DNA of 64,000 nucleotides from Chromohalobacter moromii. Its GTDB lineage: Bacteria > Pseudomonadota > Gammaproteobacteria > Pseudomonadales > Halomonadaceae. Below, in pieces: positions 1 through 64,000 of this stretch. The notes below the pieces were generated by a model. That model saw only the letters and a program-made list of their open reading frames with translations. It was not told the origin of the DNA and searched no databases. The stretch lies in assembly GCF_023091865.1 (NCBI RefSeq), contig NZ_JAHXDI010000003.1, positions 372,001 to 436,000 on the forward strand, in the 5' to 3' direction. How positions within the stretch are numbered: the first letter of the stretch is position 1; each line of letters opens with the position of its first letter. A program made the position numbers and the translations under genes.

Positions 1-1
1 G

Positions 2-466
2 TTTCCCCACCTGTCGGTGCATGCCAACGTCACGCTGGCGCCGGAGAAAGTACGTGGGCTCAACAACGCCAAGGCCCGGGAAATCGCCGATCGACTGCTC
101 GATCGCGTGGGCATCAGCAATCAAGCCGACAAGTATCCTAGCCAGCTCTCCGGGGGCCAGCAGCAGCGTGTCGCCTTGGCACGCGCATTGGCCATGGAAC
201 CGCGGCTGATGCTATTCGATGAACCCACCTCGGCTCTCGACCCGGAAATGATCGGCGAAGTACTCGATGCCATGCGTGAACTGGCCAATGAAGGCATGAC
301 GATGATGATCGTGACCCACGAGATGGGCTTTGCACGCGAGGTCGCCGATCGCGTCATCTTCGTGCATGACGGGCGCATCGTCGAAGAAGGCACGCCACAA
401 GAAGTCTTCGATCACCCTCACCACGAACGCACCCAAGCTTTCCTCTCCCGCGTTCTCAAGCACTAG
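2..466 (+). CDS. Polar amino-acid ABC transporter ATP-binding protein (5' end outside window)
   Basis: This is the C-terminal 154 codons of an ABC ATPase; the Walker A half lies left of the window. Visible in order are the signature [15 protein letters not shown], Walker B with the catalytic Glu (LMLFDEP), the D-loop SALDP and the switch histidine in VTHEMGF. The short tail ending in [14 protein letters not shown] is typical of the GlnQ/HisP/AapP family, which energises uptake of polar amino acids at the inner membrane. The exact substrate cannot be told because the partner permease and binding protein are outside the window. The reading frame is open from base 2. A hairpin terminator follows at 511-536. 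Confidence 0.9.
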
Positions 467-510
467 CTTTTTGTTCTCGAACATCAAATAACGCTCCCAC
501 CTCACGATCA

Positions 511-545
511 CGCGGCGACCTCCAAGGGTCGCCGCGCTTCATTTC
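511..545 (+). terminator. Probable terminator after the ABC ATPase gene
   Basis: A perfect 10-bp stem, CGCGGCGACC (511-520) and GGTCGCCGCG (527-536), has a 6-nt loop and is followed by the weakly T-rich CTTCATTTCC. The position 45 bp after the stop codon fits a factor-independent terminator, though the U tract is poor. Confidence 0.6.
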
Positions 546-559
546 CACATTCACAGGGC

Positions 560-990
560 GATTTTTTGCCTGTGCATAACATTGATGTCATAACCCGCTC
601 ATTTTCGTCACCAGCCCCGTCATGCGGGGGTTAAGAGGCAACGCCGACAAATGTTGACCACTATGGGCGAAGCCCTGGTATGTGCCTGGGGACAAGTAGT
701 GAACGATCTGGCGTGTGGATAAGCCCCCCTTCCATCCACAGGCCATCCCCCGTTCCCGCGCAGGCTGTTGGCGCTTTTTCCGATCAAGAGTGAACAGCGT
801 AACAAGCTTTCAACACTCGAATTTTTCCACTTATCCCCAGATTTTTCCGATACCAGTAATAACAACAACAACAGAACTTCTTTTAAATTCTATATTGTTA
901 TTAATAAGAGACCCGATGAGGAGCCAACCCACTGGCAATCCATGTGTGGAAAACCCTGACGGTTACTCACAAGGGGTTTATACTGTCCGG
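560..990. other. oriC: Candidate chromosomal replication origin (oriC) beside mnmG
   Basis: This is a gene-free stretch of about 600 bp immediately upstream of mnmG (gidA) and the parAB genes. Two matches to the DnaA-box consensus TTATNCACA lie on the minus strand: TGTGCATAA at 571-579 and TGTGGATAA at 714-722. Near matches are TTATCCCCA at 831-839 and TGTGGAAAA at 945-953, with weaker ones at 732-740 and 963-971. An AT-rich stretch at about 875-910, including a run of TTAAATTCTATATTG, could be the unwinding element. Placement next to gidA is the E. coli-type arrangement. The rest of the gap shows no credible coding frame. Confidence 0.72.
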
Positions 991-998
991 CTATTTGC

Positions 999-1027
999 CA
1001 AGCTTCATCGCCTGACGATGAAGCTTG
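999..1027 (+). promoter_or_regulatory. Perfect 12-bp hairpin in the mnmG leader
   Basis: CAAGCTTCATCG (999-1010) is followed by the loop CCTGA and the exact complement CGATGAAGCTTG (1016-1027). It ends 45 bp before the mnmG start. No T run follows, so it is not a classical terminator for transcription towards mnmG. It may be an RNA structure in the leader or a protein site between oriC and mnmG; the role is unknown. Confidence 0.6.
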
Positions 1028-1072
1028 CCGACATGCACGACCGCAGCCATACGCTGCGATTCGAGGTGTAAC

Positions 1073-2968
1073 GTGGATTATCCAGACCGCTTTGATGTCA
1101 TCGTCATCGGCGGGGGCCATGCGGGGACCGAAGCCGCACTGGCTGCCGCTCGCATGGGCTGTCAGACGCTATTGCTGACGCATAACATCGAGACGCTCGG
1201 CCAGATGTCCTGCAATCCCGCCATCGGTGGGATTGGCAAGAGCCATCTGGTCAAAGAAATCGATGCCTTAGGCGGCGCCATGGCGCATGCCACCGATCTC
1301 GGCGGCATTCAGTTCCGTGTACTCAATGCCCGCAAGGGTCCCGCCGTGCGTGCCACTAGAGCCCAAGCCGATCGCGTCCGCTACAAGGCCGCGATTCGTA
1401 GCCAACTGGAAAACCAGCCGCATCTGACGCTCTTCCAACAGGCCGCTGACGACTTGATCGTCGATGGCGATACGGTGCGAGGCGTCGTTACGCAGACGGG
1501 TATCCGGGTCTATGGCGAGAGCGTGGTGCTGTGCACGGGTACCTTCCTCGGCGGCGTTATCCACATCGGGTTGGACAATCACTCCGGTGGGCGGGCCGGG
1601 GATCCGTCCTCCAACGCCTTGGCACAACGCCTGCGTGCCCTGCCATTCAACGTCGATCGGCTCAAGACCGGAACGCCGCCGCGCTTGGATGCCAAAAGCG
1701 TGGATTTCTCGGTACTCGAGACCCAACCGGGCGATACGCCGACCCCGGTGATGTCATATCTCGGCAACCGCGAGCAGCATCCGCGCCAGATGAACTGCCA
1801 CATCGCGCATACCAACGCCCGTACCCACGAGATCATTCACGCCAATCTCGAACGCTCGCCGATGTATTCCGGCGTCATCGGGGGCGTCGGGCCGCGCTAT
1901 TGCCCGTCCATCGAAGACAAGGTGAACCGCTTCGCGGACAAATCGAGTCATCAGATCTTCGTCGAGCCCGAAGGCCTCGATACCCACGAGCTCTATCCCA
2001 ACGGGATCTCGACGTCGCTGCCCTTCGACGTGCAGTTCCAGGTGGTGCGTTCGATCAAAGGCTTCGAGAACGCGCACATCACGCGTCCCGGTTATGCCAT
2101 CGAATATGATTTCTTCGATCCACGCGATCTGCGTCACTCGTTGGAAACCAAATTTATCCACAACCTGTTCTTCGCCGGTCAGATCAACGGCACCACCGGT
2201 TACGAGGAAGCTGCCGCCCAGGGCTTGCTGGCCGGGCTCAACGCCGCACGACGCGCCCAGGGGCAGGATGCCTGGTCACCGCGCCGTGACGAGGCTTATC
2301 TCGGGGTGCTGGTCGATGACCTGATCACCATGGGCACCCAGGAGCCTTACCGCATGTTCACGTCGCGGGCCGAGCATCGCTTGCTGCTACGCGAGGATAA
2401 TGCCGACTTGCGTCTCACCGAGATTGGGCGGGAACTGGGGCTCGTCGACGACGAGCGTTGGCAGCGTTTTTCCACCAAGCGCGAGGCCATTGCTCGCGAA
2501 TCCGAACGCTTGCGGGATACCTGGGTACAACCCCAGAGCGAGCTGGCCCAGCGCCTGTCAAGCAAGCTCGACAAGCCGTTGGCTCGCGAATATCGCCTTG
2601 CGGATCTACTCAAGCGTCCCGAACTGACGCATGCCGACCTCGACGACGAGGCGCCTGCGCTCGATCCCAGCGTCGCCGAGCAGGTCCAGATCCAGGCCAA
2701 GTACCAGGGATACATCGCGCGTCAGCAAGACGAGATCGAGCGTCTGCGCCGCCATGAGACACTGCGTCTGCCCGAAGATCTGGACTACGCACGCATCGAC
2801 GGCCTCTCCCACGAGATCCGTCAGAAGCTCGAGGCTGCGCGACCTGAGACGCTGGCGCAGGCGGGACGTATCTCCGGTGTCACCCCGGCGGCCGTGTCGC
2901 TATTGCTGGTACATCTCAAGAAGCGTCGCCTGATCGATGAACAGTCTCTTCAGGCGGCCAACGCATGA
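1073..2968 (+). CDS. mnmG: tRNA uridine-5-carboxymethylaminomethyl modification enzyme MnmG (GidA)
   Basis: FAD-dependent enzyme that works with MnmE to place the cmnm5 group on the wobble uridine of several tRNAs, in the cytoplasm. I chose the GTG at 1073, preceded by GAGGT at 1063-1067, which gives 631 residues, the usual family length. The Rossmann FAD motif GGGHAG sits at residues 13-18. The family blocks [17 protein letters not shown] and the C-terminal helical domain with the ending [17 protein letters not shown] are present. Its stop codon overlaps the rsmG start (ATGA). It lies directly downstream of the oriC-like region, as gidA does in E. coli. Confidence 0.97.
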
Positions 2969-3591
2969 CCCCAGCTTGTGAAACACGCCTCGATACCGGT
3001 CTCGCCGCGCTCGGGGTGGAGGTCGATGCCATTGCCCGTGAACGCCTGTTGGCGTTGCTCGCGTTGTTGCACAAGTGGAACCGCGCCTATAACCTCACCG
3101 CGGTACGCGATCCTGAGCAGATGGTCACCCGCCATCTGCTCGATAGCGCCAGCATCGCGGCCGCCGTGCGCGGTCCGACGCTGCTCGATGTCGGCGCGGG
3201 CGCCGGATTGCCTGGCTTGGTATTGGCGATCCTCGATCCTCGCTTGATGGTTACCATGCTCGACGGCAATGGCAAAAAAGTACGCTTTCAGCGCCAGGCC
3301 ATTCTAGAGTTGGGGCTGGATAACGTCACGCCGGTGCAAGCGCGGGTCGAAACCTTCGAGCATGGCGGTTTCGATCAGATCGTATCGCGGGCCTTCGCCG
3401 ATCTGGCGACCTTCCTCACGCTAACGCGCCCCTTGTTGGCCGAGGATGGCGAATGGTTGGCGATGAAGGGGCGTGATGTGGAGACGGAGCTTGCCGCCTT
3501 GCCGAGCGAGGTGACACTCGTTGAAAACCGCCTGCTGGCGGTGCCGGGCGATGAGGCGCAACGTGTGCTCGTGCGCCTGCGACATAGTTGA
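2965..3591 (+). CDS. rsmG: 16S rRNA (guanine-527-N7) methyltransferase RsmG
   Basis: Methylates N7 of G527 in 16S rRNA using SAM. The 208-residue product has the expected length. The SAM-binding motif [18 protein letters not shown], is at about residues 73-89, followed by [12 protein letters not shown], where RsmG holds the adenosyl group. The gene overlaps mnmG by 4 bp, so the two are probably translationally coupled. It is followed 50 bp later by parA, the usual gidA-gidB-parA-parB order. Confidence 0.97.
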
Positions 3592-3641
3592 ATGCCACCA
3601 GCGCTGCCGTTTTCGGGCGTTGTCGATAATGGGAGTCGATC

Positions 3642-4409
3642 GTGACCAAGATAATCGCCTTGACCAACCAGAAGGGGGGCGTTGGCAAGACCACCACCGC
3701 GGTCAATCTCGCGGCCTGTCTCGCCGCGCTGGACAGGCGGGTCCTATTGGTCGACCTCGATCCCCAGGGACATGCCACCATGGGCAGTGGCATCGACAAG
3801 CACGAACTCGATGGCAGCGTGCTCGAGGTATTGCTCGAGGGACGACGTGCCAGCGAGGTCATCCTCGACTGCCCCGACGCTGGCTATGCCCTGCTGCCTG
3901 GCAACGGCGACCTGACCGCCGCCGAGGTCGACCTCCTCGACCGCGACGGTCGTGAGCGTTGTCTAGGAGAGGCCCTGGGCAGCGCAGCGGCCAGCTACGA
4001 CGTGGTGATCATCGACTGTCCGCCGTCTCTCAACATGCTGACCGTCAATGCCTTGACCGCGGCGGACGGGGTGTTGATTCCCCTGCAATGCGAATTCTAT
4101 GCCCTGGAAGGGCTCTCGGCGCTTCTGGATACCGTCGAACAGATCCAGGCCAGCGTGAACCCGTCGCTGGAGGTGTTCGGCATCGTGCGCACCATGTACG
4201 ACGCCCGCAATAGCCTGACGCGCGACGTCAGCAAGCAATTGAGCCAATATTTCGGTGATACCTTGCTCAAGGCGACCATTCCGCGCAACGTTCGCGTCGC
4301 CGAGGCGCCGAGCCATGGCTTGCCGGTGACCAAGTATGCGCGCCTGTCGCGTGGGAGCCAGGCCCATCGGGTGTTGGCCAAGGAACTGATCCGCCGCCTG
4401 GCGCTATGA
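3642..4409 (+). CDS. parA: Chromosome-partitioning ATPase ParA (Soj)
   Basis: A deviant-Walker ATPase that moves the ParB-parS complex away from the origin after replication. The start is a GTG preceded by GGGAG at 3631-3635 and gives 255 residues. The deviant Walker A KGGVGKTT is at residues 11-18 with the signature lysine at 12. The Walker B region reads VVIIDCPPSL. There is no N-terminal DNA-binding domain, so this is the small chromosomal type rather than the large plasmid type. parB follows 40 bp downstream. Confidence 0.96.
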   Translation: MTKIIALTNQKGGVGKTTTAVNLAACLAALDRRVLLVDLDPQGHATMGSGIDKHELDGSVLEVLLEGRRASEVILDCPDAGYALLPGNGDLTAAEVDLLDRDGRERCLGEALGSAAASYDVVIIDCPPSLNMLTVNALTAADGVLIPLQCEFYALEGLSALLDTVEQIQASVNPSLEVFGIVRTMYDARNSLTRDVSKQLSQYFGDTLLKATIPRNVRVAEAPSHGLPVTKYARLSRGSQAHRVLAKELIRRLAL

Positions 4410-4449
4410 TGCGTCCCAGGCGAGTGGGAGACGAATCGAGGGAATACTT

Positions 4450-5373
4450 ATGACGCGCAAACGCGCACTGGGACGCGGCCTGGATGCCTTGATCGGTGCA
4501 GGCGCGCGTCAACGCGATACACTCGGCGATGACGCCATCGACGGCGACGTCGTGTTGGAGCCCGCTCAGGCCCCGGTTGCCAGCGAGGAGCACGAGCGCT
4601 TGATGCGCTTGCCGTTGGGACAACTGAGTCGAGGCAAGTATCAGCCACGGCGCGATATCCAGCCGGAGTCGCTCGAGGAACTGGCCGATTCGATTCGTGC
4701 CCAGGGCGTCATGCAACCCATCGTGGTTCGACCGATGGGCGAGTCTCGCTATGAGATCATCGCCGGCGAACGACGCTGGCGGGCGGCGCAATTGGCGGAG
4801 CTCGACGTCATCCCCGCCGTGGTGCGCGAAGTCAGCGACGAGGCCGCCCTCGCCTTGGCGCTGATCGAAAACATCCAGCGTGAAAACCTCAACCCAGTGG
4901 AAGAAGCCACGGCGCTGAAGCGTCTGCTCGACGACTTCGAACTCACGCAACAGCAGGTGGCCGATGCGGTGGGCAAATCGCGCGCGCAAGTGGCGAACCT
5001 ACTGCGTCTTTTGAGTCTCGACGAGGAAGTGCAGACCCTGCTAGAGCGCGGCGACCTGGACATGGGGCATGCACGTGCCCTGCTGACGCTTCCCGCCGCG
5101 CGTCAGCGTAGCATTGCGCGTGAAGTCGTCGAACGCGATCTAACCGTGCGCCAGACCGAGGCGTTGGCCAAGCAGAACGCCAGCGGCAAAGAGACTGCCA
5201 AGCCTGCGCCGAGCGCGTCGGGCAATACCGATGTGGCACGGCTCGAAACGCGTCTCGCCGAACTGCTGGGCGCACCGGTCAAGATCCAGCACGGGGCCTC
5301 CGGCAAGGGGCGTGTCACCATTCGCTACACTAGTCTCGACGAACTGGACGGTATTCTGGGGCATATTCAATGA
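4450..5373 (+). CDS. parB: Chromosome-partitioning CTPase/DNA-binding protein ParB (Spo0J)
   Basis: Binds parS sites near the origin and spreads as a CTP-dependent clamp, acting with ParA. The 307-residue product begins with RALGRGLDALIG, the short segment that contacts ParA. The CTP-binding ParB motif GERRWRAAQ is at residues 106-114, and ENIQRENLNPVEEA follows. A helix-turn-helix (TQQQVADAVGKSRAQVANLL) lies near residues 165-190, and a C-terminal dimerisation domain ends the protein. I could not find a canonical parS palindrome in the window, so its sites probably lie elsewhere. Confidence 0.96.
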   Translation: MTRKRALGRGLDALIGAGARQRDTLGDDAIDGDVVLEPAQAPVASEEHERLMRLPLGQLSRGKYQPRRDIQPESLEELADSIRAQGVMQPIVVRPMGESRYEIIAGERRWRAAQLAELDVIPAVVREVSDEAALALALIENIQRENLNPVEEATALKRLLDDFELTQQQVADAVGKSRAQVANLLRLLSLDEEVQTLLERGDLDMGHARALLTLPAARQRSIAREVVERDLTVRQTEALAKQNASGKETAKPAPSASGNTDVARLETRLAELLGAPVKIQHGASGKGRVTIRYTSLDELDGILGHIQ

Positions 5374-5600
5374 CGGGAGACAGCCGCGCGATGAGCGGCT
5401 AGTGTGACAAAATGCCGCAGTCAACGTTTAGCGCGTTAACGTTATTTATCGTCTTTTCGTGCCCCTTTAGTGGTAACGAGCTGACAGATCGCGCTAAATC
5501 GGCCCATGTTCTGTTGAAGGCCACTAGACCCTCCCCTATAATCCGCCAAGATTTGTCCGGGTGACGACACCAGCAACAAGAGGACGGCAAGACCGACGCC
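5374..5600 (+). promoter_or_regulatory. Leader of the ATP synthase operon, with palindromic site
   Basis: This 227-bp gap separates parB from atpI. Just after parB a weak hairpin (AGCCGC 5382-5387 with GCGGCT 5395-5400) may end parB transcription. At 5423-5443 there is a 21-bp near-palindrome whose outer six bases are AACGTT and AACGTT, around TAGCGCGTA-like bases. It may be an operator or an AT-rich upstream element. I could not pick a convincing -35/-10 pair. Confidence 0.4.
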
Positions 5601-6879
<1,279 letters not shown>

Positions 6880-6913
6880 CCGGTTTTCTCAACCCCAACC
6901 CCTTAAACCTTGA

Positions 6914-7180
<267 letters not shown>

Positions 7181-7245
7181 CTTCGCCGTTCGGCCCAAGG
7201 CCACGGTGACATTAACCCCAAACTTGTGAAGCGAGAGGTGCTGGC

Positions 7246-7716
7246 GTGAATCTGAACCTAACCCTGATCGGTCAGGCCATTGCTTTCGCGGTCTTCGTCT
7301 GGTTCTGCATGAAGTTTGTATGGCCACCGGTCATGCAGGCGCTGCAGGAGCGGCAAAAAAAGATCGCCGATGGCCTGGATGCGGCCAGCCGTGCGACTCG
7401 CGACCTTGAACTGGCTCAGGAGCAAGCAGCCGAGCAGTTGAAGGAGAGTAAGGAGCAGGCGGCCCAGATCATCGAGCAAGCCCATAAGCGGGCCAACCAG
7501 ATGATCGAGGAAGCGCGTGACAATGCCCGTCTCGAAGGGGAGCGCATGATCGAAAGCGCTCGCGGCGAGATCGAGCAGGAGACGCAGCGCGCTAAGGAAG
7601 AGTTGCGGACCCAGGTGGCGACACTCGCCATTCAGGGGGCCGAGCGCATCCTCGACTCCTCCATTGATGAAGCCAAGCATCGTGAGCTGGTCGACAAGCT
7701 CGCGGCCGAGCTCTGA
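7246..7716 (+). CDS. atpF: ATP synthase Fo subunit b
   Basis: Peripheral-stalk subunit linking the membrane part to F1. The 156-residue protein starts at a GTG preceded by GAGAGG. It has one N-terminal membrane helix (about residues 5-25, with [16 protein letters not shown]) followed by a long charged amphipathic helix that dimerises. The length equals the E. coli protein. It is followed 11 bp later by atpH. Confidence 0.96.
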
Positions 7717-7727
7717 GGAGGTGAGGC

Positions 7728-8264
7728 ATGGCTGAAACGTCTACCGTAGCTCGCCCGTACGCCAAGGCGGCGTTCGAGTATGCGCGCGACCAGCAGGCGC
7801 TTGAAGCCTGGTCCGGACAGCTGGCGACAGTGGCACAAGTAGTGTCTAACACTGAGTTCAAAGCCAAGGTAGTGGGCAACCCGAAACTGTCTCAAGAACA
7901 GAAAATCGAGTTGTTGCTCGATGTCTGCGGCGAACTCGACGAGTCGCTTTGCAACTTTCTCCGTACCGTTGGCTCGCACGGGCGGCTTGCCGCCCTCTCG
8001 GCGATCGCCGAGCAGTTCGACGCGCTGCGCGCTCAAGAAGAGAAGCGAGTGGATGTGACCATCGTCTCCGCCTTCGATCTGGATGCCGCACAGCAGGACA
8101 AGCTCGCGACTGCGCTGAAGAAGCGTCTCAACCGCGAAATCTCCATTACCACTCAGGTGGACCGTGCGCTGATGGGCGGCGCGATCCTACGTGCCGGCGA
8201 CACCGTCATCGACGGCTCGGTACGCGGTCGATTGAACCGTCTACGTGACGCACTTTCCGCTTGA
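7728..8264 (+). CDS. atpH: ATP synthase F1 subunit delta
   Basis: Joins the peripheral stalk to the top of the alpha3beta3 head. The 178-residue product starts with [15 protein letters not shown], the hallmark N-terminal helix of the family. It ends with [20 protein letters not shown], the conserved C-terminal block. A good ribosome site (GAGGAGGTGAGGC) precedes the ATG. Confidence 0.97.
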
Positions 8265-8280
8265 GTTCGAGGGACATGGC

Positions 8281-9825
<1,545 letters not shown>

Positions 9826-9891
9826 TGCCAGGCCCGGTGATAGACCGGGCCGGCATGCCGGCTGAGCGGCTCGCAAGAGGGTGAGATCGAG

Positions 9892-10767
9892 ATGGCAGCT
9901 GCAAAAGAGATTCGCACCCAGATCGGGAGCATCAAGAACACGCAGAAGATCACCAGCGCCATGGAGATGGTCGCTGCGTCGAAGATGCGCAAGGCACAAG
10001 AGCGCATGACGGCCAGCCAACCATACGCCAAGCTGATCCGGCGCGTGGTGAGCCATATTGCCAAGGCCAACCCTGAATATCGTCATGAGTACATGATCGA
10101 GCGCGAGGTCAAGCGCGTGGGGTATATCGTGGTCTCCAGTGACCGCGGTCTGGCCGGCGGCCTGAACGTCAATGTGTTCAAGGCCGTGACGCGCGAAGCC
10201 AAGTATTGGCATGAACAGGGCGTCGAGGTCGATTATGCGGCCATCGGGTCCAAGGCCAATGTGTTCTTTCGCAACCATGGCGGCAATCTGGTGGCGGGCA
10301 AAAGCGGTCTGGGCGAGGCCCCGGCCGTCGATGACTTGATCGGGAGCGTCAGCGTCATGCTGAAGGCCTTCGATGAGGGACAACTGGATCGGCTTTACGT
10401 GGTGCATAACGAGTTCGTTAACACCATGACGCAGAAGCCTATCGTGCGACAGTTGCTCCCCTTGGTCGCCGAGGCGGATGACGACGAAGAAGAGACACGT
10501 GCCAGCGGCAGCTGGGACTACCTGTATGAGCCGGACGCCAAGACCCTGCTCGATCATTTGCTGGTGCGCTATGTGGAATCCCAGGTGTACCAGGCTGTGG
10601 TCGAGAATGCGGCCTGCGAGCAGGCGGCACGAATGATCGCGATGAAGAACGCGACCGACAATGCCGGCAATCTGATCGATGATCTGGAGTTGGTCTATAA
10701 CAAGGCCCGTCAGGCCGCGATCACCCAGGAGATTTCGGAGATCGTCGGCGGCGCCGCCGCCGTATGA
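9892..10767 (+). CDS. atpG: ATP synthase F1 subunit gamma
   Basis: The central rotor shaft that couples ring rotation to catalysis. The 291-residue protein has the paired coiled-coil termini: the N-terminal [20 protein letters not shown] and the C-terminal [20 protein letters not shown]. The mid-domain motif [14 protein letters not shown] corresponds to the conserved SDRGLCGGLN. An insert rich in acidic residues ([11 protein letters not shown]) lies near residue 200, a common feature of haloadapted proteins. Confidence 0.97.
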
Positions 10768-10770
10768 TGA

Positions 10771-12231
<1,461 letters not shown>

Positions 12232-12315
12232 GGCCATGCCCATTAGGGAGTGCAGGGCCGGCGCTGCCACGTGAGGCGCGCCGGGCCCGACGCTTCCATG
12301 AACGAGGAGATAGCG

Positions 12316-12741
12316 ATGGCTAGCTTCCAATGCGACATCGTCAGCGCCGAGAAGGCCATCTTCTCCGGCAATGCCGAGCAGCTAGTGGCGGCCGGCGTGT
12401 CGGGCGATCTGGGTATTCTGCGTGGTCACGCACCGCTGCTTACCGAACTCAAGCCGGGGCCGGTACGCGTGATGCGTGAAGGTGGTGAGGAAGAAGTGTA
12501 CTACGTGACTGGTGGCTTCCTGGAGGTCCAGTCGGAGGTGGTGTCGGTGTTGGCCGATACCGCCACGCGGGCGCACGATCTCGACGAGGCTGCGGCTGAA
12601 GAGGCGCGCCAGGAGGCCTTGCGGTCCATGGGCGACAAGCAGTCCGATCTCGACTACACCCGGGCGGCCGCCGAGTTGGCGGAAGCCGTGGCACAGTTGC
12701 GGACCATCCAGCAACTGCGCGAGAAGGGCAGTCGACGCTAG
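12316..12741 (+). CDS. atpC: ATP synthase F1 subunit epsilon
   Basis: Rotor subunit and inhibitor of ATP hydrolysis. The ATG at 12316 (MASFQCDIVSAEKAIFSG) follows GAGGAGATAGCG and yields 141 residues, close to the E. coli protein. The N-terminal beta-sandwich contains GVSGDLGILRGHAPLLTELK; the two C-terminal helices follow from about residue 88. This is the last gene of the operon and a terminator follows at once. Confidence 0.96.
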   Translation: MASFQCDIVSAEKAIFSGNAEQLVAAGVSGDLGILRGHAPLLTELKPGPVRVMREGGEEEVYYVTGGFLEVQSEVVSVLADTATRAHDLDEAAAEEARQEALRSMGDKQSDLDYTRAAAELAEAVAQLRTIQQLREKGSRR

Positions 12742-12766
12742 TCGGCGCACGCGATGCCACTGTCAT

Positions 12767-12793
12767 AAAGGCGACCCACGGGTCGCCTTTTTC
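12767..12793 (+). terminator. Terminator of the ATP synthase operon
   Basis: AAAGGCGACCC is followed after a very short loop by GGGTCGCCTTT and then TTTCG. Strong GC stem plus T run, 25 bp after the atpC stop codon. Confidence 0.85.
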
Positions 12794-12844
12794 GTGGATG
12801 CAATCCGTTAACCGCGAGTCACGGACGTTTACATATCGTGCCGA

Positions 12845-12890
12845 GACATGACGCATGTCGCTTGGTAGCACCTTCCGCCCGCCTTAGAAT
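12845..12890 (+). promoter_or_regulatory. glmU promoter with adjacent palindrome
   Basis: TTGGTA (12862-12867) and TAGAAT (12885-12890) are separated by 17 bp and lie 46 bp before the glmU start. Directly upstream is the perfect palindrome GACATG-ACG-CATGTC at 12845-12859, which could be an operator for an unidentified regulator. Confidence 0.6.
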
Positions 12891-12935
12891 ACGTCCATCT
12901 TCTTCTTCTTTAAGAGATGCATAGGAACAACTGCG

Positions 12936-14297
12936 ATGACGTTAGACGTGGTGATACTCGCCGCCGGCCAGGGAACGCGTATGCGTTCGGCCAAGCCCAA
13001 GGTTCTGCATCCGTTGGCGGGTAAGCCGATGGTGACGCACGTGCTGGATACCGCCGAGCAACTGGGCGCGACGCGCACGCACGTCGTGATCGGTCATGGT
13101 GCCGAGCAGGTCGAGGCTGAACTCAGTGGACGCGACGTAAATTTCGCTTTGCAGGCCGAGCAGAAGGGGACCGGTCATGCCGTAGCGCAGGCGCTAGATA
13201 ATATAGGCGACGCCAAGGTGCTGATCCTCTACGGCGATGTCCCGCTGATTCGTGCCGAGACTTTGGCGGCGTTGCTTGCTGAGGTGGATGAGACCCGCCT
13301 GGGGCTACTGACCGTGGAATTGGCCGATCCCAGCGGTTACGGACGAATCGTGCGCGATATCGATGGCCGCGTGACGGGCATTGTCGAACACAAGGAGGCC
13401 AACGAGGCCCAGCGCGCTATCACCGAATGCAATACGGGCATCGTTGCGGCCACCGCAGCGCAGCTCAAGCGCTGGTTACCTCGCCTCTCTGCCGAGAACG
13501 TTCAGGGCGAGTATTACCTGACCGACATCTTTGCCATGGCGGCGGCGGAAGGCATCGAGATCGCTACAGCCAGCCCCGCCTCGGCGTTGGAAGTCGAGGG
13601 CATCAACAACCGCTCGCAGATGGCGGCTCTGGAACGCGCCTATCAACGCGATCGAGCCGAACGTCTGCTGACCGAGGGCGTGGCGCTGGCCGATCCGACG
13701 CGCTTCGACTTGCGTGGCCGTCTTGATTGCGGTCATGACGTCTTCATCGACGTGGGCTGTGTGTTCGAGGGCGAGGTGACGCTCGGCAATGGCGTCAGCG
13801 TGGGCCCCTATACGCTGATTCGCGACAGCCATATTGCGGCGGAGACGGTCATCGAGGCGCATAGCATCATCGACGGCGCCGAGGTGGCATCACGCGCGCA
13901 CATCGGGCCCTTCGCACGCTTGCGTCCCGGCACGCGCCTGGCATGCGATAGCAAGATCGGCAACTTCGTCGAGACCAAGAACGCTGACGTTGGTGAAGGT
14001 AGCAAGATCAATCATTTGAGCTACGTCGGCGATGCTCGACTGGGGCGTGGCGTCAATATCGGCGCGGGCACCATCACTTGCAATTACGACGGCGCCAATA
14101 AACACCGCACCGACATCGGCGACGACGTCTTCGTGGGCTCCAATACGGCCTTGGTGGCGCCGGTATCGCTAGGCGATGGGGCGACGGTCGGAGCCGGATC
14201 GACCATCAACAAGAATGTCGATGCCGGGGCGTTGGCAGTGGCGCGCCCCCGCCAGACCACGCGTGCCAGTTGGCAACGGCCGCGTAAGTCTTCGTGA
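12936..14297 (+). CDS. glmU: Bifunctional N-acetylglucosamine-1-phosphate uridyltransferase / glucosamine-1-phosphate acetyltransferase
   Basis: Makes UDP-GlcNAc, the precursor of peptidoglycan and LPS, in two steps. The N-terminal pyrophosphorylase half begins with the nucleotide-binding LAAGQGTRMRSAKPKVLHPL. The C-terminal half is a left-handed beta-helix of hexapeptide repeats, including the active-site stretch HLSYVGDARLGRGVNIGAG. Length is 453 residues. The gene precedes a DeoR-type regulator and glmS, as in Pseudomonas. Confidence 0.97.
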   Translation: MTLDVVILAAGQGTRMRSAKPKVLHPLAGKPMVTHVLDTAEQLGATRTHVVIGHGAEQVEAELSGRDVNFALQAEQKGTGHAVAQALDNIGDAKVLILYGDVPLIRAETLAALLAEVDETRLGLLTVELADPSGYGRIVRDIDGRVTGIVEHKEANEAQRAITECNTGIVAATAAQLKRWLPRLSAENVQGEYYLTDIFAMAAAEGIEIATASPASALEVEGINNRSQMAALERAYQRDRAERLLTEGVALADPTRFDLRGRLDCGHDVFIDVGCVFEGEVTLGNGVSVGPYTLIRDSHIAAETVIEAHSIIDGAEVASRAHIGPFARLRPGTRLACDSKIGNFVETKNADVGEGSKINHLSYVGDARLGRGVNIGAGTITCNYDGANKHRTDIGDDVFVGSNTALVAPVSLGDGATVGAGSTINKNVDAGALAVARPRQTTRASWQRPRKSS

Positions 14298-14335
14298 ATG
14301 GCAAAGGGCGGCCCTCAGCGGTCGTCCTCTAGGCT

Positions 14336-14468
14336 TTGTACGAAAACTGCCTGTGCTCGGCCATACGGCGTTAAAAATCAGCTCAAAGTACTCATTTACA
14401 CCCCGTAAACTCCGCCTTTTCGCTGATTTTTGCCTTGTCTGGCCATCGCTCGCCGACTTTTCGTGCAT
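14336..14468. repeat. Dispersed 133-bp element with inverted ends, copy 1
   Basis: This segment matches 25342-25473; I count 115 identical positions out of 133 aligned. The ends are inverted repeats, TTGTACGAAAA at the left and TTTTCGTGCAT at the right (two changes from the exact complement). A small stem TTTAC/GTAAA lies in the middle. The minus strand is open through it and reads SLRGVNEYFELIFNAV. There is no transposase. It looks like a MITE- or REP-type non-autonomous element sitting between glmU and the DeoR-family gene. Confidence 0.8.
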
Positions 14469-14589
14469 AGCCTAACGATCTCCTTTTACTATCTCTTGGG
14501 TAATGAGATTTCCCCTCTGCCGTGCGCTATTTTTCTTCCACATGCCGGGCGGTGCTTGACCGAAGATAACGAATCGCGTTTTATAAGCG

Positions 14590-14634
14590 TATTGTTTCGT
14601 TTCGGAAGATATATCTTTCGTGAATAAGGATGAT
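14590..14634 (+). promoter_or_regulatory. Operator-like motifs before the DeoR-family gene
   Basis: The region has TTTCGTTTCG (about 14596-14605), then the near-palindrome GAAGATATATCTTTC, then another TTTCG. Repeated TTTCG/TTTCGTTT units are typical of operators of DeoR-family sugar-phosphate regulators, so autoregulation is plausible. This is inferred from motif resemblance only. Confidence 0.4.
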
Positions 14635-15405
14635 ATGCCCAAACGCGATACTGCCCAGCGGCGCCATGCCATGCTGGCCTACGTGAATGAGCAGGGTGAA
14701 ACCAGCGTCGATACGCTTGCCCGCCACTTCGCCACCTCTGAGGTCACCGTACGCAAGGATCTCGCCACGCTGGAGAAGAGCGGTCTGCTGTTGCGTCGTT
14801 TCGGCGGTGCCTTGCCGTTACCTAGTGAGATACTGGCGGAAGCCAACGCGCCGCTTTCGCCCCGAAAGCTAGCGATTGCGCAAGCGGCGAGTGCGCGGAT
14901 ACGCGCCCACAATCGCATCATCATCGACAGCGGCACGACCACCTCGGCGATGATTCCCGAATTGGGCGGGCGCGAAGGGCTGGTGGTGATGACCAACGCG
15001 CTGTCGGTGGCCAATGCCTTGCGCGAGGTGGAGCCCGAGCCGGCGATCCTGATGACCGGCGGTACCTGGGACCCGCACTCCGAATCCTTCCAGGGACAGG
15101 TCGCCGAGCAGGTGTTGCGTTTCTACGATTTCGATCAATTGTTCATCGGTGCCGATGGCATCGACCTGGAGCGTGGGACCACCACCTACAACGAATTGCT
15201 GGGGCTATCGCGGGTGATGGCGGAGGTCGCGCGCGAAGTCGTGGTACTCGCCGAATCCGACAAGATCGGCCGGCGCATCCCCAATCTGGAACTGCCGTGG
15301 GAACGGATTCATACCCTGATCACCGACGAGGGGCTCGATGCGGATGCCTGTCGACGGATCGAGGCCCAGGGCATTGCCGTCATCCGCGCTGCGGTCAACG
15401 AATGA
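14635..15405 (+). CDS. glmR: DeoR-family transcriptional regulator of amino-sugar synthesis (GlmR-like)
   Basis: The ATG at 14635 is preceded by AAGGA; a GTG at 14620 is a possible alternative that adds five residues. The N-terminal winged helix-turn-helix contains TSVDTLARHFATSEVTVRKD, and the C-terminal DeoR sensor domain carries the sugar-phosphate-binding block IIDSGTTTSAMI. The gene sits between glmU and glmS with only 16 bp to glmS, the place held in P. aeruginosa by GlmR, an activator of glmS. A role in controlling glucosamine-6-phosphate supply is inferred from that context. Confidence 0.85.
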   Translation: MPKRDTAQRRHAMLAYVNEQGETSVDTLARHFATSEVTVRKDLATLEKSGLLLRRFGGALPLPSEILAEANAPLSPRKLAIAQAASARIRAHNRIIIDSGTTTSAMIPELGGREGLVVMTNALSVANALREVEPEPAILMTGGTWDPHSESFQGQVAEQVLRFYDFDQLFIGADGIDLERGTTTYNELLGLSRVMAEVAREVVVLAESDKIGRRIPNLELPWERIHTLITDEGLDADACRRIEAQGIAVIRAAVNE

Positions 15406-15421
15406 AGACGAGGAGTTCAAT

Positions 15422-17254
15422 ATGTGTGGAATCGTAGGGGCCGTCGCCGAGCGTCACGTGCAGGAAATCCTTCTCGAGGGCTTGCGCCGTCTCGAGTATC
15501 GCGGCTACGACTCGGCGGGCATGTCCGTGCTTTCCGACGATGCGCGGCTCAATCGTCAGCGTGCGGTGGGCAAAGTGGCGGCTCTAGAAGAGAAGCTCGC
15601 CGATACGGCGCTCAAAGGCACCCTGGGGGTCGCCCACACGCGCTGGGCCACGCACGGTCGCCCCAGCGAGCAGAACGCGCATCCGCATCAATCCGGCGAT
15701 AGCCTGGCGGTGGTGCATAACGGCATCATCGAGAACCATGAGGCGCTGAAAGCCGAGCTTGAATCCCAGGGTTACGTTTTTACCTCCGAGACCGACACCG
15801 AAGTGATCGCGCACTTGTTGTCGCGCGAGTTCACCCTTTCCCAAGACCTGCTCCAGGCCGTGCAACGCAGCGTGGCATTATTGGAAGGCGCCTACGCCCT
15901 GGCGGTGGTACACCGTGCCGAGCCCGATGCGATCATCGGTGCCCGCAAGGGTAGCCCGCTAGTGGTAGGCGTGGGCATCGGCGAGGCGTTCCTCGCCTCC
16001 GACCCGCTGGCGCTGTTGCAGGTCACCGACCGCTTCATCTATATGATGGAAGGCGATGTGGTGCGTCTGGCCCGGGGTGGCGAGATCGAGCTCTTCGAGG
16101 CGAGCGGCGAACGAGTCGAGCGTCCGGTGACCGTCTTCGAGCATGGCGACGGCGTGACCAGCAAGGGCGGCTATCGGCACTTCATGCTCAAGGAAATCCA
16201 CGAGCAGTCCCAGGTGATCGCGGCCACGCTGGAAGGGCGTCTCGGCGATCATCAGGTGCTGGTCAACAGTTTCGGAGCGGAGGCCGCGTCGCTGTTCGAG
16301 GGCGTACGCCAGGTGCATATCATCGCCTGCGGTACCAGCTACCATGCAGGCATGGTAGCGCGCTACTGGATCGAGAAACTGGCCGGCGTGCCCACGCAGG
16401 TCGAAGTGGCCTCGGAATATCGCTACCGCGAGGTCGTAGTGCCCGAAGGCACCTTGTTCGTGACGCTATCGCAGTCCGGCGAGACCGCCGATACGCTGGC
16501 GGCGTTGCGCTTCGCCAAGCAGCGTGACTATCTTGGCAGTCTAGCGATCTGTAACGTGCCGGGCAGTTCGCTGGTGCGGGAATCCGACCTGACGCTGATG
16601 ACGCAGGCCGGCCCCGAGATCGGGGTTGCCTCTACCAAGGCCTTCACCACCCAACTGGTGGCCTTGATGCTACTGGCATTGGCGCTGGGACGCGTGCGTG
16701 GCGCCAATGGCGAGCATGCGCCGCTGGTCCAGGGGCTTAGGGAGTTGCCGGGGGTGATCAACCAAGTGCTGGCCCTGGATGGCGAGATCGAGCAACTGTC
16801 GATGGCGTTCGCCGAAAAGCACCATGCGCTGTTCCTGGGACGCGGCGCGCATTTCCCGATCGCCCTGGAAGGCGCGCTCAAACTCAAGGAAATCTCCTAT
16901 ATTCATGCCGAGGCCTATCCGGCGGGCGAGCTGAAACACGGGCCCCTGGCGCTGGTCGATAGCGAGATGCCGGTGGTTGCCGTGGCGCCCAACGACGAAT
17001 TGCTCGAGAAGCTGAAATCCAACTTGCAGGAAGTTCGCGCGCGCGGTGGCGAGTTGTTCGTGTTTGCCGATGAGGGCATTCGCCTCGAGCCCTCCGAACA
17101 TCTACATGTGCTGCGTGTGCCGGCAGTCAGCGAAGCGTTGGCGCCCCTCGTCTACACCATTCCGCTGCAATTGCTGGCCTATCACGTCGCCGTACTCAAG
17201 GGCACTGATGTCGACCAACCGCGCAACTTGGCCAAGTCGGTGACGGTGGAATGA
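15422..17254 (+). CDS. glmS: Glutamine-fructose-6-phosphate aminotransferase (isomerising)
   Basis: Makes glucosamine-6-phosphate from fructose-6-phosphate and glutamine, the first step towards UDP-GlcNAc. The ATG at 15422 is fixed by the required N-terminal cysteine: the product begins MCGIVGAV, and Cys becomes the catalytic residue after Met removal. GAGGAG lies just upstream. The Ntn glutaminase domain covers about residues 1-225. Two SIS domains follow, with TLSQSGETADTLAALR and the C-terminal DQPRNLAKSVTVE. Length is 610 residues. Confidence 0.97.
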   Translation: MCGIVGAVAERHVQEILLEGLRRLEYRGYDSAGMSVLSDDARLNRQRAVGKVAALEEKLADTALKGTLGVAHTRWATHGRPSEQNAHPHQSGDSLAVVHNGIIENHEALKAELESQGYVFTSETDTEVIAHLLSREFTLSQDLLQAVQRSVALLEGAYALAVVHRAEPDAIIGARKGSPLVVGVGIGEAFLASDPLALLQVTDRFIYMMEGDVVRLARGGEIELFEASGERVERPVTVFEHGDGVTSKGGYRHFMLKEIHEQSQVIAATLEGRLGDHQVLVNSFGAEAASLFEGVRQVHIIACGTSYHAGMVARYWIEKLAGVPTQVEVASEYRYREVVVPEGTLFVTLSQSGETADTLAALRFAKQRDYLGSLAICNVPGSSLVRESDLTLMTQAGPEIGVASTKAFTTQLVALMLLALALGRVRGANGEHAPLVQGLRELPGVINQVLALDGEIEQLSMAFAEKHHALFLGRGAHFPIALEGALKLKEISYIHAEAYPAGELKHGPLALVDSEMPVVAVAPNDELLEKLKSNLQEVRARGGELFVFADEGIRLEPSEHLHVLRVPAVSEALAPLVYTIPLQLLAYHVAVLKGTDVDQPRNLAKSVTVE

Positions 17255-17270
17255 TGCGACATTTTGTCGG

Positions 17271-17340
17271 TTGGGTGAACTTGTTAGCGTGCTATAAAAT
17301 ACATTCCGGTTCTTAACGCCGGGCGCCGCCGCGCCCGGCG
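17271..17340 (+). promoter_or_regulatory. hemB promoter and leader hairpin
   Basis: TTGGGT (17271-17276) and TATAAA (17293-17298) are spaced by 16 bp. Downstream, CGCCGGGCGC (17317-17326) and GCGCCCGGCG (17331-17340) form a perfect 10-bp stem with a 4-nt loop, ending 18 bp before the hemB ATG. The stem has no T run. It may be a leader structure of hemB rather than the glmS terminator. Confidence 0.5.
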
Positions 17341-17358
17341 GCGATCAAGGAGTCCTAC

Positions 17359-18333
17359 ATGCCTGCTCAGTTTCCCCAGGCGCGCTTGCGGCGTCTGCGG
17401 CGTACGTCGTCGCTACGCGATCTGGTACGCGAAACCTCGCTGCGCCCGGAGCATTTGATCTATCCGATCTTCGTCGAGGAGGGGGCGGACGACTTCGTGC
17501 CCATCGAGGGAATGCCGGGTCAGTATCGCGTTCCGGAAAGCCAATTGGCGGAGGAAGTGAAGCGCCTCAGCGCGCTGGGCCTCAAGGGCATCATGCCGTT
17601 CGGGATTTCGCATCACAAAGACGCCGACGGCAGCGATGCCATGGACGAAAATGGTCTGGTGTCGCGCATGGTGCGCATCATCAAGGCGGCCGACCCCGAG
17701 ATGGTGGTGGTTCCGGATATTTGCTTCTGCGAATACACCACCCACGGCCACTGCGGCATTCTCAAGGGCGACACGGTCGACAACGACCTGACGATCCGTA
17801 ATCTCGGTGTTCAGGCGGTCGCGGCCGCCCGGGCGGGGGCCGACATCATTGCGCCCTCGGCTGCCCAGGACGGCCAGGTGGCGACGATCCGCGCGGCCCT
17901 GGACGAGGCCGGTTTCGAGGATATTCCCATCATGGCGTATTCCACCAAGCTGGCCTCGGCGCTGTACGGCCCCTTCCGCGAAGCGGCGGGCACCGAACTC
18001 CAGGGGGATCGCAAGACCTATCAGATGGACCCCATGAACCGCCGCGAGGCGCTGCGCGAGTCGCTGGCGGACGAAGCCGAAGGCGCCGATTTTTTGATGG
18101 TCAAGCCGGCGCTGGCGTATCTCGATATCATGGCGGACATCCGCCGTAACAGCCTGTTGCCGCTGGTGGCGTACCAGGTCAGCGGCGAGTACGCGATGAT
18201 CCGCCTGGCGGCGCAACAGGGCGTGATCGATGAGTCGGCGGTGATCCGCGAGACGCTAGGCTCGATGCGCCGTGCCGGTGCCGATCTGATCATGACCTAC
18301 TTCGCCCCCCAGTTGCTTGAAGAAGGGCTGTAG
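17359..18333 (+). CDS. hemB: Delta-aminolevulinic acid dehydratase (porphobilinogen synthase)
   Basis: Condenses two 5-aminolevulinate molecules to porphobilinogen in haem synthesis. The 324-residue product has the two active-site lysines: Lys197 in MAYSTKLAS and the Schiff-base Lys249 in FLMVKPAL. The zinc-type cysteine cluster [13 protein letters not shown] gives Cys122, Cys124 and Cys132. The gene has its own promoter and appears to be a single-gene unit. Confidence 0.97.
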
Positions 18334-18357
18334 AGGCTGAGAGGTGAACGGTAGTGC

Positions 18358-19278
18358 CTACGCGGGCTGCATCGTTTCCCAGCGCGCTCCGGTGAGCTCG
18401 CACGAAACCTCCCACAGGCGCGCCTCGACCGCCGGATTACGCGTGTTGCGGGCGCGGTGGGCCCGTTTGGGGCCGCCACGGGTTTCGCCGAGACCGTCGG
18501 GCCCGATGTAATCGCTGGGGCCGACCGTGTCGCTGAGCGCGGCATGCAGGATGGGGCGGGCGCCCTCGGCGGCGGATTGACTGATCAGCGGCAAGGCCAG
18601 CTTGAAGACGCTGCCAATGACCGGGCGGCTTTTCACCCCGGCGTCGAACAGCGCGGTGCGCGACAATCCGGGATGGGCGGCCAGGCTCATGAGCCTCCAA
18701 TTCTGGGCATCGCTTTGTTTCTGCAATGCCTGGGCGAACAGCAGCATGGCGAGCTTGGATTGCCGATAGGCTCGCCAGGGATCGTAGCTCGCCTCTGCGT
18801 TCAGGTCGTCGAAGGCGATGTGGCCGCCACGATGGGCGAGGCTCGAGAGCTGCACCACGCGGGGCGCCGTCGCGGCGGTGAGCAGTGGCAGCAACTCGCT
18901 GGTGAGAAGAAAATGCCCGAGGTAGTTGACGCCCAACTGACGCTCGAAGCCATCCTGGGTGCGCTCAAGGCGTGGCAGGGCCATGATCCCGGCGTTGTTG
19001 ATCAGCCGTTCCAGCGTGGTCTCGTCCCGTTTCAGGCGTGCGGCGAAGTCGCGTACCGAGTCCAGGCTGTCGAGATCGAGCGATTCGGCGCGCACCTCGG
19101 CATGAGGCGAGTGGGTGCGAATGGCGTGGCAGGCCAGCTCGCCACGTTCCGCATTACGTGCGGCGACGACCACGCGATAGCCGTGGGCGGCGAGCCCTTT
19201 GGCGGTCTCGAGTCCGAGCCCGGCGGTGGCGCCGGTGACCACGGCCAACGGGGCCGTCGCGTGGCGATCTTCACTCAT
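18358..19278 (-). CDS. Short-chain dehydrogenase/reductase, retinol-dehydrogenase-like
   Basis: An NAD(P)-dependent oxidoreductase of the SDR superfamily, 306 residues. The dinucleotide motif TGATAGLG is at residues 15-22, NNAG at 94-97, and the catalytic Tyr171 and Lys175 in YRQSKLAM. The segment VNYLGHFLLTSELLPLL is typical of the retinol dehydrogenase/WWOX-like branch. The true substrate is unknown. A strong AAGGAG ribosome site precedes the ATG. It lies 31 bp downstream of mltA on the same strand and may be cotranscribed. Confidence 0.88.
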   Translation of the reverse strand: MSEDRHATAPLAVVTGATAGLGLETAKGLAAHGYRVVVAARNAERGELACHAIRTHSPHAEVRAESLDLDSLDSVRDFAARLKRDETTLERLINNAGIMALPRLERTQDGFERQLGVNYLGHFLLTSELLPLLTAATAPRVVQLSSLAHRGGHIAFDDLNAEASYDPWRAYRQSKLAMLLFAQALQKQSDAQNWRLMSLAAHPGLSRTALFDAGVKSRPVIGSVFKLALPLISQSAAEGARPILHAALSDTVGPSDYIGPDGLGETRGGPKRAHRARNTRNPAVEARLWEVSCELTGARWETMQPA

Positions 19279-19309
19279 GCGTTTCTCCTTTCTTCGCCCG
19301 ACGATCGAC

Positions 19310-20437
19310 TCATTTCGGCATCAGCACCCACAGGCGACCGTCCTGCTTCATGCGTGCGGCGCGCTCACCGGCCGCCTCGCCATGTCCCCAATAGAAATCC
19401 GCGCGTACGGTTCCCTTGATGGCACTGCCGGTATCCTGAGCGACCATCAGGCGCTGCAAGGGTTCTTTCGAGAGCGGCTGTGTGGTCGACAGGAAGATCG
19501 GCGCGCCCAGCGGGATGCGCGAGGGATCCACGGCCAGACTGCGTTCCGCGGTCAGGGGCACGCCCAGGGCCCCGATCGGTCCCTGGGTAGCGCTGTGATC
19601 GCTATCCAACTCACGGAAGAACACCATGCGCGGATTGACGGTGAGCATTTCCTTGACCCGTCCGGGATGGCGCCGGGCCCAGGCGCGCACGCCGGGCAGC
19701 GTGGCCTCGGAGGCATCGATCTCGCCACGCTCGATCAGGGCACGGTTGAACGAGCGGAAGGGCTGATTGTTGGACCCCGCGAAGGCCACGCGCATGGTAT
19801 CGCCGTCGTCCAGGCGGACACGTCCCGAGCCCTGGATCTGCAGGAAGGCGGCCTCGACGGGGTCGTCGACCCAGACCAATTCCTGACCGCGCAGGACACC
19901 GCTTTCCAGCAACGTGCGCTGCTCGGCACGCACACGGTGCGGTGCCGCTTGCCAGGCGTTGGGAAAGCGGTAGAGCGGCGTCTGGTACGGCCCGTGTCGG
20001 TCTCGCGAGCCATGCAGGATGGGCTCGTAATAGCCAGTGATCGTGCCCGTTATGGAGCCATCGTCATTGGTGAGGCGGTAAGGCTGAAAGCGAGTCTCGA
20101 AAAAGCGCGTAATACCGCTTTCATCAAGCGGGTCGACATGTTCGGCATCAGCGCAGACCGATGTCCAGCGGGGCTTCTTGGCAAGCCGTGGGCAACTGGC
20201 AAGAAACGCGCTCCAGGCGGCGATGACGTGATCGTCACGCCAGCCGGGCAGTGCCTGCCATGCCATGGGCTGCATACGCTCGGACGTTGCCGGCGATGGT
20301 GTGCTCGGCGCGGGCGGCTGAGAACTGCAAGCCCCCAGCACCAGCAGTGGCAACAACCACGCCGTGCGTGCCAGTTGGCGCAGGGTGTGGGCGGCGCCGA
20401 TGATCGGTCGCGGCAATGGGATGAACAAGCAAGACAC
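19310..20437 (-). CDS. mltA: Membrane-bound lytic murein transglycosylase A
   Basis: Cleaves peptidoglycan glycan strands with formation of 1,6-anhydro ends. A lipoprotein signal ends in LLVLGACSS with the lipidated cysteine near residue 37, which points to the outer-membrane inner leaflet. The MltA core has GYYEPIL and TPLYRFP, and the C-terminal 3D domain has VAQDTGSAIKGTVRADFYWG, whose aspartates are catalytic. The start used is a GTG at 20437, giving 375 residues; the exact start is uncertain because the n-region is long. Confidence 0.93.
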   Translation of the reverse strand: MSCLFIPLPRPIIGAAHTLRQLARTAWLLPLLVLGACSSQPPAPSTPSPATSERMQPMAWQALPGWRDDHVIAAWSAFLASCPRLAKKPRWTSVCADAEHVDPLDESGITRFFETRFQPYRLTNDDGSITGTITGYYEPILHGSRDRHGPYQTPLYRFPNAWQAAPHRVRAEQRTLLESGVLRGQELVWVDDPVEAAFLQIQGSGRVRLDDGDTMRVAFAGSNNQPFRSFNRALIERGEIDASEATLPGVRAWARRHPGRVKEMLTVNPRMVFFRELDSDHSATQGPIGALGVPLTAERSLAVDPSRIPLGAPIFLSTTQPLSKEPLQRLMVAQDTGSAIKGTVRADFYWGHGEAAGERAARMKQDGRLWVLMPK

Positions 20438-20536
20438 CTCGGCGGTCGACTCCCGGAATGAGTATCGCCAGCGATGATGCCTTGCCGGGGCGAATCGTGC
20501 CAGTGGCGTCGTGCCATCGTGCGTTTCAGGCGTGGC

Positions 20537-21232
20537 CTAGCCTTCCTCGTTGAGGGGCCGCAAGCGCGCGATCGAGGCGCGATGAGGCGATAGAGCACCC
20601 TTGCGTCGCGGAATGTGTGCCGTCTCGTCATCGTCGTCAACGGGCTGTTGGCGCTGGCTGCTGGTTTTACGATGATAACGGCCGAGCACTGCACTCAAGG
20701 TGAGAAACGCCAGGGCCGAACCAGCGACCTGCGTCCATGGATAGACGATGACAGCCAGCAACAGCAGCAGCAAATCGCAGCATAGCGTGGTGCGACCGGC
20801 ATGCCATCCCACGCGGCGTTCCAGATAAAGAGCGAGAATGTTAAGCCCCCCTAACGAGGCATTGGCGCGAAATAGCAATGCGAGCCCGAGGCCGATCAAC
20901 AGTCCTGCTGCGATGGCACACACCACAGGGTGGGTATCGCCCAAGGGAAGGGTGGCGGTGAGGGTGTCGCTGAGTACCGAAAGCAGGGTGACGCTCAGGA
21001 GTGTGCGTAGCGTGAAATCGCGTCCCAATTGCTTGAACGCGAGCCCGTAAAAGGGCAGGTTAATGACGAAGAAAGTGATGCCGAAACTCACCGGCAGCAA
21101 ATCGCTGATCAGCAAACTCAACCCTGCGGTACCGCTGACCAGTAAATCGGCGGATTGCAGAAGCCGCACGCCAAGTGCCACCAATAGGCAGCCTTCGAGC
21201 AGCGTTAGCCAGGAACGCCAGGAAACCTTCAT
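20537..21232 (-). CDS. YitT-family membrane protein
   Basis: A 231-residue integral membrane protein of the YitT/DUF161 group, function unknown. I chose the ATG at 21232 (MKVSWRSWLTLLEGCLL), which follows GGGAGAG. It has five to six hydrophobic segments, the conserved turn LLVSGTAGLSLLIS and later ANASLGGLNILALYL, both family marks. The charged C-terminal tail (residues 185-231) is probably cytoplasmic. The C-terminal DUF2179 domain found in many Gram-positive homologues is missing, as is usual in proteobacteria. Confidence 0.8.
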   Translation of the reverse strand: MKVSWRSWLTLLEGCLLVALGVRLLQSADLLVSGTAGLSLLISDLLPVSFGITFFVINLPFYGLAFKQLGRDFTLRTLLSVTLLSVLSDTLTATLPLGDTHPVVCAIAAGLLIGLGLALLFRANASLGGLNILALYLERRVGWHAGRTTLCCDLLLLLLAVIVYPWTQVAGSALAFLTLSAVLGRYHRKTSSQRQQPVDDDDETAHIPRRKGALSPHRASIARLRPLNEEG

Positions 21233-21409
21233 GTTGTCTCTCCCGAGGGTGTGGAAGATGAATCGATGCCGAAGATGGTCGGCGAACCGCCGAGGGCTTG
21301 TGGCCAAAGGGCGGGGAAATGACACGCTGCAAGAAGCGTACCCGGTGGGGTGGCTTCGTGCAGCGCATCATAGCCGCGGGATACTAGCGATACAATTGCG
21401 AGGCGCGTC

Positions 21410-22279
21410 ATGACGGGGGATCACCCACGTCTATTCCTGGGTTTGCCGATGTGGGCCAATAACGAATGGCGCGGCAGTCTCTACGCACGACATGCGCCGC
21501 AAGAGGGCATGCTGCACGATTATGGTGCCGTGTTTACTAGCGTGGAAGGCAACACGACCTTCTACAGTGGGCCGCCCAAGGCGGCGACCATCGCTCAATG
21601 GGCGCGTCAGGCGCCGTCGGATTTTCGTTTTTGTTTCAAGTTACCGGCGCGGCTCACGCATGAAAAACGCCTGGTGGGCATCGCGGATGAACTCGATACG
21701 TTCTTTGCAGCGCTAGCGCCGTTACATGACCGGCTAGGGCCGACGATGGTGCAATTGCCGCGCGATTTCGGGGGCCAGGAGCTGCCAGCATTAGAGGCAC
21801 TGTTGAGACACTGGCCGTCGGCAATACCCTGCGCCGTGGAGGTGCGTCATAGTGATTTTTTCCACAAAGGGGCGGCGGAGCAGCAATTGAACCGCTTGTT
21901 GATAACTTTGGGAATGGACCGGGTCATGCTCGATGTGAGGCCTCTTTTCGCTACGCCTGCAGGCACCGATACGCGCTTGATCAAGGCACAGGGCGAAAAG
22001 CCGAAACGCCCGTTACACGTGATTTCCACGGCAAATATGCCTATCGTGCGTTTTATCGGGCATTGTGATATGGCCATCAACGATCGACTTTTCATGCCTT
22101 GGTGTGAGCGCCTGGCTCTGTGGATAAAACAGGGGAAAACCCCTTTTTTGTTTGTGCACACGCCGGATAACCGGCAAGCGCCACAATTGGCGCGGCGCTT
22201 TTATGCACGCTTGGCCGAACGCGTCGAATTACCGCCTCTTGAGGCCTTTCCCGGCGAGCGCCAGAGCGCGCTTTTCTAA
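21410..22279 (+). CDS. DUF72 family protein (YecE-like)
   Basis: A 289-residue protein of the DUF72/YecE family, which has a TIM-barrel-like fold and no established function. Family marks are GLPMWANNEWRGSLY near the start, the block SVEGNTTFYSGP, FCFKLPARLTHEKRL, and late in the protein FLFVHTPDNRQAPQLARRFY. It is divergent from the YitT-type gene and stands alone. A perfect 9-mer TGTGGATAA (DnaA-box-like, 22119-22127) lies within the coding region, probably by chance. Confidence 0.85.
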   Translation: MTGDHPRLFLGLPMWANNEWRGSLYARHAPQEGMLHDYGAVFTSVEGNTTFYSGPPKAATIAQWARQAPSDFRFCFKLPARLTHEKRLVGIADELDTFFAALAPLHDRLGPTMVQLPRDFGGQELPALEALLRHWPSAIPCAVEVRHSDFFHKGAAEQQLNRLLITLGMDRVMLDVRPLFATPAGTDTRLIKAQGEKPKRPLHVISTANMPIVRFIGHCDMAINDRLFMPWCERLALWIKQGKTPFLFVHTPDNRQAPQLARRFYARLAERVELPPLEAFPGERQSALF

Positions 22280-22617
22280 CCGCGGTGATAACGCCATGGA
22301 GTGGTAGGACGCGGTGTTGATGGCTTGATGCTATAACGCGAATGGTTTTGGCTAAAACTTGCCGCTAAAATGGCGCTTCTCTGTGGACGACGTCGAGGAC
22401 GGTCGTCTCCTCAATCGGTGTTTATCGACACCCTTACGCTGACTGACATCGCTGCGAGCGGTGCGGTCTCCTTGTTGATCGGTGGTCAGATCCCAGCGCT
22501 CACAAGGACCTGTCATGCTCCATGTCGTGGTGTGCGATCCATGCCCGGGGACGTGGCAACAACAATACAACGCCATCCTTTAATCGCGCGGTGGCGCCAC
22601 GCAACTCAGGTGAAGCA
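22280..22617 (+). other. Long leader region before the NSS transporter gene
   Basis: This 338-bp gap has no credible gene. Two small hairpins follow each other: GACGAC (22386-22391) with GTCGTC (22402-22407), and GGTGT (22417-22421) with ACACC (22428-22432). I could not match them to a known riboswitch, and no convincing promoter is visible. Confidence 0.3.
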
Positions 22618-23985
22618 ATGTCTTACAAGTCTCATTCGCACGCGCAGTGGTCCTCTCGTATGGCCTTTGTGCTGGCCGCCGTCGGCTCGTCGGTCGGTCT
22701 AGGCAATATCTGGAAATTCCCTTACATGACCGGCGAAAGCGGGGGTGGCGCTTTCGTTCTGGTGTATCTGATTTGCATCTTCCTGGTCGGCTTGCCGATG
22801 TTGATGTCCGAATGGCTGCTTGGGCGACTGGGCCAGAAGAACCCTATCTCGACGATGGGCGACATCACGCGGCGCCTCAAGCGCAGCCGTGCTTGGGTAT
22901 TGATCGGCGTAGCCGGGATTCTCGGCGCGTATTTGATTCTTTCGTTCTATAGCGTCATTGGGGGCTGGGCACTGGCCTACATTCGCATGGCCGTGGTCGA
23001 CACTTTCAGCGGACTGGATAACGATAGCGTTGGCACCCTATTCGGCAATCTGCTGGCAAGTCCCGTGGAATTGCTGCTCTGGCATAGCCTGTTCATGATC
23101 ATGACGATCGGTGTCGTGGTGGGCGGCGTTGCCGGTGGCCTGGAGCGCGCGGCGAAAACCCTGATGCCAACATTGGCGGTGCTGCTGGTGGTGCTCGTCG
23201 GCTATGCCGCGACGACCGGCGCGTTCGCCGAAGGGGCGGCTTACCTATTTACGCCGGACTTCTCCAAGATCACCCGTGACGGCATCCTCGCCGCGCTGGG
23301 GCATGCCTTCTTCACCTTGAGTCTGGGCATGGGCATCATGATGGCGTATGGCTCGTATCTCTCCGATGACGTCAACATCGGTCGCTCGGCGCTCATCGTC
23401 GTGGTCATGGATACTGTCATCGCCTTGCTTGCCGGGCTGGCCATTTTCCCTATCGTGTTTGCCAATGGGCTAGATGCGGCTGCGGGTCCAGGCCTGATTT
23501 TCCAGACCCTACCGCTGGCGTTCGGCAACATGGCCGGTGGTTGGCTGTTCGGGTTGCTGTTCTTCGTGCTGCTGGTGTTCGCGGCGTGGACCTCGGCGAT
23601 CTCATTACTGGAACCGCTGGTGGAATGGATCGAGGAGCGCTCACCACTGTCGCGCGTGGGCTCGACCATCGTCGCGGGGCTGGCGACCTGGGCCTTGGGG
23701 CTGGCCACCGTGCTGTCGTTCAACATCTGGGGGGATTTCGCACCGCTGGGCATGTTCGACAAGTTCGCCGGCATGACCATCTTCGACTTGCTCGATTATG
23801 TCACCAGCAAGCTGCTGCTACCGCTGACCGGCTTGGCGACCGTGATGTTCGTGGGCTGGTTCATGGGGCGCGACGAACTACGCTCGCAGCTCAACATGAG
23901 CGATGGCGCCTTCACCCTATGGCGCGTGGCGGTACGTTTCATCGCGCCCATCGGCGTGGTGATCGTCTTCGTCAGCAGCCTCTGA
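22618..23985 (+). CDS. Sodium-dependent transporter, NSS (neurotransmitter:sodium symporter) family
   Basis: A LeuT-fold secondary transporter that should take up an amino acid or related solute with Na+. The ATG at 22618 follows AGGTGA and gives 455 residues, a usual bacterial length. The N-terminal SSVGLGNIWKFPYMTGESGGGA-type motif (seen from about residue 22) contributes the sodium and substrate sites. Eleven or so membrane helices can be traced. The substrate cannot be told from sequence. The gene ends just before a hairpin terminator. Confidence 0.92.
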   Translation: MSYKSHSHAQWSSRMAFVLAAVGSSVGLGNIWKFPYMTGESGGGAFVLVYLICIFLVGLPMLMSEWLLGRLGQKNPISTMGDITRRLKRSRAWVLIGVAGILGAYLILSFYSVIGGWALAYIRMAVVDTFSGLDNDSVGTLFGNLLASPVELLLWHSLFMIMTIGVVVGGVAGGLERAAKTLMPTLAVLLVVLVGYAATTGAFAEGAAYLFTPDFSKITRDGILAALGHAFFTLSLGMGIMMAYGSYLSDDVNIGRSALIVVVMDTVIALLAGLAIFPIVFANGLDAAAGPGLIFQTLPLAFGNMAGGWLFGLLFFVLLVFAAWTSAISLLEPLVEWIEERSPLSRVGSTIVAGLATWALGLATVLSFNIWGDFAPLGMFDKFAGMTIFDLLDYVTSKLLLPLTGLATVMFVGWFMGRDELRSQLNMSDGAFTLWRVAVRFIAPIGVVIVFVSSL

Positions 23986-24039
23986 GCGTTATCCGGCGTG
24001 GGCCAATATAGCCCGCGCCGGGCTTGGAAAGCCCTTCCA

Positions 24040-24085
24040 GGCACGCGATGCACGGCGAGGTTTCTCATGCATCGCGTGCCTATTT
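24040..24085. terminator. Bidirectional terminator between the NSS transporter and a small minus-strand gene
   Basis: GGCACGCGATGCA (24040-24052) and its exact complement TGCATCGCGTGCC (24068-24080) form a 13-bp stem with a 15-nt loop. TATTTA follows on the plus strand. Two genes converge here, so it may serve both. Confidence 0.65.
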
Positions 24086-24278
24086 ACTGCCAGTCGTCAT
24101 AATCGACGATATTCCGCTCCAGACGCTTGAATTCCTGATGCAGCTCAATACCGCGCCGCGCCCGCAGATAGCGTGTCGCCGCACTCTTTTTGCGTTGCTC
24201 ATGTTCGAGCATTTCCAGGCTCATATGAATGTCTAGCAGCTCGCTTTTCAAGGATTGAAGATGTGCGGCATTGCGCAT
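24084..24278 (-). CDS. Small hypothetical protein, helical and charged
   Basis: A 64-residue protein beginning MRNAAHLQSLKSELLDIHM; the ATG at 24278 follows AGGAG at a good spacing, so I prefer it to an upstream in-frame codon. It is almost entirely helical and rich in Glu, Arg and Leu (MSLEMLEHEQRKKSAATRYL), ending in the acidic NIVDYDDWQ. There is no signal peptide or membrane segment. The shape suggests a small coiled-coil partner protein. I do not recognise its function. Confidence 0.75.
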   Translation of the reverse strand: MRNAAHLQSLKSELLDIHMSLEMLEHEQRKKSAATRYLRARRGIELHQEFKRLERNIVDYDDWQ

Positions 24279-24475
24279 ATCGAATCTCCTAGTCGTCCTT
24301 ATAACTGTCTTATTGTCATTGAACCGGTTCCGCTTGACATTCTTACTATAACGCACTTGACAGAATTATGACGTCAAGGATGAAACGGGCGTTTTTTCTC
24401 CCTTCAACGCCTGCGGCATACTAGAATCGAATTTGTTTTCACGTCGTTGTTGGTCAGCCAAGGAGTCGCGCCATC

Positions 24476-25339
24476 ATGAGCAGTGCCCTGTTCGACGAGA
24501 TGAGACGCCGCATGGAGCACTTTCGGCGCTCTGAGCAGAAGGTGGCGCGCTTCGTGTTGCGTCATCCCGAGGACGTCATCCACATGCGCATCGTCGATCT
24601 AGCCACCGAAGCCAAGGTTAGCGAACCCACCGTGGTGCGTTTCTGCCGTGCGTTAGGGTGTAACGGTTTCCAGGACTTCAAGCTCAAGCTGGCGCAGATG
24701 CTCGCTACGGGTAGTCAGTTCGCGCAGTTCTCGATGAACGATAGTGACAGCGTCGCCGAATTTGCCCACAACATTTTCGACTCCACCGTGGGCACGTTGC
24801 TGTCGGTGCGCGATCGGCTCGATCACGCCGCACTGGGCAAGGCGGTCAACGCCCTGGCCATGGCCAATCGCGTGGAGTTCTACGGTTTCGGCGCCTCGGG
24901 CGCGGTGGCGTTCGATGCCCAGCACAAGTTCTTCCGCCTGCAGATATCCACTGCGGCTTATTCCGACCCGCACATGCAGAACATGTCGGCGGTAACGCTG
25001 ACGCCTCGCGACGTGGTAGTCGCCATCTCCCAGACCGGACGCACCCGGGCGCTGGTGGCCAGCGTGCGTCTGGCCCGCGAGACCGGGGCCACGGTGATCG
25101 GGCTATGTCCTAGCGATTCGCCGCTGGCAAGCGAAGTCACTCTGCCGCTTTATATCGATGTGCACGAGGACACCGAAATCTACACCCCGATGAGCTCGCG
25201 CGTGGCGCATCTGGTGATCGTCGACGTACTCGCCGTGGGCGTGGCCAAGACACGTGGGCCCAAGCTCGCCGAGCAACTTCAATCGGTGAAGAAAAGCCTG
25301 GTTCCGTTGCGTTATCCCGACGCCGACGAAGACCCCTAG
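24476..25339 (+). CDS. hexR: RpiR-family regulator of central carbon metabolism, HexR-like
   Basis: A 287-residue regulator with an N-terminal RpiR helix-turn-helix (about residues 36-60, VSEPTVVRFCRALG) and a C-terminal SIS domain that binds phosphosugars (ISQTGRTRALVASVRLA). It aligns along its whole length with what I recall of E. coli HexR, including the ending around EDTEIYTPMSSRVAHL. HexR responds to 2-keto-3-deoxy-6-phosphogluconate and controls Entner-Doudoroff and related genes. None of those targets lies beside it, so the specific role is inferred from similarity only. The repeat element copy 2 starts right after its stop codon. Confidence 0.85.
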   Translation: MSSALFDEMRRRMEHFRRSEQKVARFVLRHPEDVIHMRIVDLATEAKVSEPTVVRFCRALGCNGFQDFKLKLAQMLATGSQFAQFSMNDSDSVAEFAHNIFDSTVGTLLSVRDRLDHAALGKAVNALAMANRVEFYGFGASGAVAFDAQHKFFRLQISTAAYSDPHMQNMSAVTLTPRDVVVAISQTGRTRALVASVRLARETGATVIGLCPSDSPLASEVTLPLYIDVHEDTEIYTPMSSRVAHLVIVDVLAVGVAKTRGPKLAEQLQSVKKSLVPLRYPDADEDP

Positions 25340-25341
25340 GC

Positions 25342-25473
25342 TTGTACGAAAACTGGCTGCGCTCGCCAATACAGCGTTAAAAATCGCCTCAAAATGCTCA
25401 TTTACAACTCGTAAACTCCGCTTTTTCGTTGATTTTGCCTTGTCTAGCCTTCGCTCGCCGACTTTTCGTACAA
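25342..25473. repeat. Dispersed 132-bp element with inverted ends, copy 2
   Basis: This is the better preserved copy of the element also found at 14336-14468. The ends are exact 11-bp inverted repeats, TTGTACGAAAA (25342-25352) and TTTTCGTACAA (25463-25473). A central stem TTTAC/GTAAA lies at 25401-25415. The minus strand is open and reads SLRVVNEHFEAIFNAV, close to the peptide in copy 1. It begins three bases after the hexR stop codon and lies before uvrD. Confidence 0.82.
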
Positions 25474-25565
25474 CCCTTAGCCGGCTGGCGGATCGCGAGC
25501 GAACGAAGCCGAGACCGCTTGTGCTAAGCTGTGCGCTCATTTCGCAATGCCAAGATACGTGATCC

Positions 25566-27785
25566 ATGGACGACGTTTCGCCGGGCGACGTTTCGCCGCT
25601 ACTCGACTCGCTGAATACGGCCCAGCGCGAGGCCGTGAGCCATCCACAGGGCAATTTGCTGGTGCTGGCCGGTGCCGGCTCAGGCAAGACGCGTGTCCTG
25701 GTGCATCGTATCGCCTGGTTATTGCAGGTCGAAGGACTGTCGCCCTACGCGATTCTCGCCGTAACCTTCACCAACAAGGCGGCACGCGAGATGCGCACGC
25801 GTCTCGAGGCGCTGCTGGGATTGTCGCTGCGCAACATGTGGGTGGGTACGTTCCACTCCATCGCGCACCGCCTGCTACGCACCCACTGGCACGACGCGCG
25901 CCTGCCCCAGCATTTCCAGATCATCGATAGCGACGATCAACTGCGCCTGGTCAAGCGCCTGCTCAAGGACCATCGCATCGACGCTGAGCGCTTCCCGCCC
26001 AAGCAGGTGCAATATTTCATCGGTGGCTGCAAGGAAGAGGGGCTGCGCGCCCATCAGGTCCAGACCCATGGCGATACCTACATGGGCCAGATGGTCGAGC
26101 TCTACGAGCGCTATCAACTGGCGTGCGAACGCGCCGGTCTGGTCGACTTCGGTGAATTGCTACTGCGCGGCCTGGAACTGCTGCGCGACAACCCGTCCCT
26201 GCTGGCGCATTATCGCGAGCGTTTCGGTCATCTGCTGGTCGACGAATTCCAGGACACCAATACCTTGCAGTACGCCTGGCTCAAGCTGCTGGCCGGCGAT
26301 CGCGCGGGCATGACCGTGGTCGGCGACGACGATCAGTCGATCTACGGCTGGCGCGGGGCCAAGGTCGAGAATATCCGGCGCTTCGCCGAGGAATTCCCCG
26401 CGACAACGACGGTGCGCCTGGAGCAGAACTACCGCTCGACGAGTGCCATTCTCGAGGCCGCGAACACGCTGATCAGTCATAACGCCGGGCGCATGGGCAA
26501 GGAGCTTTGGACCGATGGCGTTCACGGTGAGCCGATCTCGGTCTACGCCGGCTTCAACGACCTCGACGAGGCCCGCTTCATCGTCGATACCCTCAACGAG
26601 GAAGTGAACAAGGGCAGTGCGCGGCATGACATCGCGATTCTCTATCGTTCCAACGCCCAGTCACGGGTGCTCGAGGAGGCACTGATCCGCAGTGGCGTGT
26701 CCTATCGTATCTACGGTGGCCAACGCTTCTACGAGCGTCTCGAGATCAAGAACGCCCTGGCGTATCTCCGCTTGACGTTGACGCGCGACGACGATGCCTC
26801 GCTGGAGCGGGTGATCAACGTGCCGGCGCGCGGTATCGGTACGCGCACCGTGGAAGTGCTGCGCGAGCGGGCTCGTACGCAGTCAGTTTCATTGTGGCAA
26901 GCCTTGCACGATAGCCTCAGTGAGGGATTGTTAAAGGGGCGCGCGGCCAGTGCGCTCTCGGCATTTTCGGAGCTGATCGAGCGCCTCGACAACGATACCG
27001 CCGGCATGGCGCTGCATGAACTGATCGAGCATGTCCTGCAGACCACTGGGCTGCTCGAGCATCACCGCAACGAAAAAGGCGAGAAGGGCCAGGCGCGTGT
27101 CGAGAACCTCGAGGAATTGATCAACGCGGCGCGCAACTTCGCTCAGGGCGATCCGTTCTCGTTGCAGGAAGTCGGCGAGGGGGCGGCGGCACTGGAGCCA
27201 TTCCTGGCCGAGGCCGCCCTCAACGCCGGCGATCACGAAGCCGACGATTTCGAGGACAGCGTGCAGTTGATGACGCTGCACTCGGCCAAGGGGCTGGAGT
27301 TTCCGGTGGTATTCGTCGCCGGGATCGAAGAAGGGCTGTTTCCGCACAAGATGTCGCTGGAAGAACCGGGGCGTCTCGAGGAAGAGCGACGCCTGTGCTA
27401 TGTCGGGGTGACCCGCGCCATGCGTAAGTTGTATCTGACGCATGCCGAGATTCGTCGCTTGCATGGCAAGGAAACCTTCTCGCGGCCGTCGCGCTTTTTG
27501 CATGAGTTGCCTGAGTCGTTGCTCGAGGAGGTGCGTCTGCGTGGCCAGGTCTCACGGCCGGTTTCCACGCGGCCGAACCGCGGTCTCTCTCAGCAGCAGA
27601 GCGTATCGAGCGATGATGACCAGCCGTCGTTGAGTCTGGGGCAGCGGGTCAGTCATCCGGTCTTCGGCGAGGGTGTGATCATCAATGCCGAGGGCGAAGG
27701 CGCCAGGGCGCGCGTGCATATTAGCTTCGAGGACGAGGGCGACAAATGGTTGGTGCTGGGATTCGCCAAGCTGACGCCGTTATGA
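25566..27785 (+). CDS. uvrD: DNA helicase II (UvrD)
   Basis: An SF1A 3'-5' helicase used in nucleotide excision repair and mismatch repair. The 739-residue protein starts MDDVSPGDVSPLLDSLN and has Walker A GAGSGKT at residues 36-42. Motif II is VDEFQDTN, motif III VGDDDQSIYGWRG and motif VI VGVTRAMRKL. The C-terminal Tudor-like segment LGQRVSHPVFGEGVIINAEG, which binds RNA polymerase in E. coli, marks it as UvrD rather than Rep. It stands alone after the repeat element and before a PsiE-like gene. Confidence 0.96.
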   Translation: MDDVSPGDVSPLLDSLNTAQREAVSHPQGNLLVLAGAGSGKTRVLVHRIAWLLQVEGLSPYAILAVTFTNKAAREMRTRLEALLGLSLRNMWVGTFHSIAHRLLRTHWHDARLPQHFQIIDSDDQLRLVKRLLKDHRIDAERFPPKQVQYFIGGCKEEGLRAHQVQTHGDTYMGQMVELYERYQLACERAGLVDFGELLLRGLELLRDNPSLLAHYRERFGHLLVDEFQDTNTLQYAWLKLLAGDRAGMTVVGDDDQSIYGWRGAKVENIRRFAEEFPATTTVRLEQNYRSTSAILEAANTLISHNAGRMGKELWTDGVHGEPISVYAGFNDLDEARFIVDTLNEEVNKGSARHDIAILYRSNAQSRVLEEALIRSGVSYRIYGGQRFYERLEIKNALAYLRLTLTRDDDASLERVINVPARGIGTRTVEVLRERARTQSVSLWQALHDSLSEGLLKGRAASALSAFSELIERLDNDTAGMALHELIEHVLQTTGLLEHHRNEKGEKGQARVENLEELINAARNFAQGDPFSLQEVGEGAAALEPFLAEAALNAGDHEADDFEDSVQLMTLHSAKGLEFPVVFVAGIEEGLFPHKMSLEEPGRLEEERRLCYVGVTRAMRKLYLTHAEIRRLHGKETFSRPSRFLHELPESLLEEVRLRGQVSRPVSTRPNRGLSQQQSVSSDDDQPSLSLGQRVSHPVFGEGVIINAEGEGARARVHISFEDEGDKWLVLGFAKLTPL

Positions 27786-27816
27786 GTCGTAAGCACAACA
27801 TAAACGAGACGCAACG

Positions 27817-28272
27817 ATGAAGAAGTGGTTTCCCGAGTTGATGGATCAGTGGTCGCAGCTTTCCGGCTATCAACGTTTCGAGCGCCTGGTCTCGCTGGTC
27901 CTGACGGTGGCGATCGGCTTCGTGGTACTGGTGGCGTTGTATTATCTGGTCGTCCACGTGATCGAGTTGTTGTTCGTTCAGACCCGAGACCCGTTCGATT
28001 ACCGCGTCTTCCAGGCAGTGTTCGACATGATTCTCACGGTGCTGATCGCCATGGAATTCAACAATTCCATCGTGCGGACCATGGAAGGGCGCGGCGGCTT
28101 CATCCAGGTCGAGATCGTGGTGCTGATCGCGATCATGGCGCTGGTCCGCAAGTTCATGGTCATGGACATGGAAACTATCGAGCCCTTGAAGATCGTGGCC
28201 CTGGCCGCCGCAGTGCTGGCGCTGGGCCTGAGTTACTGGCTGGTGCGGCGCGGTGGCAACGGCTCGTCATAA
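27817..28272 (+). CDS. PsiE-like phosphate-starvation-inducible membrane protein
   Basis: A 151-residue membrane protein with four hydrophobic segments. FERLVSLVLTVAIGFVVLVA and the block VLIAMEFNNSIVRTMEGRGG resemble the PsiE family. PsiE is a phosphate-starvation-inducible protein of unknown molecular role in E. coli. Its position 650 bp before the pst operon fits a phosphate link, although I see no Pho box directly before it. It starts 31 bp after uvrD. Confidence 0.75.
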   Translation: MKKWFPELMDQWSQLSGYQRFERLVSLVLTVAIGFVVLVALYYLVVHVIELLFVQTRDPFDYRVFQAVFDMILTVLIAMEFNNSIVRTMEGRGGFIQVEIVVLIAIMALVRKFMVMDMETIEPLKIVALAAAVLALGLSYWLVRRGGNGSS

Positions 28273-28290
28273 CGGATCACCATAGGCGCC

Positions 28291-28695
28291 TTACGCCTCG
28301 GGGACGGGACGTATGCGGCCGTTGTCGTCCAGTGCCACCATTACGAAGCGTGCCTCGGTGACCTTGTAGCGCTCCTCGGGACTGCGCTCGTGTGGTGGAC
28401 GGATCCACACCTCGACATCGACCTTGATCGAGCTGCGCCCGACCTCACTGATTTTAGTGAAGATATTGACCATCGCGCCGATTCGTACCGGGCACAAGAA
28501 ATCCATGCTCTCGGTGGCAACCGTGGCGGTTCGGCCGCTTGCCAGGCGTCCCGCGGCGAGCTCGGCGGCCTGGTCCATCTGCGCGATGAGCCAGCCGCCG
28601 GGGATGTCGCCGTAGAGGTTGGTGTCCTGGCGCCGGGTGACGAGCTTGAGCGTGAGTTCGCCCTGCGGGGTCGGAATATCGTCGAGTTCATGCAT
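28291..28695 (-). CDS. yciA: Acyl-CoA thioester hydrolase, YciA type
   Basis: A 134-residue hotdog-fold thioesterase that hydrolyses acyl-CoA to free acid and CoA. The core motif DTNLYGDIPGGWLIAQMDQA carries the catalytic region of the acyl-CoA hydrolase branch, and SMDFLCPVRIGAMVNIF follows. Length and motif spacing fit YciA. It converges with the PsiE-like gene and is divergent from pstS; three 16-bp tandem repeats sit just upstream of its ATG. Confidence 0.88.
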   Translation of the reverse strand: MHELDDIPTPQGELTLKLVTRRQDTNLYGDIPGGWLIAQMDQAAELAAGRLASGRTATVATESMDFLCPVRIGAMVNIFTKISEVGRSSIKVDVEVWIRPPHERSPEERYKVTEARFVMVALDDNGRIRPVPEA

Positions 28696-28713
28696 GGTGT
28701 GGGTCCTGGCGAT

Positions 28714-28761
28714 TGTTGTTGTCGAGCACTGTTGTTGTCGAACATTGTTGTTATCGAGCGT
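28714..28761. repeat. Three tandem 16-bp repeats between yciA and pstS
   Basis: The units are TGTTGTTGTCGAGCAC (28714-28729), TGTTGTTGTCGAACAT (28730-28745) and TGTTGTTATCGAGCG plus one base (28746-28761). They fill the start of the divergent promoter region. Function unknown; they could be a regulator-binding array or a slipped-strand repeat. Confidence 0.8.
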
Positions 28762-28773
28762 AGCGCGCCGTTG

Positions 28774-28806
28774 CAGTCATCTCATGCCGTTGAGATCGTC
28801 TCATAG
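28774..28806 (+). promoter_or_regulatory. Degenerate Pho-box-like site upstream of pstS
   Basis: GTCA at 28776 and GTCT at 28798 are 22 bp apart, that is two 11-bp turns, with a poorer unit between them. PhoB boxes are made of 11-bp units containing GTCA. The match is weak, but the position before pstS fits. Confidence 0.35.
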
Positions 28807-28923
28807 TAAACGCCGCTGGGCCTCGACGACCAGTCGCCCGGCAAGGTGTTTTGCGCCGGGGCAGGCGTGACAACGGGGGCGAGAGCGTTGATCAGAAAAA
28901 AACGAACAGGGCGGTGCGCCACA

Positions 28924-29886
28924 GTGACCTTGCGATGTCGCGTGGCTATGACGCTAGGGGCATTGCTGTTGCCGATGATGGCGATGGCGGCGCCGTTAAG
29001 CGGCACACTGGGCTCGGTCGGCTCGGATACGCTGGGTGGTTTGATGACGCAATGGGGCGAACGGCTCAGCGCGCGTCATCCCGAGGTACGCTTGCAGGTA
29101 CAGGCCTCGGGTTCGGGGACTGCGCCGCCGGCGCTGGCCGAAGGGGTGACGCGCATCGGTGCCATGTCACGCCCCATGACCGAGGCCGAACGCGCCGACT
29201 TCATCGCCCGCCAGGGCCATCCACCGGTGGCGGTGCCGGTGGCACTGGACGCGCTGACGCTGTTCGTGCATCGCGACAATCCGTTGACCTCGCTGACATT
29301 GGCGCAGGTCGAGGCATTGTTCGCCGACACTCGCTTCTGCGATCAAGCGCCCGCTATCCGGCGCTGGGGCGCGCTAGGGCTCGACGGCGACTGGGCCTCA
29401 CGGCCGGTGGCGCGTTTCGGTCGCAACACAGCCTCCGGGTCGCATGCACTGTTCAAGCGGGAGGCCTTGTGCGGCGGTAATTTCCGCCGCGACGTCAACG
29501 AACTGCCGGGCTCCTCGGCGGTGGTGGCGGCGGTCGGCCGTTCCCGCGAGGCGATCGGCTATGCTGGCCTTGGCTATCCCACCGCGATGGTTAAGATACT
29601 GGCGTTGCGCGATGACCAGGGCACGCCGCGTCTACCTACGCACGACAACGTCGTCAGTGGACGCTATCCCCTCACGCGGCCTTTGTATATCTACGTCAAC
29701 CTGGCGCCGGGCGAGTCTTTGCCGCCCCTGGAGCGCGCCTTCTTCGATCTTGTGTTGTCGCCCGAGGGCCAGGCCGTGGTCGCTCGCCAAGGGTTCGTGC
29801 CCCTGCCAGAATCGCGCCTGGCCACTGCCAGGCGGGCGTTGCGGTTGCCACCCCTTGCCGATGTCACGCAATCGTCATCAAACTGA
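28924..29886 (+). CDS. pstS: Phosphate ABC transporter, periplasmic phosphate-binding protein
   Basis: The periplasmic binding protein that delivers phosphate to PstCAB. I used the GTG at 28924, giving a compact signal peptide (TLRCRVAMTLGALLLPMMAM then cleavage before APLSG); GTGs at 28846 and 28867 are alternatives, so the start is uncertain. The phosphate-loop motifs are GSDTLGGLM near the N-terminus, GSGTAPPAL and FGRNTASGSHALF. Length is about 320 residues, the shorter PstS type paired with long PstC/PstA in pseudomonads and relatives. It heads the pst cluster. Confidence 0.88.
   Translation: MTLRCRVAMTLGALLLPMMAMAAPLSGTLGSVGSDTLGGLMTQWGERLSARHPEVRLQVQASGSGTAPPALAEGVTRIGAMSRPMTEAERADFIARQGHPPVAVPVALDALTLFVHRDNPLTSLTLAQVEALFADTRFCDQAPAIRRWGALGLDGDWASRPVARFGRNTASGSHALFKREALCGGNFRRDVNELPGSSAVVAAVGRSREAIGYAGLGYPTAMVKILALRDDQGTPRLPTHDNVVSGRYPLTRPLYIYVNLAPGESLPPLERAFFDLVLSPEGQAVVARQGFVPLPESRLATARRALRLPPLADVTQSSSN
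29860..29886 (+). promoter_or_regulatory. Pho-box-like repeats at the 3' end of pstS
   Basis: GTCA at 29863 and GTCA at 29874 are exactly 11 bp apart (TGTCACGCAAT then CGTCATCAAAC), matching the unit structure of a PhoB box. The site overlaps the last codons of pstS, 57 bp before pstC. It could drive extra pstCAB expression or be a coincidence of coding sequence. Confidence 0.4.
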
Positions 29887-29942
29887 CGTAATCTGATGGT
29901 CTCACTTCATTGCAAGGCAACGCTTCGCCGCCGGGCTCGCCG

Positions 29943-32066
29943 ATGACTGAACCTTCCACCGCCCCGCCTCGCTCGAATCGCCGCCTGCGCCAGCGTCTCG
30001 ATCGTCTGGCGACTGGCGTGATCGCCGCCAGCGGTATCGGCGTGGTCGTGGCAGTGCTGGCCATCGGCGTGTATCTGATGCTGGCCGTGCTACCGCTTTT
30101 CGACGACGCCGAGGTGAATGTCGACGCCGCCCCCTCGGCCGCCGACGAAGGCGCGATTCACGCCGTCTGGTTGGCCGATGACGGCACGCGCTGGTTGACC
30201 CGAGACGGGCAACTGCGCGACGCCGAGGGCGAGGTCGCGACGCTGGCCACAAGTGCCACCATCGCGGCAGTAGCCGAGGCAGGCGATAGGCAGCCGCTGG
30301 CCTTGGGGTTGAGCAACGGCGAAGTGCGTCTGGTGCCCCGCGATGACCGGGGACGATTACGATGGGCCCAGGCCTCTACCATGCGCCTGTTCGAGGCCCG
30401 TGGTGTGGCAGCGCTGACACTGCGTCATGCGGCTCAGGGCTGGGTGCTGGCGGGGCGCGATAGCCAGGGTGAGGTGGCGGCCCTGTGGCATACCGATGAA
30501 GCCACGCGGCGTATTGCAGTACCGGAGACGGCCGAGCATATCGCGCTGGGCCACGCGGGCCGCCTGGCCATGACCCAAGGCACGCAATTGACGCTGTGGG
30601 AGCTGTCTCCCGATGGCGGTGGCAAGGCGTTGGCGCGTACCGACACCCAGGCGCCGACGACGGCGTTGAGCTTCCTGCAGGGCGGGCGCACGCTGATCGT
30701 CGGCGATGCCGGCGGTGGGCTGCACCGTTGGCGACTCTCTCCCGACGATGCGGGCTGGCAAGCGGCCGAGACTTCTTACACGGCCCTGGGCGACTCTGCC
30801 ATTCGACGCTTGATCGCTTTGCCCCGGCAGCGCCTGTGGCTGGCACTGGACGACAGCGGCCGCTTGGGGCTCTATCAATCCCTGAGTGGCCAGCGCTGGC
30901 AGGGTCAGGCATCCGAGACCACGCTGCCGACGGCCGTGTCGATTAATGCGCAAGGCACGCAGGTGATGTGGCTGGACGAGGCGGGTACGCTCCAACGGCT
31001 GTCGATCGAGGCACCGCATGCCGCGGTGAGTCCGGCGACGCTATGGATGCCGCAGGTTTATGAAGGCCATAGCGATGCCGAGTGGCGCTGGGCGGCGGCC
31101 GTCACGGGTGATGAAGAGCCGCAGTACAGCCTGGTGCCGCTGGCCTGGGGGACGCTCAAGGCGGCAGCCTGGGCCATGGTGTTCGCCGTGCCGTTGGCGC
31201 TGGGAGCGGCAGTGCATAGCGCTTGTTACATGTCACGGCGGCAGCGCGCGCGTCTCAAGCCCGCCATCGAGTTGATGGAGGCGTTGCCCGGCGTGGTCAT
31301 CGGCTTCGTCGCGGGGCTGTTCGTGGCGCCCTTCGTCGAGCGTCATCTTGCCGGAACGCTGGCGCTTTTCGTGTGCGTGCCGCTGGGCAGCGTGGCTTGC
31401 GGCTGGCTGTGGCGGATGCTTTCCCGACGCTGGGAACTTCATCTACCCCCTATCAGTGCCGGAATAGGACTGATGGTGCCCCTGGCGCTGCTGTGCTGGG
31501 CGGCGCTGAGTCTCTCTCCGTGGCTCGAAGCTTGGTGGTTCGGCGGCGACCTGCGTGCCTGGATGCACCAGCAGTGGGGCTGGGATTACGCGCAACGCAA
31601 TGCGCTGATCGTCGGCATGGCCATGGGGCTGGCGATCATTCCCACGCTGTACTCACTGGCCGAGGAAGCGCTTTCCGGCGTGCCCCGTCCCCTGGCGGAA
31701 GGCTCTCTGGCACTGGGTGCGACACGGGCGCAGACGCTGTGGCGGGTGCAGTTGCCTGCCGCCGCGCCGGGAATTCTCTCTGCGGTCATGATCGGCGCGG
31801 GACGCGCGGTGGGGGAAACCATGATCGTGCTGATGGTCACCGGCAATACGCCGCTGATGTCGCCGAGCCTCTTCGAGGGTCTGCGCTCGCTGGCCGCCAA
31901 TCTGGCCATCGAATTACCCGAGGCGGCGGTGGGCGGCACGCACTATCGCCTGCTGCTGCTCGGGGCGTTGCTGCTGTTCGTATTCACCTTCGTCGTCAAC
32001 ACGCTGGCGGAAATGGTGCGCTGGCGTCTCAAACGGCGGTATCGACGCTATGGGGGTGACGCATGA
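29943..32066 (+). CDS. pstC: Phosphate ABC transporter permease PstC (long form)
   Basis: Inner-membrane permease of the phosphate importer. I used the ATG at 29943 (MTEPSTAPPRSNRRLRQRLD), giving 707 residues, more than twice the E. coli length. One membrane helix near residues 25-55 is followed by a soluble stretch of roughly 340 residues, presumably periplasmic, with repeated GxLHRW/LWLALDDSGRLGLYQSL-like blades that suggest a beta-propeller. The usual permease with the EAA loop [17 protein letters not shown] comes last. Long PstC proteins are known in pseudomonads. pstA overlaps its stop codon. Confidence 0.93.
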   Translation: MTEPSTAPPRSNRRLRQRLDRLATGVIAASGIGVVVAVLAIGVYLMLAVLPLFDDAEVNVDAAPSAADEGAIHAVWLADDGTRWLTRDGQLRDAEGEVATLATSATIAAVAEAGDRQPLALGLSNGEVRLVPRDDRGRLRWAQASTMRLFEARGVAALTLRHAAQGWVLAGRDSQGEVAALWHTDEATRRIAVPETAEHIALGHAGRLAMTQGTQLTLWELSPDGGGKALARTDTQAPTTALSFLQGGRTLIVGDAGGGLHRWRLSPDDAGWQAAETSYTALGDSAIRRLIALPRQRLWLALDDSGRLGLYQSLSGQRWQGQASETTLPTAVSINAQGTQVMWLDEAGTLQRLSIEAPHAAVSPATLWMPQVYEGHSDAEWRWAAAVTGDEEPQYSLVPLAWGTLKAAAWAMVFAVPLALGAAVHSACYMSRRQRARLKPAIELMEALPGVVIGFVAGLFVAPFVERHLAGTLALFVCVPLGSVACGWLWRMLSRRWELHLPPISAGIGLMVPLALLCWAALSLSPWLEAWWFGGDLRAWMHQQWGWDYAQRNALIVGMAMGLAIIPTLYSLAEEALSGVPRPLAEGSLALGATRAQTLWRVQLPAAAPGILSAVMIGAGRAVGETMIVLMVTGNTPLMSPSLFEGLRSLAANLAIELPEAAVGGTHYRLLLLGALLLFVFTFVVNTLAEMVRWRLKRRYRRYGGDA

Positions 32067-33439
32067 GAATCCCTCGGGTGGGCGGCGACGGTGTCTGGCG
32101 ATGGCTGAGCGGGGCCTGCGTGGCGCTTTCGCTATTGGCCGTGGTGGCGCTGCTGGTGCTGGTCGTGACACGCGGACTGGCGCACTTCTGGCCCGCCGAT
32201 ATCGAGCAACTGACCCTCGACGACGGCCAGCGGATTGCCGGCATCGCTCGTGGCAGCGAAGCCAACGAACAGCGCTATTTCACCGCCAATCGTGACCTCG
32301 ATGGTGAGGTATGGCGATGGGTCGAGACGCAGGCCATCGAGAGGCGCGAGACGCCGCCGGAGCTGCTGTACGCCGAGCGTCGCGATTGGGGGCCCTTCAT
32401 CGGTCGCCTGACGGCGGTGGAGACGCCCGCCGGCGAACGCCTGCAAGGTGCCGAGGCCGAGCGCCGCCTGCGTCGGGCCCTAGCGGGGGACGCCGAGGTC
32501 ACGACGCTGCATCTGCGCAATGTCGAGGGGCGCGCGCTCGAGGTGGCGTTCGCGCAGGTGGCGTCGCTTTCCTGGCCCAATCGCATGGATATCGGCGACA
32601 AGCTCGCGGCCTGGGGGCACGGCGTGTGGCGCTTTCTCAGCGAGGCGCCGAGCGATGGCAATACCGGGGGCGGTGTATGGCCGGCGATCTTCGGCACCCT
32701 ATTGATGGTGATGCTGATGTCGCTGGTGGTCACGCCGTTCGGCGTGCTGGCGGCGTTGTATCTCAACGAGGTGGCACGCCAAGGACCGTTGACGCGCCTG
32801 GTGCGCATTGCGGTGCGCAATCTGGCCGGGGTGCCATCGATCGTCTACGGCGTGTTTGGGCTGGGTGTGTTCGTCTACGGATTGGGCGGTCACCTCGATA
32901 GCTGGTTCTTCGCCGAGCGCTTGCCGTCGCCGACTTTTGGCACCGGGGGACTGCTGTGGGCCTCGCTGACGTTGGCGCTGTTGACCCTGCCGGTGGTGAT
33001 CGTAGCCACCGAAGAAGGGCTAGCGCGAGTGCCCGTGGCGTTGCGTGAAGGTTCGCTGGCGCTGGGTGCGACGCGTTTCGAAACCCTGCGCCGGGTGGTG
33101 GTGCCCATGGCGCTGCCGTCGATGCTGACTGGCGTGATTCTGGCCGTGGCCCGTGCCGCCGGCGAGGTGGCGCCGCTGATGTTGGTGGGCGTGGCCAAGC
33201 TGGCGCCGGAGATCCCCGTGGATGGGGAGTTTCCGTACTTGCATCTCGATAGCAAGTTCATGCATCTAGGCTATCACTTGTTCGATCTAGGCTTCGCCAG
33301 TCGTGATGCCGAGGCGGCGATGCCGCTGGTATTCGCGACGGCGACGTTGTTGGTCGTCGTCATCGTGGTGCTTAACCTAACTGCAATAATCTTGCGCCAT
33401 CATCTCAGGGCACGTCACCGTGCACTGGAGCATTCGTAG
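32063..33439 (+). CDS. pstA: Phosphate ABC transporter permease PstA (long form)
   Basis: Second permease subunit, 458 residues against about 300 in E. coli. An N-terminal membrane helix (about residues 15-40) is followed by an extra soluble region of some 140 residues. The core permease then begins near [20 protein letters not shown]. The EAA motif is [18 protein letters not shown], and [16 protein letters not shown] is typical of PstA. It overlaps pstC by 4 bp (ATGA), so the two are translationally coupled. Both subunits carry matching extra periplasmic parts. Confidence 0.93.
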
Positions 33440-33453
33440 GAGGTTCGTCACCC

Positions 33454-34275
33454 TTGTCAGCCGTGTCTTTTTCAGCCGCCGAGACCCAGCGCTCGTCGGC
33501 GGTGGTCGATTTTCCCTCGACGTCGAGCTGTTTCGACATTGAGGCTCTGTCGCTTGCCTATGAGGGAAAGCCGGCGTTGCGCGATTTGACGTTGCGCGTG
33601 CCACGTCATCGCGTAACAGCTTTCATCGGGCCTTCGGGATGCGGCAAGTCGACGTTACTGCGCGGCCTCAATCGATTGCATGACCTCAACGACCAGGTCA
33701 CGCGGAGCGGACGCATTCGTCTCGAGGGCCAGGACATTCATGCCCGCGACGTGGATGTGGCCGAACTGCGCCGCCGGGTGGGGATGGTGTTTCAGACGCC
33801 TAATCCGTTTCCCATGTCGATCTATGAAAACGTCGCCTACGGGGTGCGTCTGCAGGGCGTCAAACGCAAGCGTGAGCTGGATGAGATCGTCGAGTGGGCG
33901 TTGCAGTCGGCGGCGCTCTGGGAAGAGGTCAAGGCGGATCTACACGCCTCGGCGTGGACGTTGTCGGGCGGGCAGCAGCAGCGCTTGGTCATCGCCCGCA
34001 CCCTGGCGGTACGCCCGGACGTATTGCTGCTCGACGAGCCGGCCTCGGCACTGGATCCGATCTCGACACTCAAGATCGAGGAGCTGATTCGTGGCTTGAA
34101 GTCGCAACTGACGCTGATTTTGGTCACCCACAACATGCAGCAGGCGGCACGCGTGTCCGACTACACCGCGTTTCTGCACGCTGGCGAGCTGGTCGAGTAC
34201 GCCCCGACCGATACGTTGTTCACCAATCCGCGCTTACGGCGCACCGAAGACTACATCACCGGCCGCGTGGGTTGA
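33454..34275 (+). CDS. pstB: Phosphate ABC transporter ATP-binding protein PstB
   Basis: The ATPase of the importer and part of the signalling complex with PhoU and PhoR. The start is a TTG at 33454, supported by the strong ribosome site TAGGAGG (33438-33444), which overlaps the pstA stop codon. The product has 273 residues: Walker [10 protein letters not shown] at 59-67, signature LSGGQQQR, Walker B LLLDEP and the D-loop ASALDP. A disordered N-terminal extension of about 25 residues precedes the domain. Confidence 0.95.
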
Positions 34276-34307
34276 GTCGCGGCGATTCCGACAAGCGGAG
34301 CAGTGTC

Positions 34308-35027
34308 ATGGACATTACCAACGAGACGCATAGCCAGCACATTTCCCGTCAGTTCAACCAGGAACTGGAGCAACTCAAGACCCAGTTGATGGCGATGGGC
34401 GGGCTGGTCGAGAAGCAGGTACAGGATGCCGTTGAGGCGTTGCTCGAGGGCGATAGTCGAACCGCCGAGCGCGTGCGCGATAGCGATAACGCCGTCAACG
34501 ACATGCAAATCCAGATCGACGAAGAATGCACCCGGGTGCTGGCACGCCGGCAGCCGGCGGCCTCCGATCTACGCCTGGTGCTGGCGGTCATCCGCGCCAC
34601 CTCCGATCTCGAGCGCGTCGGCGACGAGGCCAACAAGATCGCACGCAATGCGTTGACGCTCATCGAATCGGACCGCCATTCGCGGGGCATGGTCGAGATT
34701 CGCCATCTGAGCGAGCATGTGCGCAAGATGCTGCGCGACGCGCTGACCTCGTTCGCGCGCTTCGATACGCGCTTGGCGTTGGAGGTGCTCCACGAGGACG
34801 AGTCGGTCGACAACGAATACACTACGGCCACGCGCTCGCTGGTGACCTTCATGATGGAAGATCCGCGCGCCATCACGTCCATTCTCAGCGTGATGACGAT
34901 CCTGCGGGCTCTGGAGCGGGTTGGCGATCATGCCGACAATCTGGCTGAACACGTCATTTATCTGGTCAAGGGCCTCGATGTGCGTCACACCGATCCCGGT
35001 GAGCTGGAGGGATCGCTCGGGGAGTGA
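34308..35027 (+). CDS. phoU: Phosphate-specific transport system accessory protein PhoU
   Basis: Negative regulator that links PstSCAB to the histidine kinase PhoR. The ATG at 34308 (MDITNETHSQHISRQFNQEL) follows CGGAG and gives 239 residues in two similar three-helix bundles. The metal-binding repeats are visible as RATSDLERVGDEANKIA in the first half and LRALERVGDHADNLAEHV in the second. It is the last gene of the pst run, and its final 43 bp overlap the 3' end of the converging GAF/EAL gene. Confidence 0.96.
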   Translation: MDITNETHSQHISRQFNQELEQLKTQLMAMGGLVEKQVQDAVEALLEGDSRTAERVRDSDNAVNDMQIQIDEECTRVLARRQPAASDLRLVLAVIRATSDLERVGDEANKIARNALTLIESDRHSRGMVEIRHLSEHVRKMLRDALTSFARFDTRLALEVLHEDESVDNEYTTATRSLVTFMMEDPRAITSILSVMTILRALERVGDHADNLAEHVIYLVKGLDVRHTDPGELEGSLGE

Positions 35028-36859
35028 TGTCGTTTTCTGGCAGTGGCCGCCAACAGGGCTTCGGCATGGGGTGCCGTCAGGGCGATGGAGAACACATGGC
35101 CCTGTATGCTGTGGCAGTGGAAGCCGCGCAGTAGGGTGACCTGGGCGATGTTTTCCACGCCTTCGGCGACGACCTGCATGCCGGCATCGCGCCCCAGTGA
35201 GACGATCGAACGTACCAGCGAGGCTACGCGTGGATCGTCGCAGATGCGATCGATGAAGCTCTTGTCGATCTTGAGTGTGTCGAACGGAATCCGCGTGAGA
35301 TAGGAAAGCGACGAATAGCCGGTGCCGAAGTCATCGATGGCGAACCCCACACCACGGCGCTTGAGACGCTGCATGCTGTCGATGATGGCCTCGGGGTCGT
35401 CGATCAATGAGCGCTCCAGCACTTCCAGGTTGAGCAATCGCCCGGGTAGACGGTGGCGCGTAAGCAATGAGTCGATCAAATCGACGAAGGTGGGCCGCGC
35501 GAGCTGTTCCTGGGAAACGTTGACGGATATCGGTAGCAGGGTGTGGCCGTGGTCGCGCCACGTGGCCAGTTGCTGGGTGACGGTTTTTAGTACCCAGGTA
35601 TCCAGTTGATCGCCGAGATCGATTTCCTCGCTGATATCGACGATATCCTGGGGACTGACTTGTCCCAGTTCGCTGTCATGCCAGCGCAGCAAGGCCTCGA
35701 ATCCTTTCACTCGATAGCCGTGTATAGCGACCTGTGGCTGATAGTGGAGCCGGAAGCGGTCTTCGGCCAGTGCCGAGGCCGTACGGCGGCGCAGCAAGTT
35801 GCGCCGCGTCAGGCGTGGCAGCGACGTTGGCGTATCGAGACGCAGGAGCGCATCGCCGCGCTCATTATGGAGGCGCCGGCAGGTATGCTGCAGAGCGGAG
35901 AGGATGTCATCGGCATGGCCGAGCCGGGTGGCATCTTGTGCCCAGACCACGCGCGCGGCGGCGGTGACGGTCTTGCCGGCGGCGATATAGGGCGCCCGCA
36001 AGGTCTCGGCCAGCATCGCCATGGTGTCGGCCATGCGCGCGGGATCCCCCTGGTAGAGCAGCACCCCGAGGCGTTGATCGTCGATGCGTGCCAAGTCGAA
36101 GACGAAACCGTCTAGGGCTTTCTCGACCCGCGCGATGGCGCGCATGAGCACTTCGTTGCTGGCCTGTAGGGAAAAGCGCGTACGTACTGCGCGCATGCCG
36201 TAAAGATCGATGGCCGCGACGCCACAGAATGCCACGGTGTCCGGCAATGCCGCCAGGCGTGCCTGGATGAGTTGCTGAAAGCGCTGTTGCGTGGCTAGCC
36301 GGGTTTGCGGGTCGAACTGGGTACCGATTTCGGCACGGGCGCGCTCGAGGCGCGTGATGACATCGTCACCGATCTCATTTTCCACCAGGCGCGCCAAATC
36401 GAGCAATATCTCGCGCTGATGGGCGTCGAAGCGCCTTGGATGCCGGTCGATCACGCACAGCGTGCCCAGCGGCAGGCCCGAGGCCATACGAATGACGGCG
36501 CCAGCGTAAAAGCGAATGTAGGGCGTGTCGGTGACCAGGGGATGATCGCGAAAGCGCGGATCGCTGTCGGTGTCCTCGATCACCATCATCTGGCGTTCGA
36601 GCAAGGCGTGCGCGCAAAAGGCATTGTCGCGGGAAGTCTCGCAGGCATCGAGGCCAAAGCGCGACTTGAACCACTGGCGGTGGCGGTCGATCAGCGTGAT
36701 CAGCACAATGGGTACGTCGAAGACCCGCGCGGTCAGCCGGGTGATATCGTCGAAACGCTTCTCGGGCGGTGTATCCATCAGGCCAAGACGTTGAAGCTCG
36801 TCGAGGCGGCGCGCTTCATCGCCATGGTCAGGGGCGCCGGCCCCAGGGGCGTTTACCAT
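34985..36859 (-). CDS. GAF - degenerate GGDEF - EAL protein, probable cyclic-di-GMP phosphodiesterase
   Basis: A signalling protein of about 624 residues using the ATG at 36859 (AAGAG upstream); an ATG at 36895 is possible. The N-terminal GAF domain (about 20-160) has FCAHALLERQMMVIEDT and RMASGLPLGTLCVID. The middle region resembles GGDEF but the signature is lost (RIDDQRLGVL where GGDEF would be), so no cyclase activity is expected. The EAL domain has EALLRW and IDDFGTGYSSLSYL, so its catalytic residues look intact. It has no membrane segment. It lies tail-to-tail with phoU and overlaps it. Confidence 0.9.
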   Translation of the reverse strand: MVNAPGAGAPDHGDEARRLDELQRLGLMDTPPEKRFDDITRLTARVFDVPIVLITLIDRHRQWFKSRFGLDACETSRDNAFCAHALLERQMMVIEDTDSDPRFRDHPLVTDTPYIRFYAGAVIRMASGLPLGTLCVIDRHPRRFDAHQREILLDLARLVENEIGDDVITRLERARAEIGTQFDPQTRLATQQRFQQLIQARLAALPDTVAFCGVAAIDLYGMRAVRTRFSLQASNEVLMRAIARVEKALDGFVFDLARIDDQRLGVLLYQGDPARMADTMAMLAETLRAPYIAAGKTVTAAARVVWAQDATRLGHADDILSALQHTCRRLHNERGDALLRLDTPTSLPRLTRRNLLRRRTASALAEDRFRLHYQPQVAIHGYRVKGFEALLRWHDSELGQVSPQDIVDISEEIDLGDQLDTWVLKTVTQQLATWRDHGHTLLPISVNVSQEQLARPTFVDLIDSLLTRHRLPGRLLNLEVLERSLIDDPEAIIDSMQRLKRRGVGFAIDDFGTGYSSLSYLTRIPFDTLKIDKSFIDRICDDPRVASLVRSIVSLGRDAGMQVVAEGVENIAQVTLLRGFHCHSIQGHVFSIALTAPHAEALLAATARKRHHSPSDPSSSPGSV

Positions 36860-37162
36860 GAGGTGTTCTCTTGTCGCGATGCCGAGCCGCGTCATGTACA
36901 GGCCGGGGAGGCGCGTTAACGCTGCCGTTCAGGCATCCCGGTTCAGCTACGTTAGCACACCGCCGTGCCGCGCTTGACCGCTATTCGTAGGGTTGCGTCG
37001 AAAGGCCGAGCGGGTCATGCGTTTTACTGAGCACGAAGTCTGAGAGAGTCTCATACTAGTATTAAATTTTTCATCAACCGTGGGAGATGGGCGCTGGGGC
37101 CGCTGCATGGCATGCTGTGTTGCGCAGAGTCCGCGCTATCGTCTATCAAGGGATAAACCTCG
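36860..37162 (+). other. Divergent promoter region between the EAL gene and cysZ
   Basis: About 300 bp without a gene. Near 37045-37075 there is GAGAGAGTCTCAT followed by the AT-rich ACTAGTATTAAATTTTTC, a probable promoter zone for cysZ. I see no clear -35/-10 pair and no known regulatory motif. Confidence 0.35.
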
Positions 37163-37891
37163 ATGCTGCATGCGTTTACCGCCATCAGTCAGGGTACACG
37201 GCTGGTTTTGTCGCCGGGGATGCGCCGCTTCGTCATTGCGCCAGTGGCGATCAACCTACTGATCTACGCCGCCACGCTAGGCTATTTGTTCACGCATTTC
37301 GGTGGCTGGCTCGACTACTGGATGCTCAAGGTACCCTCCTGGCTCGAGTGGCTGGAGTGGTTGATCTGGCCGCTACTGGTGGTGAGCCTGCTGCTGGTGG
37401 TGTTCTTTTCCTTCACGCTGGTGACCAACCTGATCGCCGCGCCATTTTATGGTTTTCTCGCCGAAAAGGTGGAATGGCGTCTGAGCGGGGCGCCGCCCAA
37501 CGATACGCGGGGGCTTTTCCGCGCGGGAGTCGACGCGTTAGGGCGGGAATTCGTCAAGCTGGGGTACATGCTGCCGCGCATGGCGCTGTTGTTCATACTC
37601 GGCTTCGTGCCCGGCGTGAACGTATTCATGCCGTTCTTGTGGGCTGCCTTTTCGGCGTGGATGTTGGCGATTCAATACCTGGATTATCCGATGGATAACA
37701 ACCAGGTGAGCTTTGGCGACATGCGACGACGTTTGCGGACCCGTTGGTGGCCGACGCTGACCTTCGGATTCGGCATGTCGCTGGCGACGTGGATACCGGT
37801 GCTCAATCTGGTGTTGTTGCCGGGCGGCGTGGCGGGCGCGGTGATACTCTGGCAGCAGTATTACCGTCATCTACCGACTGTGACACGCTGA
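37163..37891 (+). CDS. cysZ: Sulfate transporter CysZ
   Basis: Inner-membrane sulfate uptake protein that feeds cysteine synthesis. The 242-residue protein has four main hydrophobic stretches. The family blocks are NLIAAPFYGFLAEKVE, VPGVNVFMPFLWAAFSAWML and IQYLDYPMDNNQVSFGDMR. The segment corresponding to residues 10-25 (QGTRLVLSPGMRRFVIAPV) is the usual start of CysZ. It is followed 28 bp later by a ZIP transporter gene, possibly cotranscribed. Confidence 0.92.
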   Translation: MLHAFTAISQGTRLVLSPGMRRFVIAPVAINLLIYAATLGYLFTHFGGWLDYWMLKVPSWLEWLEWLIWPLLVVSLLLVVFFSFTLVTNLIAAPFYGFLAEKVEWRLSGAPPNDTRGLFRAGVDALGREFVKLGYMLPRMALLFILGFVPGVNVFMPFLWAAFSAWMLAIQYLDYPMDNNQVSFGDMRRRLRTRWWPTLTFGFGMSLATWIPVLNLVLLPGGVAGAVILWQQYYRHLPTVTR

Positions 37892-37919
37892 ACGCTCTCG
37901 ACGACGCAGGAGACCCCGC

Positions 37920-38846
37920 ATGCAAGATACGCAAGCGCCCTCGCAAGCGCCTTCTATAGCGCCAGGTGGCTTTATTCGACGCCGCTGGGCGCTGGGCATC
38001 CTACTCGCGGCCGCCGTGGGCGCGTTCCTGGTATGGTGGCTGGGCGCCCAGATGCGTGATTGGCTGGGGACGTTGAGCACGCTTCAGGCGGGCATGTTGG
38101 CGAGCCTGGTCGCCGGGCTTTTCACGCCGCTGGGGGCGTTACCGATCATGGTGTTGCGCCACATCAGCCAGCGTCTCGAGGATGCCTTGATGGGCTTCGG
38201 CGCCGGCGTGATGTTGGCGGCGACGGCCTATTCCCTGGCGATGCCGGCCTACGAGGACTCGCTGGCGCTCACCGGCACCATCGGCTGGGCCCTAATGATC
38301 GTCTGCGGGGGGATCATATGTGGCGGCATTCTGGTCTGGGGCATGGACCGCTTCGTGCCCCACGAGCATTTCGCGTTAGGCAAGCAGGGCGGCGCGGATG
38401 CCTTGCAGATCCGACGTATCTGGTTGTTCATCTTCGCCATCACCATTCACAACTTTCCCGAAGGGTTGGCGGTTGGCGTGGGCTACGCGCGTGGCGACAT
38501 GGCCGCCGGAGTGGCGCTGACGCTGGGCATCGGTCTCCAGAATCTGCCCGAGGGCCTGATCGTCTCCCTGGGGCTGCTGGCTATCGGCTATTCGCGCCTC
38601 ACTGCATTGGGGGCGGCGTTATTGAGCGGTCTGGTGGAGCCTATCGGCGGGGTCATCGGGGCCTTTGCGGTGCATGTCGTCGACGCCTTGCTGCCTTTTG
38701 GCCTAGCCTTTGCCGCTGGCGCGATGTTGTTCGTGATCAGCCACGAGATCATTCCTGAGTCGCATCGCAAAGGACATGAACGCGATGCGACCTTCGGAGT
38801 GCTGGGAGGATTCATGCTGATGTTCGTGCTCGACAAGGTGTTCTGA
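37920..38846 (+). CDS. ZIP-family metal transporter
   Basis: A 308-residue membrane protein of the ZIP family, which moves Zn2+ or other divalent metals into the cytoplasm. The two signature helices are HNFPEGLAVGVGYA and QNLPEGLIVSLGLL, whose His, Asn, Pro and Glu residues form the metal site. There are about eight membrane segments and a short hydrophilic N-terminus. GCAGGAGACC precedes the ATG. The metal is not determined by sequence; the location next to sodA would also allow Mn2+ or Fe2+. Confidence 0.9.
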   Translation: MQDTQAPSQAPSIAPGGFIRRRWALGILLAAAVGAFLVWWLGAQMRDWLGTLSTLQAGMLASLVAGLFTPLGALPIMVLRHISQRLEDALMGFGAGVMLAATAYSLAMPAYEDSLALTGTIGWALMIVCGGIICGGILVWGMDRFVPHEHFALGKQGGADALQIRRIWLFIFAITIHNFPEGLAVGVGYARGDMAAGVALTLGIGLQNLPEGLIVSLGLLAIGYSRLTALGAALLSGLVEPIGGVIGAFAVHVVDALLPFGLAFAAGAMLFVISHEIIPESHRKGHERDATFGVLGGFMLMFVLDKVF

Positions 38847-38871
38847 CCCCCTCGCCCAAGCTGCTAAGTAA

Positions 38872-38899
38872 TTGACAAACCTGCAATGAAAACTATTAT
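38872..38899 (+). promoter_or_regulatory. sodA promoter
   Basis: TTGACA (38872-38877) and TATTAT (38894-38899) are separated by 16 bp, 79 bp before the sodA start. The -10 lies in an AT-rich stretch, AATGAAAACTATTATTGTT, which faintly resembles a Fur site. Confidence 0.65.
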
Positions 38900-38977
38900 T
38901 GTTAGGTACAACGTGCCGTTGGTGCCATGTTGCACCAAGGCTCGACATTCGACGATAGATTGACAAGGAGGTATGTC

Positions 38978-39589
38978 GTGGCGCATCAACTACCGACGTT
39001 ACCCTATGCTTATGATGCCTTGGAACCGCATATCGATGCGCTCACCATGGAGATCCATCACAGCCGTCACCATCAGACCTACGTCAATAATCTGAACGCT
39101 GCTCTGGAAGGCACGGATCTTGAGTCGCTGCCGGTCGAAACCCTGATGGGAGAAATCGAGCGCGTTCCGGAAGCCAAGCGTCAGGCAGTGATCAACAACG
39201 GCGGCGGGCACGCCAACCATTCGCTGTTCTGGACGGTCATGTCGGCACAGGGTGGAGGCAAAGCCAAGGGCGATTTGGCCTCAGCTATCGACAATGAGCT
39301 GGGCGGTGACGAAGCGTTCCGTGAAGCCTTCACGCAAGCTGCCGTCAAGCGTTTCGGCAGTGGCTGGGCTTGGCTATCCGTCACGCCTGCCGGGCGCCTG
39401 GTCGTGGAAAACACGCTCAATCAGGATAGCCCGCTGATGCACGGCAATACGCCGATTCTGGGGCTGGACGTGTGGGAACACGCTTATTACCTCAAGTATC
39501 AGAACAAGCGTCCCGAGTACATCAAGGCCTTCTTCGAGGTCGTCGATTGGGACGAAGTGGCACGTCGTTACGCCGAAGCCACTGCGTAA
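38978..39589 (+). CDS. sodA: Superoxide dismutase, manganese type
   Basis: Converts superoxide to oxygen and hydrogen peroxide. The GTG at 38978 follows AAGGAGG and gives 203 residues beginning [20 protein letters not shown]. The metal ligands are His27, His81, Asp164 and His168. The [11 protein letters not shown] block with Gly77 and NQDSPLMHG mark it as the Mn type rather than Fe type (which has AAQVWNH). It has its own promoter and is followed 18 bp later by an AraC-type iron regulator. Confidence 0.95.
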
Positions 39590-39607
39590 GCCTATCGGGG
39601 GTATGTC

Positions 39608-40627
39608 ATGGGCCCGGTGACAGGCATGACGAACGATGTCTCAGTGCCGGCCCAATGCCTGACCATGGCAGATTTCGGCGCTTTCGAGCGCCGTTATCGT
39701 TTGTATCACCGCTTTCCTTCCTTGACCCGCAACGACGCCGCTTCCACCCCGGTGGCCGAGGGTTGGGTCGACGAATGTCGCCCTGCCATGGGTGTCAGCC
39801 TCGTCGGTTCGCGCCTCACGATTCACCATACCTACGAAACGCACGCCTTGGCCGACGCGCCAGCGCATGTGTCGATCATCGTGATACTCGAGGGCAGCGC
39901 GGAACTGTCGCACGGTGGGCAACATTTCACCCTGGCACCGCGTGAAGCGTTAATGCTCACGCACGCCGGTCAGCAGACGTTGAGTGCACGTCATGCCGGT
40001 GGGCAGCGCCTGCGCGCGATCAATCTCACCCTCCTGGACACCGCACGTACGTCACATACGCGCTTGGCTACGCCGCTGGCTGAATTGCTCGACAACGCCG
40101 CCAGTGAGGCATGGCGCTTGTCCTTGCCCGAAGGCGTTTGGCTGTCGCTTGAAGAGTGGCTGAATGCGCCATCGGAGGAGACACAGCATGCCTTACTCGG
40201 CGAGGGGCTGGCGCTGCAATTGATGGCCCACGGCCTGGCGGCTCGGGGAACACCTCCTAGGCAGGAATGTCGCTTGGGGGTGCGTGATCGCTACCATTTG
40301 GCACGTGTGCGTGAATGTCTGCACGAATATCCCGAGGCGTCGCATAGCATCGAATCCTTGGCGCAACTTGCCTGCATGAGCCCCAGCGCATTGCGTGACA
40401 AGTTTCGCCAGGCGTATGGCCAGTCGGTCTTCGAATGTTTGCGCCAACGCCGCCTCGAAATGGCCCATGAGCTGCTCCGGGAAGGATATAGCGTGCAGTA
40501 CGTCGCAACACGGGTCGGGTATCGGCATGCCAGCAACTTTGCCACCGCCTTCAAGCAGCGTTATGGCCTATCGCCGCGTGCGTTGCACCAGCGTCTACCC
40601 CTACCTGGGGCCGTGAATACTTCTTAA
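39608..40627 (+). CDS. AraC-family regulator, PchR-like
   Basis: A 339-residue regulator with an N-terminal ligand domain and a C-terminal double helix-turn-helix: IESLAQLACMSPSALRDKF and AHELLREGYSVQYVATRVGY with HASNFATAFKQRYGLSPR. The segment PSALRDKFRQAYGQSVFECL is typical of PchR/YbtA-type regulators, which sense iron-siderophore complexes and switch on the matching outer-membrane receptor. That fits the siderophore receptor gene 157 bp downstream. The ligand is inferred from context. Confidence 0.85.
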   Translation: MGPVTGMTNDVSVPAQCLTMADFGAFERRYRLYHRFPSLTRNDAASTPVAEGWVDECRPAMGVSLVGSRLTIHHTYETHALADAPAHVSIIVILEGSAELSHGGQHFTLAPREALMLTHAGQQTLSARHAGGQRLRAINLTLLDTARTSHTRLATPLAELLDNAASEAWRLSLPEGVWLSLEEWLNAPSEETQHALLGEGLALQLMAHGLAARGTPPRQECRLGVRDRYHLARVRECLHEYPEASHSIESLAQLACMSPSALRDKFRQAYGQSVFECLRQRRLEMAHELLREGYSVQYVATRVGYRHASNFATAFKQRYGLSPRALHQRLPLPGAVNTS

Positions 40628-40713
40628 TGATGAAAGAAGTTCCTCCGCGAGCTTGCTTACAGCGCCGCGCATAGGTTTTTCGGCATTCAGCATAAGCAGA
40701 ACGACTCTTAAAA

Positions 40714-40732
40714 GTTAATAATTCTCACTCTC
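40714..40732 (+). promoter_or_regulatory. Fur-box-like site before the siderophore receptor gene
   Basis: GTTAATAATTCTCACTCTC lies 53 bp before the receptor ATG. It resembles the complement of the Fur consensus (GAGAATNATTATT-like). The position and the iron-uptake gene behind it support the call. Confidence 0.55.
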
Positions 40733-40784
40733 CATAAGAAACGGGTCGGCCGCGACCCGAGGACGAGAGCGAGGAAGCGTTTTC

Positions 40785-42905
40785 ATGAGTCGCACATTGC
40801 ATCCCCACTGGTTTTCCTGCGCGTGCCTGGCAGGCGTACTGTTCATGCCCACGACGACATGGGCGCAATCCGAAAGCAATGACGGCGGGGCCGTCGATTT
40901 GTCCACGGTGACGGTCTCGGGCCAGGCCGCCACCAAGACACAGACGCCGATTGTCGAAACCCCTCAGTCCGTCTCGCGAGTCGACCGCGACGAGATGGAT
41001 GAGCGTGACACCCGCACCCTCAGGGAAGCCGCGCAATATACGCCGGGGGTCTATACCAATCAGGTCGGCGCCTCCAATCGCTACGATTACCTGGTCATGC
41101 GAGGGTTCTCCGACGGCAGCTTGAGCAATACCTATCTCGATGGTCTCAAGGTCATGGGCGATACCAACGGTTACAGCTCGATGGTGATCGATCCGTATTT
41201 CCTGGAGAACGTCGAAATCGTCAAGGGACCGGCCTCCGTACTCTACGGGCGCTCCTCCCCCGGTGGCCTGGTGGCGTTGACCAGCAAGCAGCCGCAGTTC
41301 GAGACGCATCGTCAACTACGGTTTAGCGTCGGCAACAACAGTCAGCGCAGCGCGGCGTTCGATCTGACCGGCCCTCTGGACGACGAGCGGCGGGCCGCCT
41401 ATCGCGTGGTGGGGCTGGCCAGCGGTGCGGATACCCAGTTCGACACGGTCGAGGAGGAGCGCTATGCCATCGCGCCATCGGTGACCTGGGACGTCACCGA
41501 CGACACGACGCTGTCGTTCATGGCCTATCTGCAAAAGGACCCGGAAGGCGGCTATCACTCCGGCGTGCCTTACGAGGGGGCCGTGGAAAGCCACAATGGC
41601 CAGAAGATCAGCAATAATTTCTTCGATGGCGAGGACGATTACGACAAGTTCGAGCGAACCCAGCGTATGTTCGGTTACAGCCTCGAGCACCGCTTCAACG
41701 ATGCCTGGACCGCGCGCCAGAAGGTGCGCTATCTGAACTCGGATACCACCTTGAACCAGGTCTACGGTTACGGATGGACATCGCCCGATTCCAACGAGTT
41801 GGTTCGCTACTACTCGGGGGGGCGAGAGTCGCTCGAAGCCTGGACGGTCGATAACCAGCTCGAGGGCGAATTCTCCAGCGGCTTTATCGACCATACCTTG
41901 CTAGTCGGTGTGGACTACCAGGACCGTCAGAATGATGTGGTATGGACGTCAGGTTCCTTCCCATCTCTCGATGCCTTCGATCCGCAGTATGGTGCCGATC
42001 CGGTAGGCGATATCGCGGTGACCAACGACGAACGTCACGAGCTGACCCAGACCGGTGCCTATCTACAGGATCAGATGGCATTCGATCGCTGGCGTCTCAC
42101 GCTCGGAGGCCGCTACGACTGGGTCTCGATCACCAACGAGCAGAAATTGGCCAATCGAGAAGATACGCTCGACGAAACCTATTTCAGCGGTCGCGCGGGG
42201 CTCCTGTACTTGTTCGACAACGGCGTTGCGCCTTACGTCAGCTATAACACGGCCTTCACACCGACCAGTTTCGTCGATATCGATGGCGATGTGCTCGATC
42301 CCATGGAAGGTGAGCAATGGGAGACGGGTCTCAAGTATCAGCCCCCGGGCACCCAAGATCGCTACAGCCTCTCGCTGTTCCGCATCACCCAGGAAAACGT
42401 CGCCACCAAGGAGCAGCCCACCGACCCCTACCGCTCCATCGGCGAGATCGAGTCGCAGGGCCTGGAGCTGGAAGCCAGAACGCAGTTGACGGACGCGCTA
42501 CGCCTACAGGCTGCCTACAGCTATACCGATATCACCTACACCAAGAGTGATGTCGAAAGTGAGCAGGGTAGCCACGCCATATACGCGCCGCGTCACCAGG
42601 CGAGTCTGTGGGGGCACTATGCCTTCCAGGGCGATACGCTTGCGGGGCTGGATGCCGGTCTCGGGGTGCGCTATTACGCCGATATCCAAGCGGATCGCGC
42701 CAACACCGAGCAAGTGCCCGATTACACGCTGGTCGATGCCATGCTGGGGTATGACCTGGGGCAGATGGGCATGTCGGGCATGCAGGTGCAGCTCAACGTG
42801 GGCAACTTGCTCGACAAGGAATACGTGGCCTCATGCAACTCGCTTCAATATTGCTACTTCGGGGCGGAACGGAATGTGCGCGCGAGTCTGACCTACGACT
42901 TTTAG
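40785..42905 (+). CDS. TonB-dependent siderophore receptor (FhuA/FpvA type)
   Basis: Outer-membrane receptor for a ferric siderophore, 706 residues. A signal peptide ends at TTTWAQ. The TonB box region (LSTVTVSG) is at about residues 38-46, the plug domain (ETPQSVSRVDRDEM, VEIVKGPASVLYGRSSPGG) extends to about 170, and the beta-barrel ends in the required aromatic residue, YDF. The pre-terminal CNSLQYCYFGAERNVRASL is typical of the FhuA/ferric-hydroxamate branch. With the AraC regulator before it and the FhuF-like gene after it, a hydroxamate siderophore is a reasonable guess. Confidence 0.93.
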   Translation: MSRTLHPHWFSCACLAGVLFMPTTTWAQSESNDGGAVDLSTVTVSGQAATKTQTPIVETPQSVSRVDRDEMDERDTRTLREAAQYTPGVYTNQVGASNRYDYLVMRGFSDGSLSNTYLDGLKVMGDTNGYSSMVIDPYFLENVEIVKGPASVLYGRSSPGGLVALTSKQPQFETHRQLRFSVGNNSQRSAAFDLTGPLDDERRAAYRVVGLASGADTQFDTVEEERYAIAPSVTWDVTDDTTLSFMAYLQKDPEGGYHSGVPYEGAVESHNGQKISNNFFDGEDDYDKFERTQRMFGYSLEHRFNDAWTARQKVRYLNSDTTLNQVYGYGWTSPDSNELVRYYSGGRESLEAWTVDNQLEGEFSSGFIDHTLLVGVDYQDRQNDVVWTSGSFPSLDAFDPQYGADPVGDIAVTNDERHELTQTGAYLQDQMAFDRWRLTLGGRYDWVSITNEQKLANREDTLDETYFSGRAGLLYLFDNGVAPYVSYNTAFTPTSFVDIDGDVLDPMEGEQWETGLKYQPPGTQDRYSLSLFRITQENVATKEQPTDPYRSIGEIESQGLELEARTQLTDALRLQAAYSYTDITYTKSDVESEQGSHAIYAPRHQASLWGHYAFQGDTLAGLDAGLGVRYYADIQADRANTEQVPDYTLVDAMLGYDLGQMGMSGMQVQLNVGNLLDKEYVASCNSLQYCYFGAERNVRASLTYDF

Positions 42906-42999
42906 GCACGATTGAATCGAGAGTGGTTTTCATTTACGCTTTTTGGCGTGGGTATCTTGCCCACGCCTTCCACTTGGCCTCGCCACAGGAAAGCTTTCG

Positions 43000-43758
43000 A
43001 TGTCAGTGTTGCTTGATCGGTTTTATACCGGTCCCTTGAAGGGGGTGGAGCGCAAGCTACTTACCTGGGATCAGGCGCCCGCGACGACTTGGGCGGCGCG
43101 AGATGTATTCTCCGAGCCTGGGATGACGCAGATCCTCAAGCGTTATGGCGCCGAGCATCAGCATGGCGATTCTCGCGCCGTGATATCGCTGTGGTCGAAA
43201 TATTTCCTGGCGCTCACTACCTATCTGGGGGCGGCGCATAATTTGCTGGCGGAGCGACAATTACCGCTCGAACTGTCGCGCCTGGGGGTGGTGCTCGGCG
43301 AGGATATGCTCATCGAGGCACTGGTGGTCGAAGACACCGGCACACCGCTCATCGCGACCCAAGCCGAGGCGCGCTTTTTGCCCTTGATACGTGACACCTG
43401 GGGGCCGGCGATTGCCTGCATGGCCGAGCACACCGGCATCGCGCCCCGCGCATTATGGGGCAATCTCGGCCACTACTATGACTACCTCATCTCCCAGCTT
43501 TACTCCTTGCCCGGTGCCCAGACGCGGGCCGAGACGGGCGGGCGTCTGATGACCCAACGTGAATTGGCCGATGGCGAGCGCAACCCGCTGTTTCGCCCCA
43601 TTCGCTACCATGAAAGCAGCGAAGGCGACATCGAACGCACGCGGCGTGTCTGCTGCATTCGCTATCTGCTCCCCGGGCTCGGCTACTGCGGTAACTGCCC
43701 GTTGGCGTGTCGCGAGAAGGCCGCAACACAATCGCCACGTCGCGTGGTCAACGGCTGA
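43000..43758 (+). CDS. Siderophore-iron reductase, FhuF family
   Basis: A cytoplasmic or membrane-associated 2Fe-2S protein that reduces ferric siderophores to release iron. The ATG at 43000 (MSVLLDRFYTGPLKG) follows AGGAAAG and gives 252 residues. The C-terminal cysteine motif is CC-x10-C-x2-C (CCIRYLLPGLGYCGNC), the unusual cluster site of FhuF. It follows the receptor gene by 94 bp and is probably in the same iron-regulated unit. It converges with phoR. Confidence 0.9.
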   Translation: MSVLLDRFYTGPLKGVERKLLTWDQAPATTWAARDVFSEPGMTQILKRYGAEHQHGDSRAVISLWSKYFLALTTYLGAAHNLLAERQLPLELSRLGVVLGEDMLIEALVVEDTGTPLIATQAEARFLPLIRDTWGPAIACMAEHTGIAPRALWGNLGHYYDYLISQLYSLPGAQTRAETGGRLMTQRELADGERNPLFRPIRYHESSEGDIERTRRVCCIRYLLPGLGYCGNCPLACREKAATQSPRRVVNG

Positions 43759-43798
43759 CTATTCCGTCTGCTTGCCGCTTCATCTGGTAGCCGCCGAC

Positions 43799-43834
43799 TT
43801 GTCCACATAGGCATCGGCACTTGGTTTATCCACA
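43799..43834 (+). other. Pair of DnaA boxes between fhuF and phoR
   Basis: TTGTCCACA (43799-43807, one mismatch) and TTATCCACA (43826-43834, exact) are in the same orientation, 27 bp start to start, in the 80-bp gap between two converging genes. This may be a DnaA-binding site or chance. Confidence 0.45.
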
Positions 43835-43838
43835 GAAC

Positions 43839-45158
43839 CTAGCCATGGCCCACGGCACGCCGTTCTTCGGGGGCGGCGCGTACGCGCGTGGCGGGGAAGA
43901 CACAGCGGAAAAGCGCGCCCCGACCGGGGTGGCTGTCGATGTCGAGATGCGCATCGTGGCGCAGCAACACATGCTTGACGATCGCCAGCCCCAATCCGGT
44001 GCCGCCGTTGGCGGCGCTGCGCCCTTTGTCGACGCGGTAGAAACGCTCGGTGAGGCGTGGCAGGTGCACCGGGTCGATACCGTCGCCGTCGTCCTCGACC
44101 TCGACTGCGGCACCTTCCTTCCAGGCCTTCCAGCGTAGCGTGACGGTGCTGCCTGCTGGAGTGTACCGCACGGCGTTGAAGACCAGGTTGGAGACGGCAC
44201 TGCGCATCTCGCCTTCATCACCCAGCAGGCAGTGGTCGGTGTGGATGTCCAGGACTATCTCGTGACTGCCCGCGCAGAGGTTGGCGGCATCGTCGCGAAT
44301 GTTTTCCAGCAGCGTGGCCATGTCCAGCGGGGCCGGGTCGTCGCGGGTCTGATCGGTTTCCAGTTTCGACAGCAACAGCAGGTCCTCGACCAGGTTCTGC
44401 ATGCGCTGCGTTTGTTCCTGCATCTGGCCGAGGCCACGCTGCCAGCGCGATGGCAATTGGTCGGCCTGATCGAGGTAGGTCTCGAGATAACCGGTCAACA
44501 CGGTGAGCGGGGTACGCAGTTCGTGGGAGACGTTGGCGACGAAATCGCGCCGCATTTCTTCTAGACGATGCAGTCGCGAGATATCGCGCGCCATGACCAG
44601 GCGCTCGTTGTCGCCGAACAGCGTGACCTGGTATTGCAGCGTCATGTCATCGCGTATCGGCGAGGCCAAGGTCAGCGGTTCGCGGTAATCGCGGGCATTG
44701 AAATAGGCCACGAAGCGGGGGTCGCGCAAGAAGTTGGTGATGTGCTGGCCGCGATCATGGGGCGTTTGAAAGCCAAGCATCTGGGTCGCGGCGCTGTTCC
44801 ACCATTCCAGGTCGCCGTGCCGGTCGAGCATGACCACGGCATCGCGCATCGCCTCGCAGGAGTCTTGTACGCGGCGGATGATATCGCGCAGGCGGGCCTG
44901 CGATTGACGCTGGGTTTTCTGATACTTGTAGAGGCGGTCGAACAGATCTCCCCAGACCCCGGCACCGACCGGTGGCGTGTCATGCGGATGCTGGGTCAGC
45001 CAGACATACAGGGCGCGCAAATGGCGCAGATGCAGGTAGACGTAGAGGCCCAGGCCGGCGGCGAGCCCCCAGCCGGGCTCGCCGAAGAGCCAGCCGAGGA
45101 CACCGAGCCCGATGACGAGGTACGCCAGACGCCACAGTTCGTTGGTCCAATAGTACAC
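43839..45158 (-). CDS. phoR: Phosphate-regulon sensor histidine kinase PhoR
   Basis: Membrane sensor kinase that phosphorylates PhoB under phosphate limitation. The 439-residue protein has two N-terminal membrane helices (about 8-45) with almost no periplasmic loop, then a PAS domain (about 100-195). The phosphoacceptor His212 lies in VSHELRTPLTVL. The ATP-binding domain has VEDDGDGID and GGTGLGLAIVKHVL. phoB ends 5 bp upstream, so the two are one operon. The lack of a periplasmic sensor fits signalling through PstSCAB-PhoU. Confidence 0.95.
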   Translation of the reverse strand: MYYWTNELWRLAYLVIGLGVLGWLFGEPGWGLAAGLGLYVYLHLRHLRALYVWLTQHPHDTPPVGAGVWGDLFDRLYKYQKTQRQSQARLRDIIRRVQDSCEAMRDAVVMLDRHGDLEWWNSAATQMLGFQTPHDRGQHITNFLRDPRFVAYFNARDYREPLTLASPIRDDMTLQYQVTLFGDNERLVMARDISRLHRLEEMRRDFVANVSHELRTPLTVLTGYLETYLDQADQLPSRWQRGLGQMQEQTQRMQNLVEDLLLLSKLETDQTRDDPAPLDMATLLENIRDDAANLCAGSHEIVLDIHTDHCLLGDEGEMRSAVSNLVFNAVRYTPAGSTVTLRWKAWKEGAAVEVEDDGDGIDPVHLPRLTERFYRVDKGRSAANGGTGLGLAIVKHVLLRHDAHLDIDSHPGRGALFRCVFPATRVRAAPEERRAVGHG

Positions 45159-45163
45159 GTGCG

Positions 45164-45853
45164 CTACTCCTTGGTGGAGAAGCGATAACCGGTGCCGCGT
45201 ACCGTCTGAATGAGGTGTTGATGGTCATCGCCGAGCACCTTGCGCAGGCGGCGAATATGCACGTCGACGGTGCGCTCCTCGACGTAGACATTGCCACCCC
45301 AGACCTGGTCGAGCAACTGGCTACGGGTGTAGGCGCGCTCCTGGTGCGTCATGAAGAACTGCAGGAGCCGGTACTCGGTGGGGCCTACGTCCAGCGCCTC
45401 GCCGTTGGCGCTGACCCGGTGGCTGACGGGGTCGAGACGCAAGCCGTCGATTTCCACCGTTTCCTCGACCCCGGTGGGCGTGGCGCGTCGCAGCACGGCC
45501 TTGAGGCGTGCCACCAGCTCCCGCGGCGAGAACGGCTTGGTGATGTAATCATCGGCGCCGGCTTCCAGCCCTTGAATCTTGTTGTCTTCCTCGCTCTTGG
45601 CGGTGAGCAGGATGATCGGTAGCTCGGCGGTGGCGGTATCGCGTTTGAGACGCCGCGCCAGTTCGATGCCGCTGGTGCCGGGCATCATCCAGTCCAGCAG
45701 CAACAAATCGGGCTGGTCGTCGACCACCATGGCGTGTGCCGTCTGAGCGTTGTCGGCTTCCAACACGCGGTAGTCGGCCATTTCCAGCGCCACCGCGATC
45801 ATTTCGCGGATGGACGCCTCGTCATCGACGATGAGCACGGTCTTGGCGGTCAT
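45164..45853 (-). CDS. phoB: Phosphate-regulon response regulator PhoB
   Basis: Transcription factor that binds Pho boxes when phosphorylated. The ATG at 45853 (MTAKTVLIVDDEASIREMI) is preferred because GAGG lies upstream and the family always starts here; the product has 229 residues. The receiver domain has the acidic pair Asp10/Asp11, the phosphoacceptor Asp54 in LLLLDWMMPG and the conserved Lys in LLTAKSEED. The OmpR-type winged helix includes RSQLLDQVWGGNVYVEERTV. A Pho box upstream implies positive autoregulation. Confidence 0.96.
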   Translation of the reverse strand: MTAKTVLIVDDEASIREMIAVALEMADYRVLEADNAQTAHAMVVDDQPDLLLLDWMMPGTSGIELARRLKRDTATAELPIILLTAKSEEDNKIQGLEAGADDYITKPFSPRELVARLKAVLRRATPTGVEETVEIDGLRLDPVSHRVSANGEALDVGPTEYRLLQFFMTHQERAYTRSQLLDQVWGGNVYVEERTVDVHIRRLRKVLGDDHQHLIQTVRGTGYRFSTKE

Positions 45854-45928
45854 GGACGTGGGCCTCTTGCGGATCGCTATGAAACGAATCACTCATGAAT
45901 GACATCAGCATGACGATTACAACGCGCT

Positions 45929-45952
45929 AATGTGACAACTTCGTGACAATAA
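45929..45952 (-). promoter_or_regulatory. Pho box upstream of phoB
   Basis: Read on the minus strand the site is TTGTCACGAAG followed by TTGTCACATTA: two 11-bp units, each with TTGTCAC, exactly in register. It lies about 76 bp before the phoB ATG. This is the clearest PhoB site in the window. Confidence 0.8.
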
Positions 45953-45977
45953 CGCCCTTTACCTATAGCTCATAGCG

Positions 45978-46871
45978 TCACATGGGCCATAACGATAGGG
46001 CGATGCCCGCGAAGATCACCAGCCCGGCCCAATGATTGTTGAGGAAGGCGCGGAAGCAAGGATCGCGCTCGCGATGACGAATCAAATAGTGCTGGTAGAC
46101 GAAGATCGCCACCATGGCGGCCAGTCCCAGCCAGAAGAAACCGCCTAGCGCCAGTCGCAAGCCGACCCAGGCGAGCAGCACGACGGTCACGCCCTGCAAC
46201 AGTCCGATCATCAGTCGGTCGGCGTGGCCGAACAGCACCGCCGTGGACTTGATGCCCACCTTGAGGTCGTCGTCGCGGTCGACGATGGCGTATTCGGTGT
46301 CGTAGGCCACCGTCCAGGCGATGTTGGCGGCCAGCAGCAACCACGCCTCGAGCGGTACCTGGCGCTGAATGGCCATGAACGCCATGGGAATACCCCACGA
46401 GAAAGCTGCGCCCAGCACTACCTGCGGGAAATGCGTATAGCGTTTCATGAACGGATAGGTGGCTGCCAACGCCAGCGCCGCGAATGACAGCAACACGGTG
46501 GGGAGGTTGGTCAGGCAGACCAGGCCGAAGGCAATCGCCACCAGCACTGCGAAGGTGGCCTTGGCTTCCGTCTCGGAGATGCGCCCGGTGGCCAATGGCC
46601 GGTCACGCGTACGCTTGACGTGCCCATCGAAATGGCGATCGGCGTAGTCGTTGACCACGCAACCGGCGGCACGCATCACGTACACGCCGATAACGAAGAT
46701 CAGCAGCGTGCCGCGCTCGGGTACGCCCTCGGCCGCCAACCACAGGGCCCACAGCGTCGGCCACATCAGCAGCCAGGTGCCGATGGGGCGGTCCAGGCGC
46801 GTCAGGCGCAGGAAATCCGGCACGCGGGCCAAGCCGGTGGGGCGCACGGCGTCGGATGAATCGGCGGACAT
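45978..46871 (-). CDS. ubiA: 4-hydroxybenzoate octaprenyltransferase
   Basis: Attaches the polyprenyl tail to 4-hydroxybenzoate in ubiquinone synthesis, in the inner membrane. The 297-residue protein has the two Asp-rich motifs that bind the prenyl diphosphate through Mg2+: NDYADRHFD and [13 protein letters not shown]. It has eight to nine membrane helices. ubiC, which makes its substrate, lies 104 bp upstream on the same strand, separated by a tract of 19-bp tandem repeats. Confidence 0.95.
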
Positions 46872-46890
46872 CGGGCTCTCCTGTGAAAGC

Positions 46891-46961
46891 GTGGCTGTGA
46901 AAAAAGCAACGTGCCTGTGAAAAAGTAACGTGGCCGTGAAAAAGTAACGTGGCCGTGAAAC
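46891..46961. repeat. Tandem 19-bp repeats between ubiC and ubiA
   Basis: The units are GTGGCTGTGAAAAAAGCAAC (46891-46910), GTGCCTGTGAAAAAGTAAC (46911-46929), GTGGCCGTGAAAAAGTAAC (46930-46948) and a partial GTGGCCGTGAAAC (46949-46961). A fragment of the same unit, CTGTGAAAGC, precedes them. The tract lies 20 bp before the ubiA start and may affect its expression or simply vary in copy number between strains. Confidence 0.85.
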
Positions 46962-46974
46962 GCGAGTGGCTAGC

Positions 46975-47523
46975 TTAGCGCGATGACAACGCGAGGTCAG
47001 CGTCCATGGCGTCGAGAAAGAATTCTTGGACGAGAATCGCTGTATGCCCCAGGCGTAGGACCGAACGCCGCCCCCAGGGCGTGGCGCGACCGAATGCCGT
47101 CACGAGCGTGGGAGCCGGCGACCGAATGATCTCGATAGGGCCGCGTTCGAGACCGGGTTGGCGAAATAACCAGCTACCCAGCGAACGTGTTCCCAGCGAC
47201 TGCAGTCGCGCGCCGTGAAGCGACGCTAGCGGGGCCACCGAACGTGCCGCGACCCACGGTGTGTCGCCCAGCATCAGCATGACCTCGCGACGCCAGATAC
47301 GGGCTCGGGGGTCGAGTCCCAACGCCCGGGCCTCAGTGTGCCGAGGGCGGCTGATTCCCTGCGCTAGCAGTCGGACCCCGAAGGGCTGTGTGCTGGCGGC
47401 GCGTAGCTGCGCAGTCAGCGAGCCGCGCGAGGCTACCCAACGCCACCAAGCGGCACTCATGCGGGGGCGCTGGGCGGCAGCCGGTAGCCAGTGTGGACCA
47501 GCACTGAAACGATCGTGTGTCAT
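46975..47523 (-). CDS. ubiC: Chorismate pyruvate-lyase
   Basis: Releases pyruvate from chorismate to give 4-hydroxybenzoate, the first dedicated step of ubiquinone synthesis. The ATG at 47523 ([17 protein letters not shown]) gives 182 residues, near the family size; upstream in-frame codons would add an unlikely basic extension. Family marks are [26 protein letters not shown] and the C-terminal [21 protein letters not shown], which contain the arginine and glutamate of the active site. The gene pairs with ubiA downstream and is divergent from a flavoprotein gene. Confidence 0.9.
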
Positions 47524-47657
47524 GCGTAAAATCAGGCTCAAAGTACATGAGTGTATCATGCGTGTACGATGCGCTATGGCGGCGTCCGCGCTTGCGAGGC
47601 TTGAGCTGTCGTATCGCCGCGTCGTCATCTTTCTGTCATGCGTAGCACGAGGCGCCA

Positions 47658-48818
47658 ATGAGCGACCCTTTGATCATCGTCGGCAGCGGCATGGCTGGCC
47701 TGGGCCTGGCCCGGCAAGTACGTGCTCGCGATGCGCGGCGCGCCATCACCTTGATCACCGCCGATAGCGGCGCCGACTATTCGAAACCGCTTTTGTCGAC
47801 GGGTTTCGCCAAGGGCATGCCGCCTGAGCGTTTGGCGATGCGTTCCCCCATCGACGTGGCCGATGCGCTTCAGGTGACCATGCGTACGCATACGCGGGTC
47901 GACACCATCGACCCGCGAACGCAGACGCTGGCCATCGGCGCGGAACGCCTGCCCTACGGCGAACTGGTCTTGGCCACCGGAGCAGCGCCCAGCGCGCCTT
48001 TCACGGTGTCGGACGAGGTGCGTGATCGCGTCTTCACCATCAACGATCTCGACGACTATCGGCGTTTTCATGGCGTCTTATCGCACCATGGTGGCGCTGT
48101 GCGCGTGGCGATCATCGGTGCCGGACTGGTGGGCTGTGAGTTCGCCGACGACCTGCTTGCCGGGGGCCATCGCGTGGCACTCGTCGCCCCTGAGCAAACG
48201 CCTTTGGCGCGTCTTTTGCCGCCGCCGCTGGGCCAGGTACTGGGGGCTGCGCTGAGCAAGTCGGGCGCCGACCTGCGCCTGGGACGTAGCCTCGCGCAGC
48301 TCCAGCGTGACGATGAGGCGCTCTCGCTGGTGCTCGACGATGGCGAGGCGTTGTCCGCCGATCTGGTGTTGATCGCCACCGGCCTCTCGCCGCGTACCGC
48401 GCTGGCCGAGACCGCTGGCCTCGCGGTCTCTGAGGCGGGTATCCAGACGGATCGTTACCTGGCGACCGCGCAGCCCGGCATCCATGCATTGGGCGACTGT
48501 GCCTGTGTGGCGGGACTCAACGCCATGTACGTGCAACCGCTTCAGGCCAGTGCCAAGGCGCTGGCGGCGACCCTGACCGGGACGCCGACGCCGGTCGCTT
48601 ACGGCGCCTGGCCAGTGTTGGTCAAGACCCCGTCTTGTCCGGTGGTGGCCCTACCGCCGCGCCAAGCACCGGTACGCTGGCGGATCGAGGGCGAAGGCGA
48701 CGATCTCAGCGCGCTCGCCGAGGATGAAAATGGCTATTTGCAGGGGTTTGCATTGACAGGGGCTTGCGTACGTCGGAAAGTCGAGCTGGCGCGGGTCGCC
48801 CCGCCGTTGCTACCCTAG
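47658..48818 (+). CDS. FAD-dependent reductase, rubredoxin-NAD(+) reductase-like
   Basis: A 386-residue pyridine-nucleotide flavoprotein. The FAD motif GSGMAG is at residues 9-14 and the NAD motif GAGLVG at 154-159. LVLATGAAP and the FAD-contact IHALGDCACVAG are present, and there is no redox-active CxxC. Overall it resembles RubB, which passes electrons from NADH to rubredoxin; in P. aeruginosa rubB lies in this same neighbourhood. No rubredoxin gene is found next to it here, so the electron acceptor is open. Confidence 0.8.
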   Translation: MSDPLIIVGSGMAGLGLARQVRARDARRAITLITADSGADYSKPLLSTGFAKGMPPERLAMRSPIDVADALQVTMRTHTRVDTIDPRTQTLAIGAERLPYGELVLATGAAPSAPFTVSDEVRDRVFTINDLDDYRRFHGVLSHHGGAVRVAIIGAGLVGCEFADDLLAGGHRVALVAPEQTPLARLLPPPLGQVLGAALSKSGADLRLGRSLAQLQRDDEALSLVLDDGEALSADLVLIATGLSPRTALAETAGLAVSEAGIQTDRYLATAQPGIHALGDCACVAGLNAMYVQPLQASAKALAATLTGTPTPVAYGAWPVLVKTPSCPVVALPPRQAPVRWRIEGEGDDLSALAEDENGYLQGFALTGACVRRKVELARVAPPLLP

Positions 48819-48871
48819 CTTAGGTCGTCATGCCGGAGGGTATCGGTCTGACGCATTAGGTGGGTAGTGTT

Positions 48872-48900
48872 AGCGCTGCGCCGAGGGCGTGGCGCTCGTT
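48872..48900 (+). terminator. Possible terminator after the rubredoxin-reductase-like gene
   Basis: AGCGC-TG-CGCC (48872-48882) can pair with GGCG-TG-GCGCT (48886-48896) with small internal mismatches, followed by CGTTTCGC. Weak T run. Confidence 0.35.
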
Positions 48901-48968
48901 TCGCTCATTGAAAAACAACAAGCGATATCAAAGAGATGTCGCATTCGTTGCCAAACCAGGAGGGCTTT

Positions 48969-49241
48969 ATGCGCAAGCCAGAACTCGCCGCGGCGATTGC
49001 CGATCGTGCCGATCTTTCCAAGGACAAGGCCAGTCAGGTCCTTAATGTCATTCTCGATGAAATCACAGGTACCGTCTCCAAGGGCCAGGATGTCTCGCTG
49101 ATCGGGTTCGGTGCCTTCACCGTCCGCGAGCGTGCCGCGCGTACCGGCAAGAACCCGCAGACGGGTAAGCCGTTGACCATTCCGGCGAGCAAGACCGTGG
49201 CGTTCAAGCCCGGCAAGGCGCTCAAGGACGCCGTGAAGTGA
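48969..49241 (+). CDS. hupB: DNA-binding protein HU
   Basis: Small nucleoid protein that bends DNA as a dimer. The ATG at 48969 (MRKPELAAAIADRADLSKDK) follows CCAGGAGGG and gives 90 residues, the standard HU size. The DNA-contact arm has RTGKNPQTGKPLTIPA, the family motif with the intercalating proline. The usual GFGAFTVRERAAR precedes it. Whether it is the alpha or beta subunit cannot be decided; the symbol is tentative. Confidence 0.93.
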   Translation: MRKPELAAAIADRADLSKDKASQVLNVILDEITGTVSKGQDVSLIGFGAFTVRERAARTGKNPQTGKPLTIPASKTVAFKPGKALKDAVK

Positions 49242-49332
49242 GTGATGGCACGGAGTGTTCGGGTCATCCATCCACCGGCGCTCCGTGCAATTTCTTCTCT
49301 TTTCCCCTCTTTTTCTATGTGGCGAGGCGCGC

Positions 49333-49692
49333 ATGAAACTGCGTCTGATGCTGTGGTTGTTGGGTGTCATGCTCAAGCGTGCTCGACGTCGCAATCCGCG
49401 TTTTCAGCAGAGGCTCTCGGACATGCAACGCTTCGATTGGGGCGTCGCCACCGAGGATCTCAGTCTCGCGCGCCATTACCGTATGCGCCCCGAGGCCATC
49501 GAAGACGCGCCGGGCTTACCCATCGATCTTGATCTGGAATTGCGCTTTCGCGATGCCGATGCTGGCGTGGCGTTTCTCAAGCGCCCCACAGCGCGTGCGT
49601 TCTTCGACGGTTTGCAAAGTGGTCGTCTGCGTCTGGTCGGCGACTCGCGCGACCTGGAGCGGCTACAGGGATTGCTCAAGCACCTACGGTAG
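49333..49692 (+). CDS. Conserved hypothetical protein, possibly SCP2-like
   Basis: A 119-residue protein starting at the ATG at 49333 (MKLRLMLWLLGVMLKRARRR). The N-terminus is hydrophobic then strongly basic, which could anchor it at the membrane. The C-terminal half (LDLELRFRDADAGVAFLK through SGRLRLVGDSRDLERLQGLL) resembles the lipid-binding SCP2 fold in pattern: a beta stretch, then short helices with a GRLRLVGD turn. This resemblance is weak. Its location between HU and the FUSC gene gives no clear clue. Confidence 0.75.
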   Translation: MKLRLMLWLLGVMLKRARRRNPRFQQRLSDMQRFDWGVATEDLSLARHYRMRPEAIEDAPGLPIDLDLELRFRDADAGVAFLKRPTARAFFDGLQSGRLRLVGDSRDLERLQGLLKHLR

Positions 49693-49801
49693 CATCCGCC
49701 ACACGACGGAAGTCGCCCTGGCTCGGTCGGGTTCGTTATACTAACGTCGTAGTGTCGTGCATGGCACGACTTCCTGGCTCGTTACCGTCCGACCGAGAGA
49801 T

Positions 49802-51988
49802 ATGCTGCCGACGTCGTTGACCCAACCGCTTAGACGCCTCTGGACCCTGGAGTCCTTCGCCTACAGCTTGCGTGTGTTCATCGCTCTGGCTGGCGTCATG
49901 GCGCTGTGCTGGTATCTCGACGACATGGGTAAGCTGATCCCGCTGTTCCTGGGGATCATCGCCAGTGCCCTGGCGGAGACCGATGACACCTGGCAGGGAC
50001 GCCTGCAGGCGTTGCTGGTGACCCTGGTCTGCTTTGCCGTCGCCGCAGTGTCGGTAGAGCTGACGTTCGCGCATCCCGTGATCTTCGCGGTGGGCCTTGG
50101 CGTGTCGAGTTTCGGCATGACCATGCTCGGTGCGGTGGGACAGCGCTATGCGACCATCGCCACCGCGACCCTGATTCTCGCCATCTACACTATGATCAGC
50201 CTCGAGCAACACGGCGGTGTGGCGCTGGGCGAGCTGTGGCGCGAGCCGTTGCTGCTGGTCTCGGGCGCGGCCTGGTACGGGGCGATCTCGGTGGTGTGGT
50301 GCGCCTTGTTTTCGCGTCATCCGCTCAAGTTGAGCCTGGCGCACGTCTTTCGCGAGCTGGGCGTTTACTTGCGCCTCAAGTCGGCGCTTTTCGAGCCGCT
50401 GAGAGGGATGGACATCGAGCAGCAGCGTCTGGCGCTGGCCCAGCAGAATGGCCGCGTGGTGGCGGCGCTCAACCAGAGCAAGGAGATGATCTTCCGACGC
50501 CTCGAAGGCCAGCGGGGCGGGCGCAAACTCAACCGCTACCTGCGCCTCTACTTCATCGCGCAGGATATTCACGAGCGGGCGAGTTCCTCGCATTATCCGT
50601 ATGGCGCGCTGGCCGAGGCATTCTTCCATCACGATATTCTATTTCGCGCCCAGCGCCTGCTCGATCAGCAAGGGCGTGCCTGCAAGGCCTTGAGTCGTGC
50701 GTTGCTTCTCGACCGGCCATTCGATCACGGCCCCAGCGCCCAGGCGCTGGAAGATTTCAACGCATCCCTGCACAACCTGCATGCCCAAGGGCGCGACGAA
50801 TGGCGCGACCTGCTGCGCTCGCTGTCGGCGCTGGCCGATAACCTCGCCACGCTGGAAGACAAGCTGGCCGGTGTCGATAACCCCGATGCGCGTGCCGATC
50901 ACGAGGACAGCAGTCTGTTCGACCGCTCGCCCCGCGGGCTACGCGACGTCGCCGAGCGTCTCCAGGCACATGTCAGCCTGGCGTCACCGGTGTTTCGCCA
51001 TGCGCTACGCCTGAGCGCGACGCTGGTGGTGGGCTATGGCTTGCTGCACTGGATTCATCCCACCCAGGGGTACTGGATCCTACTCACCAGCGTGTTCGTG
51101 TGTCGACCCAATTTCGGGGCCACGCGGCGTTTTCTGCGTCAGCGTATTCAGGGCACGGTGCTAGGGTTGGTCGCCGGTTGGGCGCTGATCACGTTGTTTC
51201 CCACCGAGCCTATCCAGGCGTTGATCGCGGTGGCCGCCGGCGTCGCCTTCTTCGCCACCCGTGCGCATCATTACACGCTGGCGACGGCCGCCATCACGTT
51301 GATGGTGCTGTGCTGCTTCAATCAAGTCGGTGACGGCTTTGGGCTGATCTGGCCGCGCCTGTTCGATACCCTGCTGGGCGCCGCCATCGCGGGTCTAGCG
51401 GTGCTGGTGATCCTGCCCGATTGGCAAGGGCGGGGGTTGCACCGCCAGGCAGCAGCGACACTCGAAGCCAGTGCGGCCTATCTACGCGCGATTCTCGACC
51501 AGTACGCGCGTGGCAAGCGCGATGATCTTGCCTATCGGTTGGCACGGCGCAATGCTCATAACGCCGATGCGGCGCTTTCCACGACGCTGGGCAATGTGCT
51601 GCTGGAGCCGGGACACTTTCGCAAGGACGCCGATGTCGGGCTGCGTTTTCTGGTGCATTCGCACACCCTGTTGAGTTATCTCTCGGCATTGGGGGCGCAT
51701 CGCGGGGCAGCCGGCGCCGCGGGTGACGACAACACCGCGGTAACGGCGGCGGCCGATGATGTGGCCGAGACGCTGGCGCGCGTGGCACGCCAGCTCGCTG
51801 CGGGCGAAACGGTCGAATCGCACCAGGACACCCTGACCCGTCATGCCGGCTTGCTGGAGGCGTCCGTCGCCGAGGAAGCGTGCGATGAGCGCCGCTTGTT
51901 GCAGAGCCAGCTGGCGTTGATCAGTCGCCAGCTCGTCGCGCTGAGCGAGGCGGCGGGGCGTTTGTCGACCCAGGCCTCGCGTGAATGA
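49802..51988 (+). CDS. yccS: FUSC-family inner-membrane protein, YccS-like
   Basis: A 728-residue membrane protein of the YccS/YhfK group, with no established transport substrate. The ATG at 49802 (MLPTSLTQPLRRLWTLESFA) is chosen because the family starts at this segment. Two similar membrane blocks of about six helices each (residues ~20-170 and ~400-550) flank cytoplasmic regions. The second block contains the FUSC signature YWILLTSVFVCRPNFGATRR. The length matches E. coli YccS. The symbol rests on overall layout. Confidence 0.85.
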   Translation: MLPTSLTQPLRRLWTLESFAYSLRVFIALAGVMALCWYLDDMGKLIPLFLGIIASALAETDDTWQGRLQALLVTLVCFAVAAVSVELTFAHPVIFAVGLGVSSFGMTMLGAVGQRYATIATATLILAIYTMISLEQHGGVALGELWREPLLLVSGAAWYGAISVVWCALFSRHPLKLSLAHVFRELGVYLRLKSALFEPLRGMDIEQQRLALAQQNGRVVAALNQSKEMIFRRLEGQRGGRKLNRYLRLYFIAQDIHERASSSHYPYGALAEAFFHHDILFRAQRLLDQQGRACKALSRALLLDRPFDHGPSAQALEDFNASLHNLHAQGRDEWRDLLRSLSALADNLATLEDKLAGVDNPDARADHEDSSLFDRSPRGLRDVAERLQAHVSLASPVFRHALRLSATLVVGYGLLHWIHPTQGYWILLTSVFVCRPNFGATRRFLRQRIQGTVLGLVAGWALITLFPTEPIQALIAVAAGVAFFATRAHHYTLATAAITLMVLCCFNQVGDGFGLIWPRLFDTLLGAAIAGLAVLVILPDWQGRGLHRQAAATLEASAAYLRAILDQYARGKRDDLAYRLARRNAHNADAALSTTLGNVLLEPGHFRKDADVGLRFLVHSHTLLSYLSALGAHRGAAGAAGDDNTAVTAAADDVAETLARVARQLAAGETVESHQDTLTRHAGLLEASVAEEACDERRLLQSQLALISRQLVALSEAAGRLSTQASRE

Positions 51989-52038
51989 CGGCATCACGGG
52001 TAAGTCACTGCTATCTGGGGATAATCGACGTCACGAAA

Positions 52039-52088
52039 CGTAACCGGTAGTGTTGTGTTATCTTCAAAAAAGCAACGCAATGGTTACG
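52039..52088. promoter_or_regulatory. Nested inverted repeat upstream of the broken HTH gene
   Basis: CGTAACC (52039-52045) and GGTTACG (52082-52088) are exact complements; inside them GTTGTGTT and AACGCAAT form a second, imperfect pair. The right arm ends 33 bp before the ATG at 52122. This looks like an operator, perhaps for the product of the gene itself. Confidence 0.4.
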
Positions 52089-52121
52089 TCGCTTGGGGGC
52101 GAGACGTCTTACTGTGCAGGC

Positions 52122-52556
52122 ATGGAAGACGCCAAGACCCAATTCGCCCAACGCTTACGTTAAGCCATGCAACAGGCCGGCTATGCGCCCAAGCCCGCCG
52201 TGCTGGAGCGCGAGTTCAATTTGCGCAATCCGGGACGCCCGGTGACGCTGCATGGCGTGCGCCGCTGGCTGCGCGGCGAGACGCTGCCCACCCAGGAAAA
52301 GCTCGTGATTCTCGCCGAGTGGCTGAAAGTGCCGCCGGCAGCCTTGCGCTTCGGGGCTCCGGCACAGCACCGCGTCAATGAGAGCGACCACCTATGGGAA
52401 GCGCTGAGTTATCGCGAGCGCGAGACCCTGGAAGCCTTCGCCGGCTTGCCGCCGAGTCAACGTGCCATTGCCCGCGAGGTCATCATGGCGCTAGCCAAGG
52501 CGGGCAAGTGGGAGCGTCAGGCCGGTCAGACCGAGGATGACTCCGCACCCTCATGA
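52122..52556 (+). pseudogene. HTH regulator with a premature stop at codon 14
   Basis: The frame from the ATG at 52122 reads MEDAKTQFAQRLR then TAA (52161-52163), then continues without a break: AMQQAGYAPKPAVLEREFN and on to residue 144. The family of such XRE-type proteins, as I recall it, has Glu or a small residue where the stop is, so a single GAA-to-TAA change is the simplest reading. The remaining part carries LHGVRRWLRGETLPTQEKL and a C-terminal helical tail. Translation could restart at the ATG at 52167, but no ribosome site precedes it and the first helix of the DNA-binding domain would be lost. Sequencing error is the main alternative. Confidence 0.75.
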
Positions 52557-52580
52557 CGACTGGGCGGTGTCCGCCTGGCC

Positions 52581-54674
52581 TCACACTTGCCCGTAATGTC
52601 CGGCGTCTTCGCCCAGCCAACGACGGATCAAGGGCGTGGCGGCTTCCGGCGCCTCGTCGAGCAGCGCGCGCGCCAGGGGGCTGATGGTGTCGAGCAGGTC
52701 ACGATCGCGCTCCAGATCGGCGATCTTCATCTGCGCCAGGCCCGTCTGACGCGTGCCGAGTACTTCGCCGGGGCCGCGCAGCTCCAGGTCCTTCTCGGCG
52801 ATGCGAAAGCCATCGCTGGTATCGCGCATCACGCCCAACCGCTCCCGCGAGTGCTGCGATAGCGGCGGATGATACAGCAGTACACAGAAGCTCTCGGTGG
52901 CGCCGCGTCCCACGCGGCCACGTAGCTGATGCAATTGCGAGAGCCCCAAACGCTCGGGGTTCTCGATGATCATCAAGCTGGCGTTGGGCACGTCGACGCC
53001 GACCTCGATCACCGTGGTGGCGATGAGAAGATCCAGCTCGCCCGCCTTGAATGCCCCCATTACCTCGGCTTTTTCCGCCGCTTTCATGCGCCCGTGCACC
53101 AGGCCGATGGCTAGGTCGGGCAGCGCTTCGCCGAGGTGTTCATGGGTCGCCTCGGCGGCTTGGCAGGTCAAGGCTTCGGATTCTTCGATGAGCGTACACA
53201 CCCAGTAAGCCTGATGGCCCTCGGCGCAGGCGCGGCGGATGCGTTCGATCACCTCGGGACGACGCTCGTCGGGGACTGCCACCGTTTTGACCGGCGTGCG
53301 CCCGGGCGGTAATTCGTCGATCATCGACAGATCGAGATCGGCATAGGCGCTCATCGCCAGCGTGCGTGGAATCGGCGTGGCGGTCATGATCAACTGGTGC
53401 GGCGTGAGGCCGCCGGCTTCACCCTTCTGGCGCAGTGCCAGGCGTTGGTGAACGCCAAAGCGGTGCTGTTCGTCGATGATCGCCAGGCCTAGGCGATGAA
53501 AGTGCACGTCGTCTTGAAACAGCGCGTGCGTGCCCACCGCGACCTGGATACGACCATCGGCGATGGCCGCCTTGGTGTCCAGACGCGCCTTGCCTTTGAG
53601 CTTGCCCGCCAGCCAGCCGACCTCGATGCCCAGCGGCGTAAACCAATCGCGGAAGTTGCGATAATGCTGCTCGGCGAGGATTTCGGTAGGCGCCATGATG
53701 GCCGCCTGACAGTCACCGGCGATGGCCGCCAGTGCCGCCATGGCGGCGACTACGGTCTTGCCCGAGCCGACGTCGCCCTGGACCAGGCGCAGCATAGGGG
53801 TAGCGCGCTCCAGATCGTGGCCGATTTCGTCGAGGACGCGGCGCTGCGCGCCGGTCAACGAAAACGGCAACTGGGTCAGAAAACGCGCCTGCAAGCCACG
53901 CCCGCCGCCCAGCGCGGGCGCGCTGTCGGTCTGGATGCGCAGACGCACCTGCCGCAGGCTGAGTTGATGGGCGAGCAGTTCTTCCAGCGCCAGGCGCCGC
54001 TGAGCGGGATGGCGCCCTTCGGCGAGACGTTCCACCGGTGCCTCGGGAGGTGGCTCGTGCAGGTAACGCAGCGACTCGAGCAGCCCCGGCAGGCGAAAGC
54101 GCTGGCGCAGGGTGTCGGGAATCCAATCCGGCAAGGCGTCGGGCGCGGCATCGAGTTGCTTGAGTGCCTGCTGGATCAGGCCGCGCAGGCGTGGTTGGGT
54201 CAAGCCCTCGGTGGTGGGGTAGATCGGCGTCAGGTGCTCCTCGACCGGGGCGTCCTCCTGATGCAGCAAGCGGTACTCGGGATGATAGATCTCGAGGCCC
54301 GTAGCGCCGGCGCGGGCCTCGCCGAAGGCACGCACACGCAAGCCACGCGTGAACTGCTGTTGCTGCGCGGGCGAAAAGTGGAAGAAGCGCAGGCTGAGGA
54401 TGCCTGAACCATCCTTGAGGCGGACCAGCAGGCTGCGCCGCCGTCCCTTGACGATATCGGCAGCGGCGATATCGCCCTCGACCACGGCTTCGGTACCGGC
54501 GCGCAGGGTGCCGATCGGCGTGATGCGCGTCCGGTCCTGATAGCGCAACGGCAGATGAAAGAGCATATCGGCGATGCTGGCGATACCCAGTCGGGCGAGC
54601 TTGGCGGCCAGCGCTTCGCCCACGCCGGTGAGTTCGCTGACCGGCGCATCCATAGCCTTTATGTCAGTGCTCAT
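52581..54674 (-). CDS. recG: ATP-dependent DNA helicase RecG
   Basis: Branch-migration helicase that remodels stalled forks and Holliday junctions. The ATG at 54674 overlaps the oxyR stop (ATGA), which favours this start and gives 697 residues. The N-terminal wedge domain (an OB fold around residues 60-150) contains the basic segment that holds the fork. The helicase core has GDVGSGKT, IDEQHRFGVHQRL, TATPIPRTL and QLRGRVGRG. The final TRQTGLAQMKIADL block is specific to RecG. Confidence 0.96.
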   Translation of the reverse strand: MSTDIKAMDAPVSELTGVGEALAAKLARLGIASIADMLFHLPLRYQDRTRITPIGTLRAGTEAVVEGDIAAADIVKGRRRSLLVRLKDGSGILSLRFFHFSPAQQQQFTRGLRVRAFGEARAGATGLEIYHPEYRLLHQEDAPVEEHLTPIYPTTEGLTQPRLRGLIQQALKQLDAAPDALPDWIPDTLRQRFRLPGLLESLRYLHEPPPEAPVERLAEGRHPAQRRLALEELLAHQLSLRQVRLRIQTDSAPALGGGRGLQARFLTQLPFSLTGAQRRVLDEIGHDLERATPMLRLVQGDVGSGKTVVAAMAALAAIAGDCQAAIMAPTEILAEQHYRNFRDWFTPLGIEVGWLAGKLKGKARLDTKAAIADGRIQVAVGTHALFQDDVHFHRLGLAIIDEQHRFGVHQRLALRQKGEAGGLTPHQLIMTATPIPRTLAMSAYADLDLSMIDELPPGRTPVKTVAVPDERRPEVIERIRRACAEGHQAYWVCTLIEESEALTCQAAEATHEHLGEALPDLAIGLVHGRMKAAEKAEVMGAFKAGELDLLIATTVIEVGVDVPNASLMIIENPERLGLSQLHQLRGRVGRGATESFCVLLYHPPLSQHSRERLGVMRDTSDGFRIAEKDLELRGPGEVLGTRQTGLAQMKIADLERDRDLLDTISPLARALLDEAPEAATPLIRRWLGEDAGHYGQV

Positions 54675-55591
54675 GCCGCCTGGATACGCTGCTGTTGGCA
54701 TGTCTCGATGGCCGTGGTCAGGGCATCGATGGCCTTGGGCCTGGGGAAGCTGGCACGCCAGGCGATGGCCACCGTGCGGCTGGGGACGCTATTGGCGAAG
54801 GGCCGGCTTTCGAGCAGTCCCGATTCATAATGGCCGGTGCCGATGGCCGACTTGGGTAGCACCGTGATGCCCAGCCCCGAGGCCACCATGTGGCGAATGG
54901 TTTCCAGCGAGCCGCCCTCGGCGATCAGAGTGTTGCCCGGATTATTGAGTTGATTGTTGATGGCGGGGCAAGCCTCGAGGATCTGGTCACGAAAACAGTG
55001 TCCCTCGCCCAACAGCAGCAGCTTTTCCTGGAGCAAGTCTTCCTTGGCGATCGCGGTCTTGCGTGTCCATGGATGGCCGGCGGGTAACAGCACTTCGAAA
55101 GGCTCTTCGTAGATCGCCTTGGTCAGCACATCCGGCTCGTTGAACGGCAGGGCGACGATCACGGCGTCCAGCTCACCACTGCGCAACTTGCGGCGTAGAT
55201 CACCCGTCAGGCCTTCTTCGATGTACAGTGGCATCTGCGGGGCGTGACGCGCCAGCTCGGGAATCAGATGCGGAAACAGGTAAGGTCCGATGGTGTAGAT
55301 CGCCCCAATGCGCAGCGGGCTTGCCAACTGGTCCTTGCCTTCAGTGGCCATTTCCTTGATGAGGCCGGCTTGTTCCAGCACCCGGTGCGCCTGAGCAACG
55401 ATCTTCTCGCCCAGTGGTGTGACCTGTACGGTGGATTTGGAACGCTCGAACAGAGCGATGCCCAGTTCGTCTTCCAGTTTCTTGACGGCCACCGAAAGTG
55501 TGGGCTGGGAGACGTAGCAACGCTCGGCAGCGCGCCCGAAGTGGTGCTCTTGAGCCAAGGTTACGATATAACGAAGTTCTGTTAGGGTCAT
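54671..55591 (-). CDS. oxyR: LysR-type peroxide sensor OxyR
   Basis: Redox-switched activator of peroxide defence genes. The 306-residue protein has the LysR helix-turn-helix (HHFGRAAERCYVSQPTLSVA) at about residues 16-35. The two switch cysteines, Cys199 and Cys208, lie in GEGHCFRDQILEAC, exactly as in E. coli OxyR. It overlaps recG by 4 bp, so the two are cotranscribed. Three 14-bp tandem repeats lie in the gap on its upstream side. Confidence 0.96.
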   Translation of the reverse strand: MTLTELRYIVTLAQEHHFGRAAERCYVSQPTLSVAVKKLEDELGIALFERSKSTVQVTPLGEKIVAQAHRVLEQAGLIKEMATEGKDQLASPLRIGAIYTIGPYLFPHLIPELARHAPQMPLYIEEGLTGDLRRKLRSGELDAVIVALPFNEPDVLTKAIYEEPFEVLLPAGHPWTRKTAIAKEDLLQEKLLLLGEGHCFRDQILEACPAINNQLNNPGNTLIAEGGSLETIRHMVASGLGITVLPKSAIGTGHYESGLLESRPFANSVPSRTVAIAWRASFPRPKAIDALTTAIETCQQQRIQAA

Positions 55592-55653
55592 GGGCTGGGC
55601 CTTTTCGGGCCTCCTAGGCTACGCGATGGATTCACTAAGGTATTCGATGCAAG

Positions 55654-55695
55654 GGACTTTTTGCCAAAGACTTTTTATCAAGGACTTTTACCAAG
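55654..55695. repeat. Three tandem ~14-bp repeats between oxyR and the YeeZ-like gene
   Basis: The units are GGACTTTTTGCCAA (55654-55667), AGACTTTTTATCAA (55668-55681) and GGACTTTTACCAAG (55682-55695). They occupy the divergent promoter region just before the GTG start at 55709. Role unknown. Confidence 0.75.
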
Positions 55696-55708
55696 AGGCT
55701 AGGGAAAG

Positions 55709-56587
55709 GTGAAGAAAACGACTCTGATTATTGGTTGCGGCGACATTGGTATCCAGCTAGGTAAGCGGTTGATCGACGCCGGCCAGCGGGTGATCGGCGT
55801 GCGCCGCCAGGTTGCGCCGCTCGCGGAAACAGGCATCGAGGCCCTGGCACTAGACGTCACGGACCCCGCTACGCTGGCACGTTTGCCCGACGCGGACACC
55901 GTAGTCTATATCCTAAGCGCTGCGCGCTTCGACGAAAACGCCTATGCCGAAGCGTATCCCAAGGGGCTCAAGGCCGTGCTCGGCGAACTCGAGACGCGCG
56001 CCACGCCACCCAAGCGCGTGTTTTTTGTCTCATCGACCGGCGTCTATGCCCAGCAAGCGGGCGAAGTGGTCGACGAAACCTCCGAGACCGAGCCCACCGG
56101 GTTCTCGGGGCTGTTGATGCGCGAGGCCGAACAAGCGCTGCTCGATCACCCCATGTCCGGCACCGTGGTACGTTTCTCCGGCATCTACGGCCCGGGGCGC
56201 GATCGGTTGATCCGCCAGGTCAAGGAAGGACGCGTCGCAGCGGCGAATCCGCCGATGTATTCCAACCGTATCCATCGCGACGATTGCGTGGGCGTGCTGG
56301 CGCATTTGATCGCCCTGGCGCTGGACGACCAGCCGCTGGAGTCGCTCTATCTGGCCAGTGACTGCGAGCCGACACCGCTGCACGAGGTGATGACGTGGAT
56401 GGCCGGCAAGCTCAAGGTCGAGCTCACCGAGACCATCCAGTCGCCGCTACGGCGCCGGGCCAGCAAGCGCTGCGACAATACTCGGCTGCGTGACAGCGGC
56501 TACCGCTTTCAGTATCCCACCTTTCGCGAAGGCTACGCGGACGTGCTCAAGCAAGGCGGTTTCCTGGCTGCCACGGAAAGCGCGTGA
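55709..56587 (+). CDS. NAD(P)-binding epimerase-like protein, YeeZ-like
   Basis: A 292-residue extended-SDR-fold protein. The start is a GTG with TAGGGAAAG upstream. The dinucleotide motif is IIGCGDIGIQLGKRL near residues 7-21. FVSSTGVYAQQAGEVVDE and FSGIYGPGRDRLI are typical of the YeeZ/epimerase group, but the classical YxxxK pair is not evident, so catalysis is uncertain. The C-terminal part has RRRASKRCDNTRLRDSGYRF, a family ending. It is divergent from oxyR. Confidence 0.82.
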   Translation: MKKTTLIIGCGDIGIQLGKRLIDAGQRVIGVRRQVAPLAETGIEALALDVTDPATLARLPDADTVVYILSAARFDENAYAEAYPKGLKAVLGELETRATPPKRVFFVSSTGVYAQQAGEVVDETSETEPTGFSGLLMREAEQALLDHPMSGTVVRFSGIYGPGRDRLIRQVKEGRVAAANPPMYSNRIHRDDCVGVLAHLIALALDDQPLESLYLASDCEPTPLHEVMTWMAGKLKVELTETIQSPLRRRASKRCDNTRLRDSGYRFQYPTFREGYADVLKQGGFLAATESA

Positions 56588-56630
56588 TGCCCGGTAGGCG
56601 GCCGTTGCCAGCCCACTGACAGCCATGACA

Positions 56631-56652
56631 AAGCGCCTGCGGGCGCTTTTCT
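56631..56652 (+). terminator. Terminator after the YeeZ-like gene
   Basis: AAGCGCC (56631-56637) pairs with GGCGCTT (56642-56648) across a 4-nt loop, followed by TTCTG. It lies 43 bp after the stop codon. Confidence 0.75.
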
Positions 56653-56758
56653 GTTGTCTGCTGGGGACGACGTGTAGCGCCTCGGCGAGACGGTTCCTGT
56701 TTGGGGCAACTGGCACTGTGAGCACGTGCCTGGGGGCTCCAGCGACGTTTATATGGTC

Positions 56759-57289
56759 TCAACCTTGGCTGCGATTATCCGCCAGCGTTCGATAGTGCGA
56801 GCCGCCGTCGTCGAGCTTCGACTCCACCAGCGCCAGATGGTCAAAACGCCAGCGAAGCGGGGCAGGCAGCCGTGACCCCGGGGCTGCACGGTCGGCCTGG
56901 CGCACCAGGCTGACGTGCGGAGTGAATTCACGCTGTGGCGCGGTGAAGCCGTGACGGGCCAGCGCCTGCCAGAGTTCGGCGTTGAGCGTCGCGAACTCGG
57001 CATTGGGTGTCCGGCTGCCCGCCCAGACGATGCGGGGCTGGGGGAAATGGCCGAGTCGATCCAGCGTCCATTCGCCGTCTAGCGCCGGCCACGCTCGGGT
57101 CAGATCGACGAGCGCCTCCAGCCGCGAGGCGTCGACACCGCCCAGAAACGCCAGCGTGATATGCATGTTCTCCGCCGGTAGCGGATAACCGCCGCATTGC
57201 GGTGCCAGGCGTTCGGCCTCGGCGGCCAGCGCCCGACGACTGGCGTCGTCGGGCCACAGGGCGAAGAAGAGTCGGCGCGGAACGATCAC
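56759..57289 (-). CDS. thpR: RNA 2',3'-cyclic phosphodiesterase (2'-5' RNA ligase family)
   Basis: A 176-residue protein of the 2H phosphoesterase superfamily. The two catalytic histidine motifs are HITLAFLG (His43) and HVSLVR (His125). It opens RNA 2',3'-cyclic phosphates and was first named for its reverse ligase activity. The start is a GTG (product MIVPRRLFFALWPDD). It is followed in the other direction by the RND gene, whose stop lies about 75 bp upstream on the same strand, so readthrough from the efflux operon is possible. Confidence 0.9.
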   Translation of the reverse strand: MIVPRRLFFALWPDDASRRALAAEAERLAPQCGGYPLPAENMHITLAFLGGVDASRLEALVDLTRAWPALDGEWTLDRLGHFPQPRIVWAGSRTPNAEFATLNAELWQALARHGFTAPQREFTPHVSLVRQADRAAPGSRLPAPLRWRFDHLALVESKLDDGGSHYRTLADNRSQG

Positions 57290-57364
57290 GATGTCGGCTC
57301 CCGGTGGCGTTGCCAGCAGGGTGACGCATCAGCCCTTCCTTGCCAACGGTTTGCCGGCTCCCGG

Positions 57365-60300
57365 TCAGGCAGGATCGCTTTCCGGCCGGTGATCCTCGCC
57401 TTCCATCGTCGAGCCGTGATCCTGGCTGAGCGGACCGGCCAGCTTGCGCAGCGCCACGTAGAAGACCGGCGTCAGTAACAGGCCGAACAGGGTCACGCCG
57501 AGCATCCCGGCGAACACCGCGATGCCCAGCGCCTGACGCACCTCGGCGCCGGCGCCATGGCCCAGCGCCAGCGGTATCACCGCGGCGGTGAAGGTGATCG
57601 AGGTCATGATGATCGGGCGCAGCCGCAGCCGACAGGCTTCCAGTGCCGCTTCCACCACGCTGCGACCCTGGAACTCGAGCTCGCGGGCGAATTCGACGAT
57701 CAGGATGGCGTTCTTGCAGGCCAGCCCGATCAGCACCACCAGCCCCACCTGGACGAAGACGTTGGTATCGCCGCCGGAGATCTTGACGCCGACCAGCGCC
57801 GACAGCAGGCACATCGGCACGATCAGGATCACCGCCAGCGGCAACGTCCAGCTCTCGTAGAGCGCGGCCAGCACCAGGAACACCAGCAGCACCGCCAGCG
57901 GGAACACCACCAGCGCGGCATTGCCCTGGGTGAACTGCTGATAACTCAGATCGGTCCATTCGAAGTCGATGCCATCCGGCAACACCCGCTCGCCGATATC
58001 GGACAGAACGCTCATCGCTTGGGGCGAGGAGAGCACCCGAGGATCGGCTTCGCCGGCCAGATCCGCGGCCGGGTAGCCGTTGAAACGCAGTACCGGGTCG
58101 GGACCGAAGCTCTGATGGATATCGATCATCGAGCCGATCGGCACCATCTCGCCCTGGGCGTTGCGGGTGCGCAGCCGGGCGATATCCTCGACGCTGTCGC
58201 GATAGGGTGCGTCGGCCTGGGCGATCACCTGCCAGGTGCGGCCGAACGTATTGAAATCGTTGACGTAAGTGGAGCCCAGATAGGTCTGCAGGGTATCGAA
58301 CAGGTCGCTCACCGCGACGCCCTGGGTCTTGGCCTTGAGTCGATCCACCTCGGCATCGAGCTGGGGCACGTTAGCCTGGTAGCTGGTGATCGGATAGCTC
58401 ATCCCCGGCGTCTGCACCACCGCGCCCTGGAAGGCGGTCACCGCTTCCTGCAGCGGGCCGTAGCCGAGTCCGCCGCGATCCTCGATGAACAGCTGATAGC
58501 CGGAGCCGTTGCCGAGACCCAGGATCGGCGGCGGCATGAACGAGAACGCGATGCCATCCTTGAGACCGCTGATCTTGCCGGCGATCTCGGCGTTGATCTC
58601 CGCCGCGGTCCGGGTGCGCTGATCGAAGGGCTTCAGGGTCAGAAACGCCAGCCCGGTGTTGGCGGTGTTGGTGAACTGCAGCGCGTTGAGCCCCGGGAAC
58701 GAGATCGCGTGCTCGACGCCGTCGGTCTCCATGGCGATGTCCACCACCTGACGCAGCAGGTCGTCGGTGCGCTCCAGCGAGGCGCCCTCCGGCAGTTTGA
58801 CGCCGGCGATCAGGTACATCTTGTCCTGGACCGGGATGAACCCCGGCGGCACCAGCTTGAACAGGTAGCCGGTGGTGCCCAGCAGGACCAGGTAGACCAC
58901 GAATACCGCGCCGCGGCGACGCAGGCTGCCCGAGACCAAGCCCTGATAGCGATGGGAGCCGGCGTTGAAGAAGCGGTTGAACGGCCGGAACAGCCACCAG
59001 CCGAACAGGAAGTCGATCACCCGGGTCAGACGATCCTTGGGCGCGTCGTGGGGCTTGAGCAGCATCGCCGCCAGGGCCGGTGACAGGGTCAGCGAGTTGA
59101 TCGTCGAGATCACCGTCGAGATGGCGATGGTCACCGCGAACTGGCGGTAGAACTGGCCGGTCACGCCGGAGAGGAACGCCATCGGCACGAACACCGCGCA
59201 CAACACCAGGCCGATGGCGACGATCGGGCCGGACACCTCGCGCATCGCCTGGTGGGCGGCGGCGCGTGGTGCCAGCCCCTGGCCGATGTTGCGCTCCACG
59301 TTCTCCACCACCACGATGGCGTCGTCGACCACGATACCGATGGCGAGCACCAGCCCGAACAGGGTCAGGGTGTTGATCGAATACCCCAGCAGCAACAGCA
59401 CCGCGAAGGTCCCCACCACTGAGACCGGCACCGCCAGCAGCGGAATCAGCGAAGCGCGCCAGGTCTGCAGGAACAGCGTCACCACCAGCACCACCAGCAG
59501 TATCGCCTCCAGTAGGGTCTGGACCACCGAGCGGATCGAGTCGCTGACGAACAGGGTGGTGTCGTAGACGGTGTGATATTCGACCCCCGGCGGGAACCGG
59601 GTGGCCAGCTCGTCCATGGTGCGGACCACCTGGTCGCGAATCTGCAGGGCGTTGGCGCCGGGCGACTGGAAGATGCCAATTGCCACAGCCTCCTTGCCGT
59701 CCAGCCGGGAGCGCAGGGTGTAGTCGCCCGCGCCCATCTCGAGCCGAGCGACATCGCGAAGCCGCAGGACTTCGCCATCCTCGCCGACCTTGAGTACGAT
59801 GTTGCCGAATTCCTGCTCGGTGGACAGGCGCCCCTTGGCGTTGATCAGGGTGAGGAAATCGCTGTCCGGCATCGGCTCGGCGCCGATCTGGCCGGCGGAG
59901 ACCTGGACGTTCTGTTCGCGCATGGCCGCGACCACATCACCGGCGGTGAGACCGTGAGAGGCGATGCGGTCGGGGTCCAGCCAGGCGCGCATGGCGTAAT
60001 CGCCGCCGCCGAACAGCTGCGCCTCGCCAACGCCGGAGATCTTCGCCAGCTGGTCGCGCACGTGCAGGCGCGCGTAGTTGCGCAGGTAGAGGGTATCGTA
60101 GCTGTCATCCGGCGAGACCAGGTGCACCACCATCAGGAAGGTGGGGGACTGCTTCTGGGTGGTCACGCCCTGTCGCCTCACCGCTTCCGGCAACCGCGCC
60201 AGCGCCTGGCTGACCCGGTTCTGGACGCGCACGGTGGCCTGTTCGGCATCCGTCCCGGGCTGGAAGGTGATGGTCATCTGCAAGACGCCATCGGAGCCGG

Positions 60301-60550
60301 CCACGGACTTGTAGTACATCATGTCCTCGACGCCGGTGATCGCCTCCTCCAGCGGCGTCGCCACGGTTTCCGCGATCTCCTTGGGGTTGGCACCCGGGTA
60401 GGTGGTGCGCACCAGTACCGAGGGCGGTACCACCTCCGGGTACTCGCCGATCGGCAGATTGGGAATGGAGATCACCCCTACCGCGAAGATGACGATGGAG
60501 AGCACCGCCGCGAAGATCGGCCGGTCCACGAAAAAGCGGGAAAAATTCAT
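57365..60550 (-). CDS. RND multidrug efflux permease (HAE1 family, MexF-like)
   Basis: Inner-membrane proton-driven drug/proton antiporter of the AcrB/MexF type, 1061 residues. It begins MNFSRFFVDRPIFAAVLSIV. The proton-relay Asp pair sits in AIGIVVDDAIVVVENVER (helix 4). The overall pattern is two halves of six helices each with large periplasmic loops. SFMPPPILGLGNGSGYQLFI is a conserved porter segment of this branch. It is preceded by the membrane-fusion gene in the same direction. No outer-membrane channel gene accompanies the pair, so the channel must be supplied from elsewhere. Confidence 0.95.
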   Translation of the reverse strand: MNFSRFFVDRPIFAAVLSIVIFAVGVISIPNLPIGEYPEVVPPSVLVRTTYPGANPKEIAETVATPLEEAITGVEDMMYYKSVAGSDGVLQMTITFQPGTDAEQATVRVQNRVSQALARLPEAVRRQGVTTQKQSPTFLMVVHLVSPDDSYDTLYLRNYARLHVRDQLAKISGVGEAQLFGGGDYAMRAWLDPDRIASHGLTAGDVVAAMREQNVQVSAGQIGAEPMPDSDFLTLINAKGRLSTEQEFGNIVLKVGEDGEVLRLRDVARLEMGAGDYTLRSRLDGKEAVAIGIFQSPGANALQIRDQVVRTMDELATRFPPGVEYHTVYDTTLFVSDSIRSVVQTLLEAILLVVLVVTLFLQTWRASLIPLLAVPVSVVGTFAVLLLLGYSINTLTLFGLVLAIGIVVDDAIVVVENVERNIGQGLAPRAAAHQAMREVSGPIVAIGLVLCAVFVPMAFLSGVTGQFYRQFAVTIAISTVISTINSLTLSPALAAMLLKPHDAPKDRLTRVIDFLFGWWLFRPFNRFFNAGSHRYQGLVSGSLRRRGAVFVVYLVLLGTTGYLFKLVPPGFIPVQDKMYLIAGVKLPEGASLERTDDLLRQVVDIAMETDGVEHAISFPGLNALQFTNTANTGLAFLTLKPFDQRTRTAAEINAEIAGKISGLKDGIAFSFMPPPILGLGNGSGYQLFIEDRGGLGYGPLQEAVTAFQGAVVQTPGMSYPITSYQANVPQLDAEVDRLKAKTQGVAVSDLFDTLQTYLGSTYVNDFNTFGRTWQVIAQADAPYRDSVEDIARLRTRNAQGEMVPIGSMIDIHQSFGPDPVLRFNGYPAADLAGEADPRVLSSPQAMSVLSDIGERVLPDGIDFEWTDLSYQQFTQGNAALVVFPLAVLLVFLVLAALYESWTLPLAVILIVPMCLLSALVGVKISGGDTNVFVQVGLVVLIGLACKNAILIVEFARELEFQGRSVVEAALEACRLRLRPIIMTSITFTAAVIPLALGHGAGAEVRQALGIAVFAGMLGVTLFGLLLTPVFYVALRKLAGPLSQDHGSTMEGEDHRPESDPA

Positions 60551-60654
60551 GACAGCAGGCTCCTGGGCGGCGGATGCGATGTCCGCCGCGTCTTGTCATT
60601 CAGAGGAGAGAAGGGCTTCAGGAAACGTTGGGTGGATCGCCGTGCGGTGCTTCC

Positions 60655-61836
60655 TCAGGATCGAGTGGCAACAGCGTTGCCCACGCCCGCCTCGCGCATG
60701 GCGACCGGGTTCGGTGCCACCGGCATGCCGGGCGCGAACACCTTCTGGGTACCGTTGACGATCACTCGCTCACCGGCCTTCAATCCATCGCGGATCACCA
60801 CCAGCTCTCCCACCTCGCGGCCGAGCTCTACCTGACGGGGTGTCACCGTGTCGTCATTGCCGACCACGTAGACGAAGCGCCGGTCCTGATTGGCGAGCAC
60901 CGCCTTGCGATTGACCAGCATCGCCTCGCTGAGGTTGGCGACGGGCATCTCCACCCGCGCGAACTGGCCGGGCCTGAAGGCGCCATCCGGGTTGGGCAGG
61001 ACGGCGCGATAGCGCAGGGTGCCGGTGTCGGCGTTGATCTGGTTGTCGACGAAATCCAGCTGTCCCTGGTGGGGGAAGCCCGTCTCGCCGGTCAGGCCGA
61101 TATGTAGCGTCATGGTCTCGCTCTGGGCCAGCAGCGTCTGCGCCCCCTGAGCCTCGGTTTCGTTGCTGTCGAAGTAGACGTACAAGGGATCCACCGACAC
61201 CAGCGTGGTCAGCATCGACTGGTCGGCGCTGGCGAGATTGCCTTTCGTCACCATGGCGCGCCCGGTGCGGCCTGCCACCGGCGCGGTGACCCGGGTGTAC
61301 TGCAGTTCCAATTCGGCACTGGTCAGCGTGGCCTCGGCCTCGGCTTCCTGCGCCCGGGCATTGAGCGCCGCCGCCTGGCGCTGATCATGCTGCTCCTGGG
61401 AGATCATGTGTTTCTGGATCAGCTGGCGAGATCGGCCGGCCTCGACTTCGGTGAGCCGGCGTTGACTCTGCGCCTGAGCCAATGAGGCCTTGGCGGCCTG
61501 TGCCCGGGCTTCGTAGGGACGGGGATCGATACGAAACAGCAGGTCGCCGGCCTCGACTAGTTCCCCTTCTTCGAAGGCGACTTCGTCGATATACCCAGTG
61601 ACGCGCGGCCGCAACTGTACGGTCTGCGGTGACGCCACGCGACCGGTGAAGGTTTCCCGCAGCGTGACGGGTTCCACCAGCACTGTTGCGACATCTACTG
61701 CCGGCGGCGGCGGCGCGCTGGCGGAGTCTGCCTCGCCATGGGCATCGCAGCCGGCCAGCAGCGCGATGACGAGCATGACGCCCAGGCCGTGAATCCGCCC
61801 TGATCTCGGCATGCGCTTCTGGTCGAACCTCTTCAT
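60655..61836 (-). CDS. RND efflux membrane-fusion lipoprotein (MexE/AcrA-like)
   Basis: The periplasmic adaptor of the efflux pump. The ATG at 61836 (MKRFDQKRMPRSGRIHGLG) gives a lipoprotein signal ending LLAGC with Cys30 lipidated; an upstream in-frame codon would destroy it. The 393-residue protein has the lipoyl half-motif VAFEEGELVEAGDLLFRID and a coiled-coil hairpin (about residues 100-170). The beta-barrel part has FRPGQFARVEMPV, and a membrane-proximal domain follows. It is 105 bp upstream of the permease gene. An AraC-type gene is divergent from it. Confidence 0.93.
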   Translation of the reverse strand: MKRFDQKRMPRSGRIHGLGVMLVIALLAGCDAHGEADSASAPPPPAVDVATVLVEPVTLRETFTGRVASPQTVQLRPRVTGYIDEVAFEEGELVEAGDLLFRIDPRPYEARAQAAKASLAQAQSQRRLTEVEAGRSRQLIQKHMISQEQHDQRQAAALNARAQEAEAEATLTSAELELQYTRVTAPVAGRTGRAMVTKGNLASADQSMLTTLVSVDPLYVYFDSNETEAQGAQTLLAQSETMTLHIGLTGETGFPHQGQLDFVDNQINADTGTLRYRAVLPNPDGAFRPGQFARVEMPVANLSEAMLVNRKAVLANQDRRFVYVVGNDDTVTPRQVELGREVGELVVIRDGLKAGERVIVNGTQKVFAPGMPVAPNPVAMREAGVGNAVATRS

Positions 61837-62191
61837 TGCCTGGCCCCCTGGGTCGTTCCCGGACGTCGATCCCGTGTCCTCGCGTCCGGCGCAGCACCCT
61901 GGCGGGCGACGATGAGCCGGCATGGGATCATGGACGATCAATGTACGGTTCCAGGGCGGATACGCGTTATCGGGTTACTCGTGGTTAATTGCCTAATCCT
62001 GTAGACATCGCCCATCCGGGAGTGAGGAGCGTTCGCTATCGCGACCTGTCGGTATGATGCTTGCCCGTTCCTTCAAAGAACTTGCCCAATCCTGCAGGGA
62101 TCGGGTTTTGTCATCAAAATGCCGGCTGGCTGGCCTATACTCGCGCTTTATCGGAAAACGATAACCAGTCGACCAACGAGAGGGCGGAGTC
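61837..62191. promoter_or_regulatory. Divergent promoter region of the RND operon and its AraC regulator
   Basis: This 355-bp gap has no gene. Two direct repeats stand out: GCCTAATCCTGTAGACATCG (61991-62010) and GCCCAATCCTGCAGGGATCG (62083-62102), identical at 16 of 20 positions and 92 bp apart. Each contains an AATCCTG(T/C)AG(A/G) core. They are good candidates for AraC-type operators. Confidence 0.55.
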
Positions 62192-63160
62192 GTGAGTGTC
62201 GTGCAGCCTGTTTTCGAGACACTGGATGATGAAATCGACCCATTGGCGAATACTCTTTCTCGCCAGATCCAGAAATGGGCGCCCGAAGAGGGCCTGACAC
62301 CGACGGCAGTGCCGGGGCTGGAACTGGTGCGCGCCAATTCCTCGTTGACCAACTGTATCGGCTCGACGGTCTACGACCCTTCGCTGTGTCTGATCGCGCA
62401 GGGCAGCAAGCGCATATGGCTGGGAGATCGGGAAATCGATTATGGCCCGCTGAGCTGCATGGTGTCGGCGGTGCATCTGCCGGTACTGGGCAAGGTCACC
62501 GAGGCCTCGGCGGAGCGGCCCTACCTGGGGCTGAAACTCGCCGTCGATGCTCAGGAAGTCACCGCTCTGGTGCTGGAGCTAGGTGAAGGACTGGGCGAGA
62601 TGGAGGAGCGAGAGTGTGCCGAGACCGCTTGCGGCCTCGGGCGCGTGCAGGCCGAGAAAGGGCTGGTAGAAGCCATGTTGCGATTGGTGAACCTGCTCGA
62701 TTCACCCCAGGACATCCGCATTCTTGCGCCGCTGGTGCGGCGCGAGATCTTCTATCGCGCGCTGGTCGGCGAGATCGGCCTGCACATGCGCAAGTTCGCG
62801 GTGGCGGATACCCAGACCCACCGCATCTCGAGGGTGATCGCGGTACTCAAGGATCGCTTCACCGAGCCGCTGCGCGTTCGCGAGCTGGCGGACATGGTGA
62901 ACATGAGTGAGTCGTCGCTGTTCCACAGCTTCAAGCAGGTTACCCGGATGTCGCCGGTGCAGTTCCAGAAAAAGCTGCGACTGCACGAAGCACGCAGGCT
63001 GATGCTGGCCGAAGGGATGGAGGCGGCCACTGCTAGTTTCCGCGTGGGATACGGAAGTCCATCCCACTTCAGCCGTGAGTACAGTCGCCTTTTCGGCGTG
63101 CCGCCCCGCACCGACGTGAGCAAGCTACGCGGCGAGCTGCCGCAGACCGCTCGCGCCTGA
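62192..63160 (+). CDS. AraC-family regulator of the adjacent RND operon
   Basis: A 322-residue regulator with the AraC N-terminal ligand domain (about residues 25-185, with GSTVYDPSLCLIAQGSKRIW and LVRREIFYRALVGEIGLHM). Two helix-turn-helices follow near the C-terminus: VRELADMVNMSESSLFHSFK and the block ending VGYGSPSHFSREYSRLFG. The start is a GTG at 62192 preceded by GAGGGCGG. It is divergent from the efflux pair, so control of that operon and of itself is likely. The inducer is unknown. Confidence 0.88.
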   Translation: MSVVQPVFETLDDEIDPLANTLSRQIQKWAPEEGLTPTAVPGLELVRANSSLTNCIGSTVYDPSLCLIAQGSKRIWLGDREIDYGPLSCMVSAVHLPVLGKVTEASAERPYLGLKLAVDAQEVTALVLELGEGLGEMEERECAETACGLGRVQAEKGLVEAMLRLVNLLDSPQDIRILAPLVRREIFYRALVGEIGLHMRKFAVADTQTHRISRVIAVLKDRFTEPLRVRELADMVNMSESSLFHSFKQVTRMSPVQFQKKLRLHEARRLMLAEGMEAATASFRVGYGSPSHFSREYSRLFGVPPRTDVSKLRGELPQTARA

Positions 63161-63195
63161 TCGCTCACCTCAGTCGTCGGGGACGGCTGAGGATG

Positions 63196-63585
63196 TCAGT
63201 CCCCTATGACCATCACGGCTTCGGCTTCCACCTGGCTACCCTTGGGCAGTTCCTTGACGCCGACCGCCGCACGGGCCGGATACGGAGTCTGGAAGTACTC
63301 TTCCATGATCTTGTTGACCACGGCGAAGTTGCTCAGGTCCGTCAGATAGATATTGAGCTTGACGATGTCCTGCATCGAGCCAGCGGCTTCATGGCACACC
63401 GCCTGCAGATTGGTGAAGACCTGGCGCGCCTGGGCCTCGAAGTCCTGGGAAACCAGTTCCATGGTCTTGGGGTCGAGCGGGATCTGCCCGGACATGTACA
63501 CCGTATTGCCGGCCTTGATGGCCTGCGAGTAGGGGCCGATGGCGGCGGGTGCCTGCTCGGTATTGATGACGGCTTTGTTACTCAT
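63196..63585 (-). CDS. ridA: 2-iminobutanoate/2-iminopropanoate deaminase
   Basis: Hydrolyses reactive enamine/imine intermediates produced by threonine dehydratase and other PLP enzymes. The 129-residue protein has the RidA-subfamily residues: the active-site Arg105 in PARAAVGV and Glu120 in [18 protein letters not shown] and GQIPLDP are the early family blocks. It follows spoT on the same strand, but a strong terminator lies between them. Confidence 0.95.
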
Positions 63586-63676
63586 GGCATGGCTCCTTGT
63601 CGTTATGCGATGTGCGCATTGCGATGGACAAAAATAACGACGCCGCCGCGTCCGCGTTAGCGGGCGCGCCGGGCAT

Positions 63677-63726
63677 CGTAAAAACGAAACGACCGACCCG
63701 CCGCTCCTGTTGGCGGCGGGTCGGTC
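63677..63726 (-). terminator. Terminator after the spoT/relA gene
   Basis: GACCGACCCGCCGC (63691-63704) and GCGGCGGGTCGGTC (63713-63726) form a perfect 14-bp stem. On the minus strand it is followed by GTTTCGTTTTTACG, a good T tract. It separates spoT from ridA, so ridA probably has its own promoter. Confidence 0.88.
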
Positions 63727-63735
63727 GCCATGGTG

Positions 63736-64000
63736 TCAACTGCGAACGCGAGTGATCTTGCCGACGTGGGGCAGGTTGCGCAGTCGTTTCATGATACTTG
63801 CTAGATGCACGCGGTCGTGGACGGCCAACGTTAGGTTGACGATCGACAGGCGTGCATCGCGTTCCTCGATGCCGATGCGTTCGATATTGGCATCGGCGTC
63901 GGTCACTAGGCCGGCCAGTTCGGCGACCAAGCCGCGCCGAGTCTCGACATGCAGACGCAGCGCCACCGGGAAATCTTGATCGATCTGCTGTGACCACTCC
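63736..64000 (-). CDS. spoT: C-terminal part of a (p)ppGpp synthetase/hydrolase, probably SpoT
   Basis: Only the final 88 codons are in the window; the frame is still open at base 64000. The segment ALRLHVETRRGLVAELAGLV and the rest up to LPHVGKITRVRS is the C-terminal ACT domain of RelA/SpoT proteins, which senses regulatory signals. The catalytic domains lie outside, so SpoT rather than RelA is inferred from the spoT-ridA order that is common in gammaproteobacteria. Confidence 0.85.
   Translation of the reverse strand, partial: EWSQQIDQDFPVALRLHVETRRGLVAELAGLVTDADANIERIGIEERDARLSIVNLTLAVHDRVHLASIMKRLRNLPHVGKITRVRS

Follow-up and report, generated by a model that had tools for sequence, protein, structure and literature searches.

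Two copies of a dispersed repeat with inverted ends lie 11 kb apart in the window (the whole 64,000-nucleotide stretch of DNA analysed), and the question they raise is whether they represent a mobile element, and of which kind, or a short gene on the minus strand, which is open in both. As first delimited by comparison within the window, copy 1 occupied 14336–14468 and copy 2 25342–25473, with 86% identity in a 95-nt segment and 93% in a 40-nt segment. The initial annotation, which had described a two-copy repeat in intergenic DNA, was borne out with a slightly larger element (141 and 139 bp): the true limits of copy 1 were 14332–14472 with TA at either side, and the extended copies were identical in 123 of 147 aligned columns. 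Both copies are intergenic save for the left TA of copy 2, which lies within the TAG that ends the upstream gene (ORF 24476–25339), the stop being restored by the element's first G. Copy 1 is a near-complete imperfect palindrome of 141 bp whose single strand is predicted to fold along almost its full length (−53.8 kcal/mol vs −29.4 kcal/mol in shuffles; z = −7.2, reached by 0 of 200 shuffles). A covariance model gave only two matches in the window, with E = 4e-41 for copy 1 and 1e-35 for copy 2; because both copies had contributed to the alignment on which the model was trained, the E-values are not independent, and the informative part of the scan is that no third copy was found in the window. 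The features are as follows.

14330–14331, no strand: left TA of the target duplication, copy 1 (empty site in L138, CTC-TA-ACG)
14332–14472, plus strand: whole element, copy 1, 141 bp imperfect palindrome (fold, empty site, covariance model)
14332–14346, plus strand: left terminal inverted repeat GGCTTTGTACGAAAA (same sequence as at the left end of the L314 IS5-family IS)
14391–14414, plus strand: conserved apical core CTCATTTAC-ACCCC-GTAAACTCCG, copy 1 (core pattern searches, alignment)
14458–14472, minus strand: right terminal inverted repeat, TTTTCGTGCATAGCC on the plus strand (end comparison with the L314 IS)
14473–14474, no strand: right TA of the target duplication, copy 1 (empty-site alignment)
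25337–25338, no strand: left TA, copy 2, in the TAG stop of ORF 24476–25339 (empty-site alignment)
25339–25477, plus strand: whole element, copy 2, 139 bp (L132, L133 and L135 have the empty site; covariance model)
25397–25420, plus strand: conserved apical core, copy 2 (core pattern searches)
25478–25479, no strand: right TA, copy 2 (empty-site alignment)

For identification of a mobilizing partner, the element ends were sought outside hairpins. A full-length element with the same ends, which the initial annotation had proposed looking for, was found in a sister species (L314 in G009): an intact-looking IS of about 914 bp, TA|GGCTTTGTACGAAAAGTAG...CTGACTTTTCGTACAAAACC|TA, whose ends are matched by GGCTTTGTACGAAAA/TTTTCGTGCATAGCC of the element. 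Its reading frames correspond to DUF4096 and DDE_Tnp_1, and both match NCBIfam NF033580 (IS5 family) above the cut-off; a frameshift is needed to join them, an arrangement common in the IS5 family. IS copies related to L314, with variant ends, were present in G005, G006, G009 and G013. Hairpins of a second class, frequent in Pseudomonas, carry the ends CAGGCYGTTGAAAAA, which are those of the L378 IS with a different IS5-family transposase (NF033581); given both matches, two hairpin end types go with two IS5 subgroups. A third class has the ends GAGGGTGTTTACAAAA. In the loci read, a non-exhaustive set, no partner IS was found for these type-3 ends or for the ends of the Prevotellaceae/Tannerella copies.

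The initial annotation would have dropped the repeat had no further copies turned up in the genome or its relatives. Such copies were present: the own genome (G000, 3.47 Mb) contained 8 exact cores and up to 12 partial BLAST matches, element matches were obtained in 23 of the 38 genomes searched (own genome counted), and copies 99% identical to copy 1 stood at another locus in G004 and G006. For detection of empty sites, the flanks of ten filled loci were joined and searched across the genus, and both flanks lay side by side, as in an empty site, in many of its genomes. Target-site duplications, likewise suggested as a check, were found for both window copies as TA with matching empty sites, which read CTC-TA-ACG in L138 for copy 1 and CCCCTAGCC in L132, L133 and L135 for copy 2. 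In all, the window copies included, TA duplication with empty sites was seen at four type-1/2 loci (L001, L002, L003 and L076); at L006, which belongs to the third end class, the duplication was CA or ambiguous. Among 69 type-1/2 copies, TA stood outside the left end in 62, outside the right end in 54 and on both sides in 48. Some relatives retained short end-to-end remnants (L316, L320, L321, L331), as would be expected to be left by hairpin deletion. Palindromes of about 25–50 bp made from the element's two ends, with no core, were also observed (L012 at G000:C4:417781, L316 at G000:C1:1182969, L402 and L408); these very short end-only forms are probably deletion remnants. Judged from its sequence, the repeat is real and mobile, because TA duplication with empty sites, IS5-family terminal repeats and near-identical copies at different loci all point to transposition. 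No close copy of the L314-type IS was found in the own genome at E 1e-20, and it is therefore past mobility that is meant.

The initial annotation had left the choice between a MITE and a REP-type repeat. The MITE part stands, on the TA duplication, the empty sites and the IS5 ends; the REP part does not, as the element has 141 bp and no GTAG or CGTC tag at its foot. REPs are extragenic palindromes of 20–40 bp that occur in many copies and carry GTAG or CGTC tags (PMC3733652). A REP-type palindrome of a RAYT (Y1 transposase) system would account for a dispersed, intergenic, many-copy palindrome; with that length, no tag, TA duplication and IS5 ends against it, this reading is very improbable. 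It was rejected as a candidate on the ends themselves, GGC...GCC next to TA, which belong to a DDE-type IS. No transposase gene is contained in the 141 bp, and the element's frames gave no Pfam match. The element is thus best filed as an IS5-associated MITE, agreeing with one in every sequence criterion tested. With good confidence, it is read as a non-autonomous MITE that entered at TA through an IS5-family transposase acting in trans, and its interior as a conserved hairpin between differing IS5-type ends.

The interior is laid out as GTT, about 21 nt, CTCATTTAC N4/5 GTAAACTCCG, about 19 nt, and GCCT. The core pattern CTCATTTAC-N-GTAAACTC was found in 50 of 97 relatives, with 0 matches for the reversed control. 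A scan of named genomes returned at least 119 stretches with the core, many of the genomes being metagenome bins in which single matches may be binning errors or chance; among the matches listed were Pseudomonas, Halomonas, Vibrio, Shewanella, Bacteroidales, Prevotellaceae, Amoebophilus, Mariprofundales and a Bdellovibrio bin, so that the core extends far beyond the genus. The hairpin recurs under quite different ends in Pseudomonadota, Bacteroidota and other lineages. In even draws, the exact core was present in 28 of 398 Pseudomonadota genomes and, in the phylum to which a Prevotellaceae bin belongs, in 1 of 395 genomes, namely that bin itself (control 0 in each draw). The core is widespread, yet its occurrence is very patchy. 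Plasmids with the element came from Pseudomonas and, in one case, Halomonas; phages gave no match to it. The highest count in one genome, 180 exact cores, is an extreme expansion in G222 (2.0 Mb, also of the Pseudomonadota), the loop sequences of which resemble those of the Mariprofundales bin. Among 92 diverse copies, GTT[AG] lay 21–22 nt upstream of the core in 88 and GCCT 19–20 nt downstream in 87, figures that understate variation in spacing since the copies had been preselected for both motifs within 9-position windows.

Pairing was analysed in an alignment of 58 gammaproteobacterial copies, where two-sided changes occurred at 30 pairs, with 304 two-sided compensatory cells vs 100 ± 9 in shuffles. 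Pairing held in 86% of cells, compared with 31–50% when partners were slid. Five invariant apical pairs had belonged to the search pattern and are no proof of conservation, and outer-arm columns align poorly between end classes. A 16-bp stem-loop module, CTSG-nnYG-CSAG-YCCRRTC, was present in 51 distinct copies in relatives (examples are L045, L105, L112–L114, L199 and L327, among others), all at one of two hairpin positions flanking the apical stem (28 on its left side, 23 on its right), and at no other position among the loci read. Its 4-bp stem covaries (CTCG/CGAG, CTGG/CCAG), and longer stem-loops lie near the same two positions in Pseudomonas copies.

These results bear on a simpler account, in which the repeat is an ordinary MITE, an internally deleted IS5 element with a core of neutral filler, and the copies are alike through recent descent only. 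The ends matching an IS5-family IS and the TA duplication are what this account predicts, but the IS has no counterpart of the interior, the core is retained at fixed spacing across phyla under completely different ends, and the two-sided compensatory changes lie far above shuffles. The cross-phylum core in particular leaves it strained, and it is considered improbable. On the sequences compared, the interior is not leftover IS DNA.

That the minus strand is open in both copies was confirmed; that the peptides are similar was confirmed for their middle and not elsewhere, the frame of copy 2 being shifted by a 1-bp deletion in the right arm. Synonymous changes, whose dominance in this frame the initial annotation had proposed to check, were outnumbered in 41 similar copies by nonsynonymous ones (105 vs 429), and substitutions were spread evenly over the codon positions (260/230/264). 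The frame is also disrupted by the 16-bp inserts and by a loop length that varies between 4, 5 and 6 nt, and the peptide had no Pfam match. A short protein or peptide gene on this strand could draw on the frame noted earlier, which is uninterrupted in copy 1 and in 40 of 94 copies, and on the similar peptide middle in copy 2; against the even substitutions, the 429:105 ratio, the broken frames and the missing family match, the chance of such a gene is negligible. A protein-coding palindromic repeat was ruled out by the absent codon-position bias and the frame breaks. The element probably lies behind some of the short proteins that are predicted spuriously.

The paired stems are compatible with either RNA or single-stranded DNA. 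A structured RNA with a regulatory or processing function that is spread by transposition and acts as a transcript downstream of genes would explain the compensatory stems, the conserved unpaired motifs, the stem-loop inserts at two fixed points and the one copy kept at 98–100% in four species. Rfam 15, however, gave no family match at or close to the gathering score in the window, one unrelated chance match (E 1.9) lying beside the element, and no terminator or promoter signal was found. Raw counts of G-U against A-C mismatches were asymmetric (60:136), mainly in the fixed-motif zone; in the variable stems the asymmetry faded once redundant copies had been removed, and neither strand showed a clear preference for G-U over A-C. 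Orientation relative to genes was 72:28 by a crude ORF test, a bias that disappeared under a stricter one. With neither a strand preference in the mismatches nor an orientation bias in the stricter test, an RNA strand is not favoured, and the RNA account is judged unlikely, if less so than an ordinary MITE. The copy mentioned has a GC-rich stem and lies between aldehyde dehydrogenase and aminotransferase genes (L131 at G000:C2:376310; orthologues L092, L101 and L124); in the same place in four species its identity was 98–100% over the core vs 0.86–0.98 in flanking coding DNA, possibly a local domestication. A related hairpin was observed in Vibrio harveyi (L193) directly after a putative ilvC (ketol-acid reductoisomerase), named from the translated C-terminus only; the sequence in V. 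mexicanus (L184) is near-identical, which indicates a fixed position and not a dispersed copy.

For the non-autonomous MITE preferred here, an IS5-family transposase would recognise the terminal inverted repeats and move the element in trans. The leading guess for the role of the core is that the folded strand aids the element itself, for example by a single-stranded DNA fold during replication that would unite the ends. Palindromic arms could copy new ends onto each other, by which one core might switch its transposase partner. A bolder extension is a trans-phylum selfish hairpin, with a folded-strand core read by a widely conserved bacterial factor, which gains new ends and parasitises successive IS5-family transposases; it is offered tentatively, as the less probable side of the question. 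If the ends are indeed replaceable, one element can parasitise several transposases, and its patchy but wide spread would be explained. The compensatory variants form a natural mutant set for finding the reader of the hairpin. By sequence or by topic, no published description of the hairpin family was found in the open literature (subscription papers and ISfinder lying outside this scope).

Among known systems, the ERIC sequences of enterobacteria are imperfect palindromes of similar length dispersed in intergenic DNA, for which, to our knowledge, a mobilizing transposase is not established; they are not known to share the element's sequence, and differ from it in the IS5 ends that the element has. 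Integron attC sites have stems that vary if pairing is kept, conserved unpaired bases and variable extra stem-loops. The element shares freely varying paired stems, conserved unpaired bases and extra stem-loops with them by analogy only, having no integrase or cassettes and possessing TA duplication and IS5 ends. REP/RAYT systems are similar as many-copy extragenic palindromes and differ from the element in its IS5-type ends and TA duplication. IS5-family ISs (the NCBIfam NF033580 and NF033581 groups) have identical 15-bp ends and TA flanks, but measure about 0.9–1.3 kb, contain a transposase and have no hairpin core inside. Closest are the IS-derived MITEs of prokaryotes, which are short and intergenic, lack a transposase, share terminal repeats with an IS, duplicate their target and would yield a stem-loop when transcribed (PMC10969869); the element is like them in each of these respects. 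It is unusual in that it inverts their rule: ordinary MITEs share and keep their ends while the core drifts, whereas here the core is conserved across phyla, the stems are compensatory and the ends vary. MITEs are usually defined by their ends; in this element it is the core that is inherited as a unit, under ends that seem exchangeable.
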